A stretch of DNA of 64,000 nucleotides, from the NCBI GenBank assembly GCA_026195255.1, contig JAPHSS010000008.1, positions 62,001 to 126,000 on the forward strand, read 5' to 3'. Under the pieces are notes generated by a model. The model made no database searches. It had not been told where the DNA came from and saw nothing but the letters and a program-made list of their open reading frames with translations. The position numbers and the translations under genes were made by a program. Shown here piece after piece: positions 1 through 64,000 of this stretch; the stretch's first letter is position 1, and every line of letters starts with the position of its first letter. The stretch is from Gammaproteobacteria bacterium. Lineage in GTDB: Bacteria > Pseudomonadota > Gammaproteobacteria > SZUA-229.

Positions 1-1141
1 CAGTCAAACCATAACCCTGCAATAAAGGTAAACCCAGGCCGATAAATAATCTGGCGACATCTTCTGACAATGCAGCACCGCCACAAATCGCAACCCTCAA
101 TTCACCGCCTAATTTTTCCAGTACTTTAGACGCAACCAGTTTATTTAATGTAGGCCAGAAGATTAAGCCGGGGTACCAGCCTGCACGCCCCTGGTCATGT
201 AAAAATTTTCGCCAACCTACATTAACAGCAGACTTGAATAAAAAATTTGCAATAAATGATTTCTGTTTTAATCCTTGTTGTATTTTTCCATATACTCGTT
301 CATAAATTCTCGGTACAGAAATTAATGTGGTGGGTTTGATGTTTTGTAAATCATCAGCCAATGTGGCAATCGATCGTGCATAAACGACTTCTGCCCCTAT
401 AATCATTGGCAAATAATAACCTGCAGTGCGCTCTAACATATGAGATAAGGGTAAAAACGAAAGGAATCGCTCATTGGATTCCCATTTATTACATACCGCT
501 GATGCAAATGCATTTGCAAGTATGTTTTTATGAGACAACATAACACCTTTCGAGCGCCCCGTTGTGCCCGAAGTATAAACAATCGATGCCAGGTCATCTG
601 TATTTATTTCTGTGGTCTGTAATGTGCCATTTAAACCAAACACCCAGTCAGACAAAGACTCAAGTTTGCTATCATCTGGTTCATCATCTTCAGAAATACG
701 TTTTAAACTAATTATTCGCTGCAAGCCACCCAGATCAATATCTGCTTTTAACAAACGATTCCACTGAGGTCGATCCTGCACAAATAAAATTTTAATCTCT
801 GCATGATTAATAATATATGCGACGTTATCAGGGCGATCATCAACATATAATGGCACGGTCACCAAACCCAAACCCAGTGCGGCCTGGTCAAACACAACCC
901 ATTCGCGACTGTTTTTAATCATGATGGCGACTTTGTCGCCAGGTTGTAAACCATCTTTAATAAATGCAGCTTGCCAGCGAGCTATTTCGTTTGCCATTTC
1001 CTTCCAGCTGGAAACGGTCCATTGCTGGCTGGCTATATCATATTGTCGATATGCGGGGCTATCAGGTGTTTTATTTAAGCGTTCACGAAACAAGCCAGGC
1101 AAGCTATGCACATCTGACTCTTGAATAAGTTCTATTTCCAT
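1..1141 (-). CDS. Long-chain acyl-CoA synthetase (AMP-forming), partial
   Basis: This enzyme activates a fatty acid with ATP and joins it to coenzyme A through an acyl-AMP intermediate. Reading leftwards from ATG at 1141, the frame stays open to the window edge and gives about 380 N-terminal residues. The AMP-binding P-loop YTSGTTGRSKGVMLSHKN is at about residues 184-201, and FLPLSHMLER and the Thr/Val-Pro-Arg-Ile-Tyr-Glu-Arg segment typical of the FadD15/FAA1 branch follow. The C-terminal part with the adenylate lid lies outside the window. It is probably a single-gene unit, separated from the next leftward gene by about 110 bases. The family call is firm; chain-length preference is unknown. 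Confidence 0.93.
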   Translation of the reverse strand, partial: MEIELIQESDVHSLPGLFRERLNKTPDSPAYRQYDIASQQWTVSSWKEMANEIARWQAAFIKDGLQPGDKVAIMIKNSREWVVFDQAALGLGLVTVPLYVDDRPDNVAYIINHAEIKILFVQDRPQWNRLLKADIDLGGLQRIISLKRISEDDEPDDSKLESLSDWVFGLNGTLQTTEINTDDLASIVYTSGTTGRSKGVMLSHKNILANAFASAVCNKWESNERFLSFLPLSHMLERTAGYYLPMIIGAEVVYARSIATLADDLQNIKPTTLISVPRIYERVYGKIQQGLKQKSFIANFLFKSAVNVGWRKFLHDQGRAGWYPGLIFWPTLNKLVASKVLEKLGGELRVAICGGAALSEDVARLFIGLGLPLLQGYGLT

Positions 1142-1250
1142 TTATATAACAACCCTGTTTTGAGTATTTAATACTTATTATATATTTTTACTAATAATAC
1201 TGCTTTTATTTATTTTCACCAGTTAATTACTAATTTCTTAACTTTACCGT

Positions 1251-1775
1251 TTATTGCAACCACCATAACCTAAACCTTAAACCCATTTCAGATGTATAAC
1301 CTCTTTCAATAAATTGTATTACACCTTTTTTATCAACAATAAAACTAGTTGGCACACCTTTTACAGCAAATACTTTTGCCCACTCAGCATCCTCATCAAC
1401 GATAACTATTGGCAAGTTTAAATGTTCATCTTTTAGATATTTGCGAACCTCTGCGGTACCTTCGCTCCAGGAAGCAATACTAATAACCTGATAATCTTTA
1501 GCAATATTTTCAATATTATCATTTTCGAACTGACAAATTGGACACCAGGTTGCCCAAAAGTGAATCAACAAAGGCTTATCTTGAAAATCACGTGAATCAA
1601 TTTTTTCATTATTTAATGAAGTCGCTAAAATAACCGGTGCCAGCCCCTGTATATTACCTACCGACTGCCAGGCTCGAATTGAAAAATAAACCACCAACAC
1701 AATAATGATTTGCAGCACTATTTTTAATAATGTATTTTTCTTAACTATTTCTATTATATTTTTTATAAAACTCAT
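1251..1775 (-). CDS. Membrane-anchored thioredoxin-like protein disulfide reductase (TlpA/ScsD type)
   Basis: The 174-residue product has a single N-terminal membrane segment (about residues 16-34) and then a thioredoxin fold facing the periplasm. The redox motif is WCPIC at residues 77-81 and the cis-proline is in GVPTS at 140-144. The WCPIC motif and overall length resemble ScsD/TlpA-like proteins that reduce periplasmic disulfides. Its ATG overlaps the end of cmoB by four bases (ATGA), so the two are probably translationally coupled, although no functional link between tRNA modification and periplasmic redox is evident. The physiological partner is unknown. Confidence 0.85.
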   Translation of the reverse strand: MSFIKNIIEIVKKNTLLKIVLQIIIVLVVYFSIRAWQSVGNIQGLAPVILATSLNNEKIDSRDFQDKPLLIHFWATWCPICQFENDNIENIAKDYQVISIASWSEGTAEVRKYLKDEHLNLPIVIVDEDAEWAKVFAVKGVPTSFIVDKKGVIQFIERGYTSEMGLRFRLWWLQ

Positions 1776-2743
1776 GGAGCCTCTGCAGTGAAGATAGCCC
1801 TTAATGGCGCAGGGTAGCCCTCTATGGTTTTGCTCATATCATCAGGGTCAAGAAAATCTTTTAATGAATGGTATTGCATCCAGTCGGTTGATCTTTGTTC
1901 CTCCTGACTAGTAAAACTTTCATCAACTAATTTAACGTTTTTAAAACCACAACGCTGCAACCACTTAATCATTGCTTTACTACTAGGCAGAAACCAGACA
2001 TTTCGCATTTGCGCATATCTATCTTCAGGCATTAACACCTGGGATTCATCCCCCCTGATAACCAGCGTCTCCAGCACTAATTCACCAGCCGGTTTCAAAC
2101 ATTGTCTTAACTGATATAAATGATCAACAGGCGATTTTCGATGATAAAAAACACCCATAGAAAAAACCGTATCAAATGCCTTTAAATCATCTGGAACGGC
2201 TTCAATTCCAAGTGGCAACACATATACGCGATCTTCTTTTATGAAATGCTGCAAAGCCTGAAACTGCATTACAAACAATGGGGATGGATCTATACCTATA
2301 ACCAGTTCTGCACCCATGCCACGCATGCGCCATCCGTGATAACCATTACCACAACCTACATCTAAAACTGTTTTTCCTGCCAAAGGTTTTATATTTGAAG
2401 ACAAACGTTGCCATTTCAAATCTGAACGCCATTCCGTATCAACAAACACGCCATGAATATCAAAAGGGCCTTTTCTCCATGGCATCAATTGTTTTAATAC
2501 ATTTTTCAGCTCATCTTTTTCAATTTCACTTAATGGTTTTTTCGGGCTAACTGTAATTTTAGCTGAATTCAAGTCTACCTGTAATGCTTCAATTTCTGGC
2601 AATGACTGCAGTGCTTTTTTCCAGCCAGGTAAGTTTCCATATGTATCATTACACAAGCCCTGCTCAATTTGCTGCTCTAAACTGGCTAACCATGGTTCAA
2701 GATCTGTGCCGCGCATTAATTCAAACAATCGATTGAAATTCAT
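1772..2743 (-). CDS. cmoB: tRNA U34 carboxymethyltransferase CmoB
   Basis: CmoB transfers the carboxymethyl group of carboxy-S-adenosylmethionine to 5-hydroxyuridine at position 34 of tRNAs, giving cmo5U. The product is 323 residues, the same length as the E. coli enzyme. It shows the N-terminal region ending in the PWRKGPFDIHGVFVDTEWRSDLKW signature (about residues 88-111, abbreviated here by its ends PWRKG and SDLKW) and the SAM-binding motif VLDVGCGNGYHGWRM at 126-140. It follows cmoA by 34 bases on the same strand, as in many gammaproteobacteria. Family and function are well established. Confidence 0.96.
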   Translation of the reverse strand: MNFNRLFELMRGTDLEPWLASLEQQIEQGLCNDTYGNLPGWKKALQSLPEIEALQVDLNSAKITVSPKKPLSEIEKDELKNVLKQLMPWRKGPFDIHGVFVDTEWRSDLKWQRLSSNIKPLAGKTVLDVGCGNGYHGWRMRGMGAELVIGIDPSPLFVMQFQALQHFIKEDRVYVLPLGIEAVPDDLKAFDTVFSMGVFYHRKSPVDHLYQLRQCLKPAGELVLETLVIRGDESQVLMPEDRYAQMRNVWFLPSSKAMIKWLQRCGFKNVKLVDESFTSQEEQRSTDWMQYHSLKDFLDPDDMSKTIEGYPAPLRAIFTAEAP

Positions 2744-2777
2744 TCTAAATATCTATTTAACTTTAATGTAATATAAA

Positions 2778-3539
2778 TTATTTTATAGCCAGGAAAGAGA
2801 CAAAATTAAAACACTGAAACCAGACCAGTACTTCAGAAAAACCCGCCTCTTTAAGCCGGCAAACATGTTGCTCTACTGTTTCTGTTATTAAGACATTCTC
2901 TAATGCCGATCGTTTTTGACTAATTTCGAGATCAGTGTAACCGTTTGCTTTTTTAAAATCATGATGCAAAGTAGTTAATCTATCCTGTTCCATAGAATTA
3001 CTGCATTTTATTTTTTCAGATAATAAAAATGCTCCGCCTGTATTCAAACCTGAATAAATATTATTAATCAGAGGCTCGCGAGCTTCTTTCTGTACAAATT
3101 GCATTGTGAAATTCATTACCACAAGGGAGGCATTTGTTATTTCAGATTCACATATATCAGCTAATCTAACAGTCACTTTAGCCTGACTTCTATGCTCTGA
3201 AGTCAGCGCTTTACACTTTTCGATCATAGCCAGTGAGTTATCCAGGGCAATTATCTCCACGCCCTCTACTTTTATACCTTGTTGAATCGCTAATGTCGAC
3301 GCACCCAGAGAACAGCCCAAATCATAACAATGGCTATCAGGCTGTATAAATGAATGCGTCAAAACAGGAAACATAGACAATAGAGTTGCATAACCGGGCA
3401 CAGAGCGCCCGATCATATCTTCAAATACTTTCACAACGGATTCATCAAATACAAAACCGGATATTGCCTCCCTTGGCTGGGAATACAAATTGTCCTGATC
3501 TTTATTTTTGGTGGTTTTAGATTGAGTGCTAATTTTCAT
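2778..3539 (-). CDS. cmoA: Carboxy-S-adenosyl-L-methionine synthase CmoA
   Basis: CmoA converts S-adenosylmethionine and prephenate into carboxy-SAM, the donor used by CmoB. The preferred start is the ATG at 3539, giving 253 residues, close to the roughly 247 of E. coli CmoA. A longer reading from a TTG at 3644 would add 35 residues with no resemblance to the family. Diagnostic segments are FVFDESVVKVFEDMI at 29-43, RSVPGY at 45-50 and the SAM loop YDLGCSLGAST at 72-82. The gene is first in a cmoA-cmoB-thioredoxin operon. No good Shine-Dalgarno sequence precedes the chosen ATG, so the start is the only uncertain point. Confidence 0.94.
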   Translation of the reverse strand: MKISTQSKTTKNKDQDNLYSQPREAISGFVFDESVVKVFEDMIGRSVPGYATLLSMFPVLTHSFIQPDSHCYDLGCSLGASTLAIQQGIKVEGVEIIALDNSLAMIEKCKALTSEHRSQAKVTVRLADICESEITNASLVVMNFTMQFVQKEAREPLINNIYSGLNTGGAFLLSEKIKCSNSMEQDRLTTLHHDFKKANGYTDLEISQKRSALENVLITETVEQHVCRLKEAGFSEVLVWFQCFNFVSFLAIK

Positions 3540-3729
3540 TACGTCTTCAGTGCTAATTTCTATCAGCATTTTAACAGAAGTAAGAGGTCTTACCATAGAG
3601 ACTATACATAAATCAGTGCCCGGTGTTATTTGAACTTCACCCAATGCAGGGTCAAATTTTCAAAACTCAGTATAAACACTCTTCTGCTTAGTTCACAGCA
3701 AATATATAACTCCGCAGACCCAAAACAGC

Positions 3730-5925
3730 TCAAATCTTTTTGATCAACTCTTGATTCGGCCAATCACCTTGCTGCAAACGACTAGTAGCCTCTTCAGAGG
3801 ACATAGGTTTACCAAGTAAATAACCCTGAATAACATCACATTTTGCGGTCTGTAAAAATGCCAGTTGCTCCGCAGTTTCCACACCTTCGGCTACTACTTT
3901 TATTTTCAGTCTATGCGCCATTGCAATAATCGCCTCCACTATTGCCACATCATCCTGTACCTGAGGTGTATCACATATAAATGTTCGATCTATTTTCAAT
4001 TTATCTATCGTAAACTGTTTAATATAACTAAAAGAAGAATACCCTGTACCAAAATCATCTATAGAAATATTTAATCCCATATCTGTTAATAACCGCATAC
4101 ACTCGATTGAGTTTTCAGCATCATCCATAATAGTGCTTTCAGTTAATTCCAGTTCGAGCTGTTTTATATCTGCACCTGTTTCTTTTATTGTTTCTTCTAT
4201 TATTTGCTGCATATTTTGTTCATTAAAGTCTCTGGCAGAGCAGTTAATAGACACTACAATGTCACCCAGACCCATATCTTGCCATTCCTTAATCTGAGAG
4301 CATCCCATCATTAGCATTTTTTTTGTAATAGAAAAAATTAGTCCGGTTTCTTCAGCTACGGGAATAAACTCATCCGGGTAAATCATGCCTTTAATCGGGT
4401 GATTCCATCTAATTAATGCCTCAAAACCTGTCACTCTGCCTTTACTTAAATTTGTAAACGGCTGATAATAAGCTTCAAACTGGTCATTTTCTATTGCCTG
4501 CCTAAGCTCATTACCCATACTTACCCTCTTAACGACCTCATCTCGCATTTTCTGATCAAAACACTCATAACGATTACGCCCTTTAGATTTTGCATGGTAC
4601 AAAGCTGCATCCGCATCCTGCAATAAACTGGTTACTGTTGTAGCTGTATCTTTCACAACGACTACACCGATACTTGCAGATGGGTATATATCAAAACCGG
4701 CAACTGTCAACGGCTGTTTAAGCAGATCATTTAATGACTCTGCATATTTGTGCACCCATGAGTCATCTTTATTCACGCATTTAAGAATCGCAAACTCATC
4801 GCCTCCGAGTCTTGCCAGCATTTCATTCTCATCAACTTTTTTGCTTAATAGTTTTGAAATACGGACTAATAACTTATCTCCCAACTCATGCCCAAAACAG
4901 TCATTAATAAGATTAAAATGATCAAGATCGATAAACAAAATAACTAACAATTCTTCACTATCTTTGTTAGCGAGGCATGATTTAACGTAGTCAGAAAATT
5001 GAGTTCTATTAGCAAGACCTGTTAACTCATCATGTCGCAACTGCCAGTCAAGTGCCTTACGAGCTGAAATATCACTAGCAATAAGTGTTGCTGCGACTAC
5101 TTTATTGTTTTTATAATTTGGCGTTAATCGACCTTCAGACCAGACAGTTTTATTGACCCCGTTCGAGGTTGCATACTCTATATTTTTTTGCTCTCCTTTA
5201 CTGAAAACGTCTTCAACTGTTTGTTTAACTTTTTCCCGGTACTCATCTTTAATGTCATAATAATAATTTCCTCCCACTGCCTGATTAATCATATTCCATG
5301 GATTATGATTTACAAACATGATGTTTCCTTCTTTATCAAGAGTCATAATAGTATCTTCAACACTATCGACCACTGTGCGGTACTTTTCTTCCGACTCCTC
5401 GATTTGTTGAAGCCTGGAAATACTTTCACAACTTAAACTCCATTTAGTTGTAAGCGCTGTTGTTAACTGTTGAACCTCAACCATATCAAATGGTTTTTTC
5501 AATATTATTAATCGATCAGACGCACCCAGATGATATAACACCTCATTCCATGAATAATCTGAATACGCTGTACATATAACAAGTTGAATTTGTGAGTCTA
5601 TTTGCCAAATTTGTTTTATAGTTTCCAGCCCGTCCCATCCCGGCGGCATCCGCATATCAATAAACGCCATTGCATACGGCCTGCCCTCACTATTGGCAGC
5701 TAGAACTTTTTCATAACCTTCTTCACCCTGATACGCGGAATCTAGTTCATAAACAATTGACTCGACCTGTGAAACCTCATCTGAAAACAATTTAGCTTCA
5801 ATCTCATTATATTCAGATTTACTATCTTTCTCACCAAGAATTTTTATGAAGTCTTCATGAATACGGGTATCATCATCAATAATCAATACTCTACGATTCT
5901 CGAAGTTATTCATTATCTGACTCAC
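3730..5925 (-). CDS. Response regulator with receiver, PAS, GGDEF and EAL domains
   Basis: This cytoplasmic protein (731 residues) should make and/or degrade cyclic di-GMP under control of phosphorylation. The receiver covers about 1-155: acidic pocket IIDDD at 15-19, phospho-acceptor Asp90, Thr119 and the KKP motif at 143-145, with a long extra segment between beta-1 and beta-2. A PAS domain follows (about 183-290). The GGDEF motif is intact (LARLGGDEF) but the RxxD inhibitory site upstream is absent. The EAL domain is canonical: EALIRW, ELTES, DDFGTGYSS and VAEGVET are all present, so phosphodiesterase activity is likely. The GTG start overlaps the kinase stop by four bases (an ATG lies 12 bases on), so it is the likely output of that kinase. 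Confidence 0.93.
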   Translation of the reverse strand: MSQIMNNFENRRVLIIDDDTRIHEDFIKILGEKDSKSEYNEIEAKLFSDEVSQVESIVYELDSAYQGEEGYEKVLAANSEGRPYAMAFIDMRMPPGWDGLETIKQIWQIDSQIQLVICTAYSDYSWNEVLYHLGASDRLIILKKPFDMVEVQQLTTALTTKWSLSCESISRLQQIEESEEKYRTVVDSVEDTIMTLDKEGNIMFVNHNPWNMINQAVGGNYYYDIKDEYREKVKQTVEDVFSKGEQKNIEYATSNGVNKTVWSEGRLTPNYKNNKVVAATLIASDISARKALDWQLRHDELTGLANRTQFSDYVKSCLANKDSEELLVILFIDLDHFNLINDCFGHELGDKLLVRISKLLSKKVDENEMLARLGGDEFAILKCVNKDDSWVHKYAESLNDLLKQPLTVAGFDIYPSASIGVVVVKDTATTVTSLLQDADAALYHAKSKGRNRYECFDQKMRDEVVKRVSMGNELRQAIENDQFEAYYQPFTNLSKGRVTGFEALIRWNHPIKGMIYPDEFIPVAEETGLIFSITKKMLMMGCSQIKEWQDMGLGDIVVSINCSARDFNEQNMQQIIEETIKETGADIKQLELELTESTIMDDAENSIECMRLLTDMGLNISIDDFGTGYSSFSYIKQFTIDKLKIDRTFICDTPQVQDDVAIVEAIIAMAHRLKIKVVAEGVETAEQLAFLQTAKCDVIQGYLLGKPMSSEEATSRLQQGDWPNQELIKKI

Positions 5926-7664
5926 TCTGTTATCTGTTTATCGTAAGGCAAAAGCAAAACAAAACTCGCGCCTTTTCCTAAACCATCACTTTTTACAGAA
6001 ACACTTCCACCCAGTTCATTTGCAACTATTGCACTATGATGTAAACCGAAACCATGCCCACCACGCCTCTTCTTAAATCCATATTCAAACAAGTGCGGTA
6101 CATCTTTTTTTTCAATTCCTATACCCGTATCTCTGACCTCAAGTCTAGCCATGTCATCTTCATTTGAAATGTTTAAAATTATTTCTTTTTCAGTGTTCGC
6201 TGAGTCTACTAATGCGTACTTTGCATTACTGATTAAATTTATAATTACCTGAAGTGTTTTATGTTTATCAACATACAGCTGTTTAATATCATTATAGTTT
6301 TTTACCACTTTTATGCCGTAACGCTTCATTCCCTGTAAGTTTATTTTTAATGCGTCTTCTACGAGATCCGACAACACAACCTTTTCTCTTACCCCGTAAC
6401 TACCCGCATATGATTGCTGCATACTTATTACATTTTTTATGTGGTCTATATTACTAGCCAACTCATCAAGCTCATTATATAAACCTTCTTTTTCTGCATT
6501 GAGCTGGTCGGCCAGCAACGACAGAAACCTGGGAATCTGTCGTCCTTTATCATCTTCACTAATAAAGCCTGCCAAATTATCTTTATTCTCTTCAAGCATC
6601 ATCACAATCCGATTAAGATTTTCCGCCTTCGATTTTCTCACATGCTCACGGATAACCGATGCTGATACATTTACACTATTTAGTACGTTGCCTACATTAT
6701 GCAACACACCGCTAGCGACTTCTGCCATGCCTGCATTTCTTGCTATATCGCCAATTTTTTCATTTAGCTCTTTTAGTTCGGATGTTCTTTCATACACTTT
6801 GTCTTCCAGGGTCTCATTCAGTTCCTGCAATTCATCTTCTATTCTAGCTCTTTCTCTGATTTCATTTTCAAGATCCACATTCATTTTTTCTGTTTTTAAT
6901 GCATAATTTTTTGCGGATTCAGCTAAAGCTTCTGCTTTTTCTTTTTCTTCGATTAACGCACTATCTCTGTTTTGAATTTGATCAAGCATATTGTTAAAAG
7001 AACCAATCAAAACACCTACCTCATCATCTGTGGTTTTCTCCATCCTCAAACTGTAATCTTTATTTCTACTGACTTTCTGTGCCAAATCTTTTAAGCTCGT
7101 TATTGGATCAGTGATAAACCTCATTATGCGTCGTGAAATCAAAACGGTTACAAGCATAAGCCCAATAAAAATAATTAAAGATATTTGCGCGCTCCTGATT
7201 GTTCTTTCCGTTAGCTCGCTCAAACTTGCCTTTATCTGCAATCTACCTATTGGTTCACCGTCCAGAAAGACTGGTTTAAATAAATCGACATATCCATTTA
7301 AAATTATTATATTTTCATGAGCATCGAAATCATCACAGATAAAGATATTCTTAACATCCAGATCATACTCTGCAAAAACGTTGTTTCCTGCTGTTCTTAT
7401 ACATGCAAAAACAACTGATTTATGTGATTTTAGCAAACTTAAATTACTGCCTGCTGATTCAAAATCAGAAAAAGCCAGTGACGCCACACTGCTATCGGCA
7501 ACAATATCGGCGACTACATTTAAATCTGAGATTATATTATTTTTGGAGCTTTTAAGATTTAAAGATGTAATGATTGTAAACGCTATAGCTAACATCAACC
7601 CTGTAATGCTTATATAAACAATCAATAATTTGCTATGTATACCTAAGTTTTTTAGAATGTTCAT
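5922..7664 (-). CDS. Sensor histidine kinase with CHASE8-like periplasmic domain and HAMP
   Basis: The 580-residue inner-membrane kinase has membrane segments at about 13-35 and 160-178 enclosing a periplasmic domain that resembles CHASE8, the sensor domain of YfiN/TpbB. A HAMP domain (about 178-232), a long coiled coil, a histidine region and a HATPase domain follow. The histidine box is VLHNVGNVLNSV (about 335), not the common HE/DLR form. ATP-binding motifs are NLISNAKYAL, DTGIGI and GGHGFGLHHS. The ATG overlaps the YfiR-like gene by four bases and the stop overlaps the next response regulator, so sensor, kinase and effector are one transcription unit. The CHASE8 call rests on pattern recognition and on the YfiR neighbour. 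Confidence 0.9.
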   Translation of the reverse strand: MNILKNLGIHSKLLIVYISITGLMLAIAFTIITSLNLKSSKNNIISDLNVVADIVADSSVASLAFSDFESAGSNLSLLKSHKSVVFACIRTAGNNVFAEYDLDVKNIFICDDFDAHENIIILNGYVDLFKPVFLDGEPIGRLQIKASLSELTERTIRSAQISLIIFIGLMLVTVLISRRIMRFITDPITSLKDLAQKVSRNKDYSLRMEKTTDDEVGVLIGSFNNMLDQIQNRDSALIEEKEKAEALAESAKNYALKTEKMNVDLENEIRERARIEDELQELNETLEDKVYERTSELKELNEKIGDIARNAGMAEVASGVLHNVGNVLNSVNVSASVIREHVRKSKAENLNRIVMMLEENKDNLAGFISEDDKGRQIPRFLSLLADQLNAEKEGLYNELDELASNIDHIKNVISMQQSYAGSYGVREKVVLSDLVEDALKINLQGMKRYGIKVVKNYNDIKQLYVDKHKTLQVIINLISNAKYALVDSANTEKEIILNISNEDDMARLEVRDTGIGIEKKDVPHLFEYGFKKRRGGHGFGLHHSAIVANELGGSVSVKSDGLGKGASFVLLLPYDKQITE

Positions 7665-8200
7665 CTAAGTTGTTCTGCAACCTCTAACAACTGAGATCTA
7701 TACTTTATATTTGATTTAACGCTTTTATCCACATTAATTTCAAACTTTATTTTATTCTTAACTCTTACAAAACCAATCATCCCTCCGTCTAATGCAAACC
7801 CATCAATATCACTAACTGTTAATACGACATCATTACCTATTTTATTTATAATATCTTTATGTTCATTATTTTTGGTTTTGCTAATATACGCAATATGGCA
7901 TTGAGTCTCTTCAACATAATATTTCGAGTAGGTTATTTTAATTTTCTTGTTTTTTATTTTTTTATTTGAAAGTTTATCCAGACTATCGTTGAATGGGTTT
8001 TCACCAATGACACAGATATTAAAGTTATCAGCTGTTTTAATAACCTGTTCAGGCCAGTATATAAACCTGGCGAAATTTAGCAGATATGCCGCTTTTAACT
8101 GGTATTCCCGATTAAAGTCAGCATGCACTGATGCACACCAGCTCATTGATACCAGTATTAATATAAAATAATTTCGCAAAATAATGCTTAGTTTATTCAT
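7661..8200 (-). CDS. YfiR-like periplasmic regulator (DUF4154)
   Basis: The 179-residue product has a signal peptide ending near VHA (about residue 27). Its mature part begins with the YfiR pattern EYQLKAAYLLNFARFIYWP (residues 32-50), followed by FNICVIGENPF. Cys63 and Cys101 are placed like one conserved disulfide of YfiR. In Pseudomonas, YfiR binds the periplasmic domain of the diguanylate cyclase YfiN and represses it until released. Here the adjacent membrane partner is a CHASE8-type histidine kinase, so this protein probably gates the kinase in response to envelope or redox stress. The repressor role is inference from the family. Confidence 0.88.
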   Translation of the reverse strand: MNKLSIILRNYFILILVSMSWCASVHADFNREYQLKAAYLLNFARFIYWPEQVIKTADNFNICVIGENPFNDSLDKLSNKKIKNKKIKITYSKYYVEETQCHIAYISKTKNNEHKDIINKIGNDVVLTVSDIDGFALDGGMIGFVRVKNKIKFEINVDKSVKSNIKYRSQLLEVAEQLR

Positions 8201-8252
8201 TTAAAAAAGGCTTACACTTCAATTCACATAACATCCTTTGTTTTATCCTTTC

Positions 8253-8849
8253 TTACTTGTCTTTATCTGCTAATTCTTTTTTAAGTATTTCCATATTAAA
8301 ATGACAATCATCTAAATCAGTTGTCAGTGTGCTTATGTGTGCTTTTTGCTCACTTGTCTTGCCCGCCCTCCTTGTCATGGCTAATGCCATTTGTTGAGCC
8401 TCATCCGCATCAAAAGGTTTTTTCAACACTAGAAGGTGATCTGATGGCCCTAAAATATCGATGATGTCTACCCATGAATAATCAGAATAAGCTGTACATA
8501 TAACGATTTCCATCGACGGGTATTGTTCCCATATTTTTGAAATTGTTTTTATTCCATCGAGACCTGGAGGCATTCTTACATCCATGAACACTAATGAGTA
8601 ACCATCCCCTTCTAATTCGGCTTTTTCAATCATTTTCAAAGCTTCTTCACCTTGAAATGCTGACTCAAGCTCATAATTAATATCTTTATAAACAGGATCC
8701 TGCCTGGTTTTACCAAACAGGCTATCAGCCATATCATCCAGATCCCTGCCGATACTGTCATTAGTCATCAGTATCTTACGAAAGTCTTCGTGTATAGAGG
8801 GGCTGTCATCGACAATCAAGATTCTATTATTTTTCATTACTACACTCAC
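8253..8849 (-). CDS. Stand-alone response regulator receiver with C-terminal coiled coil
   Basis: The 198-residue product is a receiver domain without a recognised output domain. It aligns without gaps over 150 residues to the receiver of the GGDEF-EAL protein two genes downstream: phospho-acceptor Asp90, CTAYSDYSW at 118-126 and LKKPFD at 142-147 fall at identical positions in both. A short helical tail with heptad character follows (about 165-198). It is the first gene of the operon, 52 bases before the YfiR-like gene. It may act as a phosphate sink, a competitor, or a regulator by protein contact. The start is GTG at 8849 or ATG at 8837. Confidence 0.9.
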   Translation of the reverse strand: MSVVMKNNRILIVDDSPSIHEDFRKILMTNDSIGRDLDDMADSLFGKTRQDPVYKDINYELESAFQGEEALKMIEKAELEGDGYSLVFMDVRMPPGLDGIKTISKIWEQYPSMEIVICTAYSDYSWVDIIDILGPSDHLLVLKKPFDADEAQQMALAMTRRAGKTSEQKAHISTLTTDLDDCHFNMEILKKELADKDK

Positions 8850-8979
8850 TACTTTCTCTTCAGATTACCGATGAAGTTGCTTGATTTAAAAGATGTAAAT
8901 CATAATATAATGCTTATTCTTCCATATTACATAGAATAGACCTATTTTAGAGACATTGCTGACCGTTTGGAGATCGAAA

Positions 8980-9450
8980 TTGATCATTATTGACTATTTA
9001 GGATGTCATTCTCAATTTACACCCATACTCGCCCAATGGCATCAGGACGAGTGGAGAAACATTAGTCCCGACCTATCAACCAGAAAACGAGTTGATCTAT
9101 ATAAATCATATAAAAGTGAAGCCGTTATTCCGAGCTGTTTAATTGCAATGTCTGACGGCAAACTGGCGGGTTCGTCTAGTTTAGTGTTTTCTGATATGGA
9201 TACACATAGCCACCTCACACCCTGGCTCGCAAGTGTTTACGTTCATAAAAAATTTCGCTGCCAGGGCATTGCTAGCCAGCTAATACAACGATGTATCGAA
9301 AATGCGCATCAATCCGGTGCTAAAACTTTATATTTATTTACAGCCGATCAATCAAGCTTTTATATGAAACGCGGCTGGAATATGCTTGAAACTACTAAAT
9401 ATCACGCTGAACTAGTCGACATTATGTATTACGACCTTAACACCATTTAA
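8980..9450 (+). CDS. GNAT-family N-acetyltransferase
   Basis: The product (156 residues) has the GNAT fold: a central strand ending LTPWLASVYVHKKFRCQGIA, where R-x-x-G-x-A forms the acetyl-CoA pyrophosphate loop, and a C-terminal TLYLFTADQSSFYMKRGW segment typical of the family. The start is taken as TTG at 8980 because GGAGA lies six bases upstream; a TTG at 8956 would add eight residues without a better ribosome site. It is transcribed divergently from the signalling operon and is followed 26 bases later by the oxygenase-like gene. The acceptor substrate cannot be told from the sequence. Confidence 0.85.
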   Translation: MIIIDYLGCHSQFTPILAQWHQDEWRNISPDLSTRKRVDLYKSYKSEAVIPSCLIAMSDGKLAGSSSLVFSDMDTHSHLTPWLASVYVHKKFRCQGIASQLIQRCIENAHQSGAKTLYLFTADQSSFYMKRGWNMLETTKYHAELVDIMYYDLNTI

Positions 9451-9476
9451 TTTTTTACCCACGAGCTACAAACCCA

Positions 9477-9995
9477 ATGAATGACTTAAAAAACTTTAGC
9501 TTATACACCCATATACTAGATGATTACGAAGAGATCAATCAACAACTGGTAAATGGGCTCAACACACACATCAATGAAGATACAACACGAAAATCACATC
9601 ACTTTCTTGGTCGTTATGAAAACATCTATATTGATAGCGAGAAAATCCCGGCACTCTCTCTTATTATCGATGCCGCCATAAGACAGGGAGCTAAAATCCT
9701 CGATTGCCCTACAAAAAATCTTAAAGCTGGCCTCTGGTTTAATATAATGAATCCTGGTGATAAAACCACTTTACATCGTCATGATGATTACGATGAACGA
9801 CTATCGGCCGTATATTACGTTCAGGTTGCAGATAATTCTGGCACACTGCACCTCAATAAAAAGCCTGTTGATATACGGGTCACGCCCAGACAAGGTATGT
9901 TTGTTTTTTTTCTGCCTGATATGCCTCATGAAGTAAGCGAAAATTTAAGTCAACAATGCCGCATATCTCTAGGCATTAACATTGGCCCAGCTTAA
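9477..9995 (+). CDS. Putative 2OG-Fe(II) oxygenase-like protein
   Basis: The 172-residue protein looks like a small double-stranded beta-helix oxygenase. The segment TLHRHDDYDERLSAVYYV gives an H-x-D iron site, GMFVFFLPDMPHEV supplies the distal histidine, and the arginine in QCRISLGINI is placed to bind 2-oxoglutarate. This arrangement is like the putative 2OG-Fe(II) oxygenase group often found as short stand-alone proteins. It lies downstream of the acetyltransferase and is probably co-transcribed with it. The substrate is unknown; a cupin without oxygenase activity is the main alternative. Confidence 0.72.
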   Translation: MNDLKNFSLYTHILDDYEEINQQLVNGLNTHINEDTTRKSHHFLGRYENIYIDSEKIPALSLIIDAAIRQGAKILDCPTKNLKAGLWFNIMNPGDKTTLHRHDDYDERLSAVYYVQVADNSGTLHLNKKPVDIRVTPRQGMFVFFLPDMPHEVSENLSQQCRISLGINIGPA

Positions 9996-10316
9996 GATGT
10001 TTTTTTATGAAAAATTTACATTTAATTTTTGAACTTGAGCTTTATTCTGAATGGCGAAAGAATGCATACGTTATTGAAAAAACACCTAATATAACTAAGT
10101 AAAAAACTGGGGCCACTCCTGATACATCTGAAAAATACAGTTCATGGCGACGGCGAGTGAAACAGAAAATCAAATCCACTTAAAACTAATGCCTGTTTCC
10201 GCTCATTCAACAACAAAATAATGGAGAATCTTATTCGTTATCGAAAATAAACAGACGGCACTTTATATAAATAACTAATCGATCTAAAATTTACAGTCAA
10301 AATTCAAATCAAACAA
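9996..10316. other. Intergenic region between convergent genes, no gene seen
   Basis: These 321 bases separate the oxygenase-like gene from the end of the suc operon. The only open frame (10007-10102, 31 codons) has no recognisable motif and no convincing ribosome site, so it is not called. No strong hairpin followed by a T run was found for either flanking gene. Confidence 0.5.
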
Positions 10317-11192
10317 TTATTTCCAGCCCGTTGCTTCAGCAACAGCAGCACCTAAACCGGCAGGTGAACGAGTCGTTGTTATACCCGCCGCTTCCAGCGC
10401 TTTAAATTTTTCCTGAGCTGTTCCTTTACCACCAGAAATAATGGCTCCCGCATGCCCCATACGTTTTCCCTTCGGCGCCGTACCACCTGCTATAAAACCA
10501 GCAACAGGTTTGGAAACATTAGTTTGAATAAATTCAGCCGCTTCTTCTTCAGCCGTACCACCAATCTCACCCACCATTAAAATGGCCTCAGTTTCCGGGT
10601 CTTCTTCAAAAAGTTGCAAGCAATCTACAAAATTCATCCCTGGAATGGGGTCTCCACCTATGCCAATACAGGTAGTTTGCCCAAAACCCAGATCCGTTGT
10701 TTGCTTAACTGCCTCATAGGTCAGTGTGCCGGAGCGAGAAACAATACCGACTTTACCTGGTTTATGAATTTCACCTGGCATAATGCCAATTTTACACTCC
10801 CCCGGTGTAATAATTCCCGGGCAGTTAGGGCCAATCAATTTAATGCCGGCCTGATCAACTACAATTTTGACTTCCAGCATATCAAGAGTGGGGATGCCTT
10901 CGGTAATACATACGATTAGCTCTATGCCAGCATCAACTGCTTCCAGAATCGAATCTTTACAAAATGGCGCCGGAACATAAATAACAGATGCCGTTGCTGC
11001 AGTATGATTAACAGCATCACGCACTGTATTAAATACCGGTAAATCCAGATGTGTTTGGCCGCCTTTACCCGGCGTTACACCGCCGACCATTTGTGTGCCA
11101 TATGCCAGTGCCTGCTCCGAATGGAATGTACCCTGCTTTCCGGTAAAACCCTGGCATATTACTTTTGTTTCACTATTAATTAATACGCTCAT
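10317..11192 (-). CDS. sucD: Succinyl-CoA synthetase alpha subunit
   Basis: SucD carries the phosphohistidine and the CoA site of succinyl-CoA synthetase, which makes succinate and ATP or GTP from succinyl-CoA. The 291-residue product has the CoA-binding start [18 protein letters not shown], the [16 protein letters not shown] segment, and the active-site histidine in [18 protein letters not shown]. Its ATG touches the sucC stop by one base. It is the last gene of the sucA-sucB-lpdA-sucC-sucD operon. No terminator was recognised after it. Confidence 0.98.
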
Positions 11193-12361
11193 TATTTTAA
11201 TCCTTTAGCAGCAGCCACCGCTTTTTCAGCAGCATCAGTTAAACCTGTTGCAGCAATTATATTAAGCCCGCTATTCTTTAATATTTTTGAACCTAACTGT
11301 GCATTATTACCTTCCAGTCGAACCACTATAGGCACTTTAACGCCGACTTCTTCTATAGCACCTATAATTCCCTCTGCAATTAAATCGCAGCGCACAATGC
11401 CACCAAAGATATTAACCAGAACAGTTTTTACCTTTTTATCTGATAAAATAATTTTGAAAGCTTCTGCTACCCTTTCACTGGTTGCACCGCCACCCACATC
11501 AAGAAAGTTAGCAGGATCACCACCGTGTAATTTAATTAAATCCATAGTCGCCATTGCCAGCCCGGCCCCATTCACCATACAACCTATACTGCCATCTAAT
11601 GCTATGTAGTTAAGATCCCATTCCTTAGCTCTATTTTCACGCTCGTCTTCCTGTGAAGCATCACGCATTTCCATTAATTCTGGTTGACGATAAATTGCAT
11701 TATCATCAACATTTATCTTTCCATCCAGACACAATAAATCGCCTTCTTTAGTAACAACCAATGGGTTAATCTCTAGCAGCCCCAGATCTTTATCAACAAA
11801 TAATCTGGCTAGACCCGAAAGCAATTTTGTAAACTGTTTTATCTGATTGCCATGTAAACCTAAACCAAATGCCAGCTTACGACATTGATAAGGCATCAAA
11901 CCCAACATAGGATCAACCGTTGTGCGTAGAATTTTTTCTGGTGTCTCTTCAGCAACTTTTTCGATTTCAACGCCACCTTCTGTTGATGCCATAACAACAA
12001 CGCGACGTGTAGTCCGATCAATAACCGCGCCTAAATATAACTCACGCTCAATATTACAGGTTTCTTCAATCAGCACGTGATTAACAGGCTGACCATCTTT
12101 ATCAGTTTGAAATGTAACCAGATTAGTGCCTAACATTTCTCCAACAAAATGCGTGACTTCACTTTTTTTATCAGTTAATTTAACGCCACCAGCCTTACCA
12201 CGTCCGCCAGCATGCACCTGCGCCTTTACCACCCAACGATCAGTATCTAATGCATCTAAAGCTGCAGAAACATCACCCACCGAACTCACTACTCTGTTAT
12301 CTGGAACAGGCATACCGTATTGCTGAAATAAATGTTTTGACTGGTATTCATGTAAATTCAT
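11192..12361 (-). CDS. sucC: Succinyl-CoA synthetase beta subunit
   Basis: SucC is the ATP-grasp subunit that binds nucleotide and succinate and pairs with SucD. The 389-residue length matches the family. Signatures are [20 protein letters not shown] at the N-terminus, [17 protein letters not shown] (nucleotide loop, about 46-62), LEINPLVV and [26 protein letters not shown] precedes the ATG as a ribosome site. An 89-base gap separates it from lpdA upstream; co-transcription is likely. Confidence 0.98.
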
Positions 12362-12450
12362 AATTTTCTCCGTATAACTTAATAAAAAATCACTGCTAAT
12401 AAATCAGGCAATTGATTATTAGTTTATTAGAATTATCTTTAATCAAGTTA

Positions 12451-13893
12451 TCAAGGTTTTTTCTGTACAATATGTATTGCACGATTATCCACCGCAAGCG
12501 CAGCTTCATGTATTGCTTCAGAAAGTGTAGGGTGAGCAAAAACTGTTAACGCTATGTCTTCTGTACTTGCACCCAACGCCATTGCAGTAACCGCCTGCGA
12601 AATTAACTCAGATGCATTCAAACCCATAATATGTACACCAAGTATTCGATCTGTTTCACTGTGCGATAATATTTTAACCATACCGCTGGTGTCACCATGG
12701 GCTTTTGCACGACCACTCGCTACAAAGGGGAACATTCCCGCTTTATAACTTTCTCCAGCCGCTTTTAGTTGCTGTTCGGTTTTACCGACCCAGGCGATTT
12801 CAGGATGAGTATAAATTACTGACGGAATTAGATCATAATTTATTACTCCATGATTTCCCGCTATCAACTCTGCGACCATCATACCTTCTTCTGACCCCTT
12901 ATGCGCCAACATGGGGCCACGCACTACATCGCCGATTGCATACACGCCTGGTTGTGATGTTTCACATTTATCATTTACATGAATAAAGCCACGCTCATCT
13001 AGTATGAGCTCTGCTTCATCATCAAATATATAATCTGTATTTGGTTTGCGCCCAACAGCAACAATTAATTTATCAAATTCACATAGATGATCGCCCGTCT
13101 CATCCTGATAGGATACTTCTACCTGTTTAATTTTATTTACTGTTTTTATCTGCGCCTGCAAGAGCCGAGCATTTAACTTTATATCTAAACCCTGCTTTTT
13201 ATACAGACGCTGAGCATCACGCGCAATCTTCAGATCAACCATTGGCAGAAAAACATCCTGCGCTTCTAAAACAGTTACCTCAGAACCAAGGCGTCGCCAG
13301 ACACTACCCAACTCTAAACCAATAACACCGGCGCCAATAACGCCGACTTTTGAAGGCACCGACTCAAATGACAGAGCGCCTGTTGAATCGACAATCAAAT
13401 CCTCTGTTAATGGCGCCGCATTCAACTCAACAGAACTCGAACCACTGGCTATGATTATATTTTTTGCACTAAAAGTATTTTTATCTTTGCCATTTACCAC
13501 TTCAACTTTCTTATCAGCGAGTAGCTTAGCTGTACCTGTTATAACCTTAACTTTATTTGCTTTTAACAGAGCACCTATACCTGATGTTAACTCAGATACT
13601 ATTTTGTTTTTTCTTGCCATCATAGTTTCAAGGTCCAGTTCAAGCGAACTCAACTTAATACCGTGCTGACTAAAGCTATGACTCGCCTGTTCAAACAGCT
13701 CTGATGACTGCAACAAGGCTTTAGACGGAATACAACCAACATTCAAACAGGTGCCACCTAATGAAAGAGCCCCCTGCTCATCTAGCCAGTTATCAATACA
13801 GGCAACATTAAAACCTAACTGTGCACAGCGAATTGCCGCGACATAACCTGCCGGACCCGCACCAATCACAATAACATCAAAATCAGTAGCCAT
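12451..13893 (-). CDS. lpdA: Dihydrolipoyl dehydrogenase (E3) of the 2-oxoglutarate dehydrogenase complex
   Basis: E3 reoxidises the dihydrolipoyl group of the E2 subunit and passes electrons through FAD and a disulfide to NAD+. The 480-residue product has the FAD motif GAGPAGYVAA at 11-20, redox cysteines Cys49 and Cys54 in GGTCLNVGCIPSK, an NAD motif GAGVIGLELG, the second FAD motif GVYAIGDV, and the C-terminal HPTLSEAIHEAA base motif. The gene begins two bases after the sucB stop, with AGGTG inside the sucB end as ribosome site. Position inside the suc operon marks it as the E3 of this complex, possibly shared with pyruvate dehydrogenase. Confidence 0.97.
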   Translation of the reverse strand: MATDFDVIVIGAGPAGYVAAIRCAQLGFNVACIDNWLDEQGALSLGGTCLNVGCIPSKALLQSSELFEQASHSFSQHGIKLSSLELDLETMMARKNKIVSELTSGIGALLKANKVKVITGTAKLLADKKVEVVNGKDKNTFSAKNIIIASGSSSVELNAAPLTEDLIVDSTGALSFESVPSKVGVIGAGVIGLELGSVWRRLGSEVTVLEAQDVFLPMVDLKIARDAQRLYKKQGLDIKLNARLLQAQIKTVNKIKQVEVSYQDETGDHLCEFDKLIVAVGRKPNTDYIFDDEAELILDERGFIHVNDKCETSQPGVYAIGDVVRGPMLAHKGSEEGMMVAELIAGNHGVINYDLIPSVIYTHPEIAWVGKTEQQLKAAGESYKAGMFPFVASGRAKAHGDTSGMVKILSHSETDRILGVHIMGLNASELISQAVTAMALGASTEDIALTVFAHPTLSEAIHEAALAVDNRAIHIVQKKP

Positions 13894-13895
13894 AA

Positions 13896-15101
13896 TTAAA
13901 CACCTACCAATATACGCGCAGGGTCTTCTAACACATCTTTTATGGTAACCAGGAACTGCACCGCTTCTGCACCATCTATTATGCGGTGATCATAAGATAA
14001 TGCCAGATACATAATTGGCTGCGCAACAATTTCACCGTTATCAACCATCGCTCTTTGCTGAATTTTGTGCATGCCTAAAATACCACTTTGAGGTGGATTT
14101 ATAATCGGAGTAGAAAGCATAGAACCAAACACCCCACCGTTAGTGAGAGAAAAAGTTCCTCCTGTCATATCGTCAATGCTCAATTTATTGTTTTTTGCCT
14201 TATCTACCAATACAGCTATGCCTTTTTCAATTTCAGCGAGGCTCATTTGATCAGCATTACGTAATACAGGAACCACCAGCCCCCTGGGTGAAGCAATTGC
14301 AACACCTATATCAAAATAACCATGATATACAATATCTGCGCCATCAATTGAAGCATTAACGGCCGGGAACCTTTTTAAAGCTTCGACACTAGCCTTAACA
14401 AAAAACGACATAAACCCTAATTTAACATCATATTTTTTAGCAAATAAATCTTTATACTTGTTACGCAAATCCATTACCGGTTGCATATTAACTTCATTAA
14501 ACGTAGTTAATATTGCTGAATTATGTTGTGCTTCTAATAATCGTTCTGCAATTCTCGAACGTAGTCGCGTCATCGGTACTCGTTTTTCGATTCTGTCCTG
14601 TTGATTATTTTGCAGACCAGTATTCTGACTAACTTCTTCGCTGGCTTCTAACTTTTGCGGCGTTTCTACTTCTGTTTTTTCTTCGGTTTTTTTCAATTCT
14701 GGTTTTTGCAAATATGCCAGGACATCCTCTTTTAAAACTCGCCCCGCTTTTCCACTACCTATAATCTCATCAGCATCAAGTTTATTTTCAGCAATCATCT
14801 TTTCTGCTGACGGCGTAATAATCACATCATTAGTTTTTTCTACTTCTATTTTTCTGTCTGAATCTTGCTCATCAATAGTTAGCAATAACTGACCAGCTGT
14901 TACAACATCACCTTCTTTCTGATGAACTTCCCCAATCACACCATCTGCAGGAGCCGGCACTTCAAGCACTACCTTATCTGTTTCAAGATCAACCAGAGAC
15001 TCATCACGTTTTACTGCATCTCCAGGCTGCTTTCTCCAACTCACAATAGTGGCATCAGAAACCGATTCTGGTAAATCCGGTACTTTTACTTTAATCGACA
15101 T
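13896..15101 (-). CDS. sucB: Dihydrolipoyl succinyltransferase (E2) of 2-oxoglutarate dehydrogenase
   Basis: E2 accepts the succinyl group from SucA on lipoyl-lysine and transfers it to CoA. The lipoyl domain spans about 1-77 with lipoyl lysine in [14 protein letters not shown], the peripheral-subunit-binding domain is at about 105-140 ([28 protein letters not shown]), and the catalytic domain ends with [17 protein letters not shown]. The start is the ATG at 15101, where AGGA sits seven bases upstream; eight further codons upstream are open but unlike the family. The product is 401 residues, and the linker (about 145-175) is rich in Glu and Lys. Confidence 0.97.
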
Positions 15102-15221
15102 TATTTTGTCCTGTTTTCTCAACACTCAATTAAATTTTTATGTTTTGCTTATAACTTAATATTTATATTTACAAAGCAACTCTAACTAACTATAGCTCTG
15201 CTTATTCCAATCAATGTATTT

Positions 15222-18074
15222 TTATTCTTGCGATAGACCTAACGCGTCTCTAACCAGTTTTTTCTGTTGCTGTACATGCACTTTAGCTGAACCTACTGCA
15301 GGTGCCGCTGACGGTTCCCTGCCAACATATTCAACCATACACGGGTGATCGAGTTTGGCTGCAAACCTGGGCTCAAAGTAATCCCATGCACCCTGGTTTT
15401 TAGGTTCTTCCTGACACCAGATTAATTGTTCAGCATTTTCATATTTATCCAGAACAACATTAAGATTATCAGCGGGAAAGGGATAAAGTTCTTCAATACG
15501 AATAATTGCAATATGTGTCAGCTTTGATTCACGTCTCTGAATTAACAGATCGTAATAAACTTTACCACTACACATAATAATTCGTTTTATTTTATCTGCA
15601 TGGACATCATCAACTTCATCTATTACATTATAAAAACTTCCCTGACAAATATCATCAAGCGTATTCACTGCTAATTTGTGACGCAACAAACTTTTAGGGG
15701 TCATGACTATTAATGGCTTTCGATATTTTCTAACTATCTGACGTCTAAGCATATGAAACATTTGCGCAGGCGTGCTCGGCACACACACCTGAATATTATT
15801 CTGTGCGCACAACTGCAAATAACGCTCAAGTCTTGCAGATGAATGCTCTGCACCCTGGCCTTCATAACCATGGGGTAATAACATAGTCAAACCACACAAA
15901 CGGCCCCATTTTTGTTCACCCGCAACAATGAACTGATCAATAACAACCTGCGCGCCGTTTGCAAAATCACCAAACTGGGCTTCCCATATAACCAATGTTT
16001 CCGGGTCTGCTGTTGCATAACCATATTCAAATGCAAGCACCGCCACTTCTGATAACAATGAATCTATAACAAGAAAATTAGCCTGATCTTCAGACATGTT
16101 TCGTAATGGTACATACGAGCTACCATCAATCTGATTATGCCAAACCGCATGTCGGTGAAAAAATGTCCCCCTACCAGAGTCCTGCCCAGACAAACGCACC
16201 GCATACCCTTCGGTCACCAAACTCGCATACGCTAATGTCTCTGCAAAGCCCCAGTCAATTTCCAGCGCACCCGCAGCCATCTTATGCCTGTCCTGCATAA
16301 TTTTTTCGACTCTGGCCTGCAGCTCAAAACCAGCCGGCCGTCTTTCCAGTTGCTCGCAGAGTAAGCGCAAGGCCTCCATATTAATGGCTGTTTCTGCAAG
16401 CAAGCTCTGCTCAGTATTCTCATAAAGATGCCAATTGATATGAAAAGCGTAGGCTAACTTTCCGCTTTCCAAAATCCCCGGGACTACACATTTTCCAGAA
16501 TCTAATTCATCACGATATTTTTCCATCATCTGATTAGTACTAACTGCTGAAACGTGCTCTTCCTTTAACAATTTTTCCGCATAAATAGCCCGCGTACTTA
16601 ACAGGTTTGATATTTTTTTATACATCATGGGTTGTGTTGCAGCAGGTTCATCAGCTTCGTTATGGCCATGTCGCCGATAACAAATTAAATCAATTACCAC
16701 ATCTTTTTTAAAAGCCATTCGGTAATCAAGTGCGATCTGCGTCACCAGAACAACCGCTTCCGGGTCATCTGAATTCACATGAAAAATAGGCGCATCAACC
16801 ATTTTTGCTACATCAGTACAATAATGTGTTGATCGGCTATCTTCGATATTACTGGTAGTAAAACCAATCTGGTTATTTACAATAATATGTAAACTGCCTT
16901 TTGTAGAGTAACCTCTCGACTGTGACATCTGCAAAGTTTCCATCACAACACCCTGACCAGCAAATGCAGCATCTCCATGTATTTGTACAGGTAATACTTC
17001 GACACCCTCGGCGTCATCCCTATGTTCCTGGCGTGCCCGCACAGCACCCTCAACTACCGGTGCAACAATTTCAAGATGTGATGGGTTAAATGCCAGGGCT
17101 AAATGTATATCGCCTTTTTCTGTCCGCATGTCTGAGGAAAAGCCTAAATGGTATTTTACATCTCCCATATATTCACCATGAGATTTAGTGCCCTCAAACT
17201 CACTAAATAATTCTGCAGGTGATTTCCCCATTACGTTTACCAGTACATTCAGTCGCCCTCGATGCGCCATACCGATTACAATTTCTTTCAGACCATGGCT
17301 CGCTGATCGCTGAATGACTTCATGTATAAGAGGAATAAGTGTTTCTGCCCCTTCTAGAGAGAAACGCTTCTGCCCTACATATTTAGTGTGCAGGTATTTT
17401 TCTAAACCCTCGGCCGCTGTTAATCTCTGCAGTATTGTTTGCTTCTCTGCTAATGTAAGATCGGCCTTGCCGCGAACTGTTTCAATTCTTTGTTGTAACC
17501 AGCGCTTCTCACCGGTTTCGGTGATATGCATATACTCTGCACCAATAGACCCACAATAAGCTTCACTGAGAATATTATATATTTCTTCCAATGTAGCTTC
17601 GTCCGGGCCGTACAATGAACCGGTGGCGAAAACAGTCTGTAAATCCACCTCACTCAGTCCATAACTGGCCAAGGTTAGATCCTCAACCTCTTTAGTATGC
17701 GTTCTTCCCAACGGGTCAACATCTGCTTTTTGATGTCCACGAAAGCGGTAAGCATTAATTAACTGTAAAACCTTAACCTGTTTACGCTCATGCTCCAGCA
17801 TAGCAGAGGATGCAGATTTTTCCGGTGGCAGCAAAGTACCACAACGTTTTTCTGTTATACGACGAAATTGCTCTCTGACATCAGAGTGAATAGTATCTTT
17901 GAGTGCGCCATTAATTCTCGGCAAGGTTGCAAAGAATTCTCGCCAGTTACTTTCTACATTATTAGGATTTAACAGATAACTTTCATAGAGACCTTCCAGC
18001 CAGGCAGCACTGCCCGCATCTAACATGGAATTTTCCCATAGGTCACGCATTGAAGCTTTGATTTTGTTGCTCAT
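15222..18074 (-). CDS. sucA: 2-oxoglutarate dehydrogenase E1 component
   Basis: SucA decarboxylates 2-oxoglutarate with thiamine diphosphate and hands the succinyl group to SucB. The 950-residue product has the N-terminal SAAWLEGLYESYLLNPNNVE segment that docks to E2, the GMAHRGRLNVLVNVMGK active-site motif, the diphosphate-binding GDAAFAGQGVVMETLQ, and the C-terminal LPHGYEGQGAEHSSARLER. It is the first gene of the operon and begins with AGGA just before the ATG, a spacing that is short. About 120 bases separate it from sucB. No sdh genes lie upstream, unlike the E. coli arrangement. Confidence 0.98.
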   Translation of the reverse strand: MSNKIKASMRDLWENSMLDAGSAAWLEGLYESYLLNPNNVESNWREFFATLPRINGALKDTIHSDVREQFRRITEKRCGTLLPPEKSASSAMLEHERKQVKVLQLINAYRFRGHQKADVDPLGRTHTKEVEDLTLASYGLSEVDLQTVFATGSLYGPDEATLEEIYNILSEAYCGSIGAEYMHITETGEKRWLQQRIETVRGKADLTLAEKQTILQRLTAAEGLEKYLHTKYVGQKRFSLEGAETLIPLIHEVIQRSASHGLKEIVIGMAHRGRLNVLVNVMGKSPAELFSEFEGTKSHGEYMGDVKYHLGFSSDMRTEKGDIHLALAFNPSHLEIVAPVVEGAVRARQEHRDDAEGVEVLPVQIHGDAAFAGQGVVMETLQMSQSRGYSTKGSLHIIVNNQIGFTTSNIEDSRSTHYCTDVAKMVDAPIFHVNSDDPEAVVLVTQIALDYRMAFKKDVVIDLICYRRHGHNEADEPAATQPMMYKKISNLLSTRAIYAEKLLKEEHVSAVSTNQMMEKYRDELDSGKCVVPGILESGKLAYAFHINWHLYENTEQSLLAETAINMEALRLLCEQLERRPAGFELQARVEKIMQDRHKMAAGALEIDWGFAETLAYASLVTEGYAVRLSGQDSGRGTFFHRHAVWHNQIDGSSYVPLRNMSEDQANFLVIDSLLSEVAVLAFEYGYATADPETLVIWEAQFGDFANGAQVVIDQFIVAGEQKWGRLCGLTMLLPHGYEGQGAEHSSARLERYLQLCAQNNIQVCVPSTPAQMFHMLRRQIVRKYRKPLIVMTPKSLLRHKLAVNTLDDICQGSFYNVIDEVDDVHADKIKRIIMCSGKVYYDLLIQRRESKLTHIAIIRIEELYPFPADNLNVVLDKYENAEQLIWCQEEPKNQGAWDYFEPRFAAKLDHPCMVEYVGREPSAAPAVGSAKVHVQQQKKLVRDALGLSQE

Positions 18075-18175
18075 ATTCCTGACGCTAAAGTTTTTATAAT
18101 TTTATATTCTAGTTATAGCTCATTGTACTAATTATTGTAAGCATTACCACCGTTGATCAGATCATGGCAGAGCTA

Positions 18176-18586
18176 TTATTTATGCGGGTTTAATGGGTGT
18201 TCGAAAACTTTCTCTAATGGTAAAAATAAGGGTTTAGGCAGTGCATCCAGAGCAAACCAGCTCCATTGAGCTTCTTCATCTTTAAATACAGCCTGATTCT
18301 TTATCTGGTAGTCTTCTGCAACAATATAAAGCGTGACAGTATGATGTGAGTCTGAAAAGATATTATTACTATAAGGGCCACTGCTCAGACACTGAATATC
18401 TAAACCGGCTTTTTGCAAACACAAACGTCTGGCGGCCTGCTCTACCGCTTCACCTCTTTGCAAGTAACCTCCCGGGCACTGCCAGCTTGCAAACCGCTCA
18501 TTTTCAAAACGTCGACCGAGTAATATTTTTTCGTTTTTAATGATAAGCGTTGCTACTGCTGATGTTACATAGTCACCCACTGACAC
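18176..18586 (-). CDS. Nudix-fold protein with a degenerate catalytic box
   Basis: The product (about 136 residues from GTG at 18586) keeps the Nudix fold: TLIIKNEKILLGRR, WQCPGGYLQRGEAVEQAARR and a C-terminal WSWFALDALPKPL. The box, however, reads R-L-C-L-Q-K-A-G-L where R-E-U-x-E-E-x-G-U is expected, so all three metal-binding glutamates are replaced by Leu, Gln and Lys. Hydrolysis is therefore unlikely, and binding or regulation is more plausible. An ATG at 18625 gives a longer frame, but its first residues are an out-of-frame reading of a GGDEF relic, so a GTG at 18586 or 18578 is preferred. It lies downstream of nudF on the same strand. Confidence 0.72.
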   Translation of the reverse strand: MSVGDYVTSAVATLIIKNEKILLGRRFENERFASWQCPGGYLQRGEAVEQAARRLCLQKAGLDIQCLSSGPYSNNIFSDSHHTVTLYIVAEDYQIKNQAVFKDEEAQWSWFALDALPKPLFLPLEKVFEHPLNPHK

Positions 18587-18806
18587 AATTACGTCCGTCT
18601 TTTTTGGCTCGATATAGAGCCTCATCTGAAGCCGCTATTAGTTCAATTAATGTATCTTCACTTTCTCTGTCGATTTTGCCAATCGCTGAAATACCTGTTG
18701 AAATAGTCACCCGAGGCAACACATCACCAGCATTGTTTTTAACTTTTGTGTTTGCAACTTTCTTTTTTAATATATTTCCCGGCTTTACTGCCGTCTGTAA
18801 ATCAGT
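18573..18806 (-). pseudogene. Relic of a GGDEF (diguanylate cyclase) gene, C-terminal end only
   Basis: Between nudF and the Nudix-like gene the minus strand is open from 18806 to a TGA at 18573, with no start codon at its head and a stop just upstream. The 77 codons read as the second half of a GGDEF domain: TDLQTA, then VTISTGIS, then LIAASDEALYRAKKDGRN, ending in its own stop. These are the strands and helix that follow the GGDEF motif in diguanylate cyclases; the GGDEF motif itself and everything upstream are gone. It is best explained as a deletion remnant. Its end overlaps the start of the downstream Nudix gene by about 14 bases. Confidence 0.75.
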
Positions 18807-18842
18807 TCAGGCAATGTACTGGCTTTTAAAAGCATTTACCAT

Positions 18843-19424
18843 TTAGTCCTTAATGTGCTGATTCCAGTTCAGCGCTAAATACAACAAGCCTGCTACGCTA
18901 ATCGCGTCGGTTATTTCGCCCTGCTGTATCATTTTAACTGTATTTTCAAATGGTAGTTTTTTTATCTTAATATCTTTTTCAGTGTCTTCCAGTTGCTGCA
19001 GCCCCTCACTTAATTCAGTCGCCAGAAAAACATAACCTTGCTCATCTGTAATAGAATTTGATGGATGCAAGTGTAACAACTCGGTGATATTTGCTGCTTT
19101 TAATCCGGTTTCTTCTTCCAGTTCTCGCTCGGCAGTTTTAATTTTGTCTTCTTCTTTAGGCGAGCCACCCATGGGAATTTCCCATGACCACTGATTTAAA
19201 GTATATCGATACTGACCTACCAGCCAGGTATAACCTTGTTTATCAACCGGTATAATACCAACCGCCTGATTTTTAAAACTAACTTTGCCGTAAATTCCAT
19301 TTGTGCCCCCCGGCGTTACAACCTGGTGCTCTTCAACCTTAATCCATGCATTGTTATATACCGGTTGCGTACTCAGGGTTTTCCATGGGTTATCTATTAC
19401 TGAGGCCTGTTTTTTATCAGACAT
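18843..19424 (-). CDS. nudF: ADP-ribose pyrophosphatase NudF
   Basis: NudF hydrolyses ADP-ribose to AMP and ribose 5-phosphate. The 193-residue product has the ADPRase pattern QYRYTLNQWSWEIPMGG and an intact Nudix box (about 86-110) ending AERELEEETGLKA, so the glutamates are present, in contrast to the neighbouring Nudix-like protein. Length is close to the roughly 209 residues of E. coli NudF. The yqiB and cpdA genes that follow nudF in enterics are not found here; the GGDEF relic follows instead. Confidence 0.9.
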   Translation of the reverse strand: MSDKKQASVIDNPWKTLSTQPVYNNAWIKVEEHQVVTPGGTNGIYGKVSFKNQAVGIIPVDKQGYTWLVGQYRYTLNQWSWEIPMGGSPKEEDKIKTAERELEEETGLKAANITELLHLHPSNSITDEQGYVFLATELSEGLQQLEDTEKDIKIKKLPFENTVKMIQQGEITDAISVAGLLYLALNWNQHIKD

Positions 19425-19780
19425 ATTTAATCCTGCCCTTCATCCGTCTCAAGACCTTTAACTATAGCAAAACACTTGAGCTTATTTATTAGATATTTAA
19501 TATCATAATTAATCTAAATAAAGTTTAAACAGGCATCACAGCAGCTCCCCATACATGGAGAGCCATGTTTTTATTTTAATTTCAATAACTTACAGTGATT
19601 TTACAGAGGTATTAGTCAGATGTTAATGATGATTTTGAGACCAATTTAGTGCATAGACGACTAAACAATGACTTAAATATATTGCCCGGAATGGGTTTAA
19701 AGGGCCTAAGGAAAGCCACCACATTAATACGAAACTATTTCGAAGTTTTCTATTTTCTAGATAAACGGCCAGCTATAACT
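19425..19780. other. Intergenic region of about 356 bases, no gene seen
   Basis: This stretch separates nudF from an uncharacterised gene on the same strand. It is AT-rich, has a short hairpin ATGGAGAGCCAT near 19552, and no open frame with a recognisable motif. A search by eye for thiamine-type riboswitch boxes found none on either strand. Confidence 0.5.
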
Positions 19781-20236
19781 TTACTTTTTTTTAGGCTGAC
19801 GTTTAGGCCGGGTTTTATAATTCGTCACACTGGGCATAATCAGGTTATAAGGAAGTGCTTCGATTCCCCCATATACCTCGATTGCTTTCACCATTAAACC
19901 CGCAACATCTTCGACATTTTCAGCTGCACTGTCACCAGGTAATAACTTTTGCACCCCTAACATACCACCGTTCTGAACTTTGATTTCCTTATTATGGGGT
20001 AACGGGCCATCTATATTTATTTTGAAAACAAACCGTGTCTGCTTACGTAGATGATCTAAAAAAGCCTTGCAATTCAATTGCATAACAGTATCAGTGCAAC
20101 CAACACCATGCCTGTCGGCAAGGCGAAAAACATGCTGATAAGCACACTGGCACTTTAACGATAATATACCTTTTTCAAATACGCAGGGAGCACCATTAAT
20201 TTGCTCATAAATCTGCCTGTAATTTTCTTCATCCAT
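19781..20236 (-). CDS. Uncharacterised cysteine-containing protein
   Basis: I do not recognise this 151-residue protein. Its N-terminal half holds cysteines at about 18, 29, 31, 47 and 56 in the setting APCVFEKGILSLKCQCAYQ and GVGCTDTVMQLNC, which could bind a metal or cluster. The rest is mixed alpha/beta without membrane segments, and the tail is strongly basic (RPKRQPKKK). It follows a 79-residue gene by 26 bases on the same strand, so the two are probably one unit. The coding call rests on length, gene-like composition and clean spacing. Confidence 0.7.
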   Translation of the reverse strand: MDEENYRQIYEQINGAPCVFEKGILSLKCQCAYQHVFRLADRHGVGCTDTVMQLNCKAFLDHLRKQTRFVFKINIDGPLPHNKEIKVQNGGMLGVQKLLPGDSAAENVEDVAGLMVKAIEVYGGIEALPYNLIMPSVTNYKTRPKRQPKKK

Positions 20237-20262
20237 TGAACAAGCCGAATATAAACCGAAAT

Positions 20263-20502
20263 CTACTTCTCATGTTCCATAACGATCGGTTTATCTCTTG
20301 TCTCCATGAGCATTTCTTCTGCGGCTAGCTGGTTATCAGCAAACATCACTTTAATTTCAGCGACATCTGTTTCTGCCTGTCCTGCACGCACATCACGGGC
20401 AAAATTCTTTGCTTCCTTAAACTTCTCGAAGGTCTTAATCAATTCAAGCTGCTTTATCATAACCAGCTCAGCTGTCTCAATTTTATAAACGTAATAAGGC
20501 AT
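20263..20502 (-). CDS. Small uncharacterised protein
   Basis: The 79-residue product is soluble and mostly helical (MIKQLELIKTFEKFKEAKNFA and AADEEML-type helices). It begins MPYYVYKIE, a beginning seen in small conserved proteins of aquatic gammaproteobacteria as far as I recall, but no function can be named. It is the first gene of a two-gene leftward unit with the cysteine-containing protein, divergent from the SulP-linked genes. Confidence 0.7.
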   Translation of the reverse strand: MPYYVYKIETAELVMIKQLELIKTFEKFKEAKNFARDVRAGQAETDVAEIKVMFADNQLAAEEMLMETRDKPIVMEHEK

Positions 20503-20571
20503 ATATACTCACAATAACTTAGTAATTCCGTCGGGTATTATATCAAATACTAATATAAGGGGTAAAATATC

Positions 20572-20600
20572 TTGCTTAAAAGGTTATAATTTCGTTATAC
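20572..20600 (+). promoter_or_regulatory. Predicted sigma-70 promoter
   Basis: TTGCTT at 20572-20577 and TTATAC at 20595-20600 are separated by 17 bases. They face the 94-residue gene and the SulP transporter gene. The distance to the ATG at 20683 leaves a leader of about 75 bases, which contains inverted repeats. Confidence 0.55.
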
Positions 20601-20602
20601 AC

Positions 20603-20631
20603 GTCGTGAACAGCTTAATGATTTTCACGAC
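20603..20631 (+). other. Hairpin in the leader of the SulP operon
   Basis: GTCGTGAA (20603-20610) and TTCACGAC (20624-20631) form a perfect eight-base stem with a 13-base loop at the expected start of the transcript. A second GC-rich inverted repeat (AGCAC...GTGCT, about 20643-20661) follows. There is no T run, so it is not a simple terminator; it may bind a protein or stabilise the RNA. Confidence 0.5.
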
Positions 20632-20682
20632 CACGCACTGACAGCACGGTGTGCCTGTGCTTTATTAATAACAGAGAATTTT

Positions 20683-20967
20683 ATGGAAACTGATTTAAAA
20701 AAAGAACTCGATGTACTGGTTGTCTTACGCAAAGTAATTTCCAGCATGGTACGTGAAATTACCCCTGACCCAGGTATGAAACACCCCCTAAGTGACGCCA
20801 CTGTTGAAGATGTACGTCAGGGTTTTATCCTGATTGCCGCTCGTGAACGAGAAATTTCAGAACTATTAGGCAAACCGAGTCTTCACCGACCCATGTACAA
20901 GGGCGAGAAACCAAAGACGAATGTGGTAAAAATGCACGGTTTAAAATCATCCAACGATGAAGATTAA
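20683..20967 (+). CDS. Small uncharacterised protein upstream of a SulP transporter
   Basis: The 94-residue product is soluble and largely helical (KKELDVLVVLRKVISSMV, then VEDVRQGFILIAAREREISEL), with a disordered charged tail. I do not recognise a named family. It is preceded by a good promoter and a structured leader and followed 64 bases later by the SulP gene, so co-transcription is likely. A role linked to transporter regulation is possible but unsupported beyond position. Confidence 0.72.
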   Translation: METDLKKELDVLVVLRKVISSMVREITPDPGMKHPLSDATVEDVRQGFILIAAREREISELLGKPSLHRPMYKGEKPKTNVVKMHGLKSSNDED

Positions 20968-21031
20968 GAAGAGCCATTACATCCAGCCTCTTTACCTATA
21001 AATGAGCCTATAAATATAAGGACACCGTTTT

Positions 21032-23185
21032 TTGTATAAACATCCCACTAAAGGGGATGTCTGGGGTGGGGTTTCTGCATCCGCCGTGATGTTACCTCAG
21101 GCAACCGCCTTTGGCATAGCTCTATGGGCGCCCTATACTCAAAACCCGGCAACTGGCGCGATGGCGGGCCTTATTACGGCTATCGCCCTGTGTTTTTTCT
21201 CGGGCCTGAGCCGTGGCACAAGCGGCATGGTCAGCTCACCAACCGGGCCCACAATGGTGCTTGTGGCGGGTGCTTTAGCCAGCCTTTATTCACGGGGTTT
21301 TTCTACTAGCGAATTATTTTTAAATATCGCAATCATGCTGTTCTTAAGCGGTTTTATTCAGATCTTAATCGGTCTGTTTAATGGTGGCCGATTAATCAAG
21401 TTCATTCCCTACCCTGTTGTCGCCGGCTTTATGACGGGCTCGGCGCTTTTGATGATTAATTCACAGGTGGTTATGCTGGACTTATTAACCCTGAGCCCTC
21501 AAACATTAAACAATATTCTTCAGCAAGCATTATGGATTCCCTGGTTAACCGCTTTATTAACTTTTCTGGCAATCTCTATACTACCGAAAATATTACCCGT
21601 TATACCGGGAACCGTTTCCGGGTTAATAAGCGGAACGCTTATTTTTCACTTATTAAATAAATTTAATTCTTCCAGTTACTCCACAGAATGGGTTGTCGGA
21701 CGCCTGCCGGATATTTCCAGTATTCAACTAATCAATCTTTCATCTTTTGAGCATGTTCCCTGGTTACTGATATTACCCATTAGTTTTGCACTCGCCGTTT
21801 TGTCTTCACTGGACAGCCTGCTGACCTCTGTTGTTGCTGATGTCGCCACAACCAGTCGACACAATGCAAAACGAGAACTCACCGGGCAGGGAGCTGGGCA
21901 AATGGTCGCTGCATTATTTGGGGGCATAGCGGGTGCAGGCACCACCGGTGCAAGCATCGTTGCAATTAAATCTGGCGGGCGTCACTGGGTAGCTTTTTTT
22001 AGTGCATTAACTTTTGTGTTAATAATTATTTTGCTCGGCCCTATAGCTGCTTTACTGCCTATTAGCGTTCTCGCGGGCATAATATTACATGTTGCAATTA
22101 TGGGCATGCTGGAAAGAGATATTTTATTGTGGTTAAGAAACCCTCGCAATCGAATGGATGCAATGACAGCCATTCTTGTAACGGGTGTTACGGTAACTTA
22201 TGACCTGATGATTGCTGTTGGCATTGGCCTGATTTTAGCCACCTTTCAGTTTGTACGCGCTCAAATCCTTTCACCGGTTGTACATCGTCGCTCAACAATT
22301 GCACAACACCCTTCATTACGCAGGCGTAATGAAGAACACCGCAACTTATTAAAAGAGCACGCAGATAATATTTTAATTTATGAGCTAAAAGGTAATTTAT
22401 TTTTTGGCACTGTTGATAAACTTTTTGAAGAGTTCAACTCCGACTTACATCATCCAGTACAAATCATTCTTGATATGGCGCGAGTTCAACAGGTCGATTT
22501 AACCGCAGTTAAAATGTTACAACAAATGGCTGATCGTTTGCATAAAGTTAACGGCGAACTTATTTTCACTAATGTCAGAAAAGGCAAAGGGCTTAATAAA
22601 AAAGTTGCAAAAACATTACGTCAGATCAGCCCCCATCACAGCGGAAACTACCCTGTACACACTTTTATCGATGCCGATGAAGCCATTGAATACGCTGAGA
22701 ACAAACTGCTTGAATCATTAGGCGCAGAGCCAGGAGCCTCTACTAAAATAGAACTCAAAGACAGCGAGCTCTGTCATGGCTTTGATGAAACCACACTCAA
22801 AACACTACAAAAAAACATGAAATCGGTAACTCTGAAATCAGGTGACAGACTATTTAAAGCGGGTGATATAGCCACAGAATTGTTTGTAGTGCTTGAAGGG
22901 GAAATAGACATTCTTTTACCCTATGACAAAAAAAGATATAAACGTCTTGCCAAATTTGGCCCCGGGGCATTTTTTGGAGAAATTGTATTTTTAAAATCCG
23001 GCGCGAGAACGGCGGATGCAAAAGCCATTATAGACACAGAATTATTAATGCTCGATGAAAATGGTTTTGAGCAATTAAAAACTCACAACCCCCAGGCCGC
23101 AATCATGTTAGTTTTAAGACTGGGAAGGGAGTTAAGTGAACGTTTAAGATGGACAGACACAGAATTACGACGACTTTCAGATTAA
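21032..23185 (+). CDS. SulP-family anion transporter with STAS and cyclic-nucleotide-binding domains
   Basis: This inner-membrane protein (717 residues) has the SulP transport domain over about 1-410, with the repeated GLITAIALCFFSGL and PVVAGFMTGSALLMINSQ segments. A STAS domain lies at about 444-553 (NILIYELKGNLFFG, ILDMARVQQVDLTAVKML). A cyclic-nucleotide-binding fold ends the protein at about 595-710, including GDRLFKAGDIATELFVVLEG and FGPGAFFGEIVFL. SulP proteins move sulfate, bicarbonate or dicarboxylates; the substrate cannot be read here. The three-domain fusion implies gating by a nucleotide. Translation probably starts at TTG with TAAGGA nine bases upstream. Confidence 0.9.
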   Translation: MYKHPTKGDVWGGVSASAVMLPQATAFGIALWAPYTQNPATGAMAGLITAIALCFFSGLSRGTSGMVSSPTGPTMVLVAGALASLYSRGFSTSELFLNIAIMLFLSGFIQILIGLFNGGRLIKFIPYPVVAGFMTGSALLMINSQVVMLDLLTLSPQTLNNILQQALWIPWLTALLTFLAISILPKILPVIPGTVSGLISGTLIFHLLNKFNSSSYSTEWVVGRLPDISSIQLINLSSFEHVPWLLILPISFALAVLSSLDSLLTSVVADVATTSRHNAKRELTGQGAGQMVAALFGGIAGAGTTGASIVAIKSGGRHWVAFFSALTFVLIIILLGPIAALLPISVLAGIILHVAIMGMLERDILLWLRNPRNRMDAMTAILVTGVTVTYDLMIAVGIGLILATFQFVRAQILSPVVHRRSTIAQHPSLRRRNEEHRNLLKEHADNILIYELKGNLFFGTVDKLFEEFNSDLHHPVQIILDMARVQQVDLTAVKMLQQMADRLHKVNGELIFTNVRKGKGLNKKVAKTLRQISPHHSGNYPVHTFIDADEAIEYAENKLLESLGAEPGASTKIELKDSELCHGFDETTLKTLQKNMKSVTLKSGDRLFKAGDIATELFVVLEGEIDILLPYDKKRYKRLAKFGPGAFFGEIVFLKSGARTADAKAIIDTELLMLDENGFEQLKTHNPQAAIMLVLRLGRELSERLRWTDTELRRLSD

Positions 23186-23239
23186 TAATCAGTCGCAAGC
23201 CAGTTGCAAATTACACTAACTCGTGACTTACGACTAACT

Positions 23240-23944
23240 TTAATTCAGCGGCAATCTGTCACGCAGCGCATCACGATCAAACCACCATTGACCATTAGCA
23301 ATTGCATCAATCACTGTTCCCATCATTGGTAAGAACTTTTCCGGGTCATTCAAATTCATTTTTTCCATCCAGAAATCCAGTTTCTCCTGGCTCTTCACAT
23401 CTGAATGACGTTGCGCAACTTTAGTGATCATGTTTTTTGTTAAAAAAGACAAACTGTCGTGTTTCTCATCGGATGCACGTATACCTACAATATAATGAGC
23501 TGTTGCTGCCGCAACCGCCGCACCGTCAGAATTATTTGGTGTTTCATCAATGATATTACTCATCATACCAATCGTGTATTCTGGATCTACCGGATAAGTG
23601 ACCGACAACCAGACACCATGAATCAATGCCTGAATAGATGCAGGCTGTTCGGTTTGATACATAATGTCACAGGCTTCAATTGCACTGGCCCAGTCTTCAG
23701 CTTCAACAAACACATCAAAGGCTGCCCTGGATTCATTCCAGGCATTTTCATTCTGCTCAAGGCCCAATTGCGTATTGGCTATATCCATCTTAACTTTTGC
23801 TACATCCAGAGGGTTCGCATCTCTGGATAACTGAGATAGTTCAAACTGGTGGTTTTTTAATTGCTCTTCCAGATAAGCTCTCGCCTCTTCATCTGTAGAT
23901 GACTCTAATATACCGCTTTCTGGTCTTAGTCCTGGATCTTTCAT
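23240..23944 (-). CDS. Uncharacterised helical-repeat protein
   Basis: I do not recognise this 234-residue protein. It is soluble, acidic and almost wholly helical, with a TPR-like middle (VKMDIANTQLGLEQNENAW, then FVEAEDWASAIEACD). It has no signal peptide or membrane segment. It lies 119 bases after two overlapping genes that also encode unknown proteins, all leftward, suggesting one operon. It ends 55 bases from the convergent SulP gene. A scaffold or adaptor role is the usual expectation for such repeats, not a demonstrated one. Confidence 0.75.
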   Translation of the reverse strand: MKDPGLRPESGILESSTDEEARAYLEEQLKNHQFELSQLSRDANPLDVAKVKMDIANTQLGLEQNENAWNESRAAFDVFVEAEDWASAIEACDIMYQTEQPASIQALIHGVWLSVTYPVDPEYTIGMMSNIIDETPNNSDGAAVAAATAHYIVGIRASDEKHDSLSFLTKNMITKVAQRHSDVKSQEKLDFWMEKMNLNDPEKFLPMMGTVIDAIANGQWWFDRDALRDRLPLN

Positions 23945-24063
23945 ATTTCTGTACTCTATAAATTACAACTAATGTTCAATATGGGGTTAAATTACTATTT
24001 TACTAGCCCTGCAAGTGGCCCCGAGACGGCCCTGCTGTAAGCAGACCTACAACGGACCAGTCA

Positions 24064-24750
24064 TTATACTGGCTGCTGATTAGTCGCTTGCATTAAATTC
24101 GCTATATCCTGCAGGCGCTGTTGAGCGTTGAGTACCCGCTCATTCGTCTCATCCAGACCTTTTAAAAGCTCAACACCCTGCTGATAAACCATCAACTGTT
24201 GCTGCGGATCAAATAACTGTACAGCCAGTATAACGGTTTCAGCCGGTTCGCTTAACAGACATGGCACCATTAAAGCCTCATCAATAAGACTCTCCGGGGA
24301 TAATAAGTCTGCAATAAAAGGATGCTCCAGCAGGGCAAAATGTGCCTGTCTGGCCTGCTCTTCCATTTCAAGTTTGGAAATACCAGTGGCGTCATTTGCT
24401 ACTGCTTTCCACATACTTTGCATCATCATACTTAACAGGCGTTTGATCATTTCACGAATCTCTGCCTGATCACCAGCCAGTCCGGCACTCATTTCGTAAG
24501 TTTTATCTAACGACTCTTTTAACTTAAGCACTAACTCAACGTCGGCACTGGGTTCTAACTCTGTAACCTGTTTCACAAGATCACGGAACTCCTGCATAAA
24601 CATTTCAACTTCAGCAGCGTCTTCACGACGCGCATCCTGAATATCAAAAGGCTCAATACTGGTTTCGCCAAATAATGGATTATTAAACTGGCGTCTTAAC
24701 AAGCGCTCACGAGAACCCGGCTTCTTTGAAAACAATAACTCTATACTCAT
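24064..24750 (-). CDS. Uncharacterised helical protein
   Basis: The 228-residue product is all-helical and acidic, with a basic N-terminal stretch (KKPGSRERLLRRQF) and a methionine-rich helix (IKRLLSMMMQSMWKAV, about 105-120). It has no membrane anchor or known catalytic motif. Its ATG overlaps the stop of the receiver-like gene by four bases, so the two are translationally coupled and probably act together. Function is unknown. Confidence 0.75.
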   Translation of the reverse strand: MSIELLFSKKPGSRERLLRRQFNNPLFGETSIEPFDIQDARREDAAEVEMFMQEFRDLVKQVTELEPSADVELVLKLKESLDKTYEMSAGLAGDQAEIREMIKRLLSMMMQSMWKAVANDATGISKLEMEEQARQAHFALLEHPFIADLLSPESLIDEALMVPCLLSEPAETVILAVQLFDPQQQLMVYQQGVELLKGLDETNERVLNAQQRLQDIANLMQATNQQPV

Positions 24751-25133
24751 GCAAGCTGCTCCTGGCTTTTATCTAACACATCACTTATCGCCGATTCTTC
24801 AATTGGAAAGGCCAGTGTTGAATAAATATCATATACTGCCAATAGGCGCTCCAGCTGAGGTCGCTGCTCTTTTTCGTAAAACACAATGACTTTACATTCA
24901 GGTAACTGTTGCATCGTCGCCATTAAGGTTTCCAGACTGCTAGTGCGATCACGAAAGTCTGACTGGAAATTAAATTCCGCAACCACAATTGCCGGTTTAA
25001 TTTTCTTCAGCAATTTAGTCGCTTTACGCATACTATCCACTTTCTCAACGGCATAACCTTTCTGCTTATAAAGGGAGCTAAAATCAGGATATCCGCCAAT
25101 TTCGACAATAGACAGTAGTTGAGGTGTAACCAC
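24747..25133 (-). CDS. Receiver-like protein lacking the phosphorylation site
   Basis: The 128-residue product has the alternating strand-helix pattern of a response-regulator receiver: LLSIVEIGG, then AIVVAEFNF, KVIVFYEKE and STLAFPIEE as strands 1, 3, 4 and 5. The acidic pair after strand 1 is missing, the phospho-acceptor position is Glu in VVAEFNF, and the lysine before the last proline is absent. If the fold assignment is right it is a pseudo-receiver that works by protein contact. It is the first gene of a three-gene leftward unit with two helical proteins. Confidence 0.65.
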   Translation of the reverse strand: MVTPQLLSIVEIGGYPDFSSLYKQKGYAVEKVDSMRKATKLLKKIKPAIVVAEFNFQSDFRDRTSSLETLMATMQQLPECKVIVFYEKEQRPQLERLLAVYDIYSTLAFPIEESAISDVLDKSQEQLA

Positions 25134-25261
25134 GATAAGTATCTGCGATTTAAAAACCGAGATTATACCATAGTATATTAGTCAGGTATTATATGATTGA
25201 TTACATAACGAACCATGACAGCAAGACTATAAAAATCAACCCACAATTTGACTCTCGCTTA

Positions 25262-25903
25262 TTAACTTCTTTTTAGACCTCTTAAAAACACATCAAACAA
25301 CTGCAACACCATCGCCCGCAATAGGGTCTGACGTCCCGTCCATGATGAGTCTTTCGCCTGAGTTTGAAACTGAACTTTCAACTTACCCGATGATACCATT
25401 ATGGCCAAACCCTGAATCATAGACATAGTGCTTAATGCCAACGTCATAGGGTCGCCCTCTTTAAAGACCTTTAATCGCTGACCATTTCGAATAATAGCCA
25501 CCAGACTCTGCATTGCGTCATCCGCCGCCAGCTTTAAGTTACCACCACAATCCTGTGGCTGAATATGCCCACCAAACATTAACTGAAACAAATTGGGTTG
25601 ATCAGCCGCCATACTAATAACATGCATTGCACTTTCAAATATCTGGCCTTCAGGGTCATTAGCAAACTCCAGCTCCAGCCTGGTATAACGGGCTTTTAGA
25701 CGACGAAAGCCATCTTCCGCCATGGCCTCCAGTAACTGTTGTTTGTTACGAAAATGGCGATAAGGCGCATTATGACCCACTCCTATTGTGCGCGCAATTT
25801 CACGCAAACTAATACCTGCCACGCCCTTCTGATTTAGAAACTCTATTCCAGTGCTTACCAGTGAGCTTCTTAAATTTCCATGGTGATAATTCGTCTGCTC
25901 CAC
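25262..25903 (-). CDS. TetR/AcrR-family transcriptional regulator
   Basis: The 213-residue repressor has a TetR DNA-binding domain at about 10-57: ISLREIARTIGVGHNAPYRHFRNKQQLLEAMA contains the helix-turn-helix, given here by its ends ISLREIARTIGV and YRHFRNKQQLL. A ligand-binding helical domain follows. It is divergent from the gene starting at 26058, and a 19-base palindrome lies in the shared upstream region. It probably represses itself and that gene, perhaps also the TRAP operon. The ligand is unknown. Confidence 0.9.
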   Translation of the reverse strand: MEQTNYHHGNLRSSLVSTGIEFLNQKGVAGISLREIARTIGVGHNAPYRHFRNKQQLLEAMAEDGFRRLKARYTRLELEFANDPEGQIFESAMHVISMAADQPNLFQLMFGGHIQPQDCGGNLKLAADDAMQSLVAIIRNGQRLKVFKEGDPMTLALSTMSMIQGLAIMVSSGKLKVQFQTQAKDSSWTGRQTLLRAMVLQLFDVFLRGLKRS

Positions 25904-25922
25904 AATCTACTACCAAATCTAA

Positions 25923-25951
25923 TTGACAAGTAACAATACTATCATTAAATT
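25923..25951 (+). promoter_or_regulatory. Predicted promoter for the TetR-divergent gene
   Basis: TTGACA (25923-25928) and TAAATT (25946-25951) are 17 bases apart and point towards the gene at 26058. The expected transcription start falls within the palindrome at 25956-25974, so repressor binding there would block transcription. Confidence 0.5.
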
Positions 25952-25955
25952 GATT

Positions 25956-25974
25956 ATGTGGGCAGTGTCCACAT
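25956..25974. promoter_or_regulatory. Candidate TetR operator palindrome
   Basis: ATGTGGGCAGTGTCCACAT is a palindrome of two nine-base arms around a central G with one mismatch per arm pair. It lies between the divergent TetR gene and the gene at 26058, in the size range of TetR-family operators. Confidence 0.55.
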
Positions 25975-26057
25975 GAGTGATTTATTATCTACCCACCACT
26001 AAAATAACAGCCAGATCAAGCCTGTTTCTCAGCTTGAAAACATTCTGGGAGACCAAG

Positions 26058-26810
26058 ATGGTAACTAATGACTTAATTAATCGTATTTGCAACGCCCATG
26101 GTGGTATCGAGCGCTGGCAAATGGTTGAATCAATTCAAATGCAGCTTGATATTTTTGGCCCCATTCTGCTCACAAAATTTAAATCTCCCTGGTTATCTAA
26201 TATCACGGCTAATATCTTTACCGATAAACCCTATGTGAGCCTTCACAATTTTCCAGAAGAGGGGCAAACAGGTATTTTTGATGGTTTTGATGTTTATATC
26301 TTTAACGCGCAGGACAAAATTTACTGCGAAAGAAACTATCGCAATTGTGACGAACTAAAAAACAAGGCCCGCTTACACTGGGATCATCTTGATCTAATTT
26401 ACTTTCTTGGTTACGCATTATGGAATTACAACTGCAGCCCGTTTATCTTTCAAAACAAAGGTTTTGAATGCCAGCAGGGTGAAGATTTTCTGCAGGGTGA
26501 TGGCAGCGTACTGAGTACGTTAAATGCTCGATACCCCAGCCATATCCCAACACACTGTAAACAGCAGGTCTTTTATTTTGACCAGAAAGGCCTTTTAAAA
26601 CGTCAGGATTACACTGCCGATATTACTAACCCTCTGGCTATTGGAAGCCACATTTGTGATGACCACAAAACCATCGACGGCCTGGTCTTCCCAACTCACC
26701 GAAGCGTATTCCCGCGACTGTGGAATGGCAAACCTCTCACAGCCATCAAAGTCATGGACAGCCGCTTCAAAAACATACTCATAAACTGGCGTCAGCCCGT
26801 CACAACATAG
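26058..26810 (+). CDS. Uncharacterised protein divergent from a TetR regulator
   Basis: The 250-residue protein is unrecognised. The ATG at 26058 is chosen because GGGAGA precedes it; the frame is open 27 codons further up without a ribosome site. The sequence is mixed beta-rich, with no signal peptide, and has recurring aromatic pairs (DGFDVYIFNAQDKIYCERNY, then LDLIYFLGYALWNY). The alternating strands recall the LolA/LppX-like half-barrel, a weak resemblance. It is probably controlled by the adjacent TetR protein and lies 136 bases upstream of the TRAP operon. Confidence 0.75.
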   Translation: MVTNDLINRICNAHGGIERWQMVESIQMQLDIFGPILLTKFKSPWLSNITANIFTDKPYVSLHNFPEEGQTGIFDGFDVYIFNAQDKIYCERNYRNCDELKNKARLHWDHLDLIYFLGYALWNYNCSPFIFQNKGFECQQGEDFLQGDGSVLSTLNARYPSHIPTHCKQQVFYFDQKGLLKRQDYTADITNPLAIGSHICDDHKTIDGLVFPTHRSVFPRLWNGKPLTAIKVMDSRFKNILINWRQPVTT

Positions 26811-26946
26811 TTACACTATTTAATAACGGGCACTTCATTTCAACCAAACAATGTGACACAACAAAATCACCTACAGGTAAAAATAATTTATACCCATAAA
26901 AACACTGTGTTAAGCTTCATGAATACTTGAAAAAAATAATATCAAG

Positions 26947-27816
26947 ATGAATAAAACACTTAGATTTTTCAGCTTTATATGGATCATACTTCAACTTGGT
27001 GCTTGCTCTATGGCAGAGCTCACCGTTAAGGCATCTATGCCAATGATTGAAGGCGGCATGCTTGCTTTAAATCGCGAGCCTGACCTGCAATTTGCAGAAG
27101 CCGCCATGCCTTCCAATATTGAACTTATGGAAGGTATGATCATAAATGCCCCCGACAATGAAGATTTACGCAATTATGCTGCTCAGGCTTACTACGGTTA
27201 TGCCTACGGGTTTGTTGAAGACGAAAACCCTCAACGTGCCGCAAGTTTTTATAAACGAGGCCTAAATCATGCGCTTTTTAATTTACAGAAAAGCGGTTTA
27301 AGCCAGAACGTCTTATCCGGCGATCTGCATACCTTACAAAACAAACTCCAGTCATTTGACGAAGATGAACTAGCCCCCCTGTTCTGGGCTGCATCTAACT
27401 GGGCTAAATGGATTAATCTCAACCGGGACAAAGCAGAAGCTATTGCCGATTTACCTAAAACCGCCATGTTAATGCAACGTGTTATTGATATTGATGAAGG
27501 TTTTTATATGGCGGGGCCACATATCTTTTTTGCTGTCTATAATGGTAGCCGATCGCCCCTACTTGGAGGTGATTTCGATTTATCCAGCCAACATTTTGAT
27601 AAAGCCCGAAAAATGAATAATAACCAACTGTTAATAGTTGACCTATTACAGGCGGAGTATCTTGATCGTCAAAAATTTGATCAGGCATCTTTTCATAAAC
27701 GACTAAGTCATATTATAAATAACCCAACCCCGTCAAACCCTGATATTTTATTAATTAACAATATCGCAAAACGCAAAGCTAAAAGATTACTCGAAAAGGA
27801 ATCAGAATGGTTTTAA
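26947..27816 (+). CDS. TRAP transporter TatT component, lipoprotein
   Basis: The 289-residue product has a lipoprotein signal with lipobox LQLGAC (about 16-21) and then the helical TatT fold: YAAQAYYGYAYGFVEDENPQRAASFY, given here by its ends YAAQAYYGY and PQRAASFY, and ALFWAASNWA-type helices. TatT proteins form a periplasmic trimer that hands ligand to the DctP-like binding protein, first described for Treponema. It is the first gene of a TatT-DctP-DctQ-DctM operon, and its stop overlaps the DctP start. Confidence 0.88.
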   Translation: MNKTLRFFSFIWIILQLGACSMAELTVKASMPMIEGGMLALNREPDLQFAEAAMPSNIELMEGMIINAPDNEDLRNYAAQAYYGYAYGFVEDENPQRAASFYKRGLNHALFNLQKSGLSQNVLSGDLHTLQNKLQSFDEDELAPLFWAASNWAKWINLNRDKAEAIADLPKTAMLMQRVIDIDEGFYMAGPHIFFAVYNGSRSPLLGGDFDLSSQHFDKARKMNNNQLLIVDLLQAEYLDRQKFDQASFHKRLSHIINNPTPSNPDILLINNIAKRKAKRLLEKESEWF

Positions 27817-28850
27817 AAACCGGGATCATTATAAAAATACCTGTACTTTACAAAATTTTAATTCTTAGTTTATTACTCTCTCCCGCAGCATATGCCGATA
27901 AAACCTACACCTTAAAATTTGCGTCTTTAATACCCGCTGATACGGCATGGATGAAAAGCATCGAAAGCTGGTCCAGTGAACTTGAAAGCAAAAGTAACGG
28001 ACAGTTAAAAATCAAAATATATCCCGGCGGTGTAATGGGGGATGAACCTGATGTTTTACGAAAAATTCGTAGCCGTCAACTACAAGGGGCTTTTTTTACC
28101 GGTTATGGTATTGGTCGAATTTATTCACCTGCACGGGTACTTGAAATGCCCTTTCTTTTTCAAAACACAGACGAATCAGACTATGTTCGAAAAAGAATCA
28201 TGCCCGATATTGAACAGGGCTTTAGAGACAACGGCTTTGAATTACTCGGCTGGCCAGAAGTTGGTTTCCTGCATTTTTTCTCCAAACAGCCTATAAACTC
28301 GCTAGAAGAATTAAAAACTCGTCATATATGGTTATGGCAGGGTGACCCAATGGGAGAAGCATTCTCTAAAGCAGCTGGTGTTTCACCCGTGCCACTATCG
28401 ATTATGGATGTTTATACCCAGCTGTCTGCCACCCATGGCAGTATAGATACCGTTTACAATTCACCATTTGGTGCGCTCGCCATGCAATGGCATACAAAAT
28501 TAAAATACGCCACACATGTACCCCTCACTAATGGCATTGGGGGGCTTGTGGTTAGCCAGCGTTTTTATAATTCATTGCCAGCAGACTTGCAAATACTGCT
28601 TAAAAAAAGCGGCCAAAGCACAGCTGAAAATATTAACAAGATATCTCGCAGAGACAATGAAATCAGTATAAACCTACTGAAGAAAAGTGGCATCGAGTTT
28701 ATGTGGGAATGGACAGATGATGAAAAGAATAAAATGTTAGATATTCGTAATCAGGCGGCTACTGAATTATCCTCATCAGGTTACATACCTGAAAAGCACT
28801 TTATTCAGGTGAAAACCATATTAGAAAAATTTAGAGGCAACACACATTAG
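27807..28850 (+). CDS. TRAP transporter substrate-binding protein (DctP family)
   Basis: This periplasmic receptor (347 residues) has a signal peptide ending near AYA (about 30) and the DctP family start LKFASLIPADTAWMKSIESW. The central IWLWQGDPMGEAFSKAAGVS region and the VVSQRFYNSLPADLQ segment are typical. The usual arginine that pairs with a ligand carboxylate is not obvious by eye, fitting a TatT-linked system with an uncommon, perhaps hydrophobic, ligand. The ATG overlaps the end of the TatT gene by ten bases. Confidence 0.9.
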   Translation: MVLKTGIIIKIPVLYKILILSLLLSPAAYADKTYTLKFASLIPADTAWMKSIESWSSELESKSNGQLKIKIYPGGVMGDEPDVLRKIRSRQLQGAFFTGYGIGRIYSPARVLEMPFLFQNTDESDYVRKRIMPDIEQGFRDNGFELLGWPEVGFLHFFSKQPINSLEELKTRHIWLWQGDPMGEAFSKAAGVSPVPLSIMDVYTQLSATHGSIDTVYNSPFGALAMQWHTKLKYATHVPLTNGIGGLVVSQRFYNSLPADLQILLKKSGQSTAENINKISRRDNEISINLLKKSGIEFMWEWTDDEKNKMLDIRNQAATELSSSGYIPEKHFIQVKTILEKFRGNTH

Positions 28851-28890
28851 TAACCTGGACATCAATGAAATAAGAAGTGACTAGCTAGTT

Positions 28891-29382
28891 ATGAGTTATC
28901 TAACAGATATTTTTTATTTTACTAGACAAAAACTTATTCAAATTGAAAAATTTATAGCTGGTACAAGTTTATTATTATTGTTAATTCTGGCAATAACTCA
29001 GGTTATATTACGCAATTTTTTTGAACTTGGCTTCTCCAATATAGATGTAGTCTCCCGTCACCTGGTGTTATTTGTTACATTTATGGGAGCCGCGCTTGCA
29101 TCTGAAAGCAGTCAACATATAAAAATAGATTGCATAAACAGCCTGCTTAAACCTTCTATAAAAGAAACTTTAAAGATTCCATTGTTAGTTATCAGCGCGT
29201 TCATATGCGCTGCTTTTTTCTGGTATGCATTACAGTTCTGGTTAGATGAAAAACTTTACGCCCCCGACAATGAAAAACTTGCGCTTTATCTTGCCCTAAT
29301 AATCCCTGTTGGCTTTTTTACCTTAAGTTTACATTTTTTATTATTATCACTAACAACCAATAAACAAGAAAAACAAACATGA
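28891..29382 (+). CDS. TRAP transporter small permease (DctQ)
   Basis: The 163-residue membrane protein has four hydrophobic segments (about 20-42, 53-70, 87-107 and 127-150) and the DctQ pattern VVSRHLVLFVTFMGAALASE. It forms the integral membrane complex with DctM. The gene lies 40 bases after the binding-protein gene and its end overlaps dctM by four bases. Confidence 0.92.
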   Translation: MSYLTDIFYFTRQKLIQIEKFIAGTSLLLLLILAITQVILRNFFELGFSNIDVVSRHLVLFVTFMGAALASESSQHIKIDCINSLLKPSIKETLKIPLLVISAFICAAFFWYALQFWLDEKLYAPDNEKLALYLALIIPVGFFTLSLHFLLLSLTTNKQEKQT

Positions 29383-30635
29383 CATTATTACTTTTAATCT
29401 TGTTATTTCTTGCCATGGTTGGCCTGCCCCTGTTTATTATACTGGGCGCCGGGGGAGTACTTGCCAGCTATCAATCTGATCTCGATCCTGCCATCCTGAT
29501 TATTGAACTTTATCGGTTAGCCAATCAGCCCAATTTAATGACTATCCCATTATTTACATTTGCAGGCATGGTAATGGCCGCGGGCGGCGGGCCCAATCGA
29601 CTAATAAAATTATTTAACGCCTTACTTGGCTGGATGCCGGGCGGACTCGCCATGGCAGCCATCGTTTCATGTTCATTTTTTACCGCCTTTACCGGTGCCT
29701 CCGGAGTCACCATTATTGCGCTTGGCGGCCTACTCTACCCGTTGTTTATACAGTCTAATTATTCCGAAAAATTTTCCCTGGGTCTGTTAACCTCATCGGG
29801 ATCATTAGGTTTATTGTTCCCACCCAGTTTAGCCATTTTATTATATGGTATTGTGTCAGGCACCAGCATTGATGAACTGTTCTTAGCCGGTATTGTACCC
29901 GGAATAATGTTATTACTAATGCTCTCAGCTTATAGTTACAAATCAGCCCTTGCATGGCACGCTCCCCCTCATCCATTTTCAGTGACTCGATTAATCACAG
30001 CGGCTAACGAAAGCAAATGGGATATATTTTTACCCATTTTAGTTATTATCGGCATATTTGGTGGTTTCGTAACTGTAACAGAGGCCGCGGCGGTAACCGC
30101 TACATATGCCTTATTTATTGAAACCATTATTTATAAGGAAATTAAACTGCAGGCAGATCTACCTGAAATTCTGGTAAATACTGCCAAGTTAGTCGGTAGC
30201 ATTTTAATTATACTCGGCATGGCAATGGGCCTCACAAACCTTTTAATTGACACCCAGTTACCGACAAAACTACTCGCCTTCATAGAAAGCCATATAGATA
30301 GCCAGCTCCAATTTTTACTATTATTAAATGTTTTTCTATTACTCATTGGCGCCATGATGGATATTTTTTCTGCCATTGTTGTTGTTGTGCCTCTCATTCT
30401 ACCCCTGGCTTTACGTTATAATATCGACCCGGTTCACCTTGGCATACTCTTTCTGGCCAATCTGGAGATTGGTTACATGACTCCGCCGGTAGGCATTAAT
30501 TTATTTATCGCTTCTCAACGCTTTGGCAAAGACATACTGACCTTATTTAAATCTGCCATACCTTTTTTAACGATCATGCTAATCTGGCTTCTTATGATAT
30601 CCTATATACCTGAATTAACATTATGGTGGAAATAA
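29379..30635 (+). CDS. TRAP transporter large permease (DctM)
   Basis: The 418-residue inner-membrane protein has the many hydrophobic helices of DctM, the sodium-driven ion-transporter subunit. Recognisable segments are PLFTFAGMVMAAGG, FTAFTGASGVTIIALGG and LANLEIGYMTPPVGINLFIA near the C-terminus. It completes the transporter with DctP, DctQ and TatT. A broken gene follows immediately downstream. Confidence 0.95.
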   Translation: MTLLLLILLFLAMVGLPLFIILGAGGVLASYQSDLDPAILIIELYRLANQPNLMTIPLFTFAGMVMAAGGGPNRLIKLFNALLGWMPGGLAMAAIVSCSFFTAFTGASGVTIIALGGLLYPLFIQSNYSEKFSLGLLTSSGSLGLLFPPSLAILLYGIVSGTSIDELFLAGIVPGIMLLLMLSAYSYKSALAWHAPPHPFSVTRLITAANESKWDIFLPILVIIGIFGGFVTVTEAAAVTATYALFIETIIYKEIKLQADLPEILVNTAKLVGSILIILGMAMGLTNLLIDTQLPTKLLAFIESHIDSQLQFLLLLNVFLLLIGAMMDIFSAIVVVVPLILPLALRYNIDPVHLGILFLANLEIGYMTPPVGINLFIASQRFGKDILTLFKSAIPFLTIMLIWLLMISYIPELTLWWK

Positions 30636-30636
30636 A

Positions 30637-30864
30637 GTGACCGGAAAACTAATCGAACCTAAAGTCATAATTGATTTCAATAACAATTCAGTGGCAATTT
30701 TACCTGTCGATTTTTATTTTCATGATAATGTGTGAGATGCTATCTGAGGTGAGTACGATATAAATGGCCAGTCACATACAATGGACGATTTAAAAAGAAT
30801 GTTTCAAGGTGATAAATCGTTGACTGCAATAACAGTCAAACGAACAGGATCACAACCAGGTTAA
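30637..30864 (+). pseudogene. Broken gene with a PDZ-like C-terminal end
   Basis: One reading frame from GTG at 30637 to TAA at 30864 is interrupted by two internal stops (TGA at about 30733 and 30745). Before them is KVIIDFNNNSVAILPVDFYF; after them is DINGQ, DDLKRMF and SLTAITVKRTG, which read like the last strands and helix of a PDZ domain. The pieces are what would remain of a retropepsin/PDZ or similar periplasmic protease after a large internal deletion. The PDZ resemblance is by eye and the original identity is uncertain. Confidence 0.4.
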
Positions 30865-30925
30865 GATTTAAAGCAATCAATACGGCGTTTAACGCAATCT
30901 AAAAACTAATTTACAGGAAAACAAA

Positions 30926-31705
30926 ATGAGCTGGTGGGGAAAACTAATTGGTGGTGGTTTTGGGTTTATGCTTGGTGGACCACTTGGTGCATTAATGGGC
31001 ATGGCGGCCGGACATCAGTTTGACAGAGGACTAAATGCAGTTGATTTAGAGCCTGGAAACACAGAAAGGGTACAGCTGGCTTTTTTCACTGCGACTTTTT
31101 CTGTTATGGGTTATCTGGCAAAGGCCGACGGTAAAGTATCACGTAGTGAAATTCAAATGGCCGAAAATATTATGGCGCAGATGAATCTTGATGCTAAACA
31201 ACGCAAAACTGCGATTGAGCTTTTTAATCAGGGTAAAGAGGATGACTTTCCTCTGAACGATATACTGCATCAATTTAAAATTGAGTGTCATCGACGCACC
31301 AATTTACTGCAGATGTTTCTGGAAATATTAATCGCCACTGCTTATGCCGATAACCAGCTCGACAAAGCCGAACATCTGGCGCTGCAAGATATAGCTCAAC
31401 AAGTAGGGTTCTCAAGCGCTCAGTTAGAACAGCTTATTAATATGGTTGGCGCTCAACAGCAATACTCTCGCCAGTCATCTCATACAGATACCAAAACCAG
31501 CTTAAATCAGGCTTATGCGGTGCTTGGTGTCGACAGTGAAATTTCTGATAGTGCACTGAAAAAAACATACAGGCGTTTGATGAGCCAACATCATCCCGAC
31601 AAACTTGTGGCAAAAGGCTTACCTGAAGAAATGATTAAACTGGCCAACCAGAAAACCGCAGAAATAAAAAATGCTTATGAGCAAATCAAAAATAGCCGTA
31701 AATAA
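30926..31705 (+). CDS. djlA: DnaJ-like co-chaperone DjlA
   Basis: DjlA is a membrane-anchored J-domain protein that stimulates DnaK. The 259-residue product has a glycine-rich N-terminal membrane segment (GGGFGFMLGGPLGALMGMAAG), here within residues 9-29, a central TerB-like helical domain (about 55-165) and a C-terminal J domain with the HPD motif at 223-225. The length and domain order match the E. coli protein. A single-gene unit is likely. Confidence 0.94.
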   Translation: MSWWGKLIGGGFGFMLGGPLGALMGMAAGHQFDRGLNAVDLEPGNTERVQLAFFTATFSVMGYLAKADGKVSRSEIQMAENIMAQMNLDAKQRKTAIELFNQGKEDDFPLNDILHQFKIECHRRTNLLQMFLEILIATAYADNQLDKAEHLALQDIAQQVGFSSAQLEQLINMVGAQQQYSRQSSHTDTKTSLNQAYAVLGVDSEISDSALKKTYRRLMSQHHPDKLVAKGLPEEMIKLANQKTAEIKNAYEQIKNSRK

Positions 31706-31764
31706 ACGTCTCTCTATATGACTATTTTTGTTACTATCAATTGCTAACAATTTAATAAACACTG

Positions 31765-32112
31765 GTGAATAAAGTGGAAATACAAGGCCCATTTACAATT
31801 GCAGTTAATGATAATAACGAAACAGGACTACGGGAACTACACCTCGGTTTCAAACCCGCTTTTCAACAACTTGATTTAAGTAGCCGACTAAACATGTTAC
31901 AGGATTACATTAAGGATTTACAAAAAGACATCGACACTGAAACAGATGTAAAAAGTCAGCAGGGCATGATTACAATTATGCAAATCTCTCAGGAACTAAC
32001 CCCACACCTTGAAGCAGATGAAATTCCTCTTGAGGAAACGATTGTGGTTGATATTGGCCCCTTACAGACTTCTCCGCTTGATGATCTATTGCGTGGCGCA
32101 ACTATAAAATAA
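31765..32112 (+). CDS. Small uncharacterised protein
   Basis: I do not recognise this 115-residue acidic soluble protein. It starts at GTG 31765 or GTG 31774. It contains two helices (SSRLNMLQDYIKDLQKDI and SQQGMITIMQISQEL) and a strand-like VEIQGPFTIAV. It lies 60 bases after djlA. No function can be offered. Confidence 0.65.
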   Translation: MNKVEIQGPFTIAVNDNNETGLRELHLGFKPAFQQLDLSSRLNMLQDYIKDLQKDIDTETDVKSQQGMITIMQISQELTPHLEADEIPLEETIVVDIGPLQTSPLDDLLRGATIK

Positions 32113-32537
32113 TATTCTAGTTCAGTATAAATTGTAATTATTAACATTTTTCATTTTCAGGCGCTTACAGCGCATGATGTGCAGAATCCTAGAAAATTTG
32201 GTTTCTGTGCTTTCGCCGTTCTGGCGACTCACTTTTTTGCCTGCAGCCCATTTTAATAGGTCTGGAAAAGTAAGCAAAAATAGCCGCCCTTTATTCGCTA
32301 GTTCTCATAAAAAAACGATGAGAATGCCCAAAAAATCTAATGTTATTAAAAGTTATTACTCTATGCTTTGTGATTTCTACTCTGTTCCCGGGTTGTTCAG
32401 ATGCGCCATCCAGGCTTACAGAACTTTCAGAGTAATATAAATATGGTACATCCCTGTAACTTTACCCCTCGATGGAAACATTTTTTGGCTAGCTCCAGAG
32501 GGAATCAAAATCAAAACCCATACGAACTGGTTTTCAA

Positions 32538-32569
32538 CTCGTTCCCATGCTCCTGCGTGGGAATGCATA
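32538..32569 (+). repeat. Palindromic intergenic repeat, copy A
   Basis: This 32-base element has the core TTCCCATGCTCCTGCGTGGG and folds on itself through TTCCCA/TGGGAA arms. A copy in inverted orientation at 32804-32835 differs by one base. Confidence 0.75.
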
Positions 32570-32803
32570 ACTCACCAGACAACACGTATCCTACAATCCA
32601 CTTCACTCCTGTCACCAGTACCTCACTCCATAAAAAATCGGCTGCCTTAATTAAAATAAACAATATGTTGTTTACTGCGACCGGGTCTTAACTCAGCCGC
32701 TTCTTATTTATTACATGAGTGTGGTTTCACTAGTTGTATTTCAAAAGATGGAATAAGTTCTGCACCTGAAAGCGTACGGAGTGTGGGTTAGTACATCAAA
32801 ACC

Positions 32804-32835
32804 TATGCATTCCCACGCGGGAGCATGGGAACGAG
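32804..32835 (-). repeat. Palindromic intergenic repeat, copy B (inverted)
   Basis: Reading the minus strand, this copy matches copy A at 31 of 32 bases. The two copies enclose about 234 bases without a gene. Elements of this form are widespread in proteobacterial intergenic DNA. Confidence 0.75.
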
Positions 32836-33154
32836 AAAAAAATCCCCATAACGCCATTATTATGGAATTAAAATAGTCCACAATTAAGTCAGATTGGTTT
32901 TAATACAAATCGTATGTTTGAAAAGCAACACTATATAAATTATTAGAAGAAAAAAAGTTACTGAAAAACAAACAAAAACTTAAGATTACTGAGCTGATAT
33001 TCTTGGAAGAATAATGCGCGACATCACGCTTAACAAAAAATCTAAACGCTAATCACTTTATAATTAAACTGGATTACAAATACATATTGAAACAGTCTAA
33101 TCTCCCGGTGGAGCACTCCTGACAAAACGCCAGACTTTTAAAACGGTTTTCATC

Positions 33155-33985
33155 TTAATTAATATTATGAGACGTCTTTGGACCTGACGATGCTTCCTTG
33201 TGTGCAGTGTTCAAACCGCGTGCGTACATCGCCTCGATAAAACGTTCGGTTATGTCGCTGGACAGTGCACGCTCAAGGCGCACATCAATAACATAGGCCT
33301 TGATAACCAGTCGCAGGAGAAAACCGAGCTCGTAACGCGACTCCACAATAACGTTGACGGGTTTCTTTAGATAAGTATAGGGAGAAGCAATAGCTGCTTC
33401 CATTGCCAGCAGGCGCGCCTCATGAATATCAACTGTCTGTGGCAAGTCGATATTCACCACCACCATCTCTGATAGCTCACCACTATTAGCATTGGCTGCG
33501 GCATTTTCCAGAATCGATGAATTCGGCACCATCACCATATTGTCATCGAGAGTGCGTAGCATGGTCACGCTAAGATCTAGACGGGTGACTTCACCGTAGT
33601 AACCACCAAAATGCACCATATCACCTACCCGAAACGGTGGATTGAATATCATCATGATACCTGCAAGCAAGTTGCGTACACCACCCTGCGCCGCCAGTCC
33701 GACAGCAAGACCGAGTGAACCGAGTACCGCAAAAACAATCGCCTGCGGCGGCTGAAGGATGCCGAATATTATATATACGATACACAGAAACCAGGTAATC
33801 AGGCGTATCGCCGGAAACACCTGGCCCATCTGCAGGCGATAACGTGGAAAGCGATATATTGACTTCTGTAGGGCAAAATGAACAATCCGCAATAATAGCC
33901 AGGTAAGTAGTAATACAATGGCAATCAATAGTATCCGGGAGACTGAAAGCAACTCGGTGAGTTGCGCTATGATATCTGCTTCCAT
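33155..33985 (-). CDS. MscS-family mechanosensitive channel
   Basis: The 276-residue inner-membrane channel has hydrophobic segments at about 14-40, 58-80 and 83-105, and the pore-lining MscS helix VGLAAQGGVRNLLAGIMMIF. The beta domain follows with PFRVGDMVHFGGYYGEV and NVMVMVPNS-type residues (MVMVPNSSI). It should open under membrane tension and release osmolytes. It begins two bases after the AAA-like gene, so the two are coupled. G+C content here is about 51 % by sampling lines, against about 32-40 % in many neighbouring genes. Confidence 0.92.
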   Translation of the reverse strand: MEADIIAQLTELLSVSRILLIAIVLLLTWLLLRIVHFALQKSIYRFPRYRLQMGQVFPAIRLITWFLCIVYIIFGILQPPQAIVFAVLGSLGLAVGLAAQGGVRNLLAGIMMIFNPPFRVGDMVHFGGYYGEVTRLDLSVTMLRTLDDNMVMVPNSSILENAAANANSGELSEMVVVNIDLPQTVDIHEARLLAMEAAIASPYTYLKKPVNVIVESRYELGFLLRLVIKAYVIDVRLERALSSDITERFIEAMYARGLNTAHKEASSGPKTSHNIN

Positions 33986-33987
33986 AA

Positions 33988-35217
33988 TTAGTATAGGTAG
34001 TTCGTGTTAGTTAGATAACGGCTGATTACTTCAGAATAAACTGGCACCAGGCGATAGCCCAACTCGTCCGCTGTTTCATCCTTGTCTAACAAGCATTGCT
34101 GGTAAAGACGTTCCAGCAGCAGCCAGCTTTGTTCGCGGCTGGTACGAAACAGGGCGCAATGATCATCTATCGTCAGGCGACCGTGTATTGCAACTTCAGC
34201 AAGCGTAAACAATTCCTCACTGATCAGGCTTTTTAATGCACCAAAATCCAGTGCCACACTACGCGACATATCCAGTTGTTTGTTTTCAGGGTTCACCTGC
34301 AGCGCACCTAGATAATAGAAAAAAGCAAAATCCGGTTTCCCACTGCTTAACTTGTAAAGCGTGGGTAGCTCCAGTGTATCCTGCATTTCTCTGCTTTTAC
34401 TTTCCATCTCTGTGTTCAATACCACACCCGAAACCTGCTGGCGCAGCGACAGACATTCATCCAGTTCTTGCTCGTTAAACATACTGAGTTGAATTCGATC
34501 GGTAAAAAAACGCTCCGCATGATAAATATAGTTTAGCCGCCGCCAGGCAAATTCTTCGCAGCCCAGCACCCACAGGTGACGCTGCTGGGTCGCCACCATC
34601 ACCGCGCCAAAAACGCGTATTGCAGCATGCGCACCCATCACACGGCAACTGAGAAAATGGCCGTTATCAATAACCAGCACACTTGGTGGCAAATTATTAA
34701 TATGCTCGAGCAACTCATCAGTAGTGACAGCAGCCTGTTCTAAACCGATAAACTCGCTCAGTATCAGCAGTGTGTCATTAATGTCATACGGCCTGCGCGT
34801 CAGTTTACCGTAACGCAACGTATCGCCAGCACCGGCGGTTCCCTCCAGTTGCCGTAGAAATGAAGACAGACCGCAGCCCTGTGGTCCGGTGACAGCAATC
34901 ATCGAATTGTGACCTGCGCGCCACATTTCGAACGCCGCTGTCAAACGTTCAAGCTCACTCTCGCGACCAATAAAGCGAGCATCACCTGCTGCAAGGGGTT
35001 CAACCGAAAACGCCTGCAGTAGAGCACCTGGTAACTTTTTCTCCTCGTAGTAACGTGTGCGTCGCGCCGTCTGGGCCAGGCAAAGATCTGAGAGTATCTT
35101 GATCGATTCAGTGGTTTCTATAGTGCTTATGCCAAATAGTTTTAATACTTGTCGATACAGGCGAGTGCCCGCCACAGTTAACGGAGTAAAAAAAGATTTT
35201 GGTGTAGAATCATTCAT
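33988..35217 (-). CDS. AAA/ORC-type ATPase-like protein with defective Walker A, paired with MscS
   Basis: The 409-residue product has the layout of an AAA/STAND ATPase: FIGRESELERL at about 82-92 as the entry motif, a P-loop at 111-119 and a Walker B-like VLVIDNGHF at 180-188. The P-loop reads GPQGCGLSS, with Leu117 in place of the invariant lysine, and Walker B has Asn after Asp. It may bind nucleotide weakly or not at all. It directly precedes the MscS gene and may act as a regulatory subunit of the channel. The pair is G+C-richer than its surroundings. Confidence 0.8.
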   Translation of the reverse strand: MNDSTPKSFFTPLTVAGTRLYRQVLKLFGISTIETTESIKILSDLCLAQTARRTRYYEEKKLPGALLQAFSVEPLAAGDARFIGRESELERLTAAFEMWRAGHNSMIAVTGPQGCGLSSFLRQLEGTAGAGDTLRYGKLTRRPYDINDTLLILSEFIGLEQAAVTTDELLEHINNLPPSVLVIDNGHFLSCRVMGAHAAIRVFGAVMVATQQRHLWVLGCEEFAWRRLNYIYHAERFFTDRIQLSMFNEQELDECLSLRQQVSGVVLNTEMESKSREMQDTLELPTLYKLSSGKPDFAFFYYLGALQVNPENKQLDMSRSVALDFGALKSLISEELFTLAEVAIHGRLTIDDHCALFRTSREQSWLLLERLYQQCLLDKDETADELGYRLVPVYSEVISRYLTNTNYLY

Positions 35218-35639
35218 AAGTTGTGATGATTATAAAGAAAATAACGCCACTACGGAAATATATATAGCTGTCTTGTTTAATCCCCATATTCCACCTGTTC
35301 TTCTTTATATGCAGAAGTTTTATTACAGGAAGCAGTTAAACGTCGTAAATCCAGGTTACCGCACTTGTTGCCCTTCTGACATTTATCATCGTAGATGCCT
35401 GGATATTGACCATCGGCCATTCATTAAGGGATAACGTTATACCGATGATTAGTGGGTTTGATGTGCTGGAGCCTTCGAAAGAAGAAGAGGTTTGGCTGAA
35501 TAAAGATAAACTTCAGCATATCCGTAACCGTATTAACAGATGAAAAGAGAATAGTTAAAGCTAAATCATTTAGAAATGAGTAAGGCGTTTTCATATATAA
35601 AGAGCATAAACAAAAGTCTGAACATTTAAGGCAATCAAT
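35218..35639. other. Non-coding region holding a decayed gene
   Basis: This 422-base region lies between the AAA-like gene and an uncharacterised gene, both leftward. Its right part carries a frameshifted relic of a membrane protein on the plus strand (35311-35543). No promoter or terminator could be assigned with confidence. Confidence 0.5.
35311..35543 (+). pseudogene. Frameshifted relic of a small membrane protein
   Basis: Codons 35349-35541 read as a transmembrane helix VALLTFIIVDAWILTIG followed by SLRDNVIP and a charged C-terminal tail EEVWLNKDKLQHIRNRINR, ending in TGA at 35541. The frame has no start codon and is closed upstream. The frame shifted by one base upstream reads AEVLLQEAVKRRK up to the CGTCGTAAATCC run, so one missing A would join the two into a typical juxtamembrane junction. 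The family was not recognised. It is either a decayed gene or a sequencing error. Confidence 0.5.
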
Positions 35640-36317
35640 CTACGGCATATTGTCTTCTATAAACTTCTTATAATTTTCAGCACTAATTATTTGTGTACCG
35701 TCACAATTAAACTGCATACGTACTAAATTTTGCACCATACAGACGGTTATATTGCGCAAATAGAAATCAGGTAAATCACGCATGGTTTTAATGGAGGACA
35801 TAATGGTATGAATTTCATCCTTTGTCATTGGCCCCCAGGTTTGATGCCGTTTGTTAAAAATACTCTTCCAGTAGCCCGGCACCGTCTCAAATATTTTACT
35901 ACCTTTGATGGCAGCATATATATCCCGCATTGCCTGAATTTTATCTTCGAAACTTATTTTTGGAAAATGCCGATCAAGGTAGGCTTTGTCCGCAAGCTTC
36001 TCTGATGCATGAATTTCCTGACGTAATGGATCGAATATAGAATGTGTATGAATTTCACCACTATTGAAACCAATAAAAACCCGGTAACAGCTGCGATTCA
36101 ACATTAATTCTTCCAGATTATCCATAAGAGGTGTAATGACTTTATCAACCGGGCTTTCATATCGCTTGCGCACCAATGTCGTTTCCCGCAACGACGGATC
36201 ACCCTTAATGCCTATTTGCAAGCTGTCTTCATTTAGCCCTGTAGCACTAACGATACTTTCACGCAGCACCAGCTCTTCTAACTCATTATCCTGCGACGTT
36301 ATTTCTTTATCCAACAA
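35640..36317 (-). CDS. Uncharacterised protein
   Basis: I do not recognise this 225-residue soluble protein. It has a helical N-terminus (NELEELVLRESIVSATG), a middle with CYRVFIGFNSGEIHTHSIFD that is strand-rich, and a helical C-terminus (TKDEIHTIMSSIKTMRDLP). It is leftward and precedes no close partner; the PilZ gene upstream is 132 bases away. The coding call rests on length, composition and lack of a better alternative. Confidence 0.7.
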   Translation of the reverse strand: MLDKEITSQDNELEELVLRESIVSATGLNEDSLQIGIKGDPSLRETTLVRKRYESPVDKVITPLMDNLEELMLNRSCYRVFIGFNSGEIHTHSIFDPLRQEIHASEKLADKAYLDRHFPKISFEDKIQAMRDIYAAIKGSKIFETVPGYWKSIFNKRHQTWGPMTKDEIHTIMSSIKTMRDLPDFYLRNITVCMVQNLVRMQFNCDGTQIISAENYKKFIEDNMP

Positions 36318-36449
36318 GTCTTTTTCCCCTGAAATCAGTGACTATAAGGCACTTTTAAATAAGCTTGAAAATATATCACAGGTTTATTTACGATTTTATG
36401 AATAACTTCAGAATTTCTACGCCTGCCTCCATGAATATCTATTGATTTT

Positions 36450-36815
36450 TCAATTAGAAAAACTCTCTAATAACTCTATCCATGTATCGTAATCTGTTGC
36501 ATAAGCACTCTCTAACTCAATTCCAACCTGGTATAGATTAGATGCATTCTCAGACTGACAACACCAGCAAACCTGCCCCCGCAAGTAAAACTTACCTTCA
36601 AGCCCTTCAAATTCCACCCACAAATCCACCAGAGTCTTAATACCTAACTCTATTTCAAGCTCGACCCTCAGCCCGCCTATTGAGGCATCACAGGTATGAC
36701 AAAGCACATTTACACTCTTTACATCAACTTTTTCATTGGCCGCTAGAATTTGCACAAATAGCTTGTCATTTCTTATATATCGGTATTGTTCGCGTCTATT
36801 CACAGATTTATCCAT
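36450..36815 (-). CDS. Cysteine-rich PilZ-domain protein
   Basis: PilZ domains bind cyclic di-GMP. This 121-residue protein has the RxxxR switch at R8-R12 and the D-x-S-x-x-G motif DASIGG at 43-48, so binding is expected. It also has five cysteines in the domain: CHTC at 39-42, and CWCC at 83-86. That is unusual for PilZ and suggests a metal or disulfide. It is similar in layout to the PilZ protein at 47458-47826, which has only two. It is divergent from the aspartic protease gene. Confidence 0.85.
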   Translation of the reverse strand: MDKSVNRREQYRYIRNDKLFVQILAANEKVDVKSVNVLCHTCDASIGGLRVELEIELGIKTLVDLWVEFEGLEGKFYLRGQVCWCCQSENASNLYQVGIELESAYATDYDTWIELLESFSN

Positions 36816-36887
36816 TTACTGATTTTAGAACAATATTCAGATAGTATTGTCTTATCTTTACAATTAGATTTTTAATACAAAACAAAT

Positions 36888-37439
36888 ATGCAACCATCCA
36901 CTGATTCATCACAGGAAGAACAGAAAAAAATAGGCGCTATCATGCTCACATTGATGTGGCTGGGTATTTTTGCAATTATGGGTATCTTTTTCTCTGGCAT
37001 TCTTGATAAACAAAATAATCCCAACCAATCAGTTCAAACACTCTCCCTGGCCGGCAATGTAAAAGAACTTGTGTTGCAACGTAACCGAATGGGGCACTAT
37101 GTTGCCAATGGCAGCATTAACAATCAAGCTGTCACTTTTATGTTAGACACCGGGGCAACTGATGTTTCAATTCCTGCATCAATATCGCGCAAGTTAAATT
37201 TAACACCCGGCCCAACCGCCACCTATCAGACAGCTAACGGGACGGTTGATGTTCGACTAACTAAACTTGAAACAGTATCATTAGGTGATATAAGTTTACA
37301 TAATGTAAGAGCCACAATAAACCCGGGGTATAAAAGTAATGAAATATTGCTTGGCATGAGTTTTCTTAAACATCTTGAATTCAGCCAGCGCGGAAATACA
37401 CTTACTCTAAGGCAGTATCCTGAAGGATTTAAAGAATGA
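36888..37439 (+). CDS. Membrane-anchored retropepsin-like aspartic protease
   Basis: The 183-residue product has a cytoplasmic N-terminal tail, one membrane segment (about 17-39) and a periplasmic retroviral-type aspartic protease domain. The catalytic motif is MLDTGATDVSIP with Asp87, followed by TANGTVDVRLTKL and EILLGMSFLKHLEF. This corresponds to the bacterial clan AA family TIGR02281. Such proteases act as dimers. The stop overlaps the next gene by four bases, so it is coupled to the Nudix hydrolase. Confidence 0.9.
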   Translation: MQPSTDSSQEEQKKIGAIMLTLMWLGIFAIMGIFFSGILDKQNNPNQSVQTLSLAGNVKELVLQRNRMGHYVANGSINNQAVTFMLDTGATDVSIPASISRKLNLTPGPTATYQTANGTVDVRLTKLETVSLGDISLHNVRATINPGYKSNEILLGMSFLKHLEFSQRGNTLTLRQYPEGFKE

Positions 37440-38005
37440 AATTTTGCAGTCACTGCGGTGAAAAAGTTGAGCACAAAATTCCTCAGGGTGATAATCGCCC
37501 ACGATATGTTTGTAATTCTTGCGATCTCGTTCACTATCAAAACCCACGAATTATTGCCGGCTACATAGCCGAATATGAAGATAAAATTCTATTATGTAAA
37601 CGAGCCATTGAGCCGCGCCACGGTTTGTGGACATTACCGGCGGGGTTTATGGAAAACCAGGAAACAACACTTCAGGCGGCCAAAAGAGAAACATTTGAAG
37701 AGGCCAATGCGCAAATTTCTAATAGCCAGCTTTTTTGCACTATCAGTATTCCATACATATCACAGGTATATATCATGTACAGAGGCGAACTGGTTGATGG
37801 TTTCTCTAAACCCGGAATTGAAAGTATTGAGACTGATTTATATACTGAGCAGCAAATTCCATGGGACAATCTTGCATTTCCCATAATTACTGAAAGTTTA
37901 AAACTTTATTTTTCGGATAAAAACAAAGGCCAGTTTAATTTATACGATGGTGAAATGCTGCGTGATGAAAACCAGAAAATAATCACTAATATTTACTCAA
38001 AATAA
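37436..38005 (+). CDS. Nudix hydrolase with N-terminal zinc ribbon
   Basis: The 189-residue protein has a zinc ribbon with Cys4, Cys7, Cys26 and Cys29 and a Nudix domain with an intact box at about 70-92 (GFMENQETTLQAAKRETFEE and on to ANA). The layout recalls NudC-like and ADP-ribose pyrophosphatase-like Nudix proteins. Substrate is a nucleoside diphosphate derivative but cannot be specified. It is in an operon with the aspartic protease and, 45 bases on, the disulfide reductase. Confidence 0.9.
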   Translation: MKFCSHCGEKVEHKIPQGDNRPRYVCNSCDLVHYQNPRIIAGYIAEYEDKILLCKRAIEPRHGLWTLPAGFMENQETTLQAAKRETFEEANAQISNSQLFCTISIPYISQVYIMYRGELVDGFSKPGIESIETDLYTEQQIPWDNLAFPIITESLKLYFSDKNKGQFNLYDGEMLRDENQKIITNIYSK

Positions 38006-38050
38006 AATACATCAATTTACACTAAATAACACATAATCAGGAATACGTTC

Positions 38051-39457
38051 ATGAAAGAAGTTGAAGTCGCAATTATAGGCGCAGGCAGTGCAGGCCTGTA
38101 CTGCATGAGTCAGATTAAACGATTTACCGATGACTTTGTTTTAATAGATGGCGGTGAGCTGGGCACTACATGCGCCCGCGTTGGCTGCATGCCCTCTAAA
38201 GTTCTGATTCAGGTAGCTGAAGACTTTCATCGCCGGACTATTTTTGAGCGTGAAGGTATTGAAGGTGAAGAGCATCTGAGTATTAATGAAAAAGACGCCA
38301 TGGAACACGTGCAGGATTTACGCGACACCTTCGTTGATCGAACACTTTCTAATTCAATAGATTTACTACCTGAAGATAAATTAATTGAATCACATGTGCA
38401 CTTTATTGACGCGAACACACTGCAAACCGAGGACGGTGATAAAATAAAAGCAAAACGAATCGTTATTGCTACTGGTTCACGGCCGGTCATTCCCTCATCC
38501 TGGGAAACATTTGCTGATAAAATTTTAACATCAGATGACGTTTTTGAACTTGAAGAACTGCCTAAATCAATTGCCGTTATTGGGCTTGGCGTTATAGGTC
38601 TGGAGATTGGCCAGTCACTCCATCGTCTTGGAGTTAATGTCACTGGTATTGACCAACAAACTATTATTAGTGGAATTGATGACGCCGCAGTAAACAAGTC
38701 TGCTATAGAAATTATTAGTCGAGAGTTTCCCTTATGGTTAGGCCATGCCGCTGAAATCAGCCAGCTCGAGAATGGTAATTTACAGGTTAGCGCTGGAGAC
38801 AAAAGTGTAGAAGTAGAAAAAATATTTGCCAGCATGGGGCGTCGTCCGAATATAGACAAACTCAAACTGGAGTCAACTGGCCTGTCACTTTTAGAAAATG
38901 GTGTACCGGTTTTTAATTCGCATACAATGCAGCTGGGTGATAGTTCAATTTATATTGCTGGGGACTGCAATGCAGAAAGACCCATTTTACATGAAGCCGG
39001 CTTCGAAGGACGTATAGCGGGTTACAATATTATGCAGGATAAACCTGTTTCTTTTAAACTTAAAACACCATTAGCCATTACTTTTTGTGAACCAAACATT
39101 GTTAGTGTTGGCGCAAAGCTGTCTGAGCTTGATGAAAACACTACGGCCATTGGTGAAATCAACATGGCTCCCGTTGGGCGTGCTTTAATTATGGGGAAAA
39201 ATCGCGGACTTATACGACTGTACGCAGATAAAAAGACTGGTAAATTACTTGGTGCATCTATGGCCTGCGTAAAAGGTGAAAACCTTGCGCACCTTGTTTG
39301 CTGGTGTATTGAAATGGAAATGACAGTACATCAAATGCTGCGTATGCCTTTCTATCATCCGGTTATTGAAGAAGCCCTACAGGCTGCATTATATAATTTA
39401 AAATCAAAACTTGATATTGATGAGACTCATTGGCCACTTGAATTACAGCCCATGTAA
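38051..39457 (+). CDS. Dihydrolipoyl dehydrogenase-like flavoprotein disulfide reductase
   Basis: This is a second class I disulfide reductase, 468 residues. FAD motif GAGSAGLYCMS is at 10-20 and redox cysteines are Cys41 and Cys46 in TTCARVGCMPSK. The NAD motif GLGVIGLEIG and GDCNAERPILHEA follow, and the C-terminal base is in HPVIEEALQAAL. It differs from the suc-operon enzyme in ARV for LNV between the cysteines, and it lies away from any dehydrogenase complex. It may serve lipoate, glutathione or another thiol pair. A bidirectional terminator follows. Confidence 0.9.
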   Translation: MKEVEVAIIGAGSAGLYCMSQIKRFTDDFVLIDGGELGTTCARVGCMPSKVLIQVAEDFHRRTIFEREGIEGEEHLSINEKDAMEHVQDLRDTFVDRTLSNSIDLLPEDKLIESHVHFIDANTLQTEDGDKIKAKRIVIATGSRPVIPSSWETFADKILTSDDVFELEELPKSIAVIGLGVIGLEIGQSLHRLGVNVTGIDQQTIISGIDDAAVNKSAIEIISREFPLWLGHAAEISQLENGNLQVSAGDKSVEVEKIFASMGRRPNIDKLKLESTGLSLLENGVPVFNSHTMQLGDSSIYIAGDCNAERPILHEAGFEGRIAGYNIMQDKPVSFKLKTPLAITFCEPNIVSVGAKLSELDENTTAIGEINMAPVGRALIMGKNRGLIRLYADKKTGKLLGASMACVKGENLAHLVCWCIEMEMTVHQMLRMPFYHPVIEEALQAALYNLKSKLDIDETHWPLELQPM

Positions 39458-39466
39458 ATAAAGATA

Positions 39467-39508
39467 AAGGAATTCTGAATTATTAAATAAACAGACTCAG
39501 AATTCCTT
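39467..39508. terminator. Bidirectional terminator between convergent genes
   Basis: AAGGAATTCTGA (39467-39478) pairs perfectly with TCAGAATTCCTT (39497-39508) over 12 bases with an 18-base loop. The flanks are A/T-rich on both sides, fitting termination of both the flavoprotein gene and the convergent FecR-like gene. Confidence 0.7.
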
Positions 39509-39522
39509 AATTATATTTAATT

Positions 39523-40239
39523 CTAATAATTTGTTTTACGTGGTGAGCTATAACCAGCACTTGAAAAAGGCACATCTCTACCGACCAGTGCTTCAATGAC
39601 AGCAAGTTCATCATCTGTATGATTAAAAACCGGTGCAGGCTGAATATTCTTACCCACAGGTTGATCCGCCAAAATAAATCTTGGTGCGTCATGATGCCTG
39701 GTTTCTACTCTTTCAACACTTGCCCTGTCACCATTAGACTGTAAATCCGCGACACCATAACAGGTACAGATATAAGTTTGTTTTTCTTCAGCCTCAAGGT
39801 ATACACCCGTACCCCTGATACCAATCGTTGCGGTTGTTGTTTTCAATGATAAATTTTGTTTTTCTACCCTTCGACCAAAAACTGACAATAATTTTCCACT
39901 TATGAGTCTGATTTCTGAAATTATCGAATTACCTTCAACTTTTACTGTGCTGTTACTACGTAATACAAATGCATCTTTACCCACAACAAATATAACGTGA
40001 CTACTATCACCCGTTGTGACGGTTGAATTGACATTTATAGGCGTATTTTCCGTTGCAGATTTACCGTCAACACTTACTTCTCCTGATAAATCATAAATTG
40101 ATTTACCTGGCAGCAACTGTTTAGGTATTTTACCCATTGCCCAGACAGGCTGTAAAATTCCCATAGAGCCTGTCGCATATAAACCGGCTGAAAGAGCTGA
40201 AATCAAAAATTCACGTCGCGATTCCCTGATGTGTTTCAT
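39523..40239 (-). CDS. FecR-domain protein with Tat signal
   Basis: The 238-residue product begins with a twin-arginine signal, SRREFL at 7-12 and a hydrophobic stretch, so it is probably exported folded. The mature part is a FecR-like beta domain: SGEVSVDGK, SSHVIFVVGKDAFVLRSNST and TATIGIRGTGVYLE. FecR domains of this type are thought to sense or bind in the periplasm or at the surface. ATG at 40239 is preferred over 40245 for its ribosome-site spacing. It is divergent from an outer-membrane barrel gene, separated by 72 bases. Confidence 0.85.
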   Translation of the reverse strand: MKHIRESRREFLISALSAGLYATGSMGILQPVWAMGKIPKQLLPGKSIYDLSGEVSVDGKSATENTPINVNSTVTTGDSSHVIFVVGKDAFVLRSNSTVKVEGNSIISEIRLISGKLLSVFGRRVEKQNLSLKTTTATIGIRGTGVYLEAEEKQTYICTCYGVADLQSNGDRASVERVETRHHDAPRFILADQPVGKNIQPAPVFNHTDDELAVIEALVGRDVPFSSAGYSSPRKTNY

Positions 40240-40311
40240 AAGCATTGCCTATATTTTTATTTATTCTAACTATATAGTAGTATCAGTACAATCAATATGG
40301 ATGTGATTTAA

Positions 40312-41226
40312 ATGATAAAAAAACTCAACTTTTTCTTACTACCGCTCTTCTACTCTACTCTCTCGCATGCTGCAGAGACGCCTTATAGTTTTAACTTAAA
40401 TGCAGGGGCACTTTATGATGACAATATTGCACGAGCAACTTTACAACAGGATATTGTTAGTGACACGATTGCCAATCTTGGTTTGAGTGCTGATTACCGC
40501 CTCCATCATTTACACGAAAGCCTCATTATTCTTAGCACATCAGTTGATGCATACCAGTATCAGGACTTTGATAAGTTATCCAATATATTAGCTACCATTA
40601 AAGTAGATTATCAAATAAAACCCTACCATGGATATACTGCCCCCTGGTATCACGCCTCACTGGAATACAGCCTCGTAAACTATCAAAGCTCATTACGTGA
40701 TAGCGATGGTTTCAGCTTTGAAATAGGCATGGGAAAAAGAATTAACGATTCTATAAATTTTCTAAGCGGTTTACTTTATGAAAATTTTGAAGCCGAAGCA
40801 GATGAGTTCGATATAGATAACTACCGTATTTTTTTTAACTTTGATTTTAAGACGCACCAGCATAATACCCTTTATTTAACGCTTGGTTACAATGACGGCA
40901 ATGTTGCCACCTCTACCACCGACACAAGCACTGCTAGTGCAAAAACAGCCACTGTTGCTAGCAAGAGCCGCTCAAACCCGCAGCTTCAGGCCCATCATTT
41001 ACCGAATGAGCCATCCGGAGCACCGTTACGTGCTGATGATGCGTTTCTAAATGGCTTTGTTTATCAATTAGACACTACCGCTATCACTCTTCAGATTGGC
41101 GACAACTTCGCTTTAAGCAGCCATCAGTCTATTGATGCTTCTGTATTTTATTACTCAACCAGTGGCAGCACTGACGCCGACTATAATGGTATAATTGCCC
41201 AACTTAGTTATTTACACAGATTTTAA
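40312..41226 (+). CDS. Outer-membrane beta-barrel protein
   Basis: The 304-residue product has a signal peptide ending at SHA (about 20). The mature part alternates polar and hydrophobic residues in strands typical of a barrel (YSFNLNAGALYDDNIARATL, then YHASLEYSLVNYQS) and ends in Phe (SYLHRF). A Ser/Thr/Ala-rich loop lies at about 205-245. A function as a porin or envelope barrel cannot be refined. The stop TAA overlaps the ATG of the thioredoxin gene, and FecR is divergent from it. Confidence 0.82.
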   Translation: MIKKLNFFLLPLFYSTLSHAAETPYSFNLNAGALYDDNIARATLQQDIVSDTIANLGLSADYRLHHLHESLIILSTSVDAYQYQDFDKLSNILATIKVDYQIKPYHGYTAPWYHASLEYSLVNYQSSLRDSDGFSFEIGMGKRINDSINFLSGLLYENFEAEADEFDIDNYRIFFNFDFKTHQHNTLYLTLGYNDGNVATSTTDTSTASAKTATVASKSRSNPQLQAHHLPNEPSGAPLRADDAFLNGFVYQLDTTAITLQIGDNFALSSHQSIDASVFYYSTSGSTDADYNGIIAQLSYLHRF

Positions 41227-41576
41227 TGCACAAACTTGATAATATTTTTAATGTTGACCTCGATACATTTGAACAACAGGTTATACAAGCCTCACACCAG
41301 AAAGCCGTTCTGGTAGATTTATGGGCCGAGTGGTGTTCACCATGTCGCGTTATATCACCGATACTGGAAAAAATTGCGGCTGAATTTCACGACACATTAT
41401 CTATCGCTAAAGTAGAAGTTGACGAAGGTGATAATATGAAATTAGCCGGCCACTACAAGGTACGAGGCTTTCCTACCTTAATTTTATTTATAAATGGTGA
41501 AGAAGCGGGCCGTTTTAGCGGTGCTAAACCCCTAAGTTTTATACGCGAATTTATTGATGAACATTGCTGTCATTAA
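41226..41576 (+). CDS. Thioredoxin-like protein
   Basis: The 116-residue cytoplasmic protein has no signal peptide and a classic thioredoxin fold: VDLWAEWCSPCRVISPILEK with Cys37 and Cys40, KVEVDEGDN, and cis-proline in RGFPTLILF. The motif WCSPC differs from WCGPC of TrxA, and it also ends with two cysteines (CCH). It starts within the stop codon of the barrel gene. Its role beside an outer-membrane protein is unexplained; it may be co-transcribed for expression only. Confidence 0.9.
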   Translation: MHKLDNIFNVDLDTFEQQVIQASHQKAVLVDLWAEWCSPCRVISPILEKIAAEFHDTLSIAKVEVDEGDNMKLAGHYKVRGFPTLILFINGEEAGRFSGAKPLSFIREFIDEHCCH

Positions 41577-41651
41577 TGCCTGTCACTTCCCATCTGCCCT
41601 GCACCTTATTACAGCGGTTCAACTGCCTTATTCAATTTAACTGAAAAGTCT

Positions 41652-42923
41652 ATGATTGTTTTCTATACTTACCTGAAGGCATTTCAAAAACCAAAAAAAC
41701 ACCAATTTATGATAACTGTTATTACTCGACTGATTTTCTTTACTTTTATACTTAACTTTGCAACTGCATCAGCAGTAACAAATACCAGCTTTTCAGCCAC
41801 CCCCAATGCAGACAGAAGAGCGAATCAACCAAATAAACCCAAACCAGCCACTGATTTCGAAAAAGCGAATACCGCTTATGAAAAGGATGATTTTGCTACG
41901 GCTTTAATGTTGTGGTTTCCATTAGCGGAAAAAGGCAATGCTGATGCACAATTTAGTGTTGGCAAAATGTATCTTGAACAGAAAGGTCAACGAAAAGACC
42001 CCAGTGAAGCAGCAGAATGGATTCTAAAAGCCGCCAGGCAGAATCATGTCGGTGCACAGACACTAATAGGTCAAATGTACATTAAAGGTGTTGGTGTTAA
42101 GCGTAATTTTAATACTGCAGCCAACTGGTTTTTAAAAGCTGCACGTCAAAAAGACAAGGATGCTCAATATATCCTGGGCAAGCTTTATTATTATGGTGAT
42201 GGCGTCGCAAAATCGCCCAGTAAGGCCGCATACTGGTACAAAACAGCCGCAAAGCAAGATCATACTGAAGCCCAAAATAAACTCGCTCTAATGTATTTAA
42301 CCGGTGATGGTATTAAGAAAAAACCGAATCAGGCCAAAAAATGGTTTGAAAAAGCGGCCTTAAGCGGTAATACACACGCACAAATAAATCTTGCCAAACT
42401 CTATCTTGATAGTGATGTTGTAAAAAAAGATAAAAACAAGGCGTTTAACTGGTACAAAAAGGCCGCTCTACAAGGCAATGCAGAAGCTCAAAACCAGACA
42501 GGAGAAATGCTTGAAAATGGCATAGGCACCAGTAAAGATATTAAAAATGCCGTCAAATGGTATCAAAAATCAGCAAAACAGGACTACCCTTCAGGTCATT
42601 ACAATATGGGTAGAGCCTATGTACAGGGTTATAGCCTCAAAAAAGACTATAAAAAAGGTGTACAGCATTTTCATAAGGCCGCAGAAAAAGGCCATGGTAA
42701 GGCTCAAATGGATCTCGGCGTTGCATACTACACGGGAAGGGGTGTTGCACCTGACTCTGCTATTGCTTACGCCTGGTTTTATGTTGCAGCAGCAGGCAAT
42801 GTTAAAGATGCCCGCAAAACAAAAAACACCCTGTATAAAAAACTCACCGCTGAAGATAAAAAGTCAGCTGTTAGTTTAGCAACTGAATATAAACGCAAAT
42901 ACTTTAAACGGCCTAAATATTAG
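41652..42923 (+). CDS. Sel1-repeat protein, secreted
   Basis: The 423-residue product has a hydrophobic leader (if ATG at 41709 is used, MITVITRLIFFTFIL is a good signal peptide), a spacer, and then about eight Sel1/TPR-like repeats of 36 residues. The repeats follow AQFSVGKMYLEQKG and AQYILGKLYYYGDGV. Sel1 repeats form superhelical scaffolds for protein contacts, often in envelope or signalling complexes. The start at 41652 versus 41709 is undecided because neither has a good ribosome site. Confidence 0.85.
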   Translation: MIVFYTYLKAFQKPKKHQFMITVITRLIFFTFILNFATASAVTNTSFSATPNADRRANQPNKPKPATDFEKANTAYEKDDFATALMLWFPLAEKGNADAQFSVGKMYLEQKGQRKDPSEAAEWILKAARQNHVGAQTLIGQMYIKGVGVKRNFNTAANWFLKAARQKDKDAQYILGKLYYYGDGVAKSPSKAAYWYKTAAKQDHTEAQNKLALMYLTGDGIKKKPNQAKKWFEKAALSGNTHAQINLAKLYLDSDVVKKDKNKAFNWYKKAALQGNAEAQNQTGEMLENGIGTSKDIKNAVKWYQKSAKQDYPSGHYNMGRAYVQGYSLKKDYKKGVQHFHKAAEKGHGKAQMDLGVAYYTGRGVAPDSAIAYAWFYVAAAGNVKDARKTKNTLYKKLTAEDKKSAVSLATEYKRKYFKRPKY

Positions 42924-43054
42924 CCTTTAACAGACTCTGCCCTACCTTTCATCGGTTTAGGTCTTATTTGTGAAATTATTCACGCTAATTTTAACTAGAT
43001 TAACTAAACTGTTGATAGTACTTAAATTATCTTCTCGTTTATGAAACGGATTTG

Positions 43055-45166
43055 ATGCAAGAACAAACACAACAAGCACGTGCTTTACTGTCTGTAATTC
43101 GTAATAGTCTGTGGTTACCTTTACTGGTGCTGCCGGGCCTGTTTTCTACAACTTACGCTTCTGCAAATCTTGATCTGCTCAATCTATCAAGCAGCCAGAA
43201 CAGTCAACAAAATATAAAACTAGCTCAACAACGTAAACTCTTTCAAGAAGCTCAAAAGGCTTACAAAAAGCGCCTTTACCATCGTTTCAGAAAACTTTCT
43301 GCCAAGTTAGAAGATTATCCACTGCAGCCTTATCTAGAATATAAAGCACTAATGTATAAACCAGAAGCGCTTAGCAGTAATCAAATACATAATTTTTTAC
43401 AGGAAAACGAAGATACCGTCATTGGCAACCGATTTCGCAGCGCTCTAATCAAACACGCTGCACGCTCACAAAACTGGCAAAGATTAATTGATATTTACCG
43501 ACCCAATTACGGCACGTCGGCCCAGTGCCAGTATTTAAATGCACTAATAAAAACCAACCAGAAAGGCATCGCTTACCCTAAAATTGAAAACCTCTGGCTT
43601 TCTGCGCGCTCGTTGCCAAAAAGTTGCGACACGGTATTTAATCAATGGGCAAAAGAAGGCCATAAAACACCCCAGGTGATCTGGCAACGTTTTACCCTGG
43701 CAATGTCGGTTAACAATAAAAGCCTCGCGTCATACCTGATTAAGTCACTACCAGCAAAAGATGCGACTATAGCCAGAAAATGGTTAAAAATTCATAAAAA
43801 ACCGCAGCTTGTGAATAGTGCTGAAATGCTAAATATTCAACATCCGGATAAAAGCGCCATATTGCAACATGGCTTAAAACGTTTAAGTTACAGAGACATA
43901 ACGCAGGCCATCACACTGTTTCATGAGCTCAAGCAGGACACATTCAATGAACAGCAAAATGCCGAATTAGTACGCCATTTTGGTCTGCGTCTGGCACGCC
44001 AACACATGCCTGACGCGGCAATCTGGCTTGCCCGAATCCCTGATAGCCACGTAGATAAAACGGTTAAAGAGTGGCGAATCCGCACAGCAATTCGTCAGGG
44101 CGACTGGGATCTGGTGTTAAACAGCATCACTCAGCTAGACACCGATAAACAGGCAGACTATCGCTGGCAATACTGGTGGGCATACGCGAATGAACAACTG
44201 GGTAATACTGACGATGCATCAGGCATTTACCAGTATCTCGCTAATAAACGCAGTTACTATGGTTTTCTAGCCGCCGATCACTTAAATCAGCCGTATGCTT
44301 TTGAAGACAAACCAGTAGAACCCACAGTTGATGTTATTAACATTGTGTCTCAGCAACCTGAAACACTGCGTGCCCGCGAGTTCTATATCATGGGAGAAAT
44401 CATCCCTGCCAGACGTGAATGGCATAAACTTATCTCAAATCTCGATACCGAACAAAAATTAGCTGCATCAAAAATTGCACAGGCTTGGAACTGGCATGAC
44501 CGGGCTATTGTTACCATGGGTAAAACGCGTTATCGCGACGATATTGAATTACGCTTCCCACTTCATCTCGATAAAAAAGTCTTTAGCTGGTCTAAGCAAC
44601 GTAAAATTGAACCTGCCTGGACATATGCCATCATTCGTCGAGAAAGTGCCTTTATGTCTGATGCACGCTCATCGGTAGGTGCTATGGGGCTAATGCAATT
44701 AATGCCCAATACTGCCCGACAGATAGCAAGGCAATTAAAGATTCGTTACCGTGGCCGCCATAGCCTGTTAACCAGCAATACAAATATTAGCCTGGGAACT
44801 GGTTATCTTGAACGTATGTTAAATAAGCTAGATCAACAACAGGTATTAGCAACAGCTGCTTATAACGCTGGGCCACATCGAGTGGAAAAATGGCTACCCG
44901 AACACCACAAAATGGATGCTATTCGCTGGATTGAGACCATTCCCTTTAGCGAAACTCGTGAGTATGTTAGTAATGTTTTAGCCTATATGGCCATTTATGA
45001 ACACCGAATGGATAAGCAAATTACACGGTTAAGCCATCGCATGCCGCCAATACCCGCGAGAAATCCTCAACTGCCTGCGGTCGCCATTACAGAGGCGGTG
45101 ACACCTGCCGTTTTACCAACACCAGCAGACCAGGCTCATATCAAAAACTCAAACGACCCCTCTTAA
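43055..45166 (+). CDS. slt: Lytic murein transglycosylase (Slt70 type)
   Basis: Slt70 cleaves peptidoglycan to 1,6-anhydromuropeptides in the periplasm. The 703-residue product has a signal peptide ending near TYASA (about 39), a long helical superhelix (about 45-480), and a lysozyme-like domain. The catalytic glutamate is Glu530 in AIIRRESAF, followed by GAMGLMQLMPNTARQIA and AAYNAGPHRVEKWLP. Length and order match the family. It starts at ATG 43055, with a TTG directly before it. Confidence 0.93.
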   Translation: MQEQTQQARALLSVIRNSLWLPLLVLPGLFSTTYASANLDLLNLSSSQNSQQNIKLAQQRKLFQEAQKAYKKRLYHRFRKLSAKLEDYPLQPYLEYKALMYKPEALSSNQIHNFLQENEDTVIGNRFRSALIKHAARSQNWQRLIDIYRPNYGTSAQCQYLNALIKTNQKGIAYPKIENLWLSARSLPKSCDTVFNQWAKEGHKTPQVIWQRFTLAMSVNNKSLASYLIKSLPAKDATIARKWLKIHKKPQLVNSAEMLNIQHPDKSAILQHGLKRLSYRDITQAITLFHELKQDTFNEQQNAELVRHFGLRLARQHMPDAAIWLARIPDSHVDKTVKEWRIRTAIRQGDWDLVLNSITQLDTDKQADYRWQYWWAYANEQLGNTDDASGIYQYLANKRSYYGFLAADHLNQPYAFEDKPVEPTVDVINIVSQQPETLRAREFYIMGEIIPARREWHKLISNLDTEQKLAASKIAQAWNWHDRAIVTMGKTRYRDDIELRFPLHLDKKVFSWSKQRKIEPAWTYAIIRRESAFMSDARSSVGAMGLMQLMPNTARQIARQLKIRYRGRHSLLTSNTNISLGTGYLERMLNKLDQQQVLATAAYNAGPHRVEKWLPEHHKMDAIRWIETIPFSETREYVSNVLAYMAIYEHRMDKQITRLSHRMPPIPARNPQLPAVAITEAVTPAVLPTPADQAHIKNSNDPS

Positions 45167-45187
45167 GTTACGTTTTTTCTATATAAA

Positions 45188-45230
45188 ACATAAAGATACT
45201 TGCATTACTTAATGCTTTAGTCTAAGTTTT
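45188..45230 (+). repeat. Imperfect direct repeat, copy 1
   Basis: This copy runs ACATAAAGATACTTGCATTA (45188-45207) and on through TTAGTCTAAGTTT. It matches the copy at 45315-45357 at about 36 of 44 positions; the two are 127 bases apart in a 287-base region without a gene. Confidence 0.6.
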
Positions 45231-45314
45231 GTACATGCCATCGTAATATTCTTTCATAAAATACCAGGGCAGATCTCTCCAGACAGCACCACTCATAACT
45301 TTTTTTCATAAATA

Positions 45315-45357
45315 ACATGAAGTTACTTGCATAAGTTAATAATTTAGTCTAACTTTA
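45315..45357 (+). repeat. Imperfect direct repeat, copy 2
   Basis: This copy begins ACATGAAGTTACTTGCATAA (45315-45334) and ends near TTAGTCTAACTTTA. It lies about 100 bases before the small basic protein gene at 45454. The significance of the duplication is unknown. Confidence 0.6.
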
Positions 45358-45453
45358 GATTGTAGGTGTCTGATATTGTTTAATAGATAGGTCGCACTAG
45401 CTATTTCACACAGACTAAACCTCATTCTCATTCGTGATTTTTGGAGAAATAAA

Positions 45454-45642
45454 ATGAATAATGAAAAAAAATTAAGTATCGGTGATCGTGTTCGCATTAA
45501 AAGCACTGGACAGGAAGTAACTGTTGATCAGGTTAGTGCATATGGATTCAGTGTCATTAAGTTCAACTCTGGTGGCACTTATCGCTTTTTAAACCACAAA
45601 CTGGAAAAACCTGCTATCACACAAGTTGCCTATAACGCTTAA
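45454..45642 (+). CDS. Small SH3/KOW-like protein
   Basis: The 62-residue product has IGDRVRIKSTGQEVTVDQVS and then YGFSVIKFNSGGTYRFLNHKLEK, a beta-barrel pattern like KOW or SH3 small domains. A strong ribosome site, GGAGAAATAAA, precedes ATG. It stands alone and should be highly translated. No partner or function can be given. Confidence 0.8.
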   Translation: MNNEKKLSIGDRVRIKSTGQEVTVDQVSAYGFSVIKFNSGGTYRFLNHKLEKPAITQVAYNA

Positions 45643-45741
45643 ACTTATAACTTTGAATTGCTTTCCAGGGAAGGGGCAAGCTCAAGAAGCGGGAACATCT
45701 GTCGATAATATAATGTAGGGAGAACAGTATCTGTCATCATT

Positions 45742-46029
45742 ATGTCGAATATTCCATTAATACAGCAGAATCGGATAGCGGCTTCGCCGCGGCTTAGACG
45801 GGCCAATAAGGTTACTTCAAGTGAGCAACCTGGCGAAGCAGCACCAAAGGTGCAACGGCGCTTAGAACGCCGCAAGAATCAAAATCGCCGAAAAAAACAG
45901 GTGAGTGTTCGTTTTGATCGACGCCTGCAGGGAAACCACCGTAGAAATCACCTATCTATACGACAATCCGCTGCAGATAACGCTGATTTGAGCGATAATG
46001 TCGGTAGACACATCAACATAACTGCTTAA
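45742..46029 (+). CDS. Small basic arginine-rich protein
   Basis: The 95-residue product is very rich in arginine and lysine, with RRLERRKNQNRRKKQ and then RFDRRLQGNHRR, and little hydrophobic content. It resembles small RNA- or DNA-binding-like unstructured proteins. No ribosome site precedes the ATG, so the start and even translation are uncertain. It is followed 19 bases later by a membrane-protein gene. Confidence 0.5.
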   Translation: MSNIPLIQQNRIAASPRLRRANKVTSSEQPGEAAPKVQRRLERRKNQNRRKKQVSVRFDRRLQGNHRRNHLSIRQSAADNADLSDNVGRHINITA

Positions 46030-46048
46030 AACAGGTCATTCAGTACAC

Positions 46049-46327
46049 ATGAACAAATCCGCCTCAATACTTATAAAAGTAACCATTTTCGGCCTCATAA
46101 CTGCATTAGGTATAATTTATGTTTTCAACCGCTCTTCGGTAGACAGCATGAGCACTTATGAAAAACGGGAAATGGTAAAACCCAATCGCGAGAAATCTGT
46201 CATCGATCAGTTTTTTTCAGACGATGATAATAAACGTAAAAATTCCGCTGAAGATGATGATGACATATCATTGATGGGCACCTCCGGGCGTTACGATGAA
46301 GTTCGTATCGGTGGAAGTAGCGAGTGA
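46049..46327 (+). CDS. Small single-pass membrane protein with acidic tail
   Basis: The 92-residue product has one hydrophobic segment at about 7-25 (ILIKVTIFGLITALGIIYVF) and then a polar, strongly acidic tail (FFSDDDNKRKNSAEDDDD). It is probably anchored in the inner membrane with the tail on one side. It ends nine bases before the convergent phosphoribulokinase-like gene. Function is unknown. Confidence 0.65.
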   Translation: MNKSASILIKVTIFGLITALGIIYVFNRSSVDSMSTYEKREMVKPNREKSVIDQFFSDDDNKRKNSAEDDDDISLMGTSGRYDEVRIGGSSE

Positions 46328-46336
46328 CAGGTAAAC

Positions 46337-47269
46337 TTACTTAATACGACTTTGAATTAAATTCTCTATTAGTGGCGCGCAAATGATATCCAGCGCATGT
46401 TGTAGTTGCCCACCCGGAATAACGAGACTCCTGCCTCCTGATGCAAACGAACCATTAATACGCTGCAAATACTCATCTATATTATGTTTAGACGGGTCCT
46501 TAAAACTAATAACTATAATACTTTCTTTTTCAGTTGGAACAGCTTGCAGATCAAATGGGTTAGATGTATCAACAACTGGCATACGTTGAAAGTTTATATC
46601 TGTAACCGAAAACTGCGGTACTATAAAATGAATGTAATCCTGAAGCTGATCCAGAATATTCGCTGTTACCTGTTTTGCTGATTGTTTATAATTGATACGA
46701 TCATGATTAATTCGTTGTATCCATTCAAGATTAATAGCCGGAACAACACCTATCAATAGATCAACATGTTGAGCGGCGTTAACACCATTTGTTTTAGCGC
46801 TACGCCTGTCTTTTGTTACTGCTTCTGTATTGTCTGATTTTCGTCTGGTCCATGTTTCCGCAACCACACCTCCATGCATGCCCTCATAAAACAGGCAATC
46901 TGACTCACTCGGGCCTCTTTGCCACTCTGTGAACTCACCTGGAGGTACGTCATATAAATGCTGGTTTTCAGTCGTTACTTTAAAACGAATATCGCAATTT
47001 CCATTTTTTGAGTAACTACTAAAACAGTCCTGAAGTTTAGAGAAGTCGTTTAAGTCTGGCCCATAACTACTGAGGTGTTTTCCATCTGTTAACATTTTAG
47101 CGATATAACGCTTACTTTCAGATTCGTTATAACGTAGAAAGCCATCACCTTGCACAAAAGCCGCATTGATTTTTTGTCTGAAGAATATCTCTTTAAAAGC
47201 CTGCTGCACTACAGTTGTTCCAGCACCGCTGGCACCAGTAACAGCAATAATCGGATGTTGCTCTGACAT
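46337..47269 (-). CDS. Phosphoribulokinase-family P-loop protein with altered substrate residues
   Basis: The 310-residue product is clearly in the proteobacterial phosphoribulokinase family: P-loop TGASGAGTT at 11-19, FYEGMHGGVV at 127-136, HVDLLIGVV, QFSVTDINFQR and VVDTSNPFD. Compared from memory with Rhodobacter phosphoribulokinase, Asp42 and Asp169 are kept. His45 reads Leu (QGDGFLRY), Arg49 reads Glu, His100 reads Thr, Arg168 reads His and Arg173 reads Tyr. About 25 basic residues are inserted at 137-162. It may phosphorylate another substrate or be inactive. Confidence 0.85.
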   Translation of the reverse strand: MSEQHPIIAVTGASGAGTTVVQQAFKEIFFRQKINAAFVQGDGFLRYNESESKRYIAKMLTDGKHLSSYGPDLNDFSKLQDCFSSYSKNGNCDIRFKVTTENQHLYDVPPGEFTEWQRGPSESDCLFYEGMHGGVVAETWTRRKSDNTEAVTKDRRSAKTNGVNAAQHVDLLIGVVPAINLEWIQRINHDRINYKQSAKQVTANILDQLQDYIHFIVPQFSVTDINFQRMPVVDTSNPFDLQAVPTEKESIIVISFKDPSKHNIDEYLQRINGSFASGGRSLVIPGGQLQHALDIICAPLIENLIQSRIK

Positions 47270-47344
47270 TTTTAGCCTCCACTATTACAGCATTTTATAA
47301 TGCCCGGTGATGACAATACAACATTCTTGGTTATTTCTTACTAA

Positions 47345-47434
47345 TTACCCCCAAATACTGAAATAGATAATAAACAGGGCGAGCGCCACAATTAAAAATT
47401 GCGGGCTGGAAACCGTTTTACAGAATCGACACAT
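47345..47434 (-). CDS. Possible micro-protein with CxxC and a membrane helix
   Basis: A 29-residue frame begins MCRFCKTVSSPQF and continues with a hydrophobic helix LIVALALFIIYFSIW before TAA. It lies between the PilZ gene and the phosphoribulokinase-like gene on the same strand. The upstream ribosome site is weak. It is short enough to arise by chance, so this is a candidate only. Confidence 0.3.
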   Translation of the reverse strand: MCRFCKTVSSPQFLIVALALFIIYFSIWG

Positions 47435-47457
47435 TTTATCTTAGCCATTAACTATAA

Positions 47458-47826
47458 CTATTTTTTAAATACTGCTTGCCAGCTTTCCAGATCAGTTATT
47501 GTATCTGAACGCTCACGCAACACTACTCCAATCTGAAAGTAATCACTCACGTCCGTTGCTTTGCACCAACGAACATTTCCAGTAAGAAAATATTTCTTTT
47601 TACTATCTTTTAATGTCACCCACACATCAAGAACACTATCGAGTTTGATCTGTTGATTAAGCTCAATTCTCAAACCAGAAGCAGATACATCAATAGTAGA
47701 ACCACATAATGTTTTGCCCAATAATCCCGGATTCTCAGATGAGAAAACAATTTTCATATCGAGCGCTTCATTTAACTCATAACGTATTGAATCTCGACGT
47801 TCCTGAACTTTATTTATATTATCCAC
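47458..47826 (-). CDS. PilZ-domain protein
   Basis: The 122-residue cyclic-di-GMP-binding protein has RxxxR at R11-R15 (RDSIR) and DVSASG at 46-51. Its C-terminal half LDVWV, KYFLTGNVRWC and FQIGV matches that of the PilZ protein at 36450-36815, so the two are paralogues. It is leftward and 188 bases from the phosphoribulokinase-like gene. It has two cysteines only, at 41 and 88. Confidence 0.88.
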   Translation of the reverse strand: MDNINKVQERRDSIRYELNEALDMKIVFSSENPGLLGKTLCGSTIDVSASGLRIELNQQIKLDSVLDVWVTLKDSKKKYFLTGNVRWCKATDVSDYFQIGVVLRERSDTITDLESWQAVFKK

Positions 47827-48002
47827 GCAATGACCTCATATTATTCCCTGAGCGCTATAAACGGGTGCTCTGTTAAAAAAGTAAAATGACCTGTTTATAC
47901 AGGCTTGAACAGATAATTATAGAAGCTGAAAAGCGATTCTGCTGGAAATATACACATTATATTACCCACAAAAATAGTCTTATCAGCATATTCAAATATT
48001 GT

Positions 48003-51000
48003 TTATACCGCAGATCTGGATTTAAAGCCTAAATGACGTTTAATATCTTCAAGAATATAATAACTGGCGGGAACCAGTAATAAACTGACAACTGTTGCAA
48101 ACATCACACCAAATGCCAATGAAACTGCCATAGGGATAAGGAATTGCGCTTGCACACTTCGCTCCATCATAAGAGGCGTTAAACCTGCAAACGTAGTTAA
48201 CGAAGTTAGAACAGTAGGTCTGAATCTGGCCGCTCCCGCATCACGAATAGCTCGCGTTAATTCAACTCCCGCTTCACGTTTACGGTTAATATAATCAACC
48301 AGCACAAGATTATCGTTCACGACTACACCGGCAACTGCAATCATACCGCTCAGAGATAAAAGACTAATATCCAGGCCTAATAACATATGCCCCAGCAAAG
48401 CACCAATTAAGCCAAATGGAATTGCACTCATCACCATCAAGGGCTGTGAATATGACTTAAACGGAATTGCCATTAATGCATAAATACCAATTAATGCGAG
48501 AATAAAACCTCGTATCATCGCACTTACCATTTCTTGCTGGTCTTTCTGACTACCGGATTTGCTCCACTTCACACCAGCAAACTGTTTTTCTAAATTAGTC
48601 AGAAAGTCTTTATTGATGCTTTCGTTAATTTGCGCAGGTACCGCTAAACTTTGATCTACACGCGCGCTTACACTAATGACACGTTTTCTATCAATACGTA
48701 AAATTTCAGACGGACTTGAAGTGTATTCAATATCAGCCACCTCACTTAAAGGTACATCCACTCCATTATTTAGATGTATAAACATAGTCTCAAGAAAATA
48801 CACAGACTGGCGCTGACCTTTAGGGTAACGTACAAAAACCCTTACATCATCTCTGCCCCTTTGAATACGCTGCACTTCTTCGCCATAAAATGCCTGTCTT
48901 ACCTGGCGTGCGAGTAACTTTGCATTAATCCCTAAAAATTCTGCTTCGGGTTTAAGATGTAAACGTATCTCTTTTTTACCGGCTTCATAACTATCCTGAA
49001 TATCATAAACACCACTATACTGATGTAACTTCTTTTTAAGTGCTTTTGCAGCAATAGATAATTCATTCTCATCTCGGCCGGTTAAATCAATGCTAATCTC
49101 CGGCCCTGAATCCCTTAAGTTAGATTGAAATGTAAGCTGCGTAGCAGCGGGAATTTTTCCTACCGCCTGCCGCCATAAACGTAGAATCTCTGCACTTTCT
49201 ACCTGCCTGTCTTCTGAGGCGCGTAACGATATAGACACCTCACCTACATGGTCGCCTTTTTTACCGCTGTGGTTCATTGCCTGCAAACCAACGGTTGAAA
49301 TTATATTTTCAATTTGATCTTCGCCTGTACGTAATTTCAACTGCTTTTTCAATTGCAGTGCGGCAGATTCAATTCTTTCAACTGCAAGTTCTGTTTTATC
49401 AACCGGTGTGCCCTGCGAAAAACTGATACTGGCTATTGCTATATCCCCTTCAACTTTTGGAAAAAACAACAGGTGTATCCAGCCCGCATATAATATGGCG
49501 ACAAAAACTATAAATGCGCCGACAAATGCCGACAATGTGACATAACGAAAGTGTAAAACTTTCAATAATACAGGCCGATAATTATTTTCTATTACATTTT
49601 CTAACCAATCTGAAAAACGACCTTGAAAACGAGAAAAGCGACTTTCCTGTCTCTCATGGGTTTTAATTGTTGCTAAATGTGCGGGTAAAACAAACAGACA
49701 CTCTGCCAGTGAAAATAATAACGTTAATATTACAACCTGAGGAATCACCATCCATAAACGCCCTTCAGCGCCGGGTAAAAATAATATCGGCATAAAGGCG
49801 ACGACACTGGTTAATACCGCAAATATAACGGGTTTAGAAACTTCCTGTGCACCTTCAATCGCGCCTTTTAAACCAAGATTACCCTTTAGATGGTTCTTAT
49901 GAATGTTTTCACCAACCACAATAGCATCATCAACCACTATGCCTAACACCAATATAAACCCAAACATAGAAATCATATTGATAGAGCCATCAACATGAGG
50001 CAATAACCAGAAGGCTCCCATAAAAGAGATAGGTATGCCCAGGCTAACCCAAAACGCTAAACGTAACCTTAAGAATAAAACCAGAATTAAGAAGACCAAT
50101 AACAAACCCGTTAATGCATTTTTTATGAGCAAATACATACGACTTTTAAAATAACTGGATTTATCCTGCCATATATTTAATGAAACACCTTCAGGCAACT
50201 GTGGTGATTTATTCTTTATGTAATCTTTTATGCTATCAGAAATTTCTAAAATATTCTGTTCGCCGACACGGTAAACTGTAATTAACAAACCGGGATTACC
50301 GTTAAACTCACCTTTAAATTCTACGTCTTCAAAACCATCTATGATTGCAGCAACATCCGCCAGTTTAATCGAACTGCCATCCTGATTTGCACGTAATGTT
50401 AACTGCTCATAATCATCACCAGTATATGCCTGTGCCTGTGTGCGCAACAAGACATCACCACCAGGTGTTTTTAAATGCCCTGCAGGCAAATCCAGTGACG
50501 ATGTTCTTACCGCTTCTGCCACCTCGTCAAAATTTAAATCAAATTCATGTAAACTGGTTTCAGACAATTCAATAGACACTTCATAGTTTCTTGCATTAAT
50601 CAATTCGACCTGGGTGATGCCTTTTATTTCTGTTAATTCATCACGTACAGATTCAGCAATATTTTTTAATGTAAATTCATCAACAGCCCCCGACACAACA
50701 ACACTTGCAACACTGCTTTTAATACTAATTTCACGAATCTGAGCCCGTTCAGCCTGCTCAGGAAATGTTGAAATAGTATCAATACGTGATTTAATTTCAT
50801 CCATACGTTCACGCGCATTATATTCAGCTTCAATACTAGCTGTTACATTACATACCCCTTCAGCTGCACGGCTTGTTAATTTTCGAATACCTTCAATATC
50901 AAATATTGATTCTTCTATGCGAATACAAACTGTTTTTTCAACCTCCTGAGGAGACGCCCCAGGAAAGGCCACACTAATATTGACCTGATCTAATGAGATA

Positions 51001-51119
51001 TTTGGAATGAGCTCTTTGCGCGTCGCCTGTAATGAGAATAGACCTGCAACAACTATAAGTAACATCGTTAGATTGGCTGCAACCTGATTCTCGGCAAACC
51101 AGGCTATCAACTTATTCAT
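48003..51119 (-). CDS. RND efflux permease (AcrB-like)
   Basis: The 1038-residue inner-membrane pump has the RND start KLIAWFAENQVAANLTMLLI, 12 expected membrane segments, and the double Asp proton-relay motif GIVVDDAIVVGEN. The KELIPNISLDQVNISVAFPG segment of the periplasmic domain is also typical. It exports drugs, detergents or metabolites and uses the adaptor encoded just upstream. No outer-membrane channel gene is nearby, so a TolC-like protein from elsewhere is required. Confidence 0.95.
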   Translation of the reverse strand: MNKLIAWFAENQVAANLTMLLIVVAGLFSLQATRKELIPNISLDQVNISVAFPGASPQEVEKTVCIRIEESIFDIEGIRKLTSRAAEGVCNVTASIEAEYNARERMDEIKSRIDTISTFPEQAERAQIREISIKSSVASVVVSGAVDEFTLKNIAESVRDELTEIKGITQVELINARNYEVSIELSETSLHEFDLNFDEVAEAVRTSSLDLPAGHLKTPGGDVLLRTQAQAYTGDDYEQLTLRANQDGSSIKLADVAAIIDGFEDVEFKGEFNGNPGLLITVYRVGEQNILEISDSIKDYIKNKSPQLPEGVSLNIWQDKSSYFKSRMYLLIKNALTGLLLVFLILVLFLRLRLAFWVSLGIPISFMGAFWLLPHVDGSINMISMFGFILVLGIVVDDAIVVGENIHKNHLKGNLGLKGAIEGAQEVSKPVIFAVLTSVVAFMPILFLPGAEGRLWMVIPQVVILTLLFSLAECLFVLPAHLATIKTHERQESRFSRFQGRFSDWLENVIENNYRPVLLKVLHFRYVTLSAFVGAFIVFVAILYAGWIHLLFFPKVEGDIAIASISFSQGTPVDKTELAVERIESAALQLKKQLKLRTGEDQIENIISTVGLQAMNHSGKKGDHVGEVSISLRASEDRQVESAEILRLWRQAVGKIPAATQLTFQSNLRDSGPEISIDLTGRDENELSIAAKALKKKLHQYSGVYDIQDSYEAGKKEIRLHLKPEAEFLGINAKLLARQVRQAFYGEEVQRIQRGRDDVRVFVRYPKGQRQSVYFLETMFIHLNNGVDVPLSEVADIEYTSSPSEILRIDRKRVISVSARVDQSLAVPAQINESINKDFLTNLEKQFAGVKWSKSGSQKDQQEMVSAMIRGFILALIGIYALMAIPFKSYSQPLMVMSAIPFGLIGALLGHMLLGLDISLLSLSGMIAVAGVVVNDNLVLVDYINRKREAGVELTRAIRDAGAARFRPTVLTSLTTFAGLTPLMMERSVQAQFLIPMAVSLAFGVMFATVVSLLLVPASYYILEDIKRHLGFKSRSAV

Positions 51120-52359
51120 GAGAACTTATATCTTCTGATTGATTTACTGAAGAGATTAACTGTGGTGACAATTTCATGCCTTGCAACGGGTAATCGATTG
51201 CATTTATTATAATTTTTTCACCCTGCTGTATGCCTGATTTTATATACACATACTTTCTATCCTTACTGAGAATCTCAACTTGTCTCTTTTGTAACTGATT
51301 TAACTCATCCAGTAACCAGATTTGCTCCCCATAACGCAATGCCTTACGAGGTAATTTAATAATATCTTTATCTATACCTGTCAGTTCAGCTTTAACAAAC
51401 ATTCCCGGTGTTAACGGCGGTCGATCTGTTAATAAATCATCTTCCTCATATGGGGACTCGACTTCGGCCACTAGATAAAGCAGACGGTTACGTGCATCCA
51501 GCTCACCTTCAGTATGACTTAAGCTGGCTTTCCATTGATATTTCCTGGTTGCGGATTCAGCAATTAAATTAATTTTAATGTCATTGACAAGATGTTCGTT
51601 GTTACGCAATTTAATACCTAATAGTTTCGTCTTTTGTAAACTAAGAGGCAGGCGCACAATAACGGACTCGGTAGAATAAATATCAGCCAGCAATGTGCCA
51701 GAACTGACGAACTGGCCAATATCGACCTGTTTATTAACAACTCGCCCATCAAAAGGTGCTGTTACATTGGTGCGCTGCATTTGTAACCTGGCAATTTCAA
51801 GGTCCGCCTTTGCAGCCTGCAAGTTTGCTTTTGCCTCGGCTAACTGGGGTTCACGAAGTGCATAAGCTGTAGATTTAGACGGATCACGTCCAATTTGTTG
51901 TAAATCATATCTGGCCTGCCCGGCTTCTGTTTCAACTCGTACTAACTGTTGCTGTGCAGCAGCAACTATGGCTTTAGCCCTGCTCATAGCCAAACGATAA
52001 TCTGTATCATCAATACTTAATAACAAATCACCTTTTTTAAAAAAACCACCATTAATTTTTAACTTTTCCATATGCGTGATACGACCACTAACCTGTGCCA
52101 CCAGCTTTATATATGTTTTTGCCGTGACACTACCCTGTGAAAAAACCGGTACCGCAACAGGTTCTATGTTTGCTACAACATACTCTGCTAATGGATGTTC
52201 CTCTTTGCTTATTTTTTTTTCCGCTTCAGGTTTAAAAACATAAAGCGCGAATGACATTCCAATAGCAACTATAAAAATAACAAGAACAATCGGCCATTGC
52301 TTTTTTGGGTTATCACGTGTATTTAATGCAGGTTCCTGTGCTTGTTTATTATCATTCAT
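51112..52359 (-). CDS. RND efflux periplasmic adaptor (HlyD/MFP family)
   Basis: The 415-residue adaptor has one N-terminal membrane segment (about 22-42), a lipoyl-like domain with GSVTAKTYIKLVAQVSGRI, a helical hairpin (AIVAAAQQQLVRVETEAGQA) and a TNVTAPFDGRVVNKQVDIGQ strand motif. It bridges the pump and the outer membrane. Its end overlaps the pump gene by eight bases, showing translational coupling. Confidence 0.93.
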   Translation of the reverse strand: MNDNKQAQEPALNTRDNPKKQWPIVLVIFIVAIGMSFALYVFKPEAEKKISKEEHPLAEYVVANIEPVAVPVFSQGSVTAKTYIKLVAQVSGRITHMEKLKINGGFFKKGDLLLSIDDTDYRLAMSRAKAIVAAAQQQLVRVETEAGQARYDLQQIGRDPSKSTAYALREPQLAEAKANLQAAKADLEIARLQMQRTNVTAPFDGRVVNKQVDIGQFVSSGTLLADIYSTESVIVRLPLSLQKTKLLGIKLRNNEHLVNDIKINLIAESATRKYQWKASLSHTEGELDARNRLLYLVAEVESPYEEDDLLTDRPPLTPGMFVKAELTGIDKDIIKLPRKALRYGEQIWLLDELNQLQKRQVEILSKDRKYVYIKSGIQQGEKIIINAIDYPLQGMKLSPQLISSVNQSEDISSHE

Positions 52360-52397
52360 TATTTATCGCTTATTGCTGTCGATATTATAGATAACAT

Positions 52398-53747
52398 CTA
52401 CAAGTCAGTTTCTATTTTATTTGACATTAAATTACCTTCGTCGTCTTCTTCTATTAATTCTACTTTTTCAATTTTTTCAAACCTTGAACTGATTTTTCTA
52501 GCCGATGTATTTACTTCATCCACATCTTTACTTGCTTGCTCTATGTGTTTCGATAAATTATCCATTCTATTTTGAAAACGAGAAAAATCTTTAGACAACA
52601 CCTGGAGATGCTCCTGTATCAAATGCACCTGTTTACGCGTTGCACTGTCTTTTAAAACAGCTCGGGCCGTTGTTAACACCGCCATTAGCGTTGTCGGTGA
52701 GACCAGCCACACCCTGGCACGCTGAGCTTCTTCCACCAAATCATAATGATGCGCATGAATCTCTGCAAAAACAGCTTCTGCGGGTATAAACATAACGGCG
52801 CCATCAGAAGTTTCACCACTAATAATATATTTTTTTGCTATATCATTAATGTGTTTTTTAATATCTTTCTTAAATTGTTTTTCTGCAAGCTGTCTGTCGA
52901 TTTCAGAAGACTCAACATCAGCTATCTTTCTAAAAGACTCTAACGGAAACTTAGAATCTATACCAATACTGCCACTAGGATTTGGCAAAAACAACATGCA
53001 ATCTACTCGACTACTATTACTTAGAGTATGCTGAAAAGTAAAACTATTTTCCGGCATCACATTCCGAACCAGCGAGTTTAACTGTACTTCACCAAATGCT
53101 CCTCTTGATCTTTTGTCTGCCAGAACCTCCTGTAGACTGACAACATTAACTGATAGTTCCGTTATTTTTTTCTGTGCTTCATCTATTAATGCGAGTCGTT
53201 TTACAACATCGGCAAAGGTTGCTGTGGTTTTTTCAAAGCCCTCATTCAGGCGTTTATCAACCTGTCCTGATATTTCTTTTAAACGATCATCAGTTGACCG
53301 CGTCAGAACATCTACTTTTTTACCCAATTCATTACCATTTTGCAGTAATGCATCAGTCACCTGTTTTCTTACCTCACTCATACCCTGAGTTAAATTATCC
53401 TGCTGTATTTTTAAAGCTTCTAACTGCCTTTTATCAAACGACTCACGGTGTTTATTTAAGCCTGATTGTAAAGTCTCTATGTTATAATTAAATTTCTCAG
53501 ATAAATCGTGACTTAATTCACCAATTCGTCTTTCCTGTTTACTCTGCATTTCACTGGATCGTTCTAAAATCTTATTTTGCATTTCTGTAATTTGTATATA
53601 CTGCTCTTTTTGTGCCGCCATTGTTTTTTCTACAATTAACGCCTGCAATTGTGTTCTAACCTTGCTTAACTGACTCGCTAACCACCATAGCAGTATCGCC
53701 AAAATTAAAACAAAACCCAATGCTGAAAATATTAAATTTAATTGCAT
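52398..53747 (-). CDS. rmuC: DNA recombination protein RmuC
   Basis: RmuC limits inversion between short repeats and is predicted to act on DNA structures at the membrane. The 449-residue product has an N-terminal membrane helix (about 5-25), a long coiled coil (about 45-200) and the RmuC core GAFGEVQLNSLVRNVMPE, FPLESFRKI and MFIPAEAVFAEI. It lies 38 bases upstream of the efflux operon on the same strand and may share its promoter. Confidence 0.93.
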   Translation of the reverse strand: MQLNLIFSALGFVLILAILLWWLASQLSKVRTQLQALIVEKTMAAQKEQYIQITEMQNKILERSSEMQSKQERRIGELSHDLSEKFNYNIETLQSGLNKHRESFDKRQLEALKIQQDNLTQGMSEVRKQVTDALLQNGNELGKKVDVLTRSTDDRLKEISGQVDKRLNEGFEKTTATFADVVKRLALIDEAQKKITELSVNVVSLQEVLADKRSRGAFGEVQLNSLVRNVMPENSFTFQHTLSNSSRVDCMLFLPNPSGSIGIDSKFPLESFRKIADVESSEIDRQLAEKQFKKDIKKHINDIAKKYIISGETSDGAVMFIPAEAVFAEIHAHHYDLVEEAQRARVWLVSPTTLMAVLTTARAVLKDSATRKQVHLIQEHLQVLSKDFSRFQNRMDNLSKHIEQASKDVDEVNTSARKISSRFEKIEKVELIEEDDEGNLMSNKIETDL

Positions 53748-53988
53748 ATAATACTTATCTCTATACCTGATAATCCAGAAGACACTTTATTAATACATCT
53801 ATTTTTAAAAATATAGACCCAGTTGATTATTATCTCCTATGTCGTCACCTTTACCAACGTAACATGTCTTTTTAGAAGCCCCCCGACTGCCCGGCATATA
53901 ATCATTTCAATAGTCAAATATAAAGACTTTAACTTTTATAAGTCAACACTGTATGATTTAAACCTTTATAATCTGCTAACATACCACA

Positions 53989-54858
53989 ATGTCGAATATT
54001 CTTCTCACCGGGATTGCCACGCTCGATATCATTAACCAGCTTGATCACTACCCGGCTGAAGACAGTGAAGTAAGAGCAATAAATCAAATTATTCGTTGTG
54101 GTGGTAATGCCTGTAATAGCGCCATTATATTACAACAACTCGGTATCACACCTCACCTGCTCACCAATAGAGCTGATGACAGCAATGCCGATCAAATATT
54201 TACTGAACTGGCTCAGCATAGTATAAATACCACTTTATGCCCTATACAGAAAAACAGTTCAACACCCACATCATATATAACATCCAATACACAAAATGGC
54301 TCTCGGAGTATTATTCATTATAGAAATTTAGATGAATTAAGTGCTGATCACTTTACAAAAACTAATCTATCAGCCTATGACTGGTTACACTTCGAAGCCC
54401 GTAACTGTCAGCAACTTGAAATAATGTTGCAATTCGCTAAAACCTTTAATAAGCCCATATCTATTGAACTTGAAAAAAACCGTGAATTTAATGAACTCAT
54501 AATACCGTTCGCCGATGTATTACTACTATCAAGGCCATTTGCTAAATCATGTGGTTTTGATAATGCTTTAACGTGTATCAAACATTTCTCCAGCTTATAT
54601 AAAGACAAAATTATTACCTGCACCTGGGGCAGTCAGGGTGCATGGGTCTATGCAGATAATGAAATACAACATCAGTTAGCCTTTGAACTTGATAAATGCG
54701 TAGAAACACTAGGCGCAGGAGATACATTCAATGCCGGTTTTATAAGCTCACTCATCAACAATTTAAGCCCACCGTTAGCCCTTCAGTTTGCCTGTCGACT
54801 TGCGGCCAATAAATGCCTGCAATCTGGCTTCGATAATATTATAATCCCCGCCTATTAA
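53989..54858 (+). CDS. PfkB-family sugar kinase
   Basis: The 289-residue kinase has LLTGIATLDIINQLDHYP near the start, IRCGGNACNSAIILQQLG (about 35-52) and the catalytic motif ETLGAGDTFNAGF (about 240-252). This is the ribokinase/ketohexokinase branch; the substrate may be a sugar or a nucleoside and cannot be specified. It is followed 20 bases later by a Rieske protein gene. Preceding A/T-rich DNA may carry its promoter. Confidence 0.9.
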   Translation: MSNILLTGIATLDIINQLDHYPAEDSEVRAINQIIRCGGNACNSAIILQQLGITPHLLTNRADDSNADQIFTELAQHSINTTLCPIQKNSSTPTSYITSNTQNGSRSIIHYRNLDELSADHFTKTNLSAYDWLHFEARNCQQLEIMLQFAKTFNKPISIELEKNREFNELIIPFADVLLLSRPFAKSCGFDNALTCIKHFSSLYKDKIITCTWGSQGAWVYADNEIQHQLAFELDKCVETLGAGDTFNAGFISSLINNLSPPLALQFACRLAANKCLQSGFDNIIIPAY

Positions 54859-54878
54859 TTCACTCAGCAGGAAACAAA

Positions 54879-55214
54879 ATGTCAGAAAAATTATGCCACA
54901 TTGATGATGTTGATGACCCTGGAGCCAAAGGCTTCAGTTTAAAAAAGGGCCGTAAAGAGCGACTCTTGTTCATTATCAAAAAAGATGGCGCGGTGTACGC
55001 CTATGAAAACAAATGCCCCCATGCGGGTATAAATCTTGAGTGGCAGGAAGATGACTTTCTAGACCCTGATAAAGATCATATTGTGTGCTCGGTACACGGT
55101 GCATTATTTAAAATTGAAACAGGTGACTGCCTCGGCGGGCCCTGCGATGGTAACGGACTTACTGCAGCCAATATTGAAGTTGATAAAGATGGCAATGTCT
55201 TATTACTAGCATAA
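54879..55214 (+). CDS. Rieske [2Fe-2S] protein, ferredoxin-like
   Basis: The 111-residue soluble protein has the two Rieske motifs: CPHAG with Cys46 and His48, and CSVHGALF with Cys70 and His73. The linker of 21 residues is longer than the usual 16-17. It resembles the small Rieske ferredoxins that deliver electrons to oxygenases, but no oxygenase is adjacent. It follows the PfkB kinase gene by 20 bases. Confidence 0.9.
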   Translation: MSEKLCHIDDVDDPGAKGFSLKKGRKERLLFIIKKDGAVYAYENKCPHAGINLEWQEDDFLDPDKDHIVCSVHGALFKIETGDCLGGPCDGNGLTAANIEVDKDGNVLLLA

Positions 55215-55275
55215 TGAAAAAAGCGTCACTCACAACATAAGCTGTAACTCATCAGTTACCACTGACTTTCATAAA

Positions 55276-55767
55276 TTATTTTACAGCACAGCACTTCTTA
55301 AATTTTTTACCACTGCCACAATAACAGGCTTCGTTCCTACCTGGCATTTTAAGATTTCGCTGTGTATTTGATTCCACTTGCTCACCATCCACATAAAACC
55401 AGGCACCTTTTTCTCGAATAAATCGACTTCTTTCATGCATCTGGCCTTTTTCACCCTCTTCACTAAACCCCGCAATAAACTCAACAAACGCCTCATTAGT
55501 ATTGCCTGGGCTCGACTTTAGCACCCTGAGCCCCTGCCACTCTAGCCTTGCATCCTGCACAAGCGCTGATGGGCGCTGACTGCTATGCCAGGTTTTTAAA
55601 ATATACTCTTCATTATCCAGCACATATGCCGTATAACGTGATCGCATCAGTAGTTCAGCATTATCTGCCAAACGCTGCCCATTAATAAAGACTAAACAAC
55701 AGTCTAGTGCTTTAATTTTACTACCACAGGGGCAGGTTTCATTATTCTGAAGCTGTCTATTTTTCAT
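55276..55767 (-). CDS. YchJ-family SEC-C motif protein
   Basis: The 163-residue protein has a cysteine-rich SEC-C motif at each end: CPCGSKIKALDCC near residue 12 and CYCGSGKKFKKCC near the C-terminus, which are zinc-binding. The middle has the YchJ pattern LMRSRYTAYVLDNEEYILKT. The function of YchJ is not known. It is convergent with the Rieske protein gene. Confidence 0.92.
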   Translation of the reverse strand: MKNRQLQNNETCPCGSKIKALDCCLVFINGQRLADNAELLMRSRYTAYVLDNEEYILKTWHSSQRPSALVQDARLEWQGLRVLKSSPGNTNEAFVEFIAGFSEEGEKGQMHERSRFIREKGAWFYVDGEQVESNTQRNLKMPGRNEACYCGSGKKFKKCCAVK

Positions 55768-55841
55768 AACAGGTTGATTTTAATCAACTTAATCAATTTG
55801 TCTACATTATAGGTTAATTAAGGGTTTTCTGATATTTAATA

Positions 55842-55870
55842 TTGACAATCGTTCTTTCAAATCGTATTGT
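55842..55870 (+). promoter_or_regulatory. Strong predicted sigma-70 promoter for tusA
   Basis: TTGACA (55842-55847) and TATTGT (55865-55870) are 17 bases apart. The leader is about 60 bases and ends in AAGGAGAAACCCT before the tusA ATG. The good match to both boxes and the strong ribosome site predict high expression. Confidence 0.75.
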
Positions 55871-55936
55871 AAGTGAACGATCACTAACTTGATCGATACG
55901 ACATCAACTGAATAACAATATATAAGGAGAAACCCT

Positions 55937-56164
55937 ATGAGTTTCGACGCTGAATTAGATGCTAAAGGCCTTAACTGCCCTCTACCAATTTTACGTGCAA
56001 AGAAAGCAATTTCTGCATTATCTTCTGGTCAGGTACTAAAAATTATTGCTACTGACCCAGGCTCAGTTAAAGATTTCGAAGCATTCTGCAACCAAACTGG
56101 TAACGAGCTACTATCAAGCGCTGAAGCTGGTGGTGCTTTCGAATTCATGATTAAAAAGTCTTAA
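55937..56164 (+). CDS. tusA: Sulfur carrier protein TusA
   Basis: TusA carries persulfide sulfur on one cysteine and delivers it to tRNA thiolation, molybdenum cofactor synthesis or, in sulfur oxidisers, dissimilatory pathways. The 75-residue protein has LDAKGLNCPLPILRAKKAI with the carrier Cys14 in the CPxP motif. The gene has its own promoter and terminator, so it is monocistronic. No dsr or hdr genes are in the window. Confidence 0.95.
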   Translation: MSFDAELDAKGLNCPLPILRAKKAISALSSGQVLKIIATDPGSVKDFEAFCNQTGNELLSSAEAGGAFEFMIKKS

Positions 56165-56180
56165 TCGACTCTTTAATATA

Positions 56181-56210
56181 AAAAGGCACCAGAATTTCTG
56201 GTGCCTTTTT
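56181..56210 (+). terminator. Rho-independent terminator after tusA
   Basis: AAAAGGCACCAGA (56181-56193) and TCTGGTGCCTTTT (56197-56209) form a 13-base stem with a three-base loop, followed by a T run. It ends the tusA transcript 16 bases after the stop. Confidence 0.92.
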
Positions 56211-56235
56211 ATTGGCACCTCTCAAGACTCTAAAC

Positions 56236-56844
56236 ATGACTAAACGACTGTCAGCGGAAGAGCGTCGAGCCTCTATTATAAAGGTCGCTAAACGCCTGTT
56301 TGCACAATCCGGTTTTCATGGCGTTTCCATAGACGAAATTGTAAAAGAAGTGGGTGTAAGCCCGGCCATTCTTTATCGACATTTCGAATCAAAAGATGAG
56401 CTTTACGAAGCTGTACTTCATGAATTTTCAGCTACTCGCGAATCATATATCGAAGCTGTAGTTGCCGACGACATTAGTTTTGAACAGGTTCTCAGGGGTA
56501 TGACTACTGTTTTTATTTCCAGCATTACGAACCACCCTGATATGCTTAAAATGGAAATGCATTCACAACTAGAAGGCTCTGAAGCCAGTCAGGAATTTTT
56601 TCTTAATCGATGGAAGAGTTTTACTGATTACATAGAGTTTAATTTAACAGAACTACAATCCCTGAAAAAGATAAAACCTATTAATGCACAAGCTGCCGCG
56701 TTAATATATCAGGGAATCATTCGTGAAGTTCTGCTTCAAAAGTGTTTACAACAAACAGATCGTTTTCATGACACACCCGTTGCCACCCTGGTTGATGAGG
56801 TCATTAATCTGTTTATGAAGGTTATTGAGCCCGCGAGAGTTTAG
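56236..56844 (+). CDS. TetR/AcrR-family transcriptional regulator
   Basis: The 202-residue regulator begins at ATG 56236; the frame is open to TTG 56212, but that start lies at the foot of the tusA terminator and is unlikely. The helix-turn-helix is in GVSIDEIVKEVGVSPAILYR, followed by HFESKDELYEAVL. The C-terminal domain is a helical ligand domain. The target is unknown; the cyclophilin gene follows 60 bases later. Confidence 0.88.
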   Translation: MTKRLSAEERRASIIKVAKRLFAQSGFHGVSIDEIVKEVGVSPAILYRHFESKDELYEAVLHEFSATRESYIEAVVADDISFEQVLRGMTTVFISSITNHPDMLKMEMHSQLEGSEASQEFFLNRWKSFTDYIEFNLTELQSLKKIKPINAQAAALIYQGIIREVLLQKCLQQTDRFHDTPVATLVDEVINLFMKVIEPARV

Positions 56845-56904
56845 TTATTTCAACATCATACAATTTTTATCATAAAAATTATTCATGCTAAAAGGTATTA
56901 AAAA

Positions 56905-57477
56905 ATGTTTAAAAATATAATTTTATCATTATCTCTTTTGACACTATCTTTATCTGTTTCTGCCGGCAACAACCCAAGCGTCAGAATGGTGACAAATAAA
57001 GGTAATATTGAAATCACACTCAATAAAGATAAGGCACCCAAATCTGTTAATAATTTCTTAGCGTATGCAAAAAGTGATTATTATAACGGCACTATTTTTC
57101 ACAGAATCATTAAAGGTTTTATGATTCAGGGCGGTGGTTTCACTAAGGACCTGGAACGTAAAAAAACCAATATGCCAATTCAGAACGAAGCCGATAATGG
57201 ACTTAAAAATAGTCGTGGCACCATAGCTATGGCAAGAACCAATATGCCGCACTCTGCTACTGCTCAGTTCTTTATCAATACGGCCAACAATAAATCTCTA
57301 GATCATACTGGTAAATCAATGCGCGGCTGGGGTTACACTGTTTTTGGTGAAGTCACCAAAGGCATGGATATTGTGGATAACATTGAAAACACAAAAACAG
57401 GTGCTCGCGGCATGTTCCCTGGTGATGTTCCGGTGAGTGACATAGTTATTGAAAAAGTAGAAATCATTAATGAATAA
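56905..57477 (+). CDS. Cyclophilin-type peptidyl-prolyl isomerase, periplasmic
   Basis: The 190-residue product has a signal peptide ending at SVSAG (about 20) and a cyclophilin domain with FHRIIKGFMIQGGGF, MARTNMPHSATAQFFIN and VFGEVTKGMDIVD. It catalyses proline isomerisation of exported proteins, like PpiA. A bidirectional inverted repeat lies downstream. It is a single-gene unit. Confidence 0.95.
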   Translation: MFKNIILSLSLLTLSLSVSAGNNPSVRMVTNKGNIEITLNKDKAPKSVNNFLAYAKSDYYNGTIFHRIIKGFMIQGGGFTKDLERKKTNMPIQNEADNGLKNSRGTIAMARTNMPHSATAQFFINTANNKSLDHTGKSMRGWGYTVFGEVTKGMDIVDNIENTKTGARGMFPGDVPVSDIVIEKVEIINE

Positions 57478-57512
57478 CTATAAACAGTTAATTTTAAATA
57501 ATTAATTTTTTC

Positions 57513-57561
57513 AGAGTCATAGAGAGTTAGCTTATTATCACTAAATTCTTTCTATGACTCT
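57513..57561. terminator. Inverted repeat, possible bidirectional terminator
   Basis: AGAGTCATAGA (57513-57523) and TCTATGACTCT (57551-57561) form an 11-base stem with a 27-base loop between the convergent cyclophilin and GGDEF-EAL genes. A T-rich run follows on the plus strand. The loop is long for a terminator. Confidence 0.5.
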
Positions 57562-57615
57562 TTATTGAGTTTTTATATTCTAATATTTAAACAAGAAAAA
57601 TCTAGCTATAAGCTG

Positions 57616-60162
57616 TTAAACGCCTGCAATACCTAATACGGGACGCGGCACAGAAACATAATTTCCCTGCACATGGTCAACACCACAAATCTTCAGCAAT
57701 CTCAATATCTCGGGGCTCTCAACATACTCGGCCACCGTATAACGGCCTAATGAATGTGCCACGTCATTCATAGCTGTTACTATTGCTCTATCTATAGACC
57801 CTCTTGCCATACCCTTGACAAACTGCCCGTCTATTTTCACAAAATCTGCAGGCAGGCATTTTAACTGAGAAAAAGAACAGAACCCTGATCCAAAATCATC
57901 TAAAGAAAAACGACAACCAATCCATTTCATTTCATCTATAAACTGACTTGCAGATTCAAAGTTTGCGATAGCGCAAGTTTCTGTTACTTCAAAAATTAAT
58001 GCTTGCGGATCTACATCATGCTCTTCTAACAGGCCTTTTATTTTTTGCAGGCTATCTGCAGCATTTAATGTGTGACCTGACAGGTTTATTGAAAATGAAA
58101 CGTTATCTCTTTCCTTGCGAACTTCTGCAAGTGTAGCCAGCGCCTTGTTCATCACCCACATATCCACATCACACATTAAATTAAATCTTTCTGCCGTGGG
58201 AATAAACGCATCGGGATAATACAAATCACCATTATCACCTTCCATTCTTAGCAGCAACTCATAGTGCAAGTGATTATTCGAGTTATCACTATAATGTGAC
58301 CACACCGCACCATCTTCTGCAGGTAAATGATTTAAATCCACTAAACTTAAATCAAGAATAGGCTGGTAATGCAAAACGAATTTATTTTTTTCCATTGCAT
58401 CACGCAAACGAGTTGACCAGCCTAACTCACTACCCATTACATTTTTTTCATCATTACTCTTCTCATACAAATGAGATTGATTGCGCCCGCTACGTTTAGA
58501 TATATGACAGGCAATATCTGCATTTGCTAACAAGTCACCTGACGTCATGCCCGGGATGTCCATTAAGGCCACACCAAAACTTGCATTCACATTGTAATTT
58601 TCACCATTATAGGCAAAATTACATTGTTCAAGCACTGAACGAAATGTTTCTGTGACAATAACTGCCGACTCTTCATCAACATCTTTAAGGATAATGGCAA
58701 ATTCATCACCCCCTAGTCGAGCCAAAATATCTTTAGTGCGTAAATTTTCAGTAAGCAATTTGGAAATTTCTATTAATAATTTATCACCTGCATCATGACC
58801 AGCAGTATCATTAATATATTTAAATCGATCAAGATCGAGATAAATTAGCGCGCTCATCTCATCACCGCTTTTCACACGACTAACTTCTGAATCTAGCTGA
58901 TCTTCAAAATATCGCCTGTTACACAGCTTTGTTAAGTGATCATGTGTTGCTTGCCAGTGGAGTTTTTCTTCGAGCATTTTTCGTTCAGAAATATCACGAA
59001 ACGCGATAACCGAACCTTCTTGTCGTCCATCTATATTCAAAGGGTATACCGTGCATTCTACAGGCACCGGTTTACCAGACTCATGTTTAAATACTGTTTC
59101 CCAGCAACGTAACTCAATGCTATTTCCATATGCTCTATATAATCTGTCGTGAGTCAAAACATCATCTTTAAGATGATAATGAAACGCATCTTTTGCTCTT
59201 TTACCAATCAAACTACAATTTTCATCTTTGCCGACTATATTTAATGCAGCTGGATTAACAAATGTAACCTGACCATCGTTATCAACACCGTAAACGCCTT
59301 CACCTACAGATTCTAAAATACCTGCCAAACGTTCGCGTTCTGCATCAATATGTTTTTGAACCTCGATAAAACGACTCATTGATGCGATACGTGCCAGAAA
59401 TAGTTCTTCGGCTTCATTTTTAAACATGCATTCGACCGCGCCCGCTTGCAGACAATCTTTTATTACTTCATCCAGATAGGTGCCGGTAATAACAGCGGTA
59501 CGGATTTGTGCGGTTCTCTCATCGTCTCGTAGCTTTTGACACAAAACATAACCATTCTGATTAGGCATAAAATAATCAATAATCGCCAAATCAAAGGGCT
59601 GTTTTAATGCAACTTCAAAAGCTGCGTCTACGGAACTAGCTGTTTCTGTAATGTAACCATTTCTATTTAACAAGCGCTGGTAGTAATGGCGAATACTGAC
59701 TGAATCATCTACAAATAATATTCTAATTGGATTTTCGAATGAGCTAACTGGGAGATTATGTATATGAGGTGTTTCAGGCCCGAGTAATTTCTGTAATGTA
59801 GCAACGGACTCCTGATAATTTTCCCATGGTACCAAAGCGGTATAACGTCGACGACTCATCCAGTTAAGCACTTCTATATTAGCATCATGCGAAAGCACCA
59901 GAACTGGCATTTCAAAGAGATCTTCACTCTCCATTAATGCCATGAGCTGATCAACTTCTTTATGCTGGTCATAATTTGGCCAGCCAATAATCAAAGCCTG
60001 AAAGCTATTTCCCGTATTACTGAGTGTTTCATTAGCAGCTTCGAAGGTTTCTAGCGCCATAAGCTCATAACCTTGTTTCTGTAACGCTTTAACAAGGATA
60101 TACCTTAACGTGGCTGATTCCTCGACCAGAAGAATCCGCTGCTTTGCACTCTCAACTACCAT
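57616..60162 (-). CDS. Receiver-receiver-PAS-GGDEF-EAL protein
   Basis: The 848-residue cytoplasmic protein has two receivers. The first (about 8-125) lacks the phospho-acceptor: LIIGWPNYD has Gly where Asp belongs. The second (about 147-265) is intact, with FVDDS and LAIIDYFMPN. A PAS domain (about 275-395) follows. GGDEF is intact (RLGGDEFAI) and has the RxxD inhibitory site (RTKD) before it, so diguanylate cyclase activity is likely. The EAL motif reads ELL, but DDFGSG, the ExTE and the last acidic residues are kept. It is a single gene. Confidence 0.92.
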   Translation of the reverse strand: MVVESAKQRILLVEESATLRYILVKALQKQGYELMALETFEAANETLSNTGNSFQALIIGWPNYDQHKEVDQLMALMESEDLFEMPVLVLSHDANIEVLNWMSRRRYTALVPWENYQESVATLQKLLGPETPHIHNLPVSSFENPIRILFVDDSVSIRHYYQRLLNRNGYITETASSVDAAFEVALKQPFDLAIIDYFMPNQNGYVLCQKLRDDERTAQIRTAVITGTYLDEVIKDCLQAGAVECMFKNEAEELFLARIASMSRFIEVQKHIDAERERLAGILESVGEGVYGVDNDGQVTFVNPAALNIVGKDENCSLIGKRAKDAFHYHLKDDVLTHDRLYRAYGNSIELRCWETVFKHESGKPVPVECTVYPLNIDGRQEGSVIAFRDISERKMLEEKLHWQATHDHLTKLCNRRYFEDQLDSEVSRVKSGDEMSALIYLDLDRFKYINDTAGHDAGDKLLIEISKLLTENLRTKDILARLGGDEFAIILKDVDEESAVIVTETFRSVLEQCNFAYNGENYNVNASFGVALMDIPGMTSGDLLANADIACHISKRSGRNQSHLYEKSNDEKNVMGSELGWSTRLRDAMEKNKFVLHYQPILDLSLVDLNHLPAEDGAVWSHYSDNSNNHLHYELLLRMEGDNGDLYYPDAFIPTAERFNLMCDVDMWVMNKALATLAEVRKERDNVSFSINLSGHTLNAADSLQKIKGLLEEHDVDPQALIFEVTETCAIANFESASQFIDEMKWIGCRFSLDDFGSGFCSFSQLKCLPADFVKIDGQFVKGMARGSIDRAIVTAMNDVAHSLGRYTVAEYVESPEILRLLKICGVDHVQGNYVSVPRPVLGIAGV

Positions 60163-60297
60163 TATTGAAAAACCTTTATAAAAAAATCACTCATTCAGGG
60201 GGTGAAATGAGACAAATATCTAATGAGTTAGATAACTATTTATTAAATGATTATATATACAATCTGTTATCTTTAGCTAACTTAAGGATAGTATGAG

Positions 60298-61245
60298 TTA
60301 GGTAGATTCACCAGATAATTGTCTCTTTTGTTCGACTCGCTTGCGCAACCAGCCGCTCGCTATTGCCGCTGTTAAAATACACCACACCGCAAACAGGGCT
60401 CCCGGCAATGCAGATTCGGCAGGAAAGTGTTTAAGCGCTAACGCCACGCCCATTCCCGCATTTTGCATGCCTAACTCAATCATCAGTGTGATCCGGTATA
60501 AATGCGTGAATCCATAAAACTTCGCTAACCACCAGCCAATAAGATAACCAAGCAAATTAACCAGCACCACGCCCACCATAACCGGTATTGCCATCTCGGC
60601 TATACGCAACTGGTTTGCAGCCACCGCGTAACTACAGATAATAATTATTGCCAGAGCTGCGATTCCCGGTGCTATATCCCTCGCAGTCTGCAAATGTCTG
60701 CCTAGTTTCTTTTGAATCACTAAACCCAGCAGCAGAGGTAATAAAACGATTTTCACAATGGTTATCGTCAATGGCCAGAACTCAACGGGCATAATGGCAC
60801 CCCCCAGGTACTTAACCAGCAATGGGGTTATCACAGGTGACATTAACGTTGCGACTGTAGTGAGCGTTACCGAGAAAGCCACCGCTCCACCTGCCAGATA
60901 GACAATCACATTACTCGCCATAGCACCAGGCGCGCACCCTACTATAATAAAACCAATAGCAATAGCGGGACTAAACCCAGGATACTGGGCAACCATCCAG
61001 ACCAGTAATGGCATCACACTAAACTGACTCAGCACACCTAAAAACACTCGCTTAGGTTGCACTATCTCGGCTTTTAAATCACCGGCATCAATCACCAGGC
61101 CTAATGAAAACATGGTGGCTGCAAAGAACCACAAAAAATAATCTTTGAATATCAAAAATATAGGAGGATGCAGGTAGGCCAGAACAGCACCGCTGAATGT
61201 CAGCACAGCCAACTGGTTAGAAATAAATGCAAAGATGTTTTTCAT
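60298..61245 (-). CDS. Bile acid:sodium symporter (BASS) family transporter
   Basis: The 315-residue inner-membrane protein has about nine membrane segments and BASS signatures: FAATMFSLGLVID, VGCAPGAMASNVIVYLAGG and LMIELGMQNAGMGVALAL. BASS proteins import organic anions with sodium; plausible substrates are pantothenate, 2-keto acids or sterol-like acids. The substrate cannot be told. It is leftward and stands alone. Confidence 0.92.
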   Translation of the reverse strand: MKNIFAFISNQLAVLTFSGAVLAYLHPPIFLIFKDYFLWFFAATMFSLGLVIDAGDLKAEIVQPKRVFLGVLSQFSVMPLLVWMVAQYPGFSPAIAIGFIIVGCAPGAMASNVIVYLAGGAVAFSVTLTTVATLMSPVITPLLVKYLGGAIMPVEFWPLTITIVKIVLLPLLLGLVIQKKLGRHLQTARDIAPGIAALAIIIICSYAVAANQLRIAEMAIPVMVGVVLVNLLGYLIGWWLAKFYGFTHLYRITLMIELGMQNAGMGVALALKHFPAESALPGALFAVWCILTAAIASGWLRKRVEQKRQLSGEST

Positions 61246-61515
61246 ACAGGTTTATAGCCTTAATTGGCATGTGATCATTTTATTTTACCGATTGTATATA
61301 AAAGGCAGGATCAAATCGCAGAGTTGAATTTAAAATCAATAACAGAAATAAACGCAAAGATTAAAATTATAGTTTTCACTTTAAAACAGCTTCTACTTCA
61401 TCATTATTACAGACGCCTGGCCGACAATTTTGGCCAGGTAAATCGGACTAAAGCAGCTTCATACAACTTTACGCAGTATACCTGTGGCGGGCTTATAAGA
61501 AGTGATCATGTAATA

Positions 61516-62010
61516 TTAATCTTTCTCATTTATGTTTTTAATGCCCAGCTCAATGGCATTTATCACGTTATCTTCAATTTCTTTTAATAGACTTTTAGCC
61601 GCACTCTCAGCACCAATAACCGTAGGCCTTGCAAACACCACCGAGGTTTTCCCCGACTTTTCATACAAACTTAAACGTAGCGGGCATAATGCCAACATAT
61701 CCGGATCAACGTTACTCACCTGATTGGCATACCAGCCATTACAAAAAACCATGCTGCGAATACTGCTCAGTTTATTCTGGTTATAACTTTCACCCCATTT
61801 TTCTGCAAACCGCTCAATATTCTGGCTTATAAAGGGTTCAAAAACCACATAAAATCGCGCTTCTTCAAGCGCTTCGTACACAGCGGGATACACCTCATCC
61901 ATCGGCTGATTAACGGTATTTTTATATAACGTTGGGTCTGCTGACTGTGCAGTAAAAGTTATAAAAAGTCCGATAAAGATCAATAAAGCAGTTTTGAATT
62001 TTTTAATCAT
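61516..62010 (-). CDS. Exported DUF302-like protein
   Basis: The 164-residue product starts at ATG 62010, with GGGAGA just upstream and a signal peptide ending at AQSAD. A longer frame to 62430 is antisense to hemB and not used. The mature part (AVYEALEEARFYVVFEP, then LALCPLRLSLYEKSGKTSVV) resembles DUF302, a small domain of unknown function. It is divergent from hemB with about 58 bases between starts. The family call is moderate. Confidence 0.78.
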   Translation of the reverse strand: MIKKFKTALLIFIGLFITFTAQSADPTLYKNTVNQPMDEVYPAVYEALEEARFYVVFEPFISQNIERFAEKWGESYNQNKLSSIRSMVFCNGWYANQVSNVDPDMLALCPLRLSLYEKSGKTSVVFARPTVIGAESAAKSLLKEIEDNVINAIELGIKNINEKD

Positions 62011-62032
62011 ATGATTTCTCCCATAGAGATAG

Positions 62033-63073
<1,041 letters not shown>

Positions 63074-63216
63074 ATATTTTATAGTTTCATAATTTTATTT
63101 TAACAAAATCATGCAATAGATTCATCTATCGAAAATACCTGCAATTAAAATTTACACCGCTGGTATTTCGATAGCCAATTTAAAAATAGTCATAATAAAT
63201 ATAGTTCAATGAAATC

Positions 63217-64000
63217 ATGACACAAAAAAACATCGACCGTTATGCGGTAATTGGTAACCCAATTTCTCACAGTAAGTCTCCTTTAATTCATGCTGAATTT
63301 GCTAAACTTACCAGGCAGACATTAAGTTACACAGCCGAGCTAGTCGAACCCGGTCAGGTTAAAAACTTCATTACTGCTTTTGCCAACGACAATGGCAAGG
63401 GTTTAAATATAACCGTGCCGTTTAAACTTGATGCATACGAATTAGCTAGCGATTTAACTGACCGTGCAAAACGCGCAGGCGCAGTAAACACACTTACACT
63501 AAAAGATAATAAAATTTTTGGTGATACAACCGACGGCACAGGTTTATTAAATGATCTAATAAAAAATCATCAACAAATCATAAAAAACAAACATGTTTTA
63601 ATTTTGGGTGCAGGGGGAGCGGTAAGAGGTGTATTAGAACCTTTATTGCTGGAAAACCCCGCAAGCCTGGTTATTGCAAACCGGACTGTATCTAAAGCAC
63701 AACAACTAACTGATGATTTTTCAAGTTTTGGCAATATTTCTGCCTGTGGTTTTAATGAACTTGATAACAGAAAGTTTGATATTATAATTAACGGCACATC
63801 TGCCAGTTTGAGTGGCGACCTGCCACCTCTTCCCGATAATTTATTTTCAGAACATGCATGCGCTTATGACATGATGTATGCAAAACAAGCCACTGTTTTT
63901 ATGCAATGGGCAAAACAACAGGGTGCAGAAATCATTCTTGATGGTTTGGGCATGTTAGTTGAACAGGCAGCTGAATCTTTTTATATTTGGCGTGGTGTCA
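63217..64000 (+). CDS. aroE: Shikimate dehydrogenase, partial
   Basis: AroE reduces 3-dehydroshikimate with NADPH in aromatic amino-acid synthesis. About 261 residues are in the window and the C-terminal few are cut. Signatures are YAVIGNPISHSKSPLIHAEF at the substrate site, GLNITVPFK with the catalytic lysine, GAVNTL, the dinucleotide motif LGAGGAVRGVL and the NRT motif for NADPH. It follows hemB by 143 bases; the pair may or may not be one operon. Confidence 0.95.
   Translation, partial: MTQKNIDRYAVIGNPISHSKSPLIHAEFAKLTRQTLSYTAELVEPGQVKNFITAFANDNGKGLNITVPFKLDAYELASDLTDRAKRAGAVNTLTLKDNKIFGDTTDGTGLLNDLIKNHQQIIKNKHVLILGAGGAVRGVLEPLLLENPASLVIANRTVSKAQQLTDDFSSFGNISACGFNELDNRKFDIIINGTSASLSGDLPPLPDNLFSEHACAYDMMYAKQATVFMQWAKQQGAEIILDGLGMLVEQAAESFYIWRGV

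Follow-up and report, generated by a model that had tools for sequence, protein, structure and literature searches.

An MscS-type channel gene with a constant AAA-type neighbour lacking the P-loop lysine

Work on MscS-type channels usually treats them as tension valves that function on their own, and a fixed partner derived from an ATPase suggests an accessory subunit. In MscK an MscS pore is attached to a long N-terminal region with several membrane segments, Orc/Cdc6-like and STAND ATPases routinely include winged helices, and a P-loop without its lysine does not always lose ATP binding. Here we describe a gene pair that combines an MscS-type channel with an AAA-derived protein, found in a 64,000-nucleotide stretch of a gammaproteobacterial genome (contig JAPHSS010000008.1, positions 62,001 to 126,000), which we refer to as the window. 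The pair is undescribed in the open literature searched, a body of text with subscription journals and preprints mostly outside its scope.

The pair in the window and its insertion site

The features discussed below are as follows.

32113 to 33154, no strand assigned: left part of the insert, without a recognised gene, 37% G+C, holding a 39-nt inverted repeat (absent in genome G004)
33155 to 33985, minus strand: MscS-family channel, 276 aa, a member of the AAA-linked MscS clade (PF00924, hydropathy, clade test)
33988 to 35217, minus strand: AAA-derived partner protein, 409 aa (ORF, Pfam, family alignment, dN/dS)
34861 to 34887, minus strand: P-loop GPQGCGLSS of the partner, residues 111-119, with Leu at position 117 (from the translation; coordinates counted manually from the start of the ORF)
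35218 to 35639, no strand assigned: right part of the insert, without a recognised gene, 36% G+C
35640 to 36317, minus strand: right flank, an intact conserved 225-aa gene of unassigned family, outside the module (same-genus orthologues, dN/dS)

As the initial annotation had it, the partner ORF ends 2 bp before the MscS ORF. Both lie on the minus strand at these coordinates. The channel matches PF00924 with E=1.2e-17 (64.2 bits against a cut-off of 20.2) and has three hydrophobic segments, at residues 18-36, 59-77 and 81-99, as judged by hydropathy alone. Its match to PF21088 is below the cut-off, and in Pfam it has no match up to E=1 to the C-terminal alpha-beta domain PF21082, which does match a general MscS paralogue in locus L043. 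The channel-family profile aligns over almost its whole length with the MscS chain 3udc. Opening under membrane tension is a property of the MscS family, and would be assigned to the window channel by family.

The partner begins with a short N-terminus without membrane segments, followed by a domain of the AAA_16/AAA_22 type, and ends in the tail NTNYLY. Its Pfam matches (AAA_16, E=1.5e-6; AAA_22, E=7e-4) are both under the curated cut-off, and at E 0.01 each of the two profiles matches 16 of 19 family members. The C-terminal region contains a probable winged helix, with weak matches to an ArsR chain (E=0.0028) and a MarR chain (E=0.0041) in one profile search of PDB sequences; the partner in L046 has weak HTH matches in Pfam. 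An AlphaFold2 model of the partner, from the window protein plus that of L003, reached a mean pLDDT of 33, so the assignment of the fold rests on sequence profiles.

The pair differs in composition from its surroundings. The initial annotation estimated about 51% G+C, a figure that proved too high: we measure 48.5% for the AAA gene and 47.9% for the MscS gene against 39.7% for the window, which places them first and second among 55 window genes, and by codon-usage distance they rank 3 and 1 respectively among 35. At five other loci the G+C of pair and flanks agrees to within 2 points, and in L013, the nearest of the full relatives whose pair is readable, the values are 58% in the pair and 56% in the flanks. 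In G004, a genome of the same genus, the genes flanking the insert are about 19 bp apart where the window has 3.5 kb, and their order is that of the window (DctQ-DctM-TerB/DnaJ-small ORF, then the 225-aa gene-PilZ-protease-NUDIX). The empty site is shown by G004 alone, as the contig of G001 begins immediately to the left of the gene, and the left neighbour in G003 is different. Among four other genomes of the genus the AAA gene is found in G002 only, and a single-sequence query gave no match in 49 other genomes of the family, several of which are incomplete. Inspection of the insert by eye shows no clear duplication of its target. Acquisition of the pair by transfer, as had been suggested, is well supported by G+C, codon usage, the empty site in G004 and the patchy distribution, and a relative richer in G+C would be the source.

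The two flanks were described less accurately. The repeats reported on one side amount to one 39-nt inverted repeat (32531-32569 and 32804-32842, 90% complementary); there are no tandem repeats. The inverted repeat bounds a 312-bp stretch (32531-32842) that looks like a small mobile element, is missing in G004 together with the whole insert, and has an end motif that occurs within the window only at its two arms. The gene on the other side, taken to be broken, is intact: it starts with TTG and has an orthologue of 224-225 aa with the same start in three genomes of the genus; a fourth genome has an ORF of 249 aa. Its dN/dS is 0.037 against the closest orthologue, and it has no match in Pfam or NCBIfam.

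Linkage and co-inheritance of the two genes

Whether the two genes are linked elsewhere was a test set beforehand, and the pair is kept in all 29 readable loci, the window included: at 29 of 29 loci readable on both sides the AAA gene lies directly upstream of the MscS gene on the same strand. The gap between them ranges from -131 to +47 bp, the lower value reflecting an over-long ORF start in L018. These loci come from several searches. A protein search of 369 genomes of the same class gave ten with a match, counting the window's own, and seven of the nine others hold full relatives. Left out of the counts were the match in G105, which lies on an acyltransferase ORF and is a chance match, and that in G352 (L012), which is DamX-like and has no MscS gene in its vicinity. 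When 398 genomes of the phylum were searched with a profile, 12 had matches, again including the window. In a profile search of 177 genomes of the order of G634, 50 passed the 1e-8 limit; the 18 kept as clear members, ten of them new, score 8.7e-50 or better, and the best matches of the 32 that were dropped fall between 5.8e-11 and 1.0e-8. Comparably weak matches of further searches were also dropped, and the count of 29 covers clear members alone. L003 in G002, whose AAA protein is 93% identical to that of the window, ends at the contig end, where the pair is unreadable, and stands outside the 29.

No third gene is constant beside the pair in the 12 loci inspected. Genes of sugar and pentose-phosphate metabolism (including glucokinase, transaldolase, sucrose-phosphate phosphatase, glucan phosphorylase and ribose-5-phosphate isomerase) adjoin the pair or sit near it in several distant loci (L013 7752-8777, L014 3233-4351, L015 4335-5174 and 7343-9043, L040 2430-3092, L106 6611-7273); they are absent beside the pair in the window, and we set them aside as a clue to function. 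In L043 (8071-10984) the pair is followed by a TrkA-N/ion-channel gene and two more MscS genes, which makes a run of channel genes.

A quick tree with 36 paralogues from the same 12 genomes places all 29 linked MscS proteins in a single clade (SH-aLRT 96). There are 71 MscS matches in these genomes, 12 of them linked, and the 36 are those of the 59 non-linked ones for which DNA was fetched. The AAA and MscS trees have 21 of 26 splits in common (patristic r=0.95); the conflicting splits are mostly of modest support, the strongest being the placement of L016 (96/89 in the AAA tree), and comparison of the AAA part with the channel reveals no visible swapping of partners. On these tree comparisons the two genes are one inherited unit. 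As a candidate docking site we considered the MscS residues specific to the clade, of which 12 of 17 are in the cytoplasmic alpha-beta domain, yet the corresponding figure is 15 of 20 in one control clade of paralogues and 5 of 13 in another. As one of the two control clades is equally concentrated, these residues add no support.

The nucleotide site of the partner

It had been noted that leucine replaces the P-loop lysine in the window partner, and this is so: position 117 of the motif TGPQGCGLSS is leucine, G111, G114 and G116 are retained, and there is no compensating lysine in the loop. Walker B was likewise described as altered, which applies to part of it. In VLVIDNGHFL the Mg-binding aspartate D184 is intact and the second acidic residue is asparagine. 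By alignment the second acid is replaced by N, the sensor 1 position holds E and the sensor 2 position D, given the roles that we take the Walker B and sensor positions to have. Comparison of the AAA gene with that of L003 gives dN 0.033, dS 0.449 and dN/dS 0.073 (0.063 for the AAA part), which indicates that the lysine-less protein is maintained and not decaying.

Local decay, or misassembly of one genome, is ruled out by the rest of the family. The lysine is missing from the closest orthologues L003 (93%), L013 (60%) and L014 (41%) and from 22 of the 29 members; it is present in seven distant ones only (L016, L018, L019, L041, L043, L044 and L045). The clade of the window has an aliphatic residue (L, I, V or M) at this position in 10 of 10 members, a second large lysine-less clade has T, S or A (10 of 10), and two further lysine-less members carry R. 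The Walker B aspartate is retained in 28 of 29, including every member that lacks the lysine, and the P-loop glycines G114 and G116 are found in all 29 once L108 is read by eye. For L108 the alignment hinted at a deletion in the P-loop, but the protein reads APAGAGLSA; it enters the lysine-tree and sensor tables with the misaligned letter I, which leaves the lysine count unaffected. The lysine, Asp-Glu or Asp-Asp, Asn and Arg occur together only in L018 and L019, and the sensor positions are degenerate across the rest of the family.

All 12 short partners (392-467 aa) are without lysine, and the seven lysine-bearing ones are among 17 long forms (670-1089 aa). Membrane segments are predicted in six of these seven and in L016 there are none (by hydropathy, which covered 19 of the 29 members). 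The partner in L016 (4442-6817), of 791 aa and with the lysine, has a long extra N-terminal region and a Walker B that begins with Glu.

The distribution of the lysine requires three changes on the AAA tree, forced by well-supported branches, and two on the channel tree. Read most simply these would be two or three losses. The trees alone are neutral between loss and gain, and we prefer losses as recovery of a complete P-loop is far less probable. The lysine is retained in all 26 background AAA matches that the searches gave, although this is a biased control in which the short matches centre on the P-loop.

Possible roles and relation to known systems

We read the pair, with modest confidence, as a channel and its dedicated AAA-derived partner, a protein that is no longer a normal ATPase and is probably a regulatory or scaffold subunit. 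Linkage, co-inheritance, the absence of the lysine across the clade, purifying selection and insertion relative to a same-genus genome are what the sequences support; we infer that partner and channel are in contact, that ATP binding is lost, that gating is regulated and that the change ran from ATPase to non-ATPase. A cytoplasmic protein derived from an AAA-type ATPase would have become dedicated to an MscS-type channel, and in the lineage of the window it would be a soluble partner of 409 aa without the lysine, catalytic acid or sensor residues, yet still under selection. Most likely this protein would bind the cytoplasmic side of the channel and set its opening threshold or its desensitisation without hydrolysing ATP. 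Against this, tight linkage is no proof of contact, and the Walker B aspartate in 28 of 29 members is unexpected in a wholly inactive site and leaves room for residual nucleotide binding.

That aspartate, the conserved G114 and G116 and the seven members with lysine would suit a partner in which a non-canonical site continues to bind ATP and which signals the energy state to the channel, loss of the lysine having removed hydrolysis only. We consider this unlikely, notwithstanding these residues, given the window P-loop without a compensating lysine, the aliphatic residue throughout its clade, and the loss of the catalytic acid and sensor residues. The last of these also suits a remodelling machine badly, and bears on the suggestion that the partner serves as a chaperone or assembly factor in folding or insertion of the channel and has no part in gating. 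Constant linkage, co-inheritance, AAA ancestry and a partner gene that comes first would agree with such a factor, but ordinary MscS has no known requirement for one, and we regard it as improbable.

About equally improbable in our view is transcriptional control of the channel gene by the partner as a DNA-binding regulator built of an AAA domain and a winged helix. This would account for the matches of the C-terminal region to ArsR and MarR chains, but winged helices in the ATPases named at the outset do not imply DNA binding, and the membrane segments of many long members would be unusual in a soluble regulator. A defence or suicide module, in which a STAND-like sensor opens a membrane pore, would fit the patchy distribution, the transfer and weak nSTAND profile matches. 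We think it very improbable: PADLOC gives no convincing match for the two window genes (L016 and L046 have weak P-loop matches, best E 2.5e-5), the identified neighbours of the inspected pairs are housekeeping genes such as those for glucokinase, transaldolase and rpiA, and a STAND sensor would hardly be expected to lose its nucleotide switch repeatedly.

Returning to the dedicated channel partner, we put forward a wider proposal only tentatively, namely that the family is a class of tension channel with an AAA-derived subunit that changed from an ATP-driven to a nucleotide-independent regulator in two or three lineages. If so, its members would make up a natural gradation, on a single channel, between ATPase and pseudo-ATPase. 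Partners with and without the lysine on one channel clade would provide a clean test of the role of ATP, if any, in channel tuning, and the family also allows a test of the change from ATPase to pseudo-enzyme.

Among known proteins, the best match of the partner profile outside the family is the DamX-like protein of G352 (L012; 58 bits), of the DamX/ExeA type with an AAA_22 domain, whose identity as DamX is our reading of its layout and the genes around it; it differs in having the canonical lysine and no adjoining MscS gene. Orc/Cdc6-like and STAND ATPases would share the order of an AAA module and then a probable winged helix, with weak profile matches, whereas the partner has a nucleotide site that is not conserved and a channel gene as constant neighbour. 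The longest linked systems resemble MscK/MscM in that an MscS pore comes together with several membrane segments (by hydropathy) and a long N-terminal region, but here the large membrane part belongs to the AAA-bearing protein, which is separate from the channel, and the long partner forms scanned have no MscS-type Pfam domain. The channel itself is like the MscS small-conductance channels in its PF00924 beta domain and three hydrophobic segments, its best solved relatives by profile being 3udc, 3t9n and 4age, and differs from them in belonging to a separate deep clade with a constant AAA-type partner gene.

Follow-up and report, generated by a model that had tools for sequence, protein, structure and literature searches.

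A phosphoribulokinase-like clade with a basic insert and replaced ribulose 5-phosphate-binding residues

The window analyzed here is a 64,000-nt stretch (contig C70) of a gammaproteobacterial genome of 3.56 Mb that is 99.9% complete. On its reverse strand lies a gene for a 310-aa phosphoribulokinase (PRK)-like protein, named PRKx here, which is embedded in a block of conserved neighbors. The genes and the landmarks of PRKx that are used below are listed by position; open reading frames were called mechanically, and some of the neighboring genes are uncertain.

43052..45166 (+): soluble lytic transglycosylase (Slt), in the same conserved block
45742..46029 (+): conserved neighbor, a small Arg-rich protein in which [DE]RR motifs recur and which ends in "INTxA"
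46049..46327 (+): conserved neighbor, small and convergent, hydrophobic over an N-terminal stretch and carrying a C-terminal "SLxGxxGRYDxxRIG" motif; matches no known family
46337..47269 (-): PRKx, PRK-like paralogue, 310 aa (ATG-start open reading frame, family match, full-length relatives, clade)
46379..46381 (-): Cys297 codon (position 276 of the Rhodobacter sphaeroides enzyme, RsPRK); Cys in 47/47 relatives, mostly Leu in canonical PRKs (alignment)
46700..46702 (-): Asp190 codon, equivalent to RsPRK Asp169; Asp in 45/47 (alignment)
46784..46855 (-): basic insert, at about residues 139-162; Trp140 and Arg143 are invariant in the clade, Arg155 and Gly162 nearly so (alignment)
47144..47146 (-): Asp42 codon (catalytic base of canonical PRKs); Asp in the window protein, replaced by Asn/Glu/Ser in 19/47 relatives (alignment; role via the aligned Asp, PMC9978339)
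47216..47236 (-): P-loop GASGAGT, residues 12-18, kept (alignment)
47458..47826 (-): PilZ-domain protein with RxxxR and DxSxxG motifs, upstream of PRKx on the same strand; neighbor in all testable loci of this bacterial family

Bacterial PRKs phosphorylate ribulose 5-phosphate (Ru5P) and are NADH-activated octamers. The window protein matches the Pfam PRK/uridine kinase family (PF00485) over residues 7-236, with an E value of 4e-37 and 128.4 bits against a gathering cut-off of 22, and by sequence it matches RsPRK in the PDB (1a7j, E 7e-65). It belongs to the PRK/uridine kinase superfamily and has the fold of a bacterial-type PRK, yet it lacks defining features of a PRK, namely the Ru5P residues and a place among PRKs in the tree. 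The initial annotation had proposed looking for RuBisCO and a second PRK in the genome, and both are present: a canonical PRK with every diagnostic residue (contig C8:92170-93051, locus L036) and two RuBisCO large subunits, on C47 and C30. Since these sit elsewhere, the window gene is a paralogue in a genome equipped with Calvin-cycle genes.

Residues were called in an alignment with RsPRK, for which a few residues not shown in the PDB match were filled in, E. coli PrkB (from MG1655), and more than 100 relatives. RsPRK His45, Arg49, His100, Arg168, and Arg173 are replaced in the window protein by Leu, Glu, Thr, His, and Tyr, exactly as the initial annotation had read them, and we found further changes absent from it: Lys165 to Arg, Arg186 to Asp, Arg187 to Gln, Arg234 to Ser, and Arg257 to Gly. 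In RsPRK, His45 and Lys165 bind Ru5P and Arg168 binds ATP (PMC5241800); the title of a reference cited there calls Lys165 catalytic. The catalytic base is an aspartate, described in plant numbering (PMC9978339), which by alignment would be equivalent to RsPRK Asp42. That residue is kept in the window protein, as are the GASGAGT P-loop, Glu131, His134, and Asp169, in keeping with the earlier reading that the P-loop and two catalytic aspartates are retained. In the window genus, Arg takes the place of Lys165 and none of the four lid arginines (168, 173, 186, and 187) is left; at the lid, this genus is the most degenerate of the clade.

A confident AlphaFold2 model of the window protein, built from 87 aligned sequences (pLDDT 88.6, pTM 0.88), gave a Z of 34.5 against 1a7j, with 276 residues matched to 1.7 Å and 42% identity in the structural alignment. 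The alignment register is therefore secure, and the replaced residues do not reappear at shifted positions. Uridine-cytidine kinases and pantothenate kinase share the P-loop kinase superfamily fold with PRKx (Z about 14-17 in structural comparison) but, at ~14% identity, are clearly farther from it than any PRK. With R. sphaeroides CbbP (1a7j), the window protein has in common the whole-length fold, the P-loop, Glu131, His134, Asp42, and Asp169, and differs from it by the loss of His45, Arg49, and His100, the Lys165-to-Arg exchange, the replaced lid arginines, a 23-residue insert, Cys297, and a clade of its own.

The insert directly follows the YEGxHGG active-site motif. The initial annotation had described about 25 Arg/Lys-rich residues at 137-162; the insert is indeed there, at about 139-162, and amounts to 23 residues beyond RsPRK (41 versus 18 residues between RsPRK 130 and 148), 7 of them Arg or Lys. 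The model gives the insert low confidence (pLDDT about 53-74), so that a position over the active site is putative, which counts against the kinase reading given below. PRKs of family f54 (G106, G244, and G348; loci L190-L192) carry a shorter, unrelated insert in the same place and keep all Ru5P residues; taken alone, an insert at this point is therefore no sign of lost function. We defined the PRKx clade by an insert of the form W-[TS]-x-R ... R ... G after YEGxHGG, absence of His45, and Cys at RsPRK position 276, features that the window protein displays as W140, R143, R155, G162, Leu45, and C297.

We compared 47 insert-bearing proteins, from several dozen Gamma- and Betaproteobacteria, with 118 canonical PRKs including E. 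coli PrkB. All 118 canonical proteins have H45, R49, H100, R168, R173, D42, and D169. His45, by contrast, occurs in none of the 47, and the other Ru5P and lid residues are kept only in part (His100 in 8/47, Arg49 in 23/47, Arg168 in 25/47, Arg173 in 9/47). Lys165 is present in 41/47 and is Arg in the window genus. As for the ATP side, Glu131 and His134 are found in 47/47, Asp169 in 45/47 (Glu in the other 2), and the P-loop glycines in 45/45. Asp42 is present in 28/47, the remainder having Glu (9), Asn (8), or Ser (2), with one of the Ser variants in a member of the window's own genus. Residues specific to the clade are invariant or nearly so: Trp140, Arg143, and Cys297 in 47/47, Arg155 in 46/47, and Gly162 in 45/47.

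In a tree computed without the insert and the diagnostic columns, all insert-bearing proteins fall on one side of a branch with a bootstrap of 100 and an SH-aLRT of 98; a quick tree gave the same split with an SH-aLRT of 99. The window protein falls in this clade and not with any canonical PRK, be it RsPRK or E. coli PrkB, and the alignment and tree that the initial annotation had called for thus set it apart from the 118 canonical proteins. Because the tree groups all insert-bearing proteins, the gain of the insert and the loss of His45 appear to be a single old event. On these comparisons, PRKx is an ancient paralogue of bacterial-type PRK and the sister group of the canonical enzymes.

That PRKx is nevertheless a true second PRK isozyme, binding Ru5P via other residues and tuned to other conditions, is very unlikely. 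Such a reading would fit the PRK fold and the identity to RsPRK, the Calvin cycle of carrier genomes, the name phosphoribulokinase that NCBIfam gives to most tested relatives, and the beta clade (Thiobacillus), whose PRKx retains H100, R168, and D169. Against it stand His45, universal in the canonical set and missing from every PRKx, the lack of H100 in 39/47, and the absence of K165, R168, R173, R186, and R187, all five, from the window protein. Nor does the gene look like a decaying duplicate, a pseudogene in the making with an active site eroding without replacement. The variation of active-site positions between species of one genus is what such decay might leave, but reading frames are open in carriers of the window lineage, the insert residues and Cys297 are invariant in the 47 proteins, and the gene is retained in 20/24 genomes of family f65. 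Moreover, dN/dS is 0.055 (NG86) between the window gene and that of a sister species and about 0.04-0.08 in other better-resolved NG86 pairs; selection on PRKx is strongly purifying (dN/dS about 0.05), and decay is scarcely credible. The separate clade, the universal lack of His45, the invariant insert residues, and the purifying selection together argue for an old functional paralogue, and we are highly confident that it does not work as a PRK. The part of the initial annotation that denied it a role as Calvin-cycle PRK is well supported, since the genome encodes a canonical PRK and RuBisCO at other sites, the clade is distinct, and the Ru5P site is lost.

The window protein has diverged chiefly on the acceptor side and in the lid: its identity to canonical PRKs falls to 0.30-0.34 at RsPRK 39-110 and in the lid (164-190), remains at 0.60-0.80 for the P-loop and for 111-138 and 147-163, and is 0.66 for 191-225 (RsPRK numbering). 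We tentatively favor, at slightly less than an even chance, a kinase acting on an acceptor other than Ru5P. PRKx would bind Mg-ATP through the kept P-loop, Glu131, His134, and Asp169 and transfer phosphate to this other acceptor, probably itself phosphorylated. Insert arginines 142, 143, and 155 would replace the lost basic residues of the Ru5P site and lid, most likely holding an anionic or phosphorylated acceptor. With a phosphate oxygen as the acceptor group, for which NMP kinases are an example, no Asp42 base would be needed, and the drift of Asp42 would therefore fit. The initial annotation had likewise suggested a kinase for another substrate, which is plausible and goes no further than that, given Asn, Glu, or Ser at Asp42 in 19/47 and a window lineage devoid of Lys165 and the lid arginines.

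The freedom of Asp42 can indeed be read in two ways, as an acceptor needing no base or as absent catalysis. It counts against a kinase, and since the same proteins keep the insert Trp and Arg invariant while Asp42 drifts, the conserved function of PRKx is independent of that residue. The exchange of Lys165 for Arg and the loss of four lid arginines in the window genus are also hard to square with efficient PRK-type phosphotransfer. Together, these two observations make a noncatalytic ATP-binding role a serious alternative: PRKx may be a pseudoenzyme with a regulatory role, derived from PRK, which transfers no phosphate but binds Mg-ATP or senses ATP/ADP. It might act, for example, through mixed oligomers with canonical PRK or through ATP-dependent partner binding by the insert. 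The stretch equivalent to RsPRK 191-225, conserved between PRKx and canonical PRKs, is compatible with such a role, and in R. sphaeroides PRK is already linked with signaling to the cbb genes (PMC4806589). The near-constant retention of E131, H134, and D169, beyond mere structural need, speaks against it. Across the clade, the strict retention of Asp169, Glu131, and His134 slightly favors catalysis; for the window lineage, the loss of Lys165 and the lid arginines leaves catalysis and its absence nearly even. Overall, we regard a noncatalytic PRKx as a substantial possibility, though clearly short of even.

The distribution of PRKx bears on the same choice. Insert-bearing orthologues occur in 5/5 genomes of the window genus and in 7 genomes spread over five further genera of its family. 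A scan of GTDB contigs added betaproteobacterial PRKx, among them those of Thiobacillus thioparus DSM 505 and a Hydrogenophilales MAG. Carriers number 18/369 in an even sample of genomes of the class, counts that are not phylogenetically independent and in which absence from MAGs is weak evidence. Genome G006, rated 100% complete, at first appeared to be without PRKx; its contig C195 (L240) ends beside the PilZ gene, exactly at the expected PRKx start, and with this assembly break the absence is likely false. RuBisCO is present in 17/18 carriers versus 170/351 noncarriers (p 1e-4, uncorrected for kinship). This association would suit a regulator of the Calvin cycle, as would family f65, in which most of the genomes with PRKx also have a canonical-type PRK match. 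Genome G336, a single 2.5-Mb contig that is ~72% complete, argues the other way: it has PRKx, and matches to canonical PRK and RuBisCO were not found there, so a PRK partner is not needed everywhere. More specifically, PRKx might be a PRK-derived pseudoenzyme that takes, in the proteobacterial Calvin cycle, the part of CP12 in cyanobacteria and plants, as a dedicated regulatory subunit or a switch that senses ATP and uses the Arg-rich insert as effector arm; we consider this improbable. If PRKx were regulatory, it would represent an unrecognized layer of CO2-fixation control; it also offers a natural experiment in which a P-loop kinase has changed at its acceptor site and kept its ATP half constant.

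PRK is taken as diagnostic for the Calvin cycle, and profile matches decide whether a genome is scored as having it. With the NCBIfam equivalog for bacterial phosphoribulokinase (NF011997, cut-off 362), the window protein scores 353.6 bits, below the cut-off, and 8 of the 9 other PRKx tested pass at 371-443 bits (8/10 overall with the window protein included). Since most PRKx pass a "phosphoribulokinase" cut-off yet lack the Ru5P site, they can be miscounted as PRK, and in G336 the gene would act as a false Calvin-cycle marker. E. coli, which has no Calvin cycle, encodes a putative phosphoribulokinase, PrkB (b3355), of the same family (about 41% identity) and, like PRKx, a PRK homologue away from RuBisCO; unlike PRKx, it keeps H45, R49, H100, R168, and R173, has no insert, and groups with canonical PRKs. 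Thiothrix genomes are described as having two prk copies, the second phylogenetically distant (PMC10532065, PMC9455678), which, like PRKx, is an extra PRK in sulfur-oxidizing autotrophs; the passages on it in these sources give no residue analysis. A literature search found no paper describing the PRKx clade, unless the distant Thiothrix copy belongs to it, and nothing about PRK pseudoenzymes or a pairing of PRK and PilZ. PRKx is thus a widespread and overlooked sister clade that very probably has another job than its database name.

As for the neighborhood, the PilZ gene and small proteins named in the initial annotation are confirmed at the locus, with no RuBisCO alongside. In the window family the block runs RmuC or RND genes, PilZ, sometimes a small Arg-rich protein, and PRKx, followed on the other strand by a small membrane protein, the [DE]RR-repeat protein, an SH3-like protein, and Slt. 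The PilZ protein could bind c-di-GMP, since the RxxxR and DxSxxG motifs are present, and it adjoins PRKx in 11/11 testable loci of the family, with gaps of about 170-1750 nt. A functional link was rejected: conservation extends to RmuC, the small proteins, and Slt as well as PilZ, and the coupling is loose. Given this block-wide conservation, the variable gaps, the different neighbors in other clades, where no PilZ gene was seen beside PRKx, and genus g9, whose PilZ homologues stand without PRKx, PilZ was not used as evidence of function. In G369, PRKx lies near NMP phosphorylase-like and PRPP-synthetase-like genes; a link to AMP/NMP phosphorylase was rejected across the 369 genomes (6/18 carriers versus 78/351 noncarriers, p 0.26). 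Maf, Nudix, RdgB, HemW, SppA, and Adk neighbors, named by sequence, were dismissed as partners because they are lineage specific, and no conserved neighbor indicating the PRKx substrate was found across loci of several clades.

Several minor features of these loci are worth recording. The [DE]RR small-protein family found in the window at 45742-46029 (+) is conserved beside PRKx, and a second small family (ERRxAxxPRR...DCR...EDEEGF) is found upstream in other genera; besides the window, the loci concerned are L043, L044, L045, L046, L048, and L049, and the proteins scanned against Pfam gave no convincing family match. Directly upstream of PRKx, two genera have a regulator of the CRP/FNR family whose N-terminal cysteines are FNR-like (L044, 2459-3211, and L048). 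An RND transporter and membrane-fusion gene pair, at 48003-52359 (-) in the window, separates RmuC from PilZ here and in some relatives; in G004 and other genera RmuC directly adjoins PilZ, and the RND pair is an apparent insertion into the conserved block. Finally, the Slt gene (43052-45166, +) contains a spurious above-threshold Pfam match to Cucumovirus coat protein.
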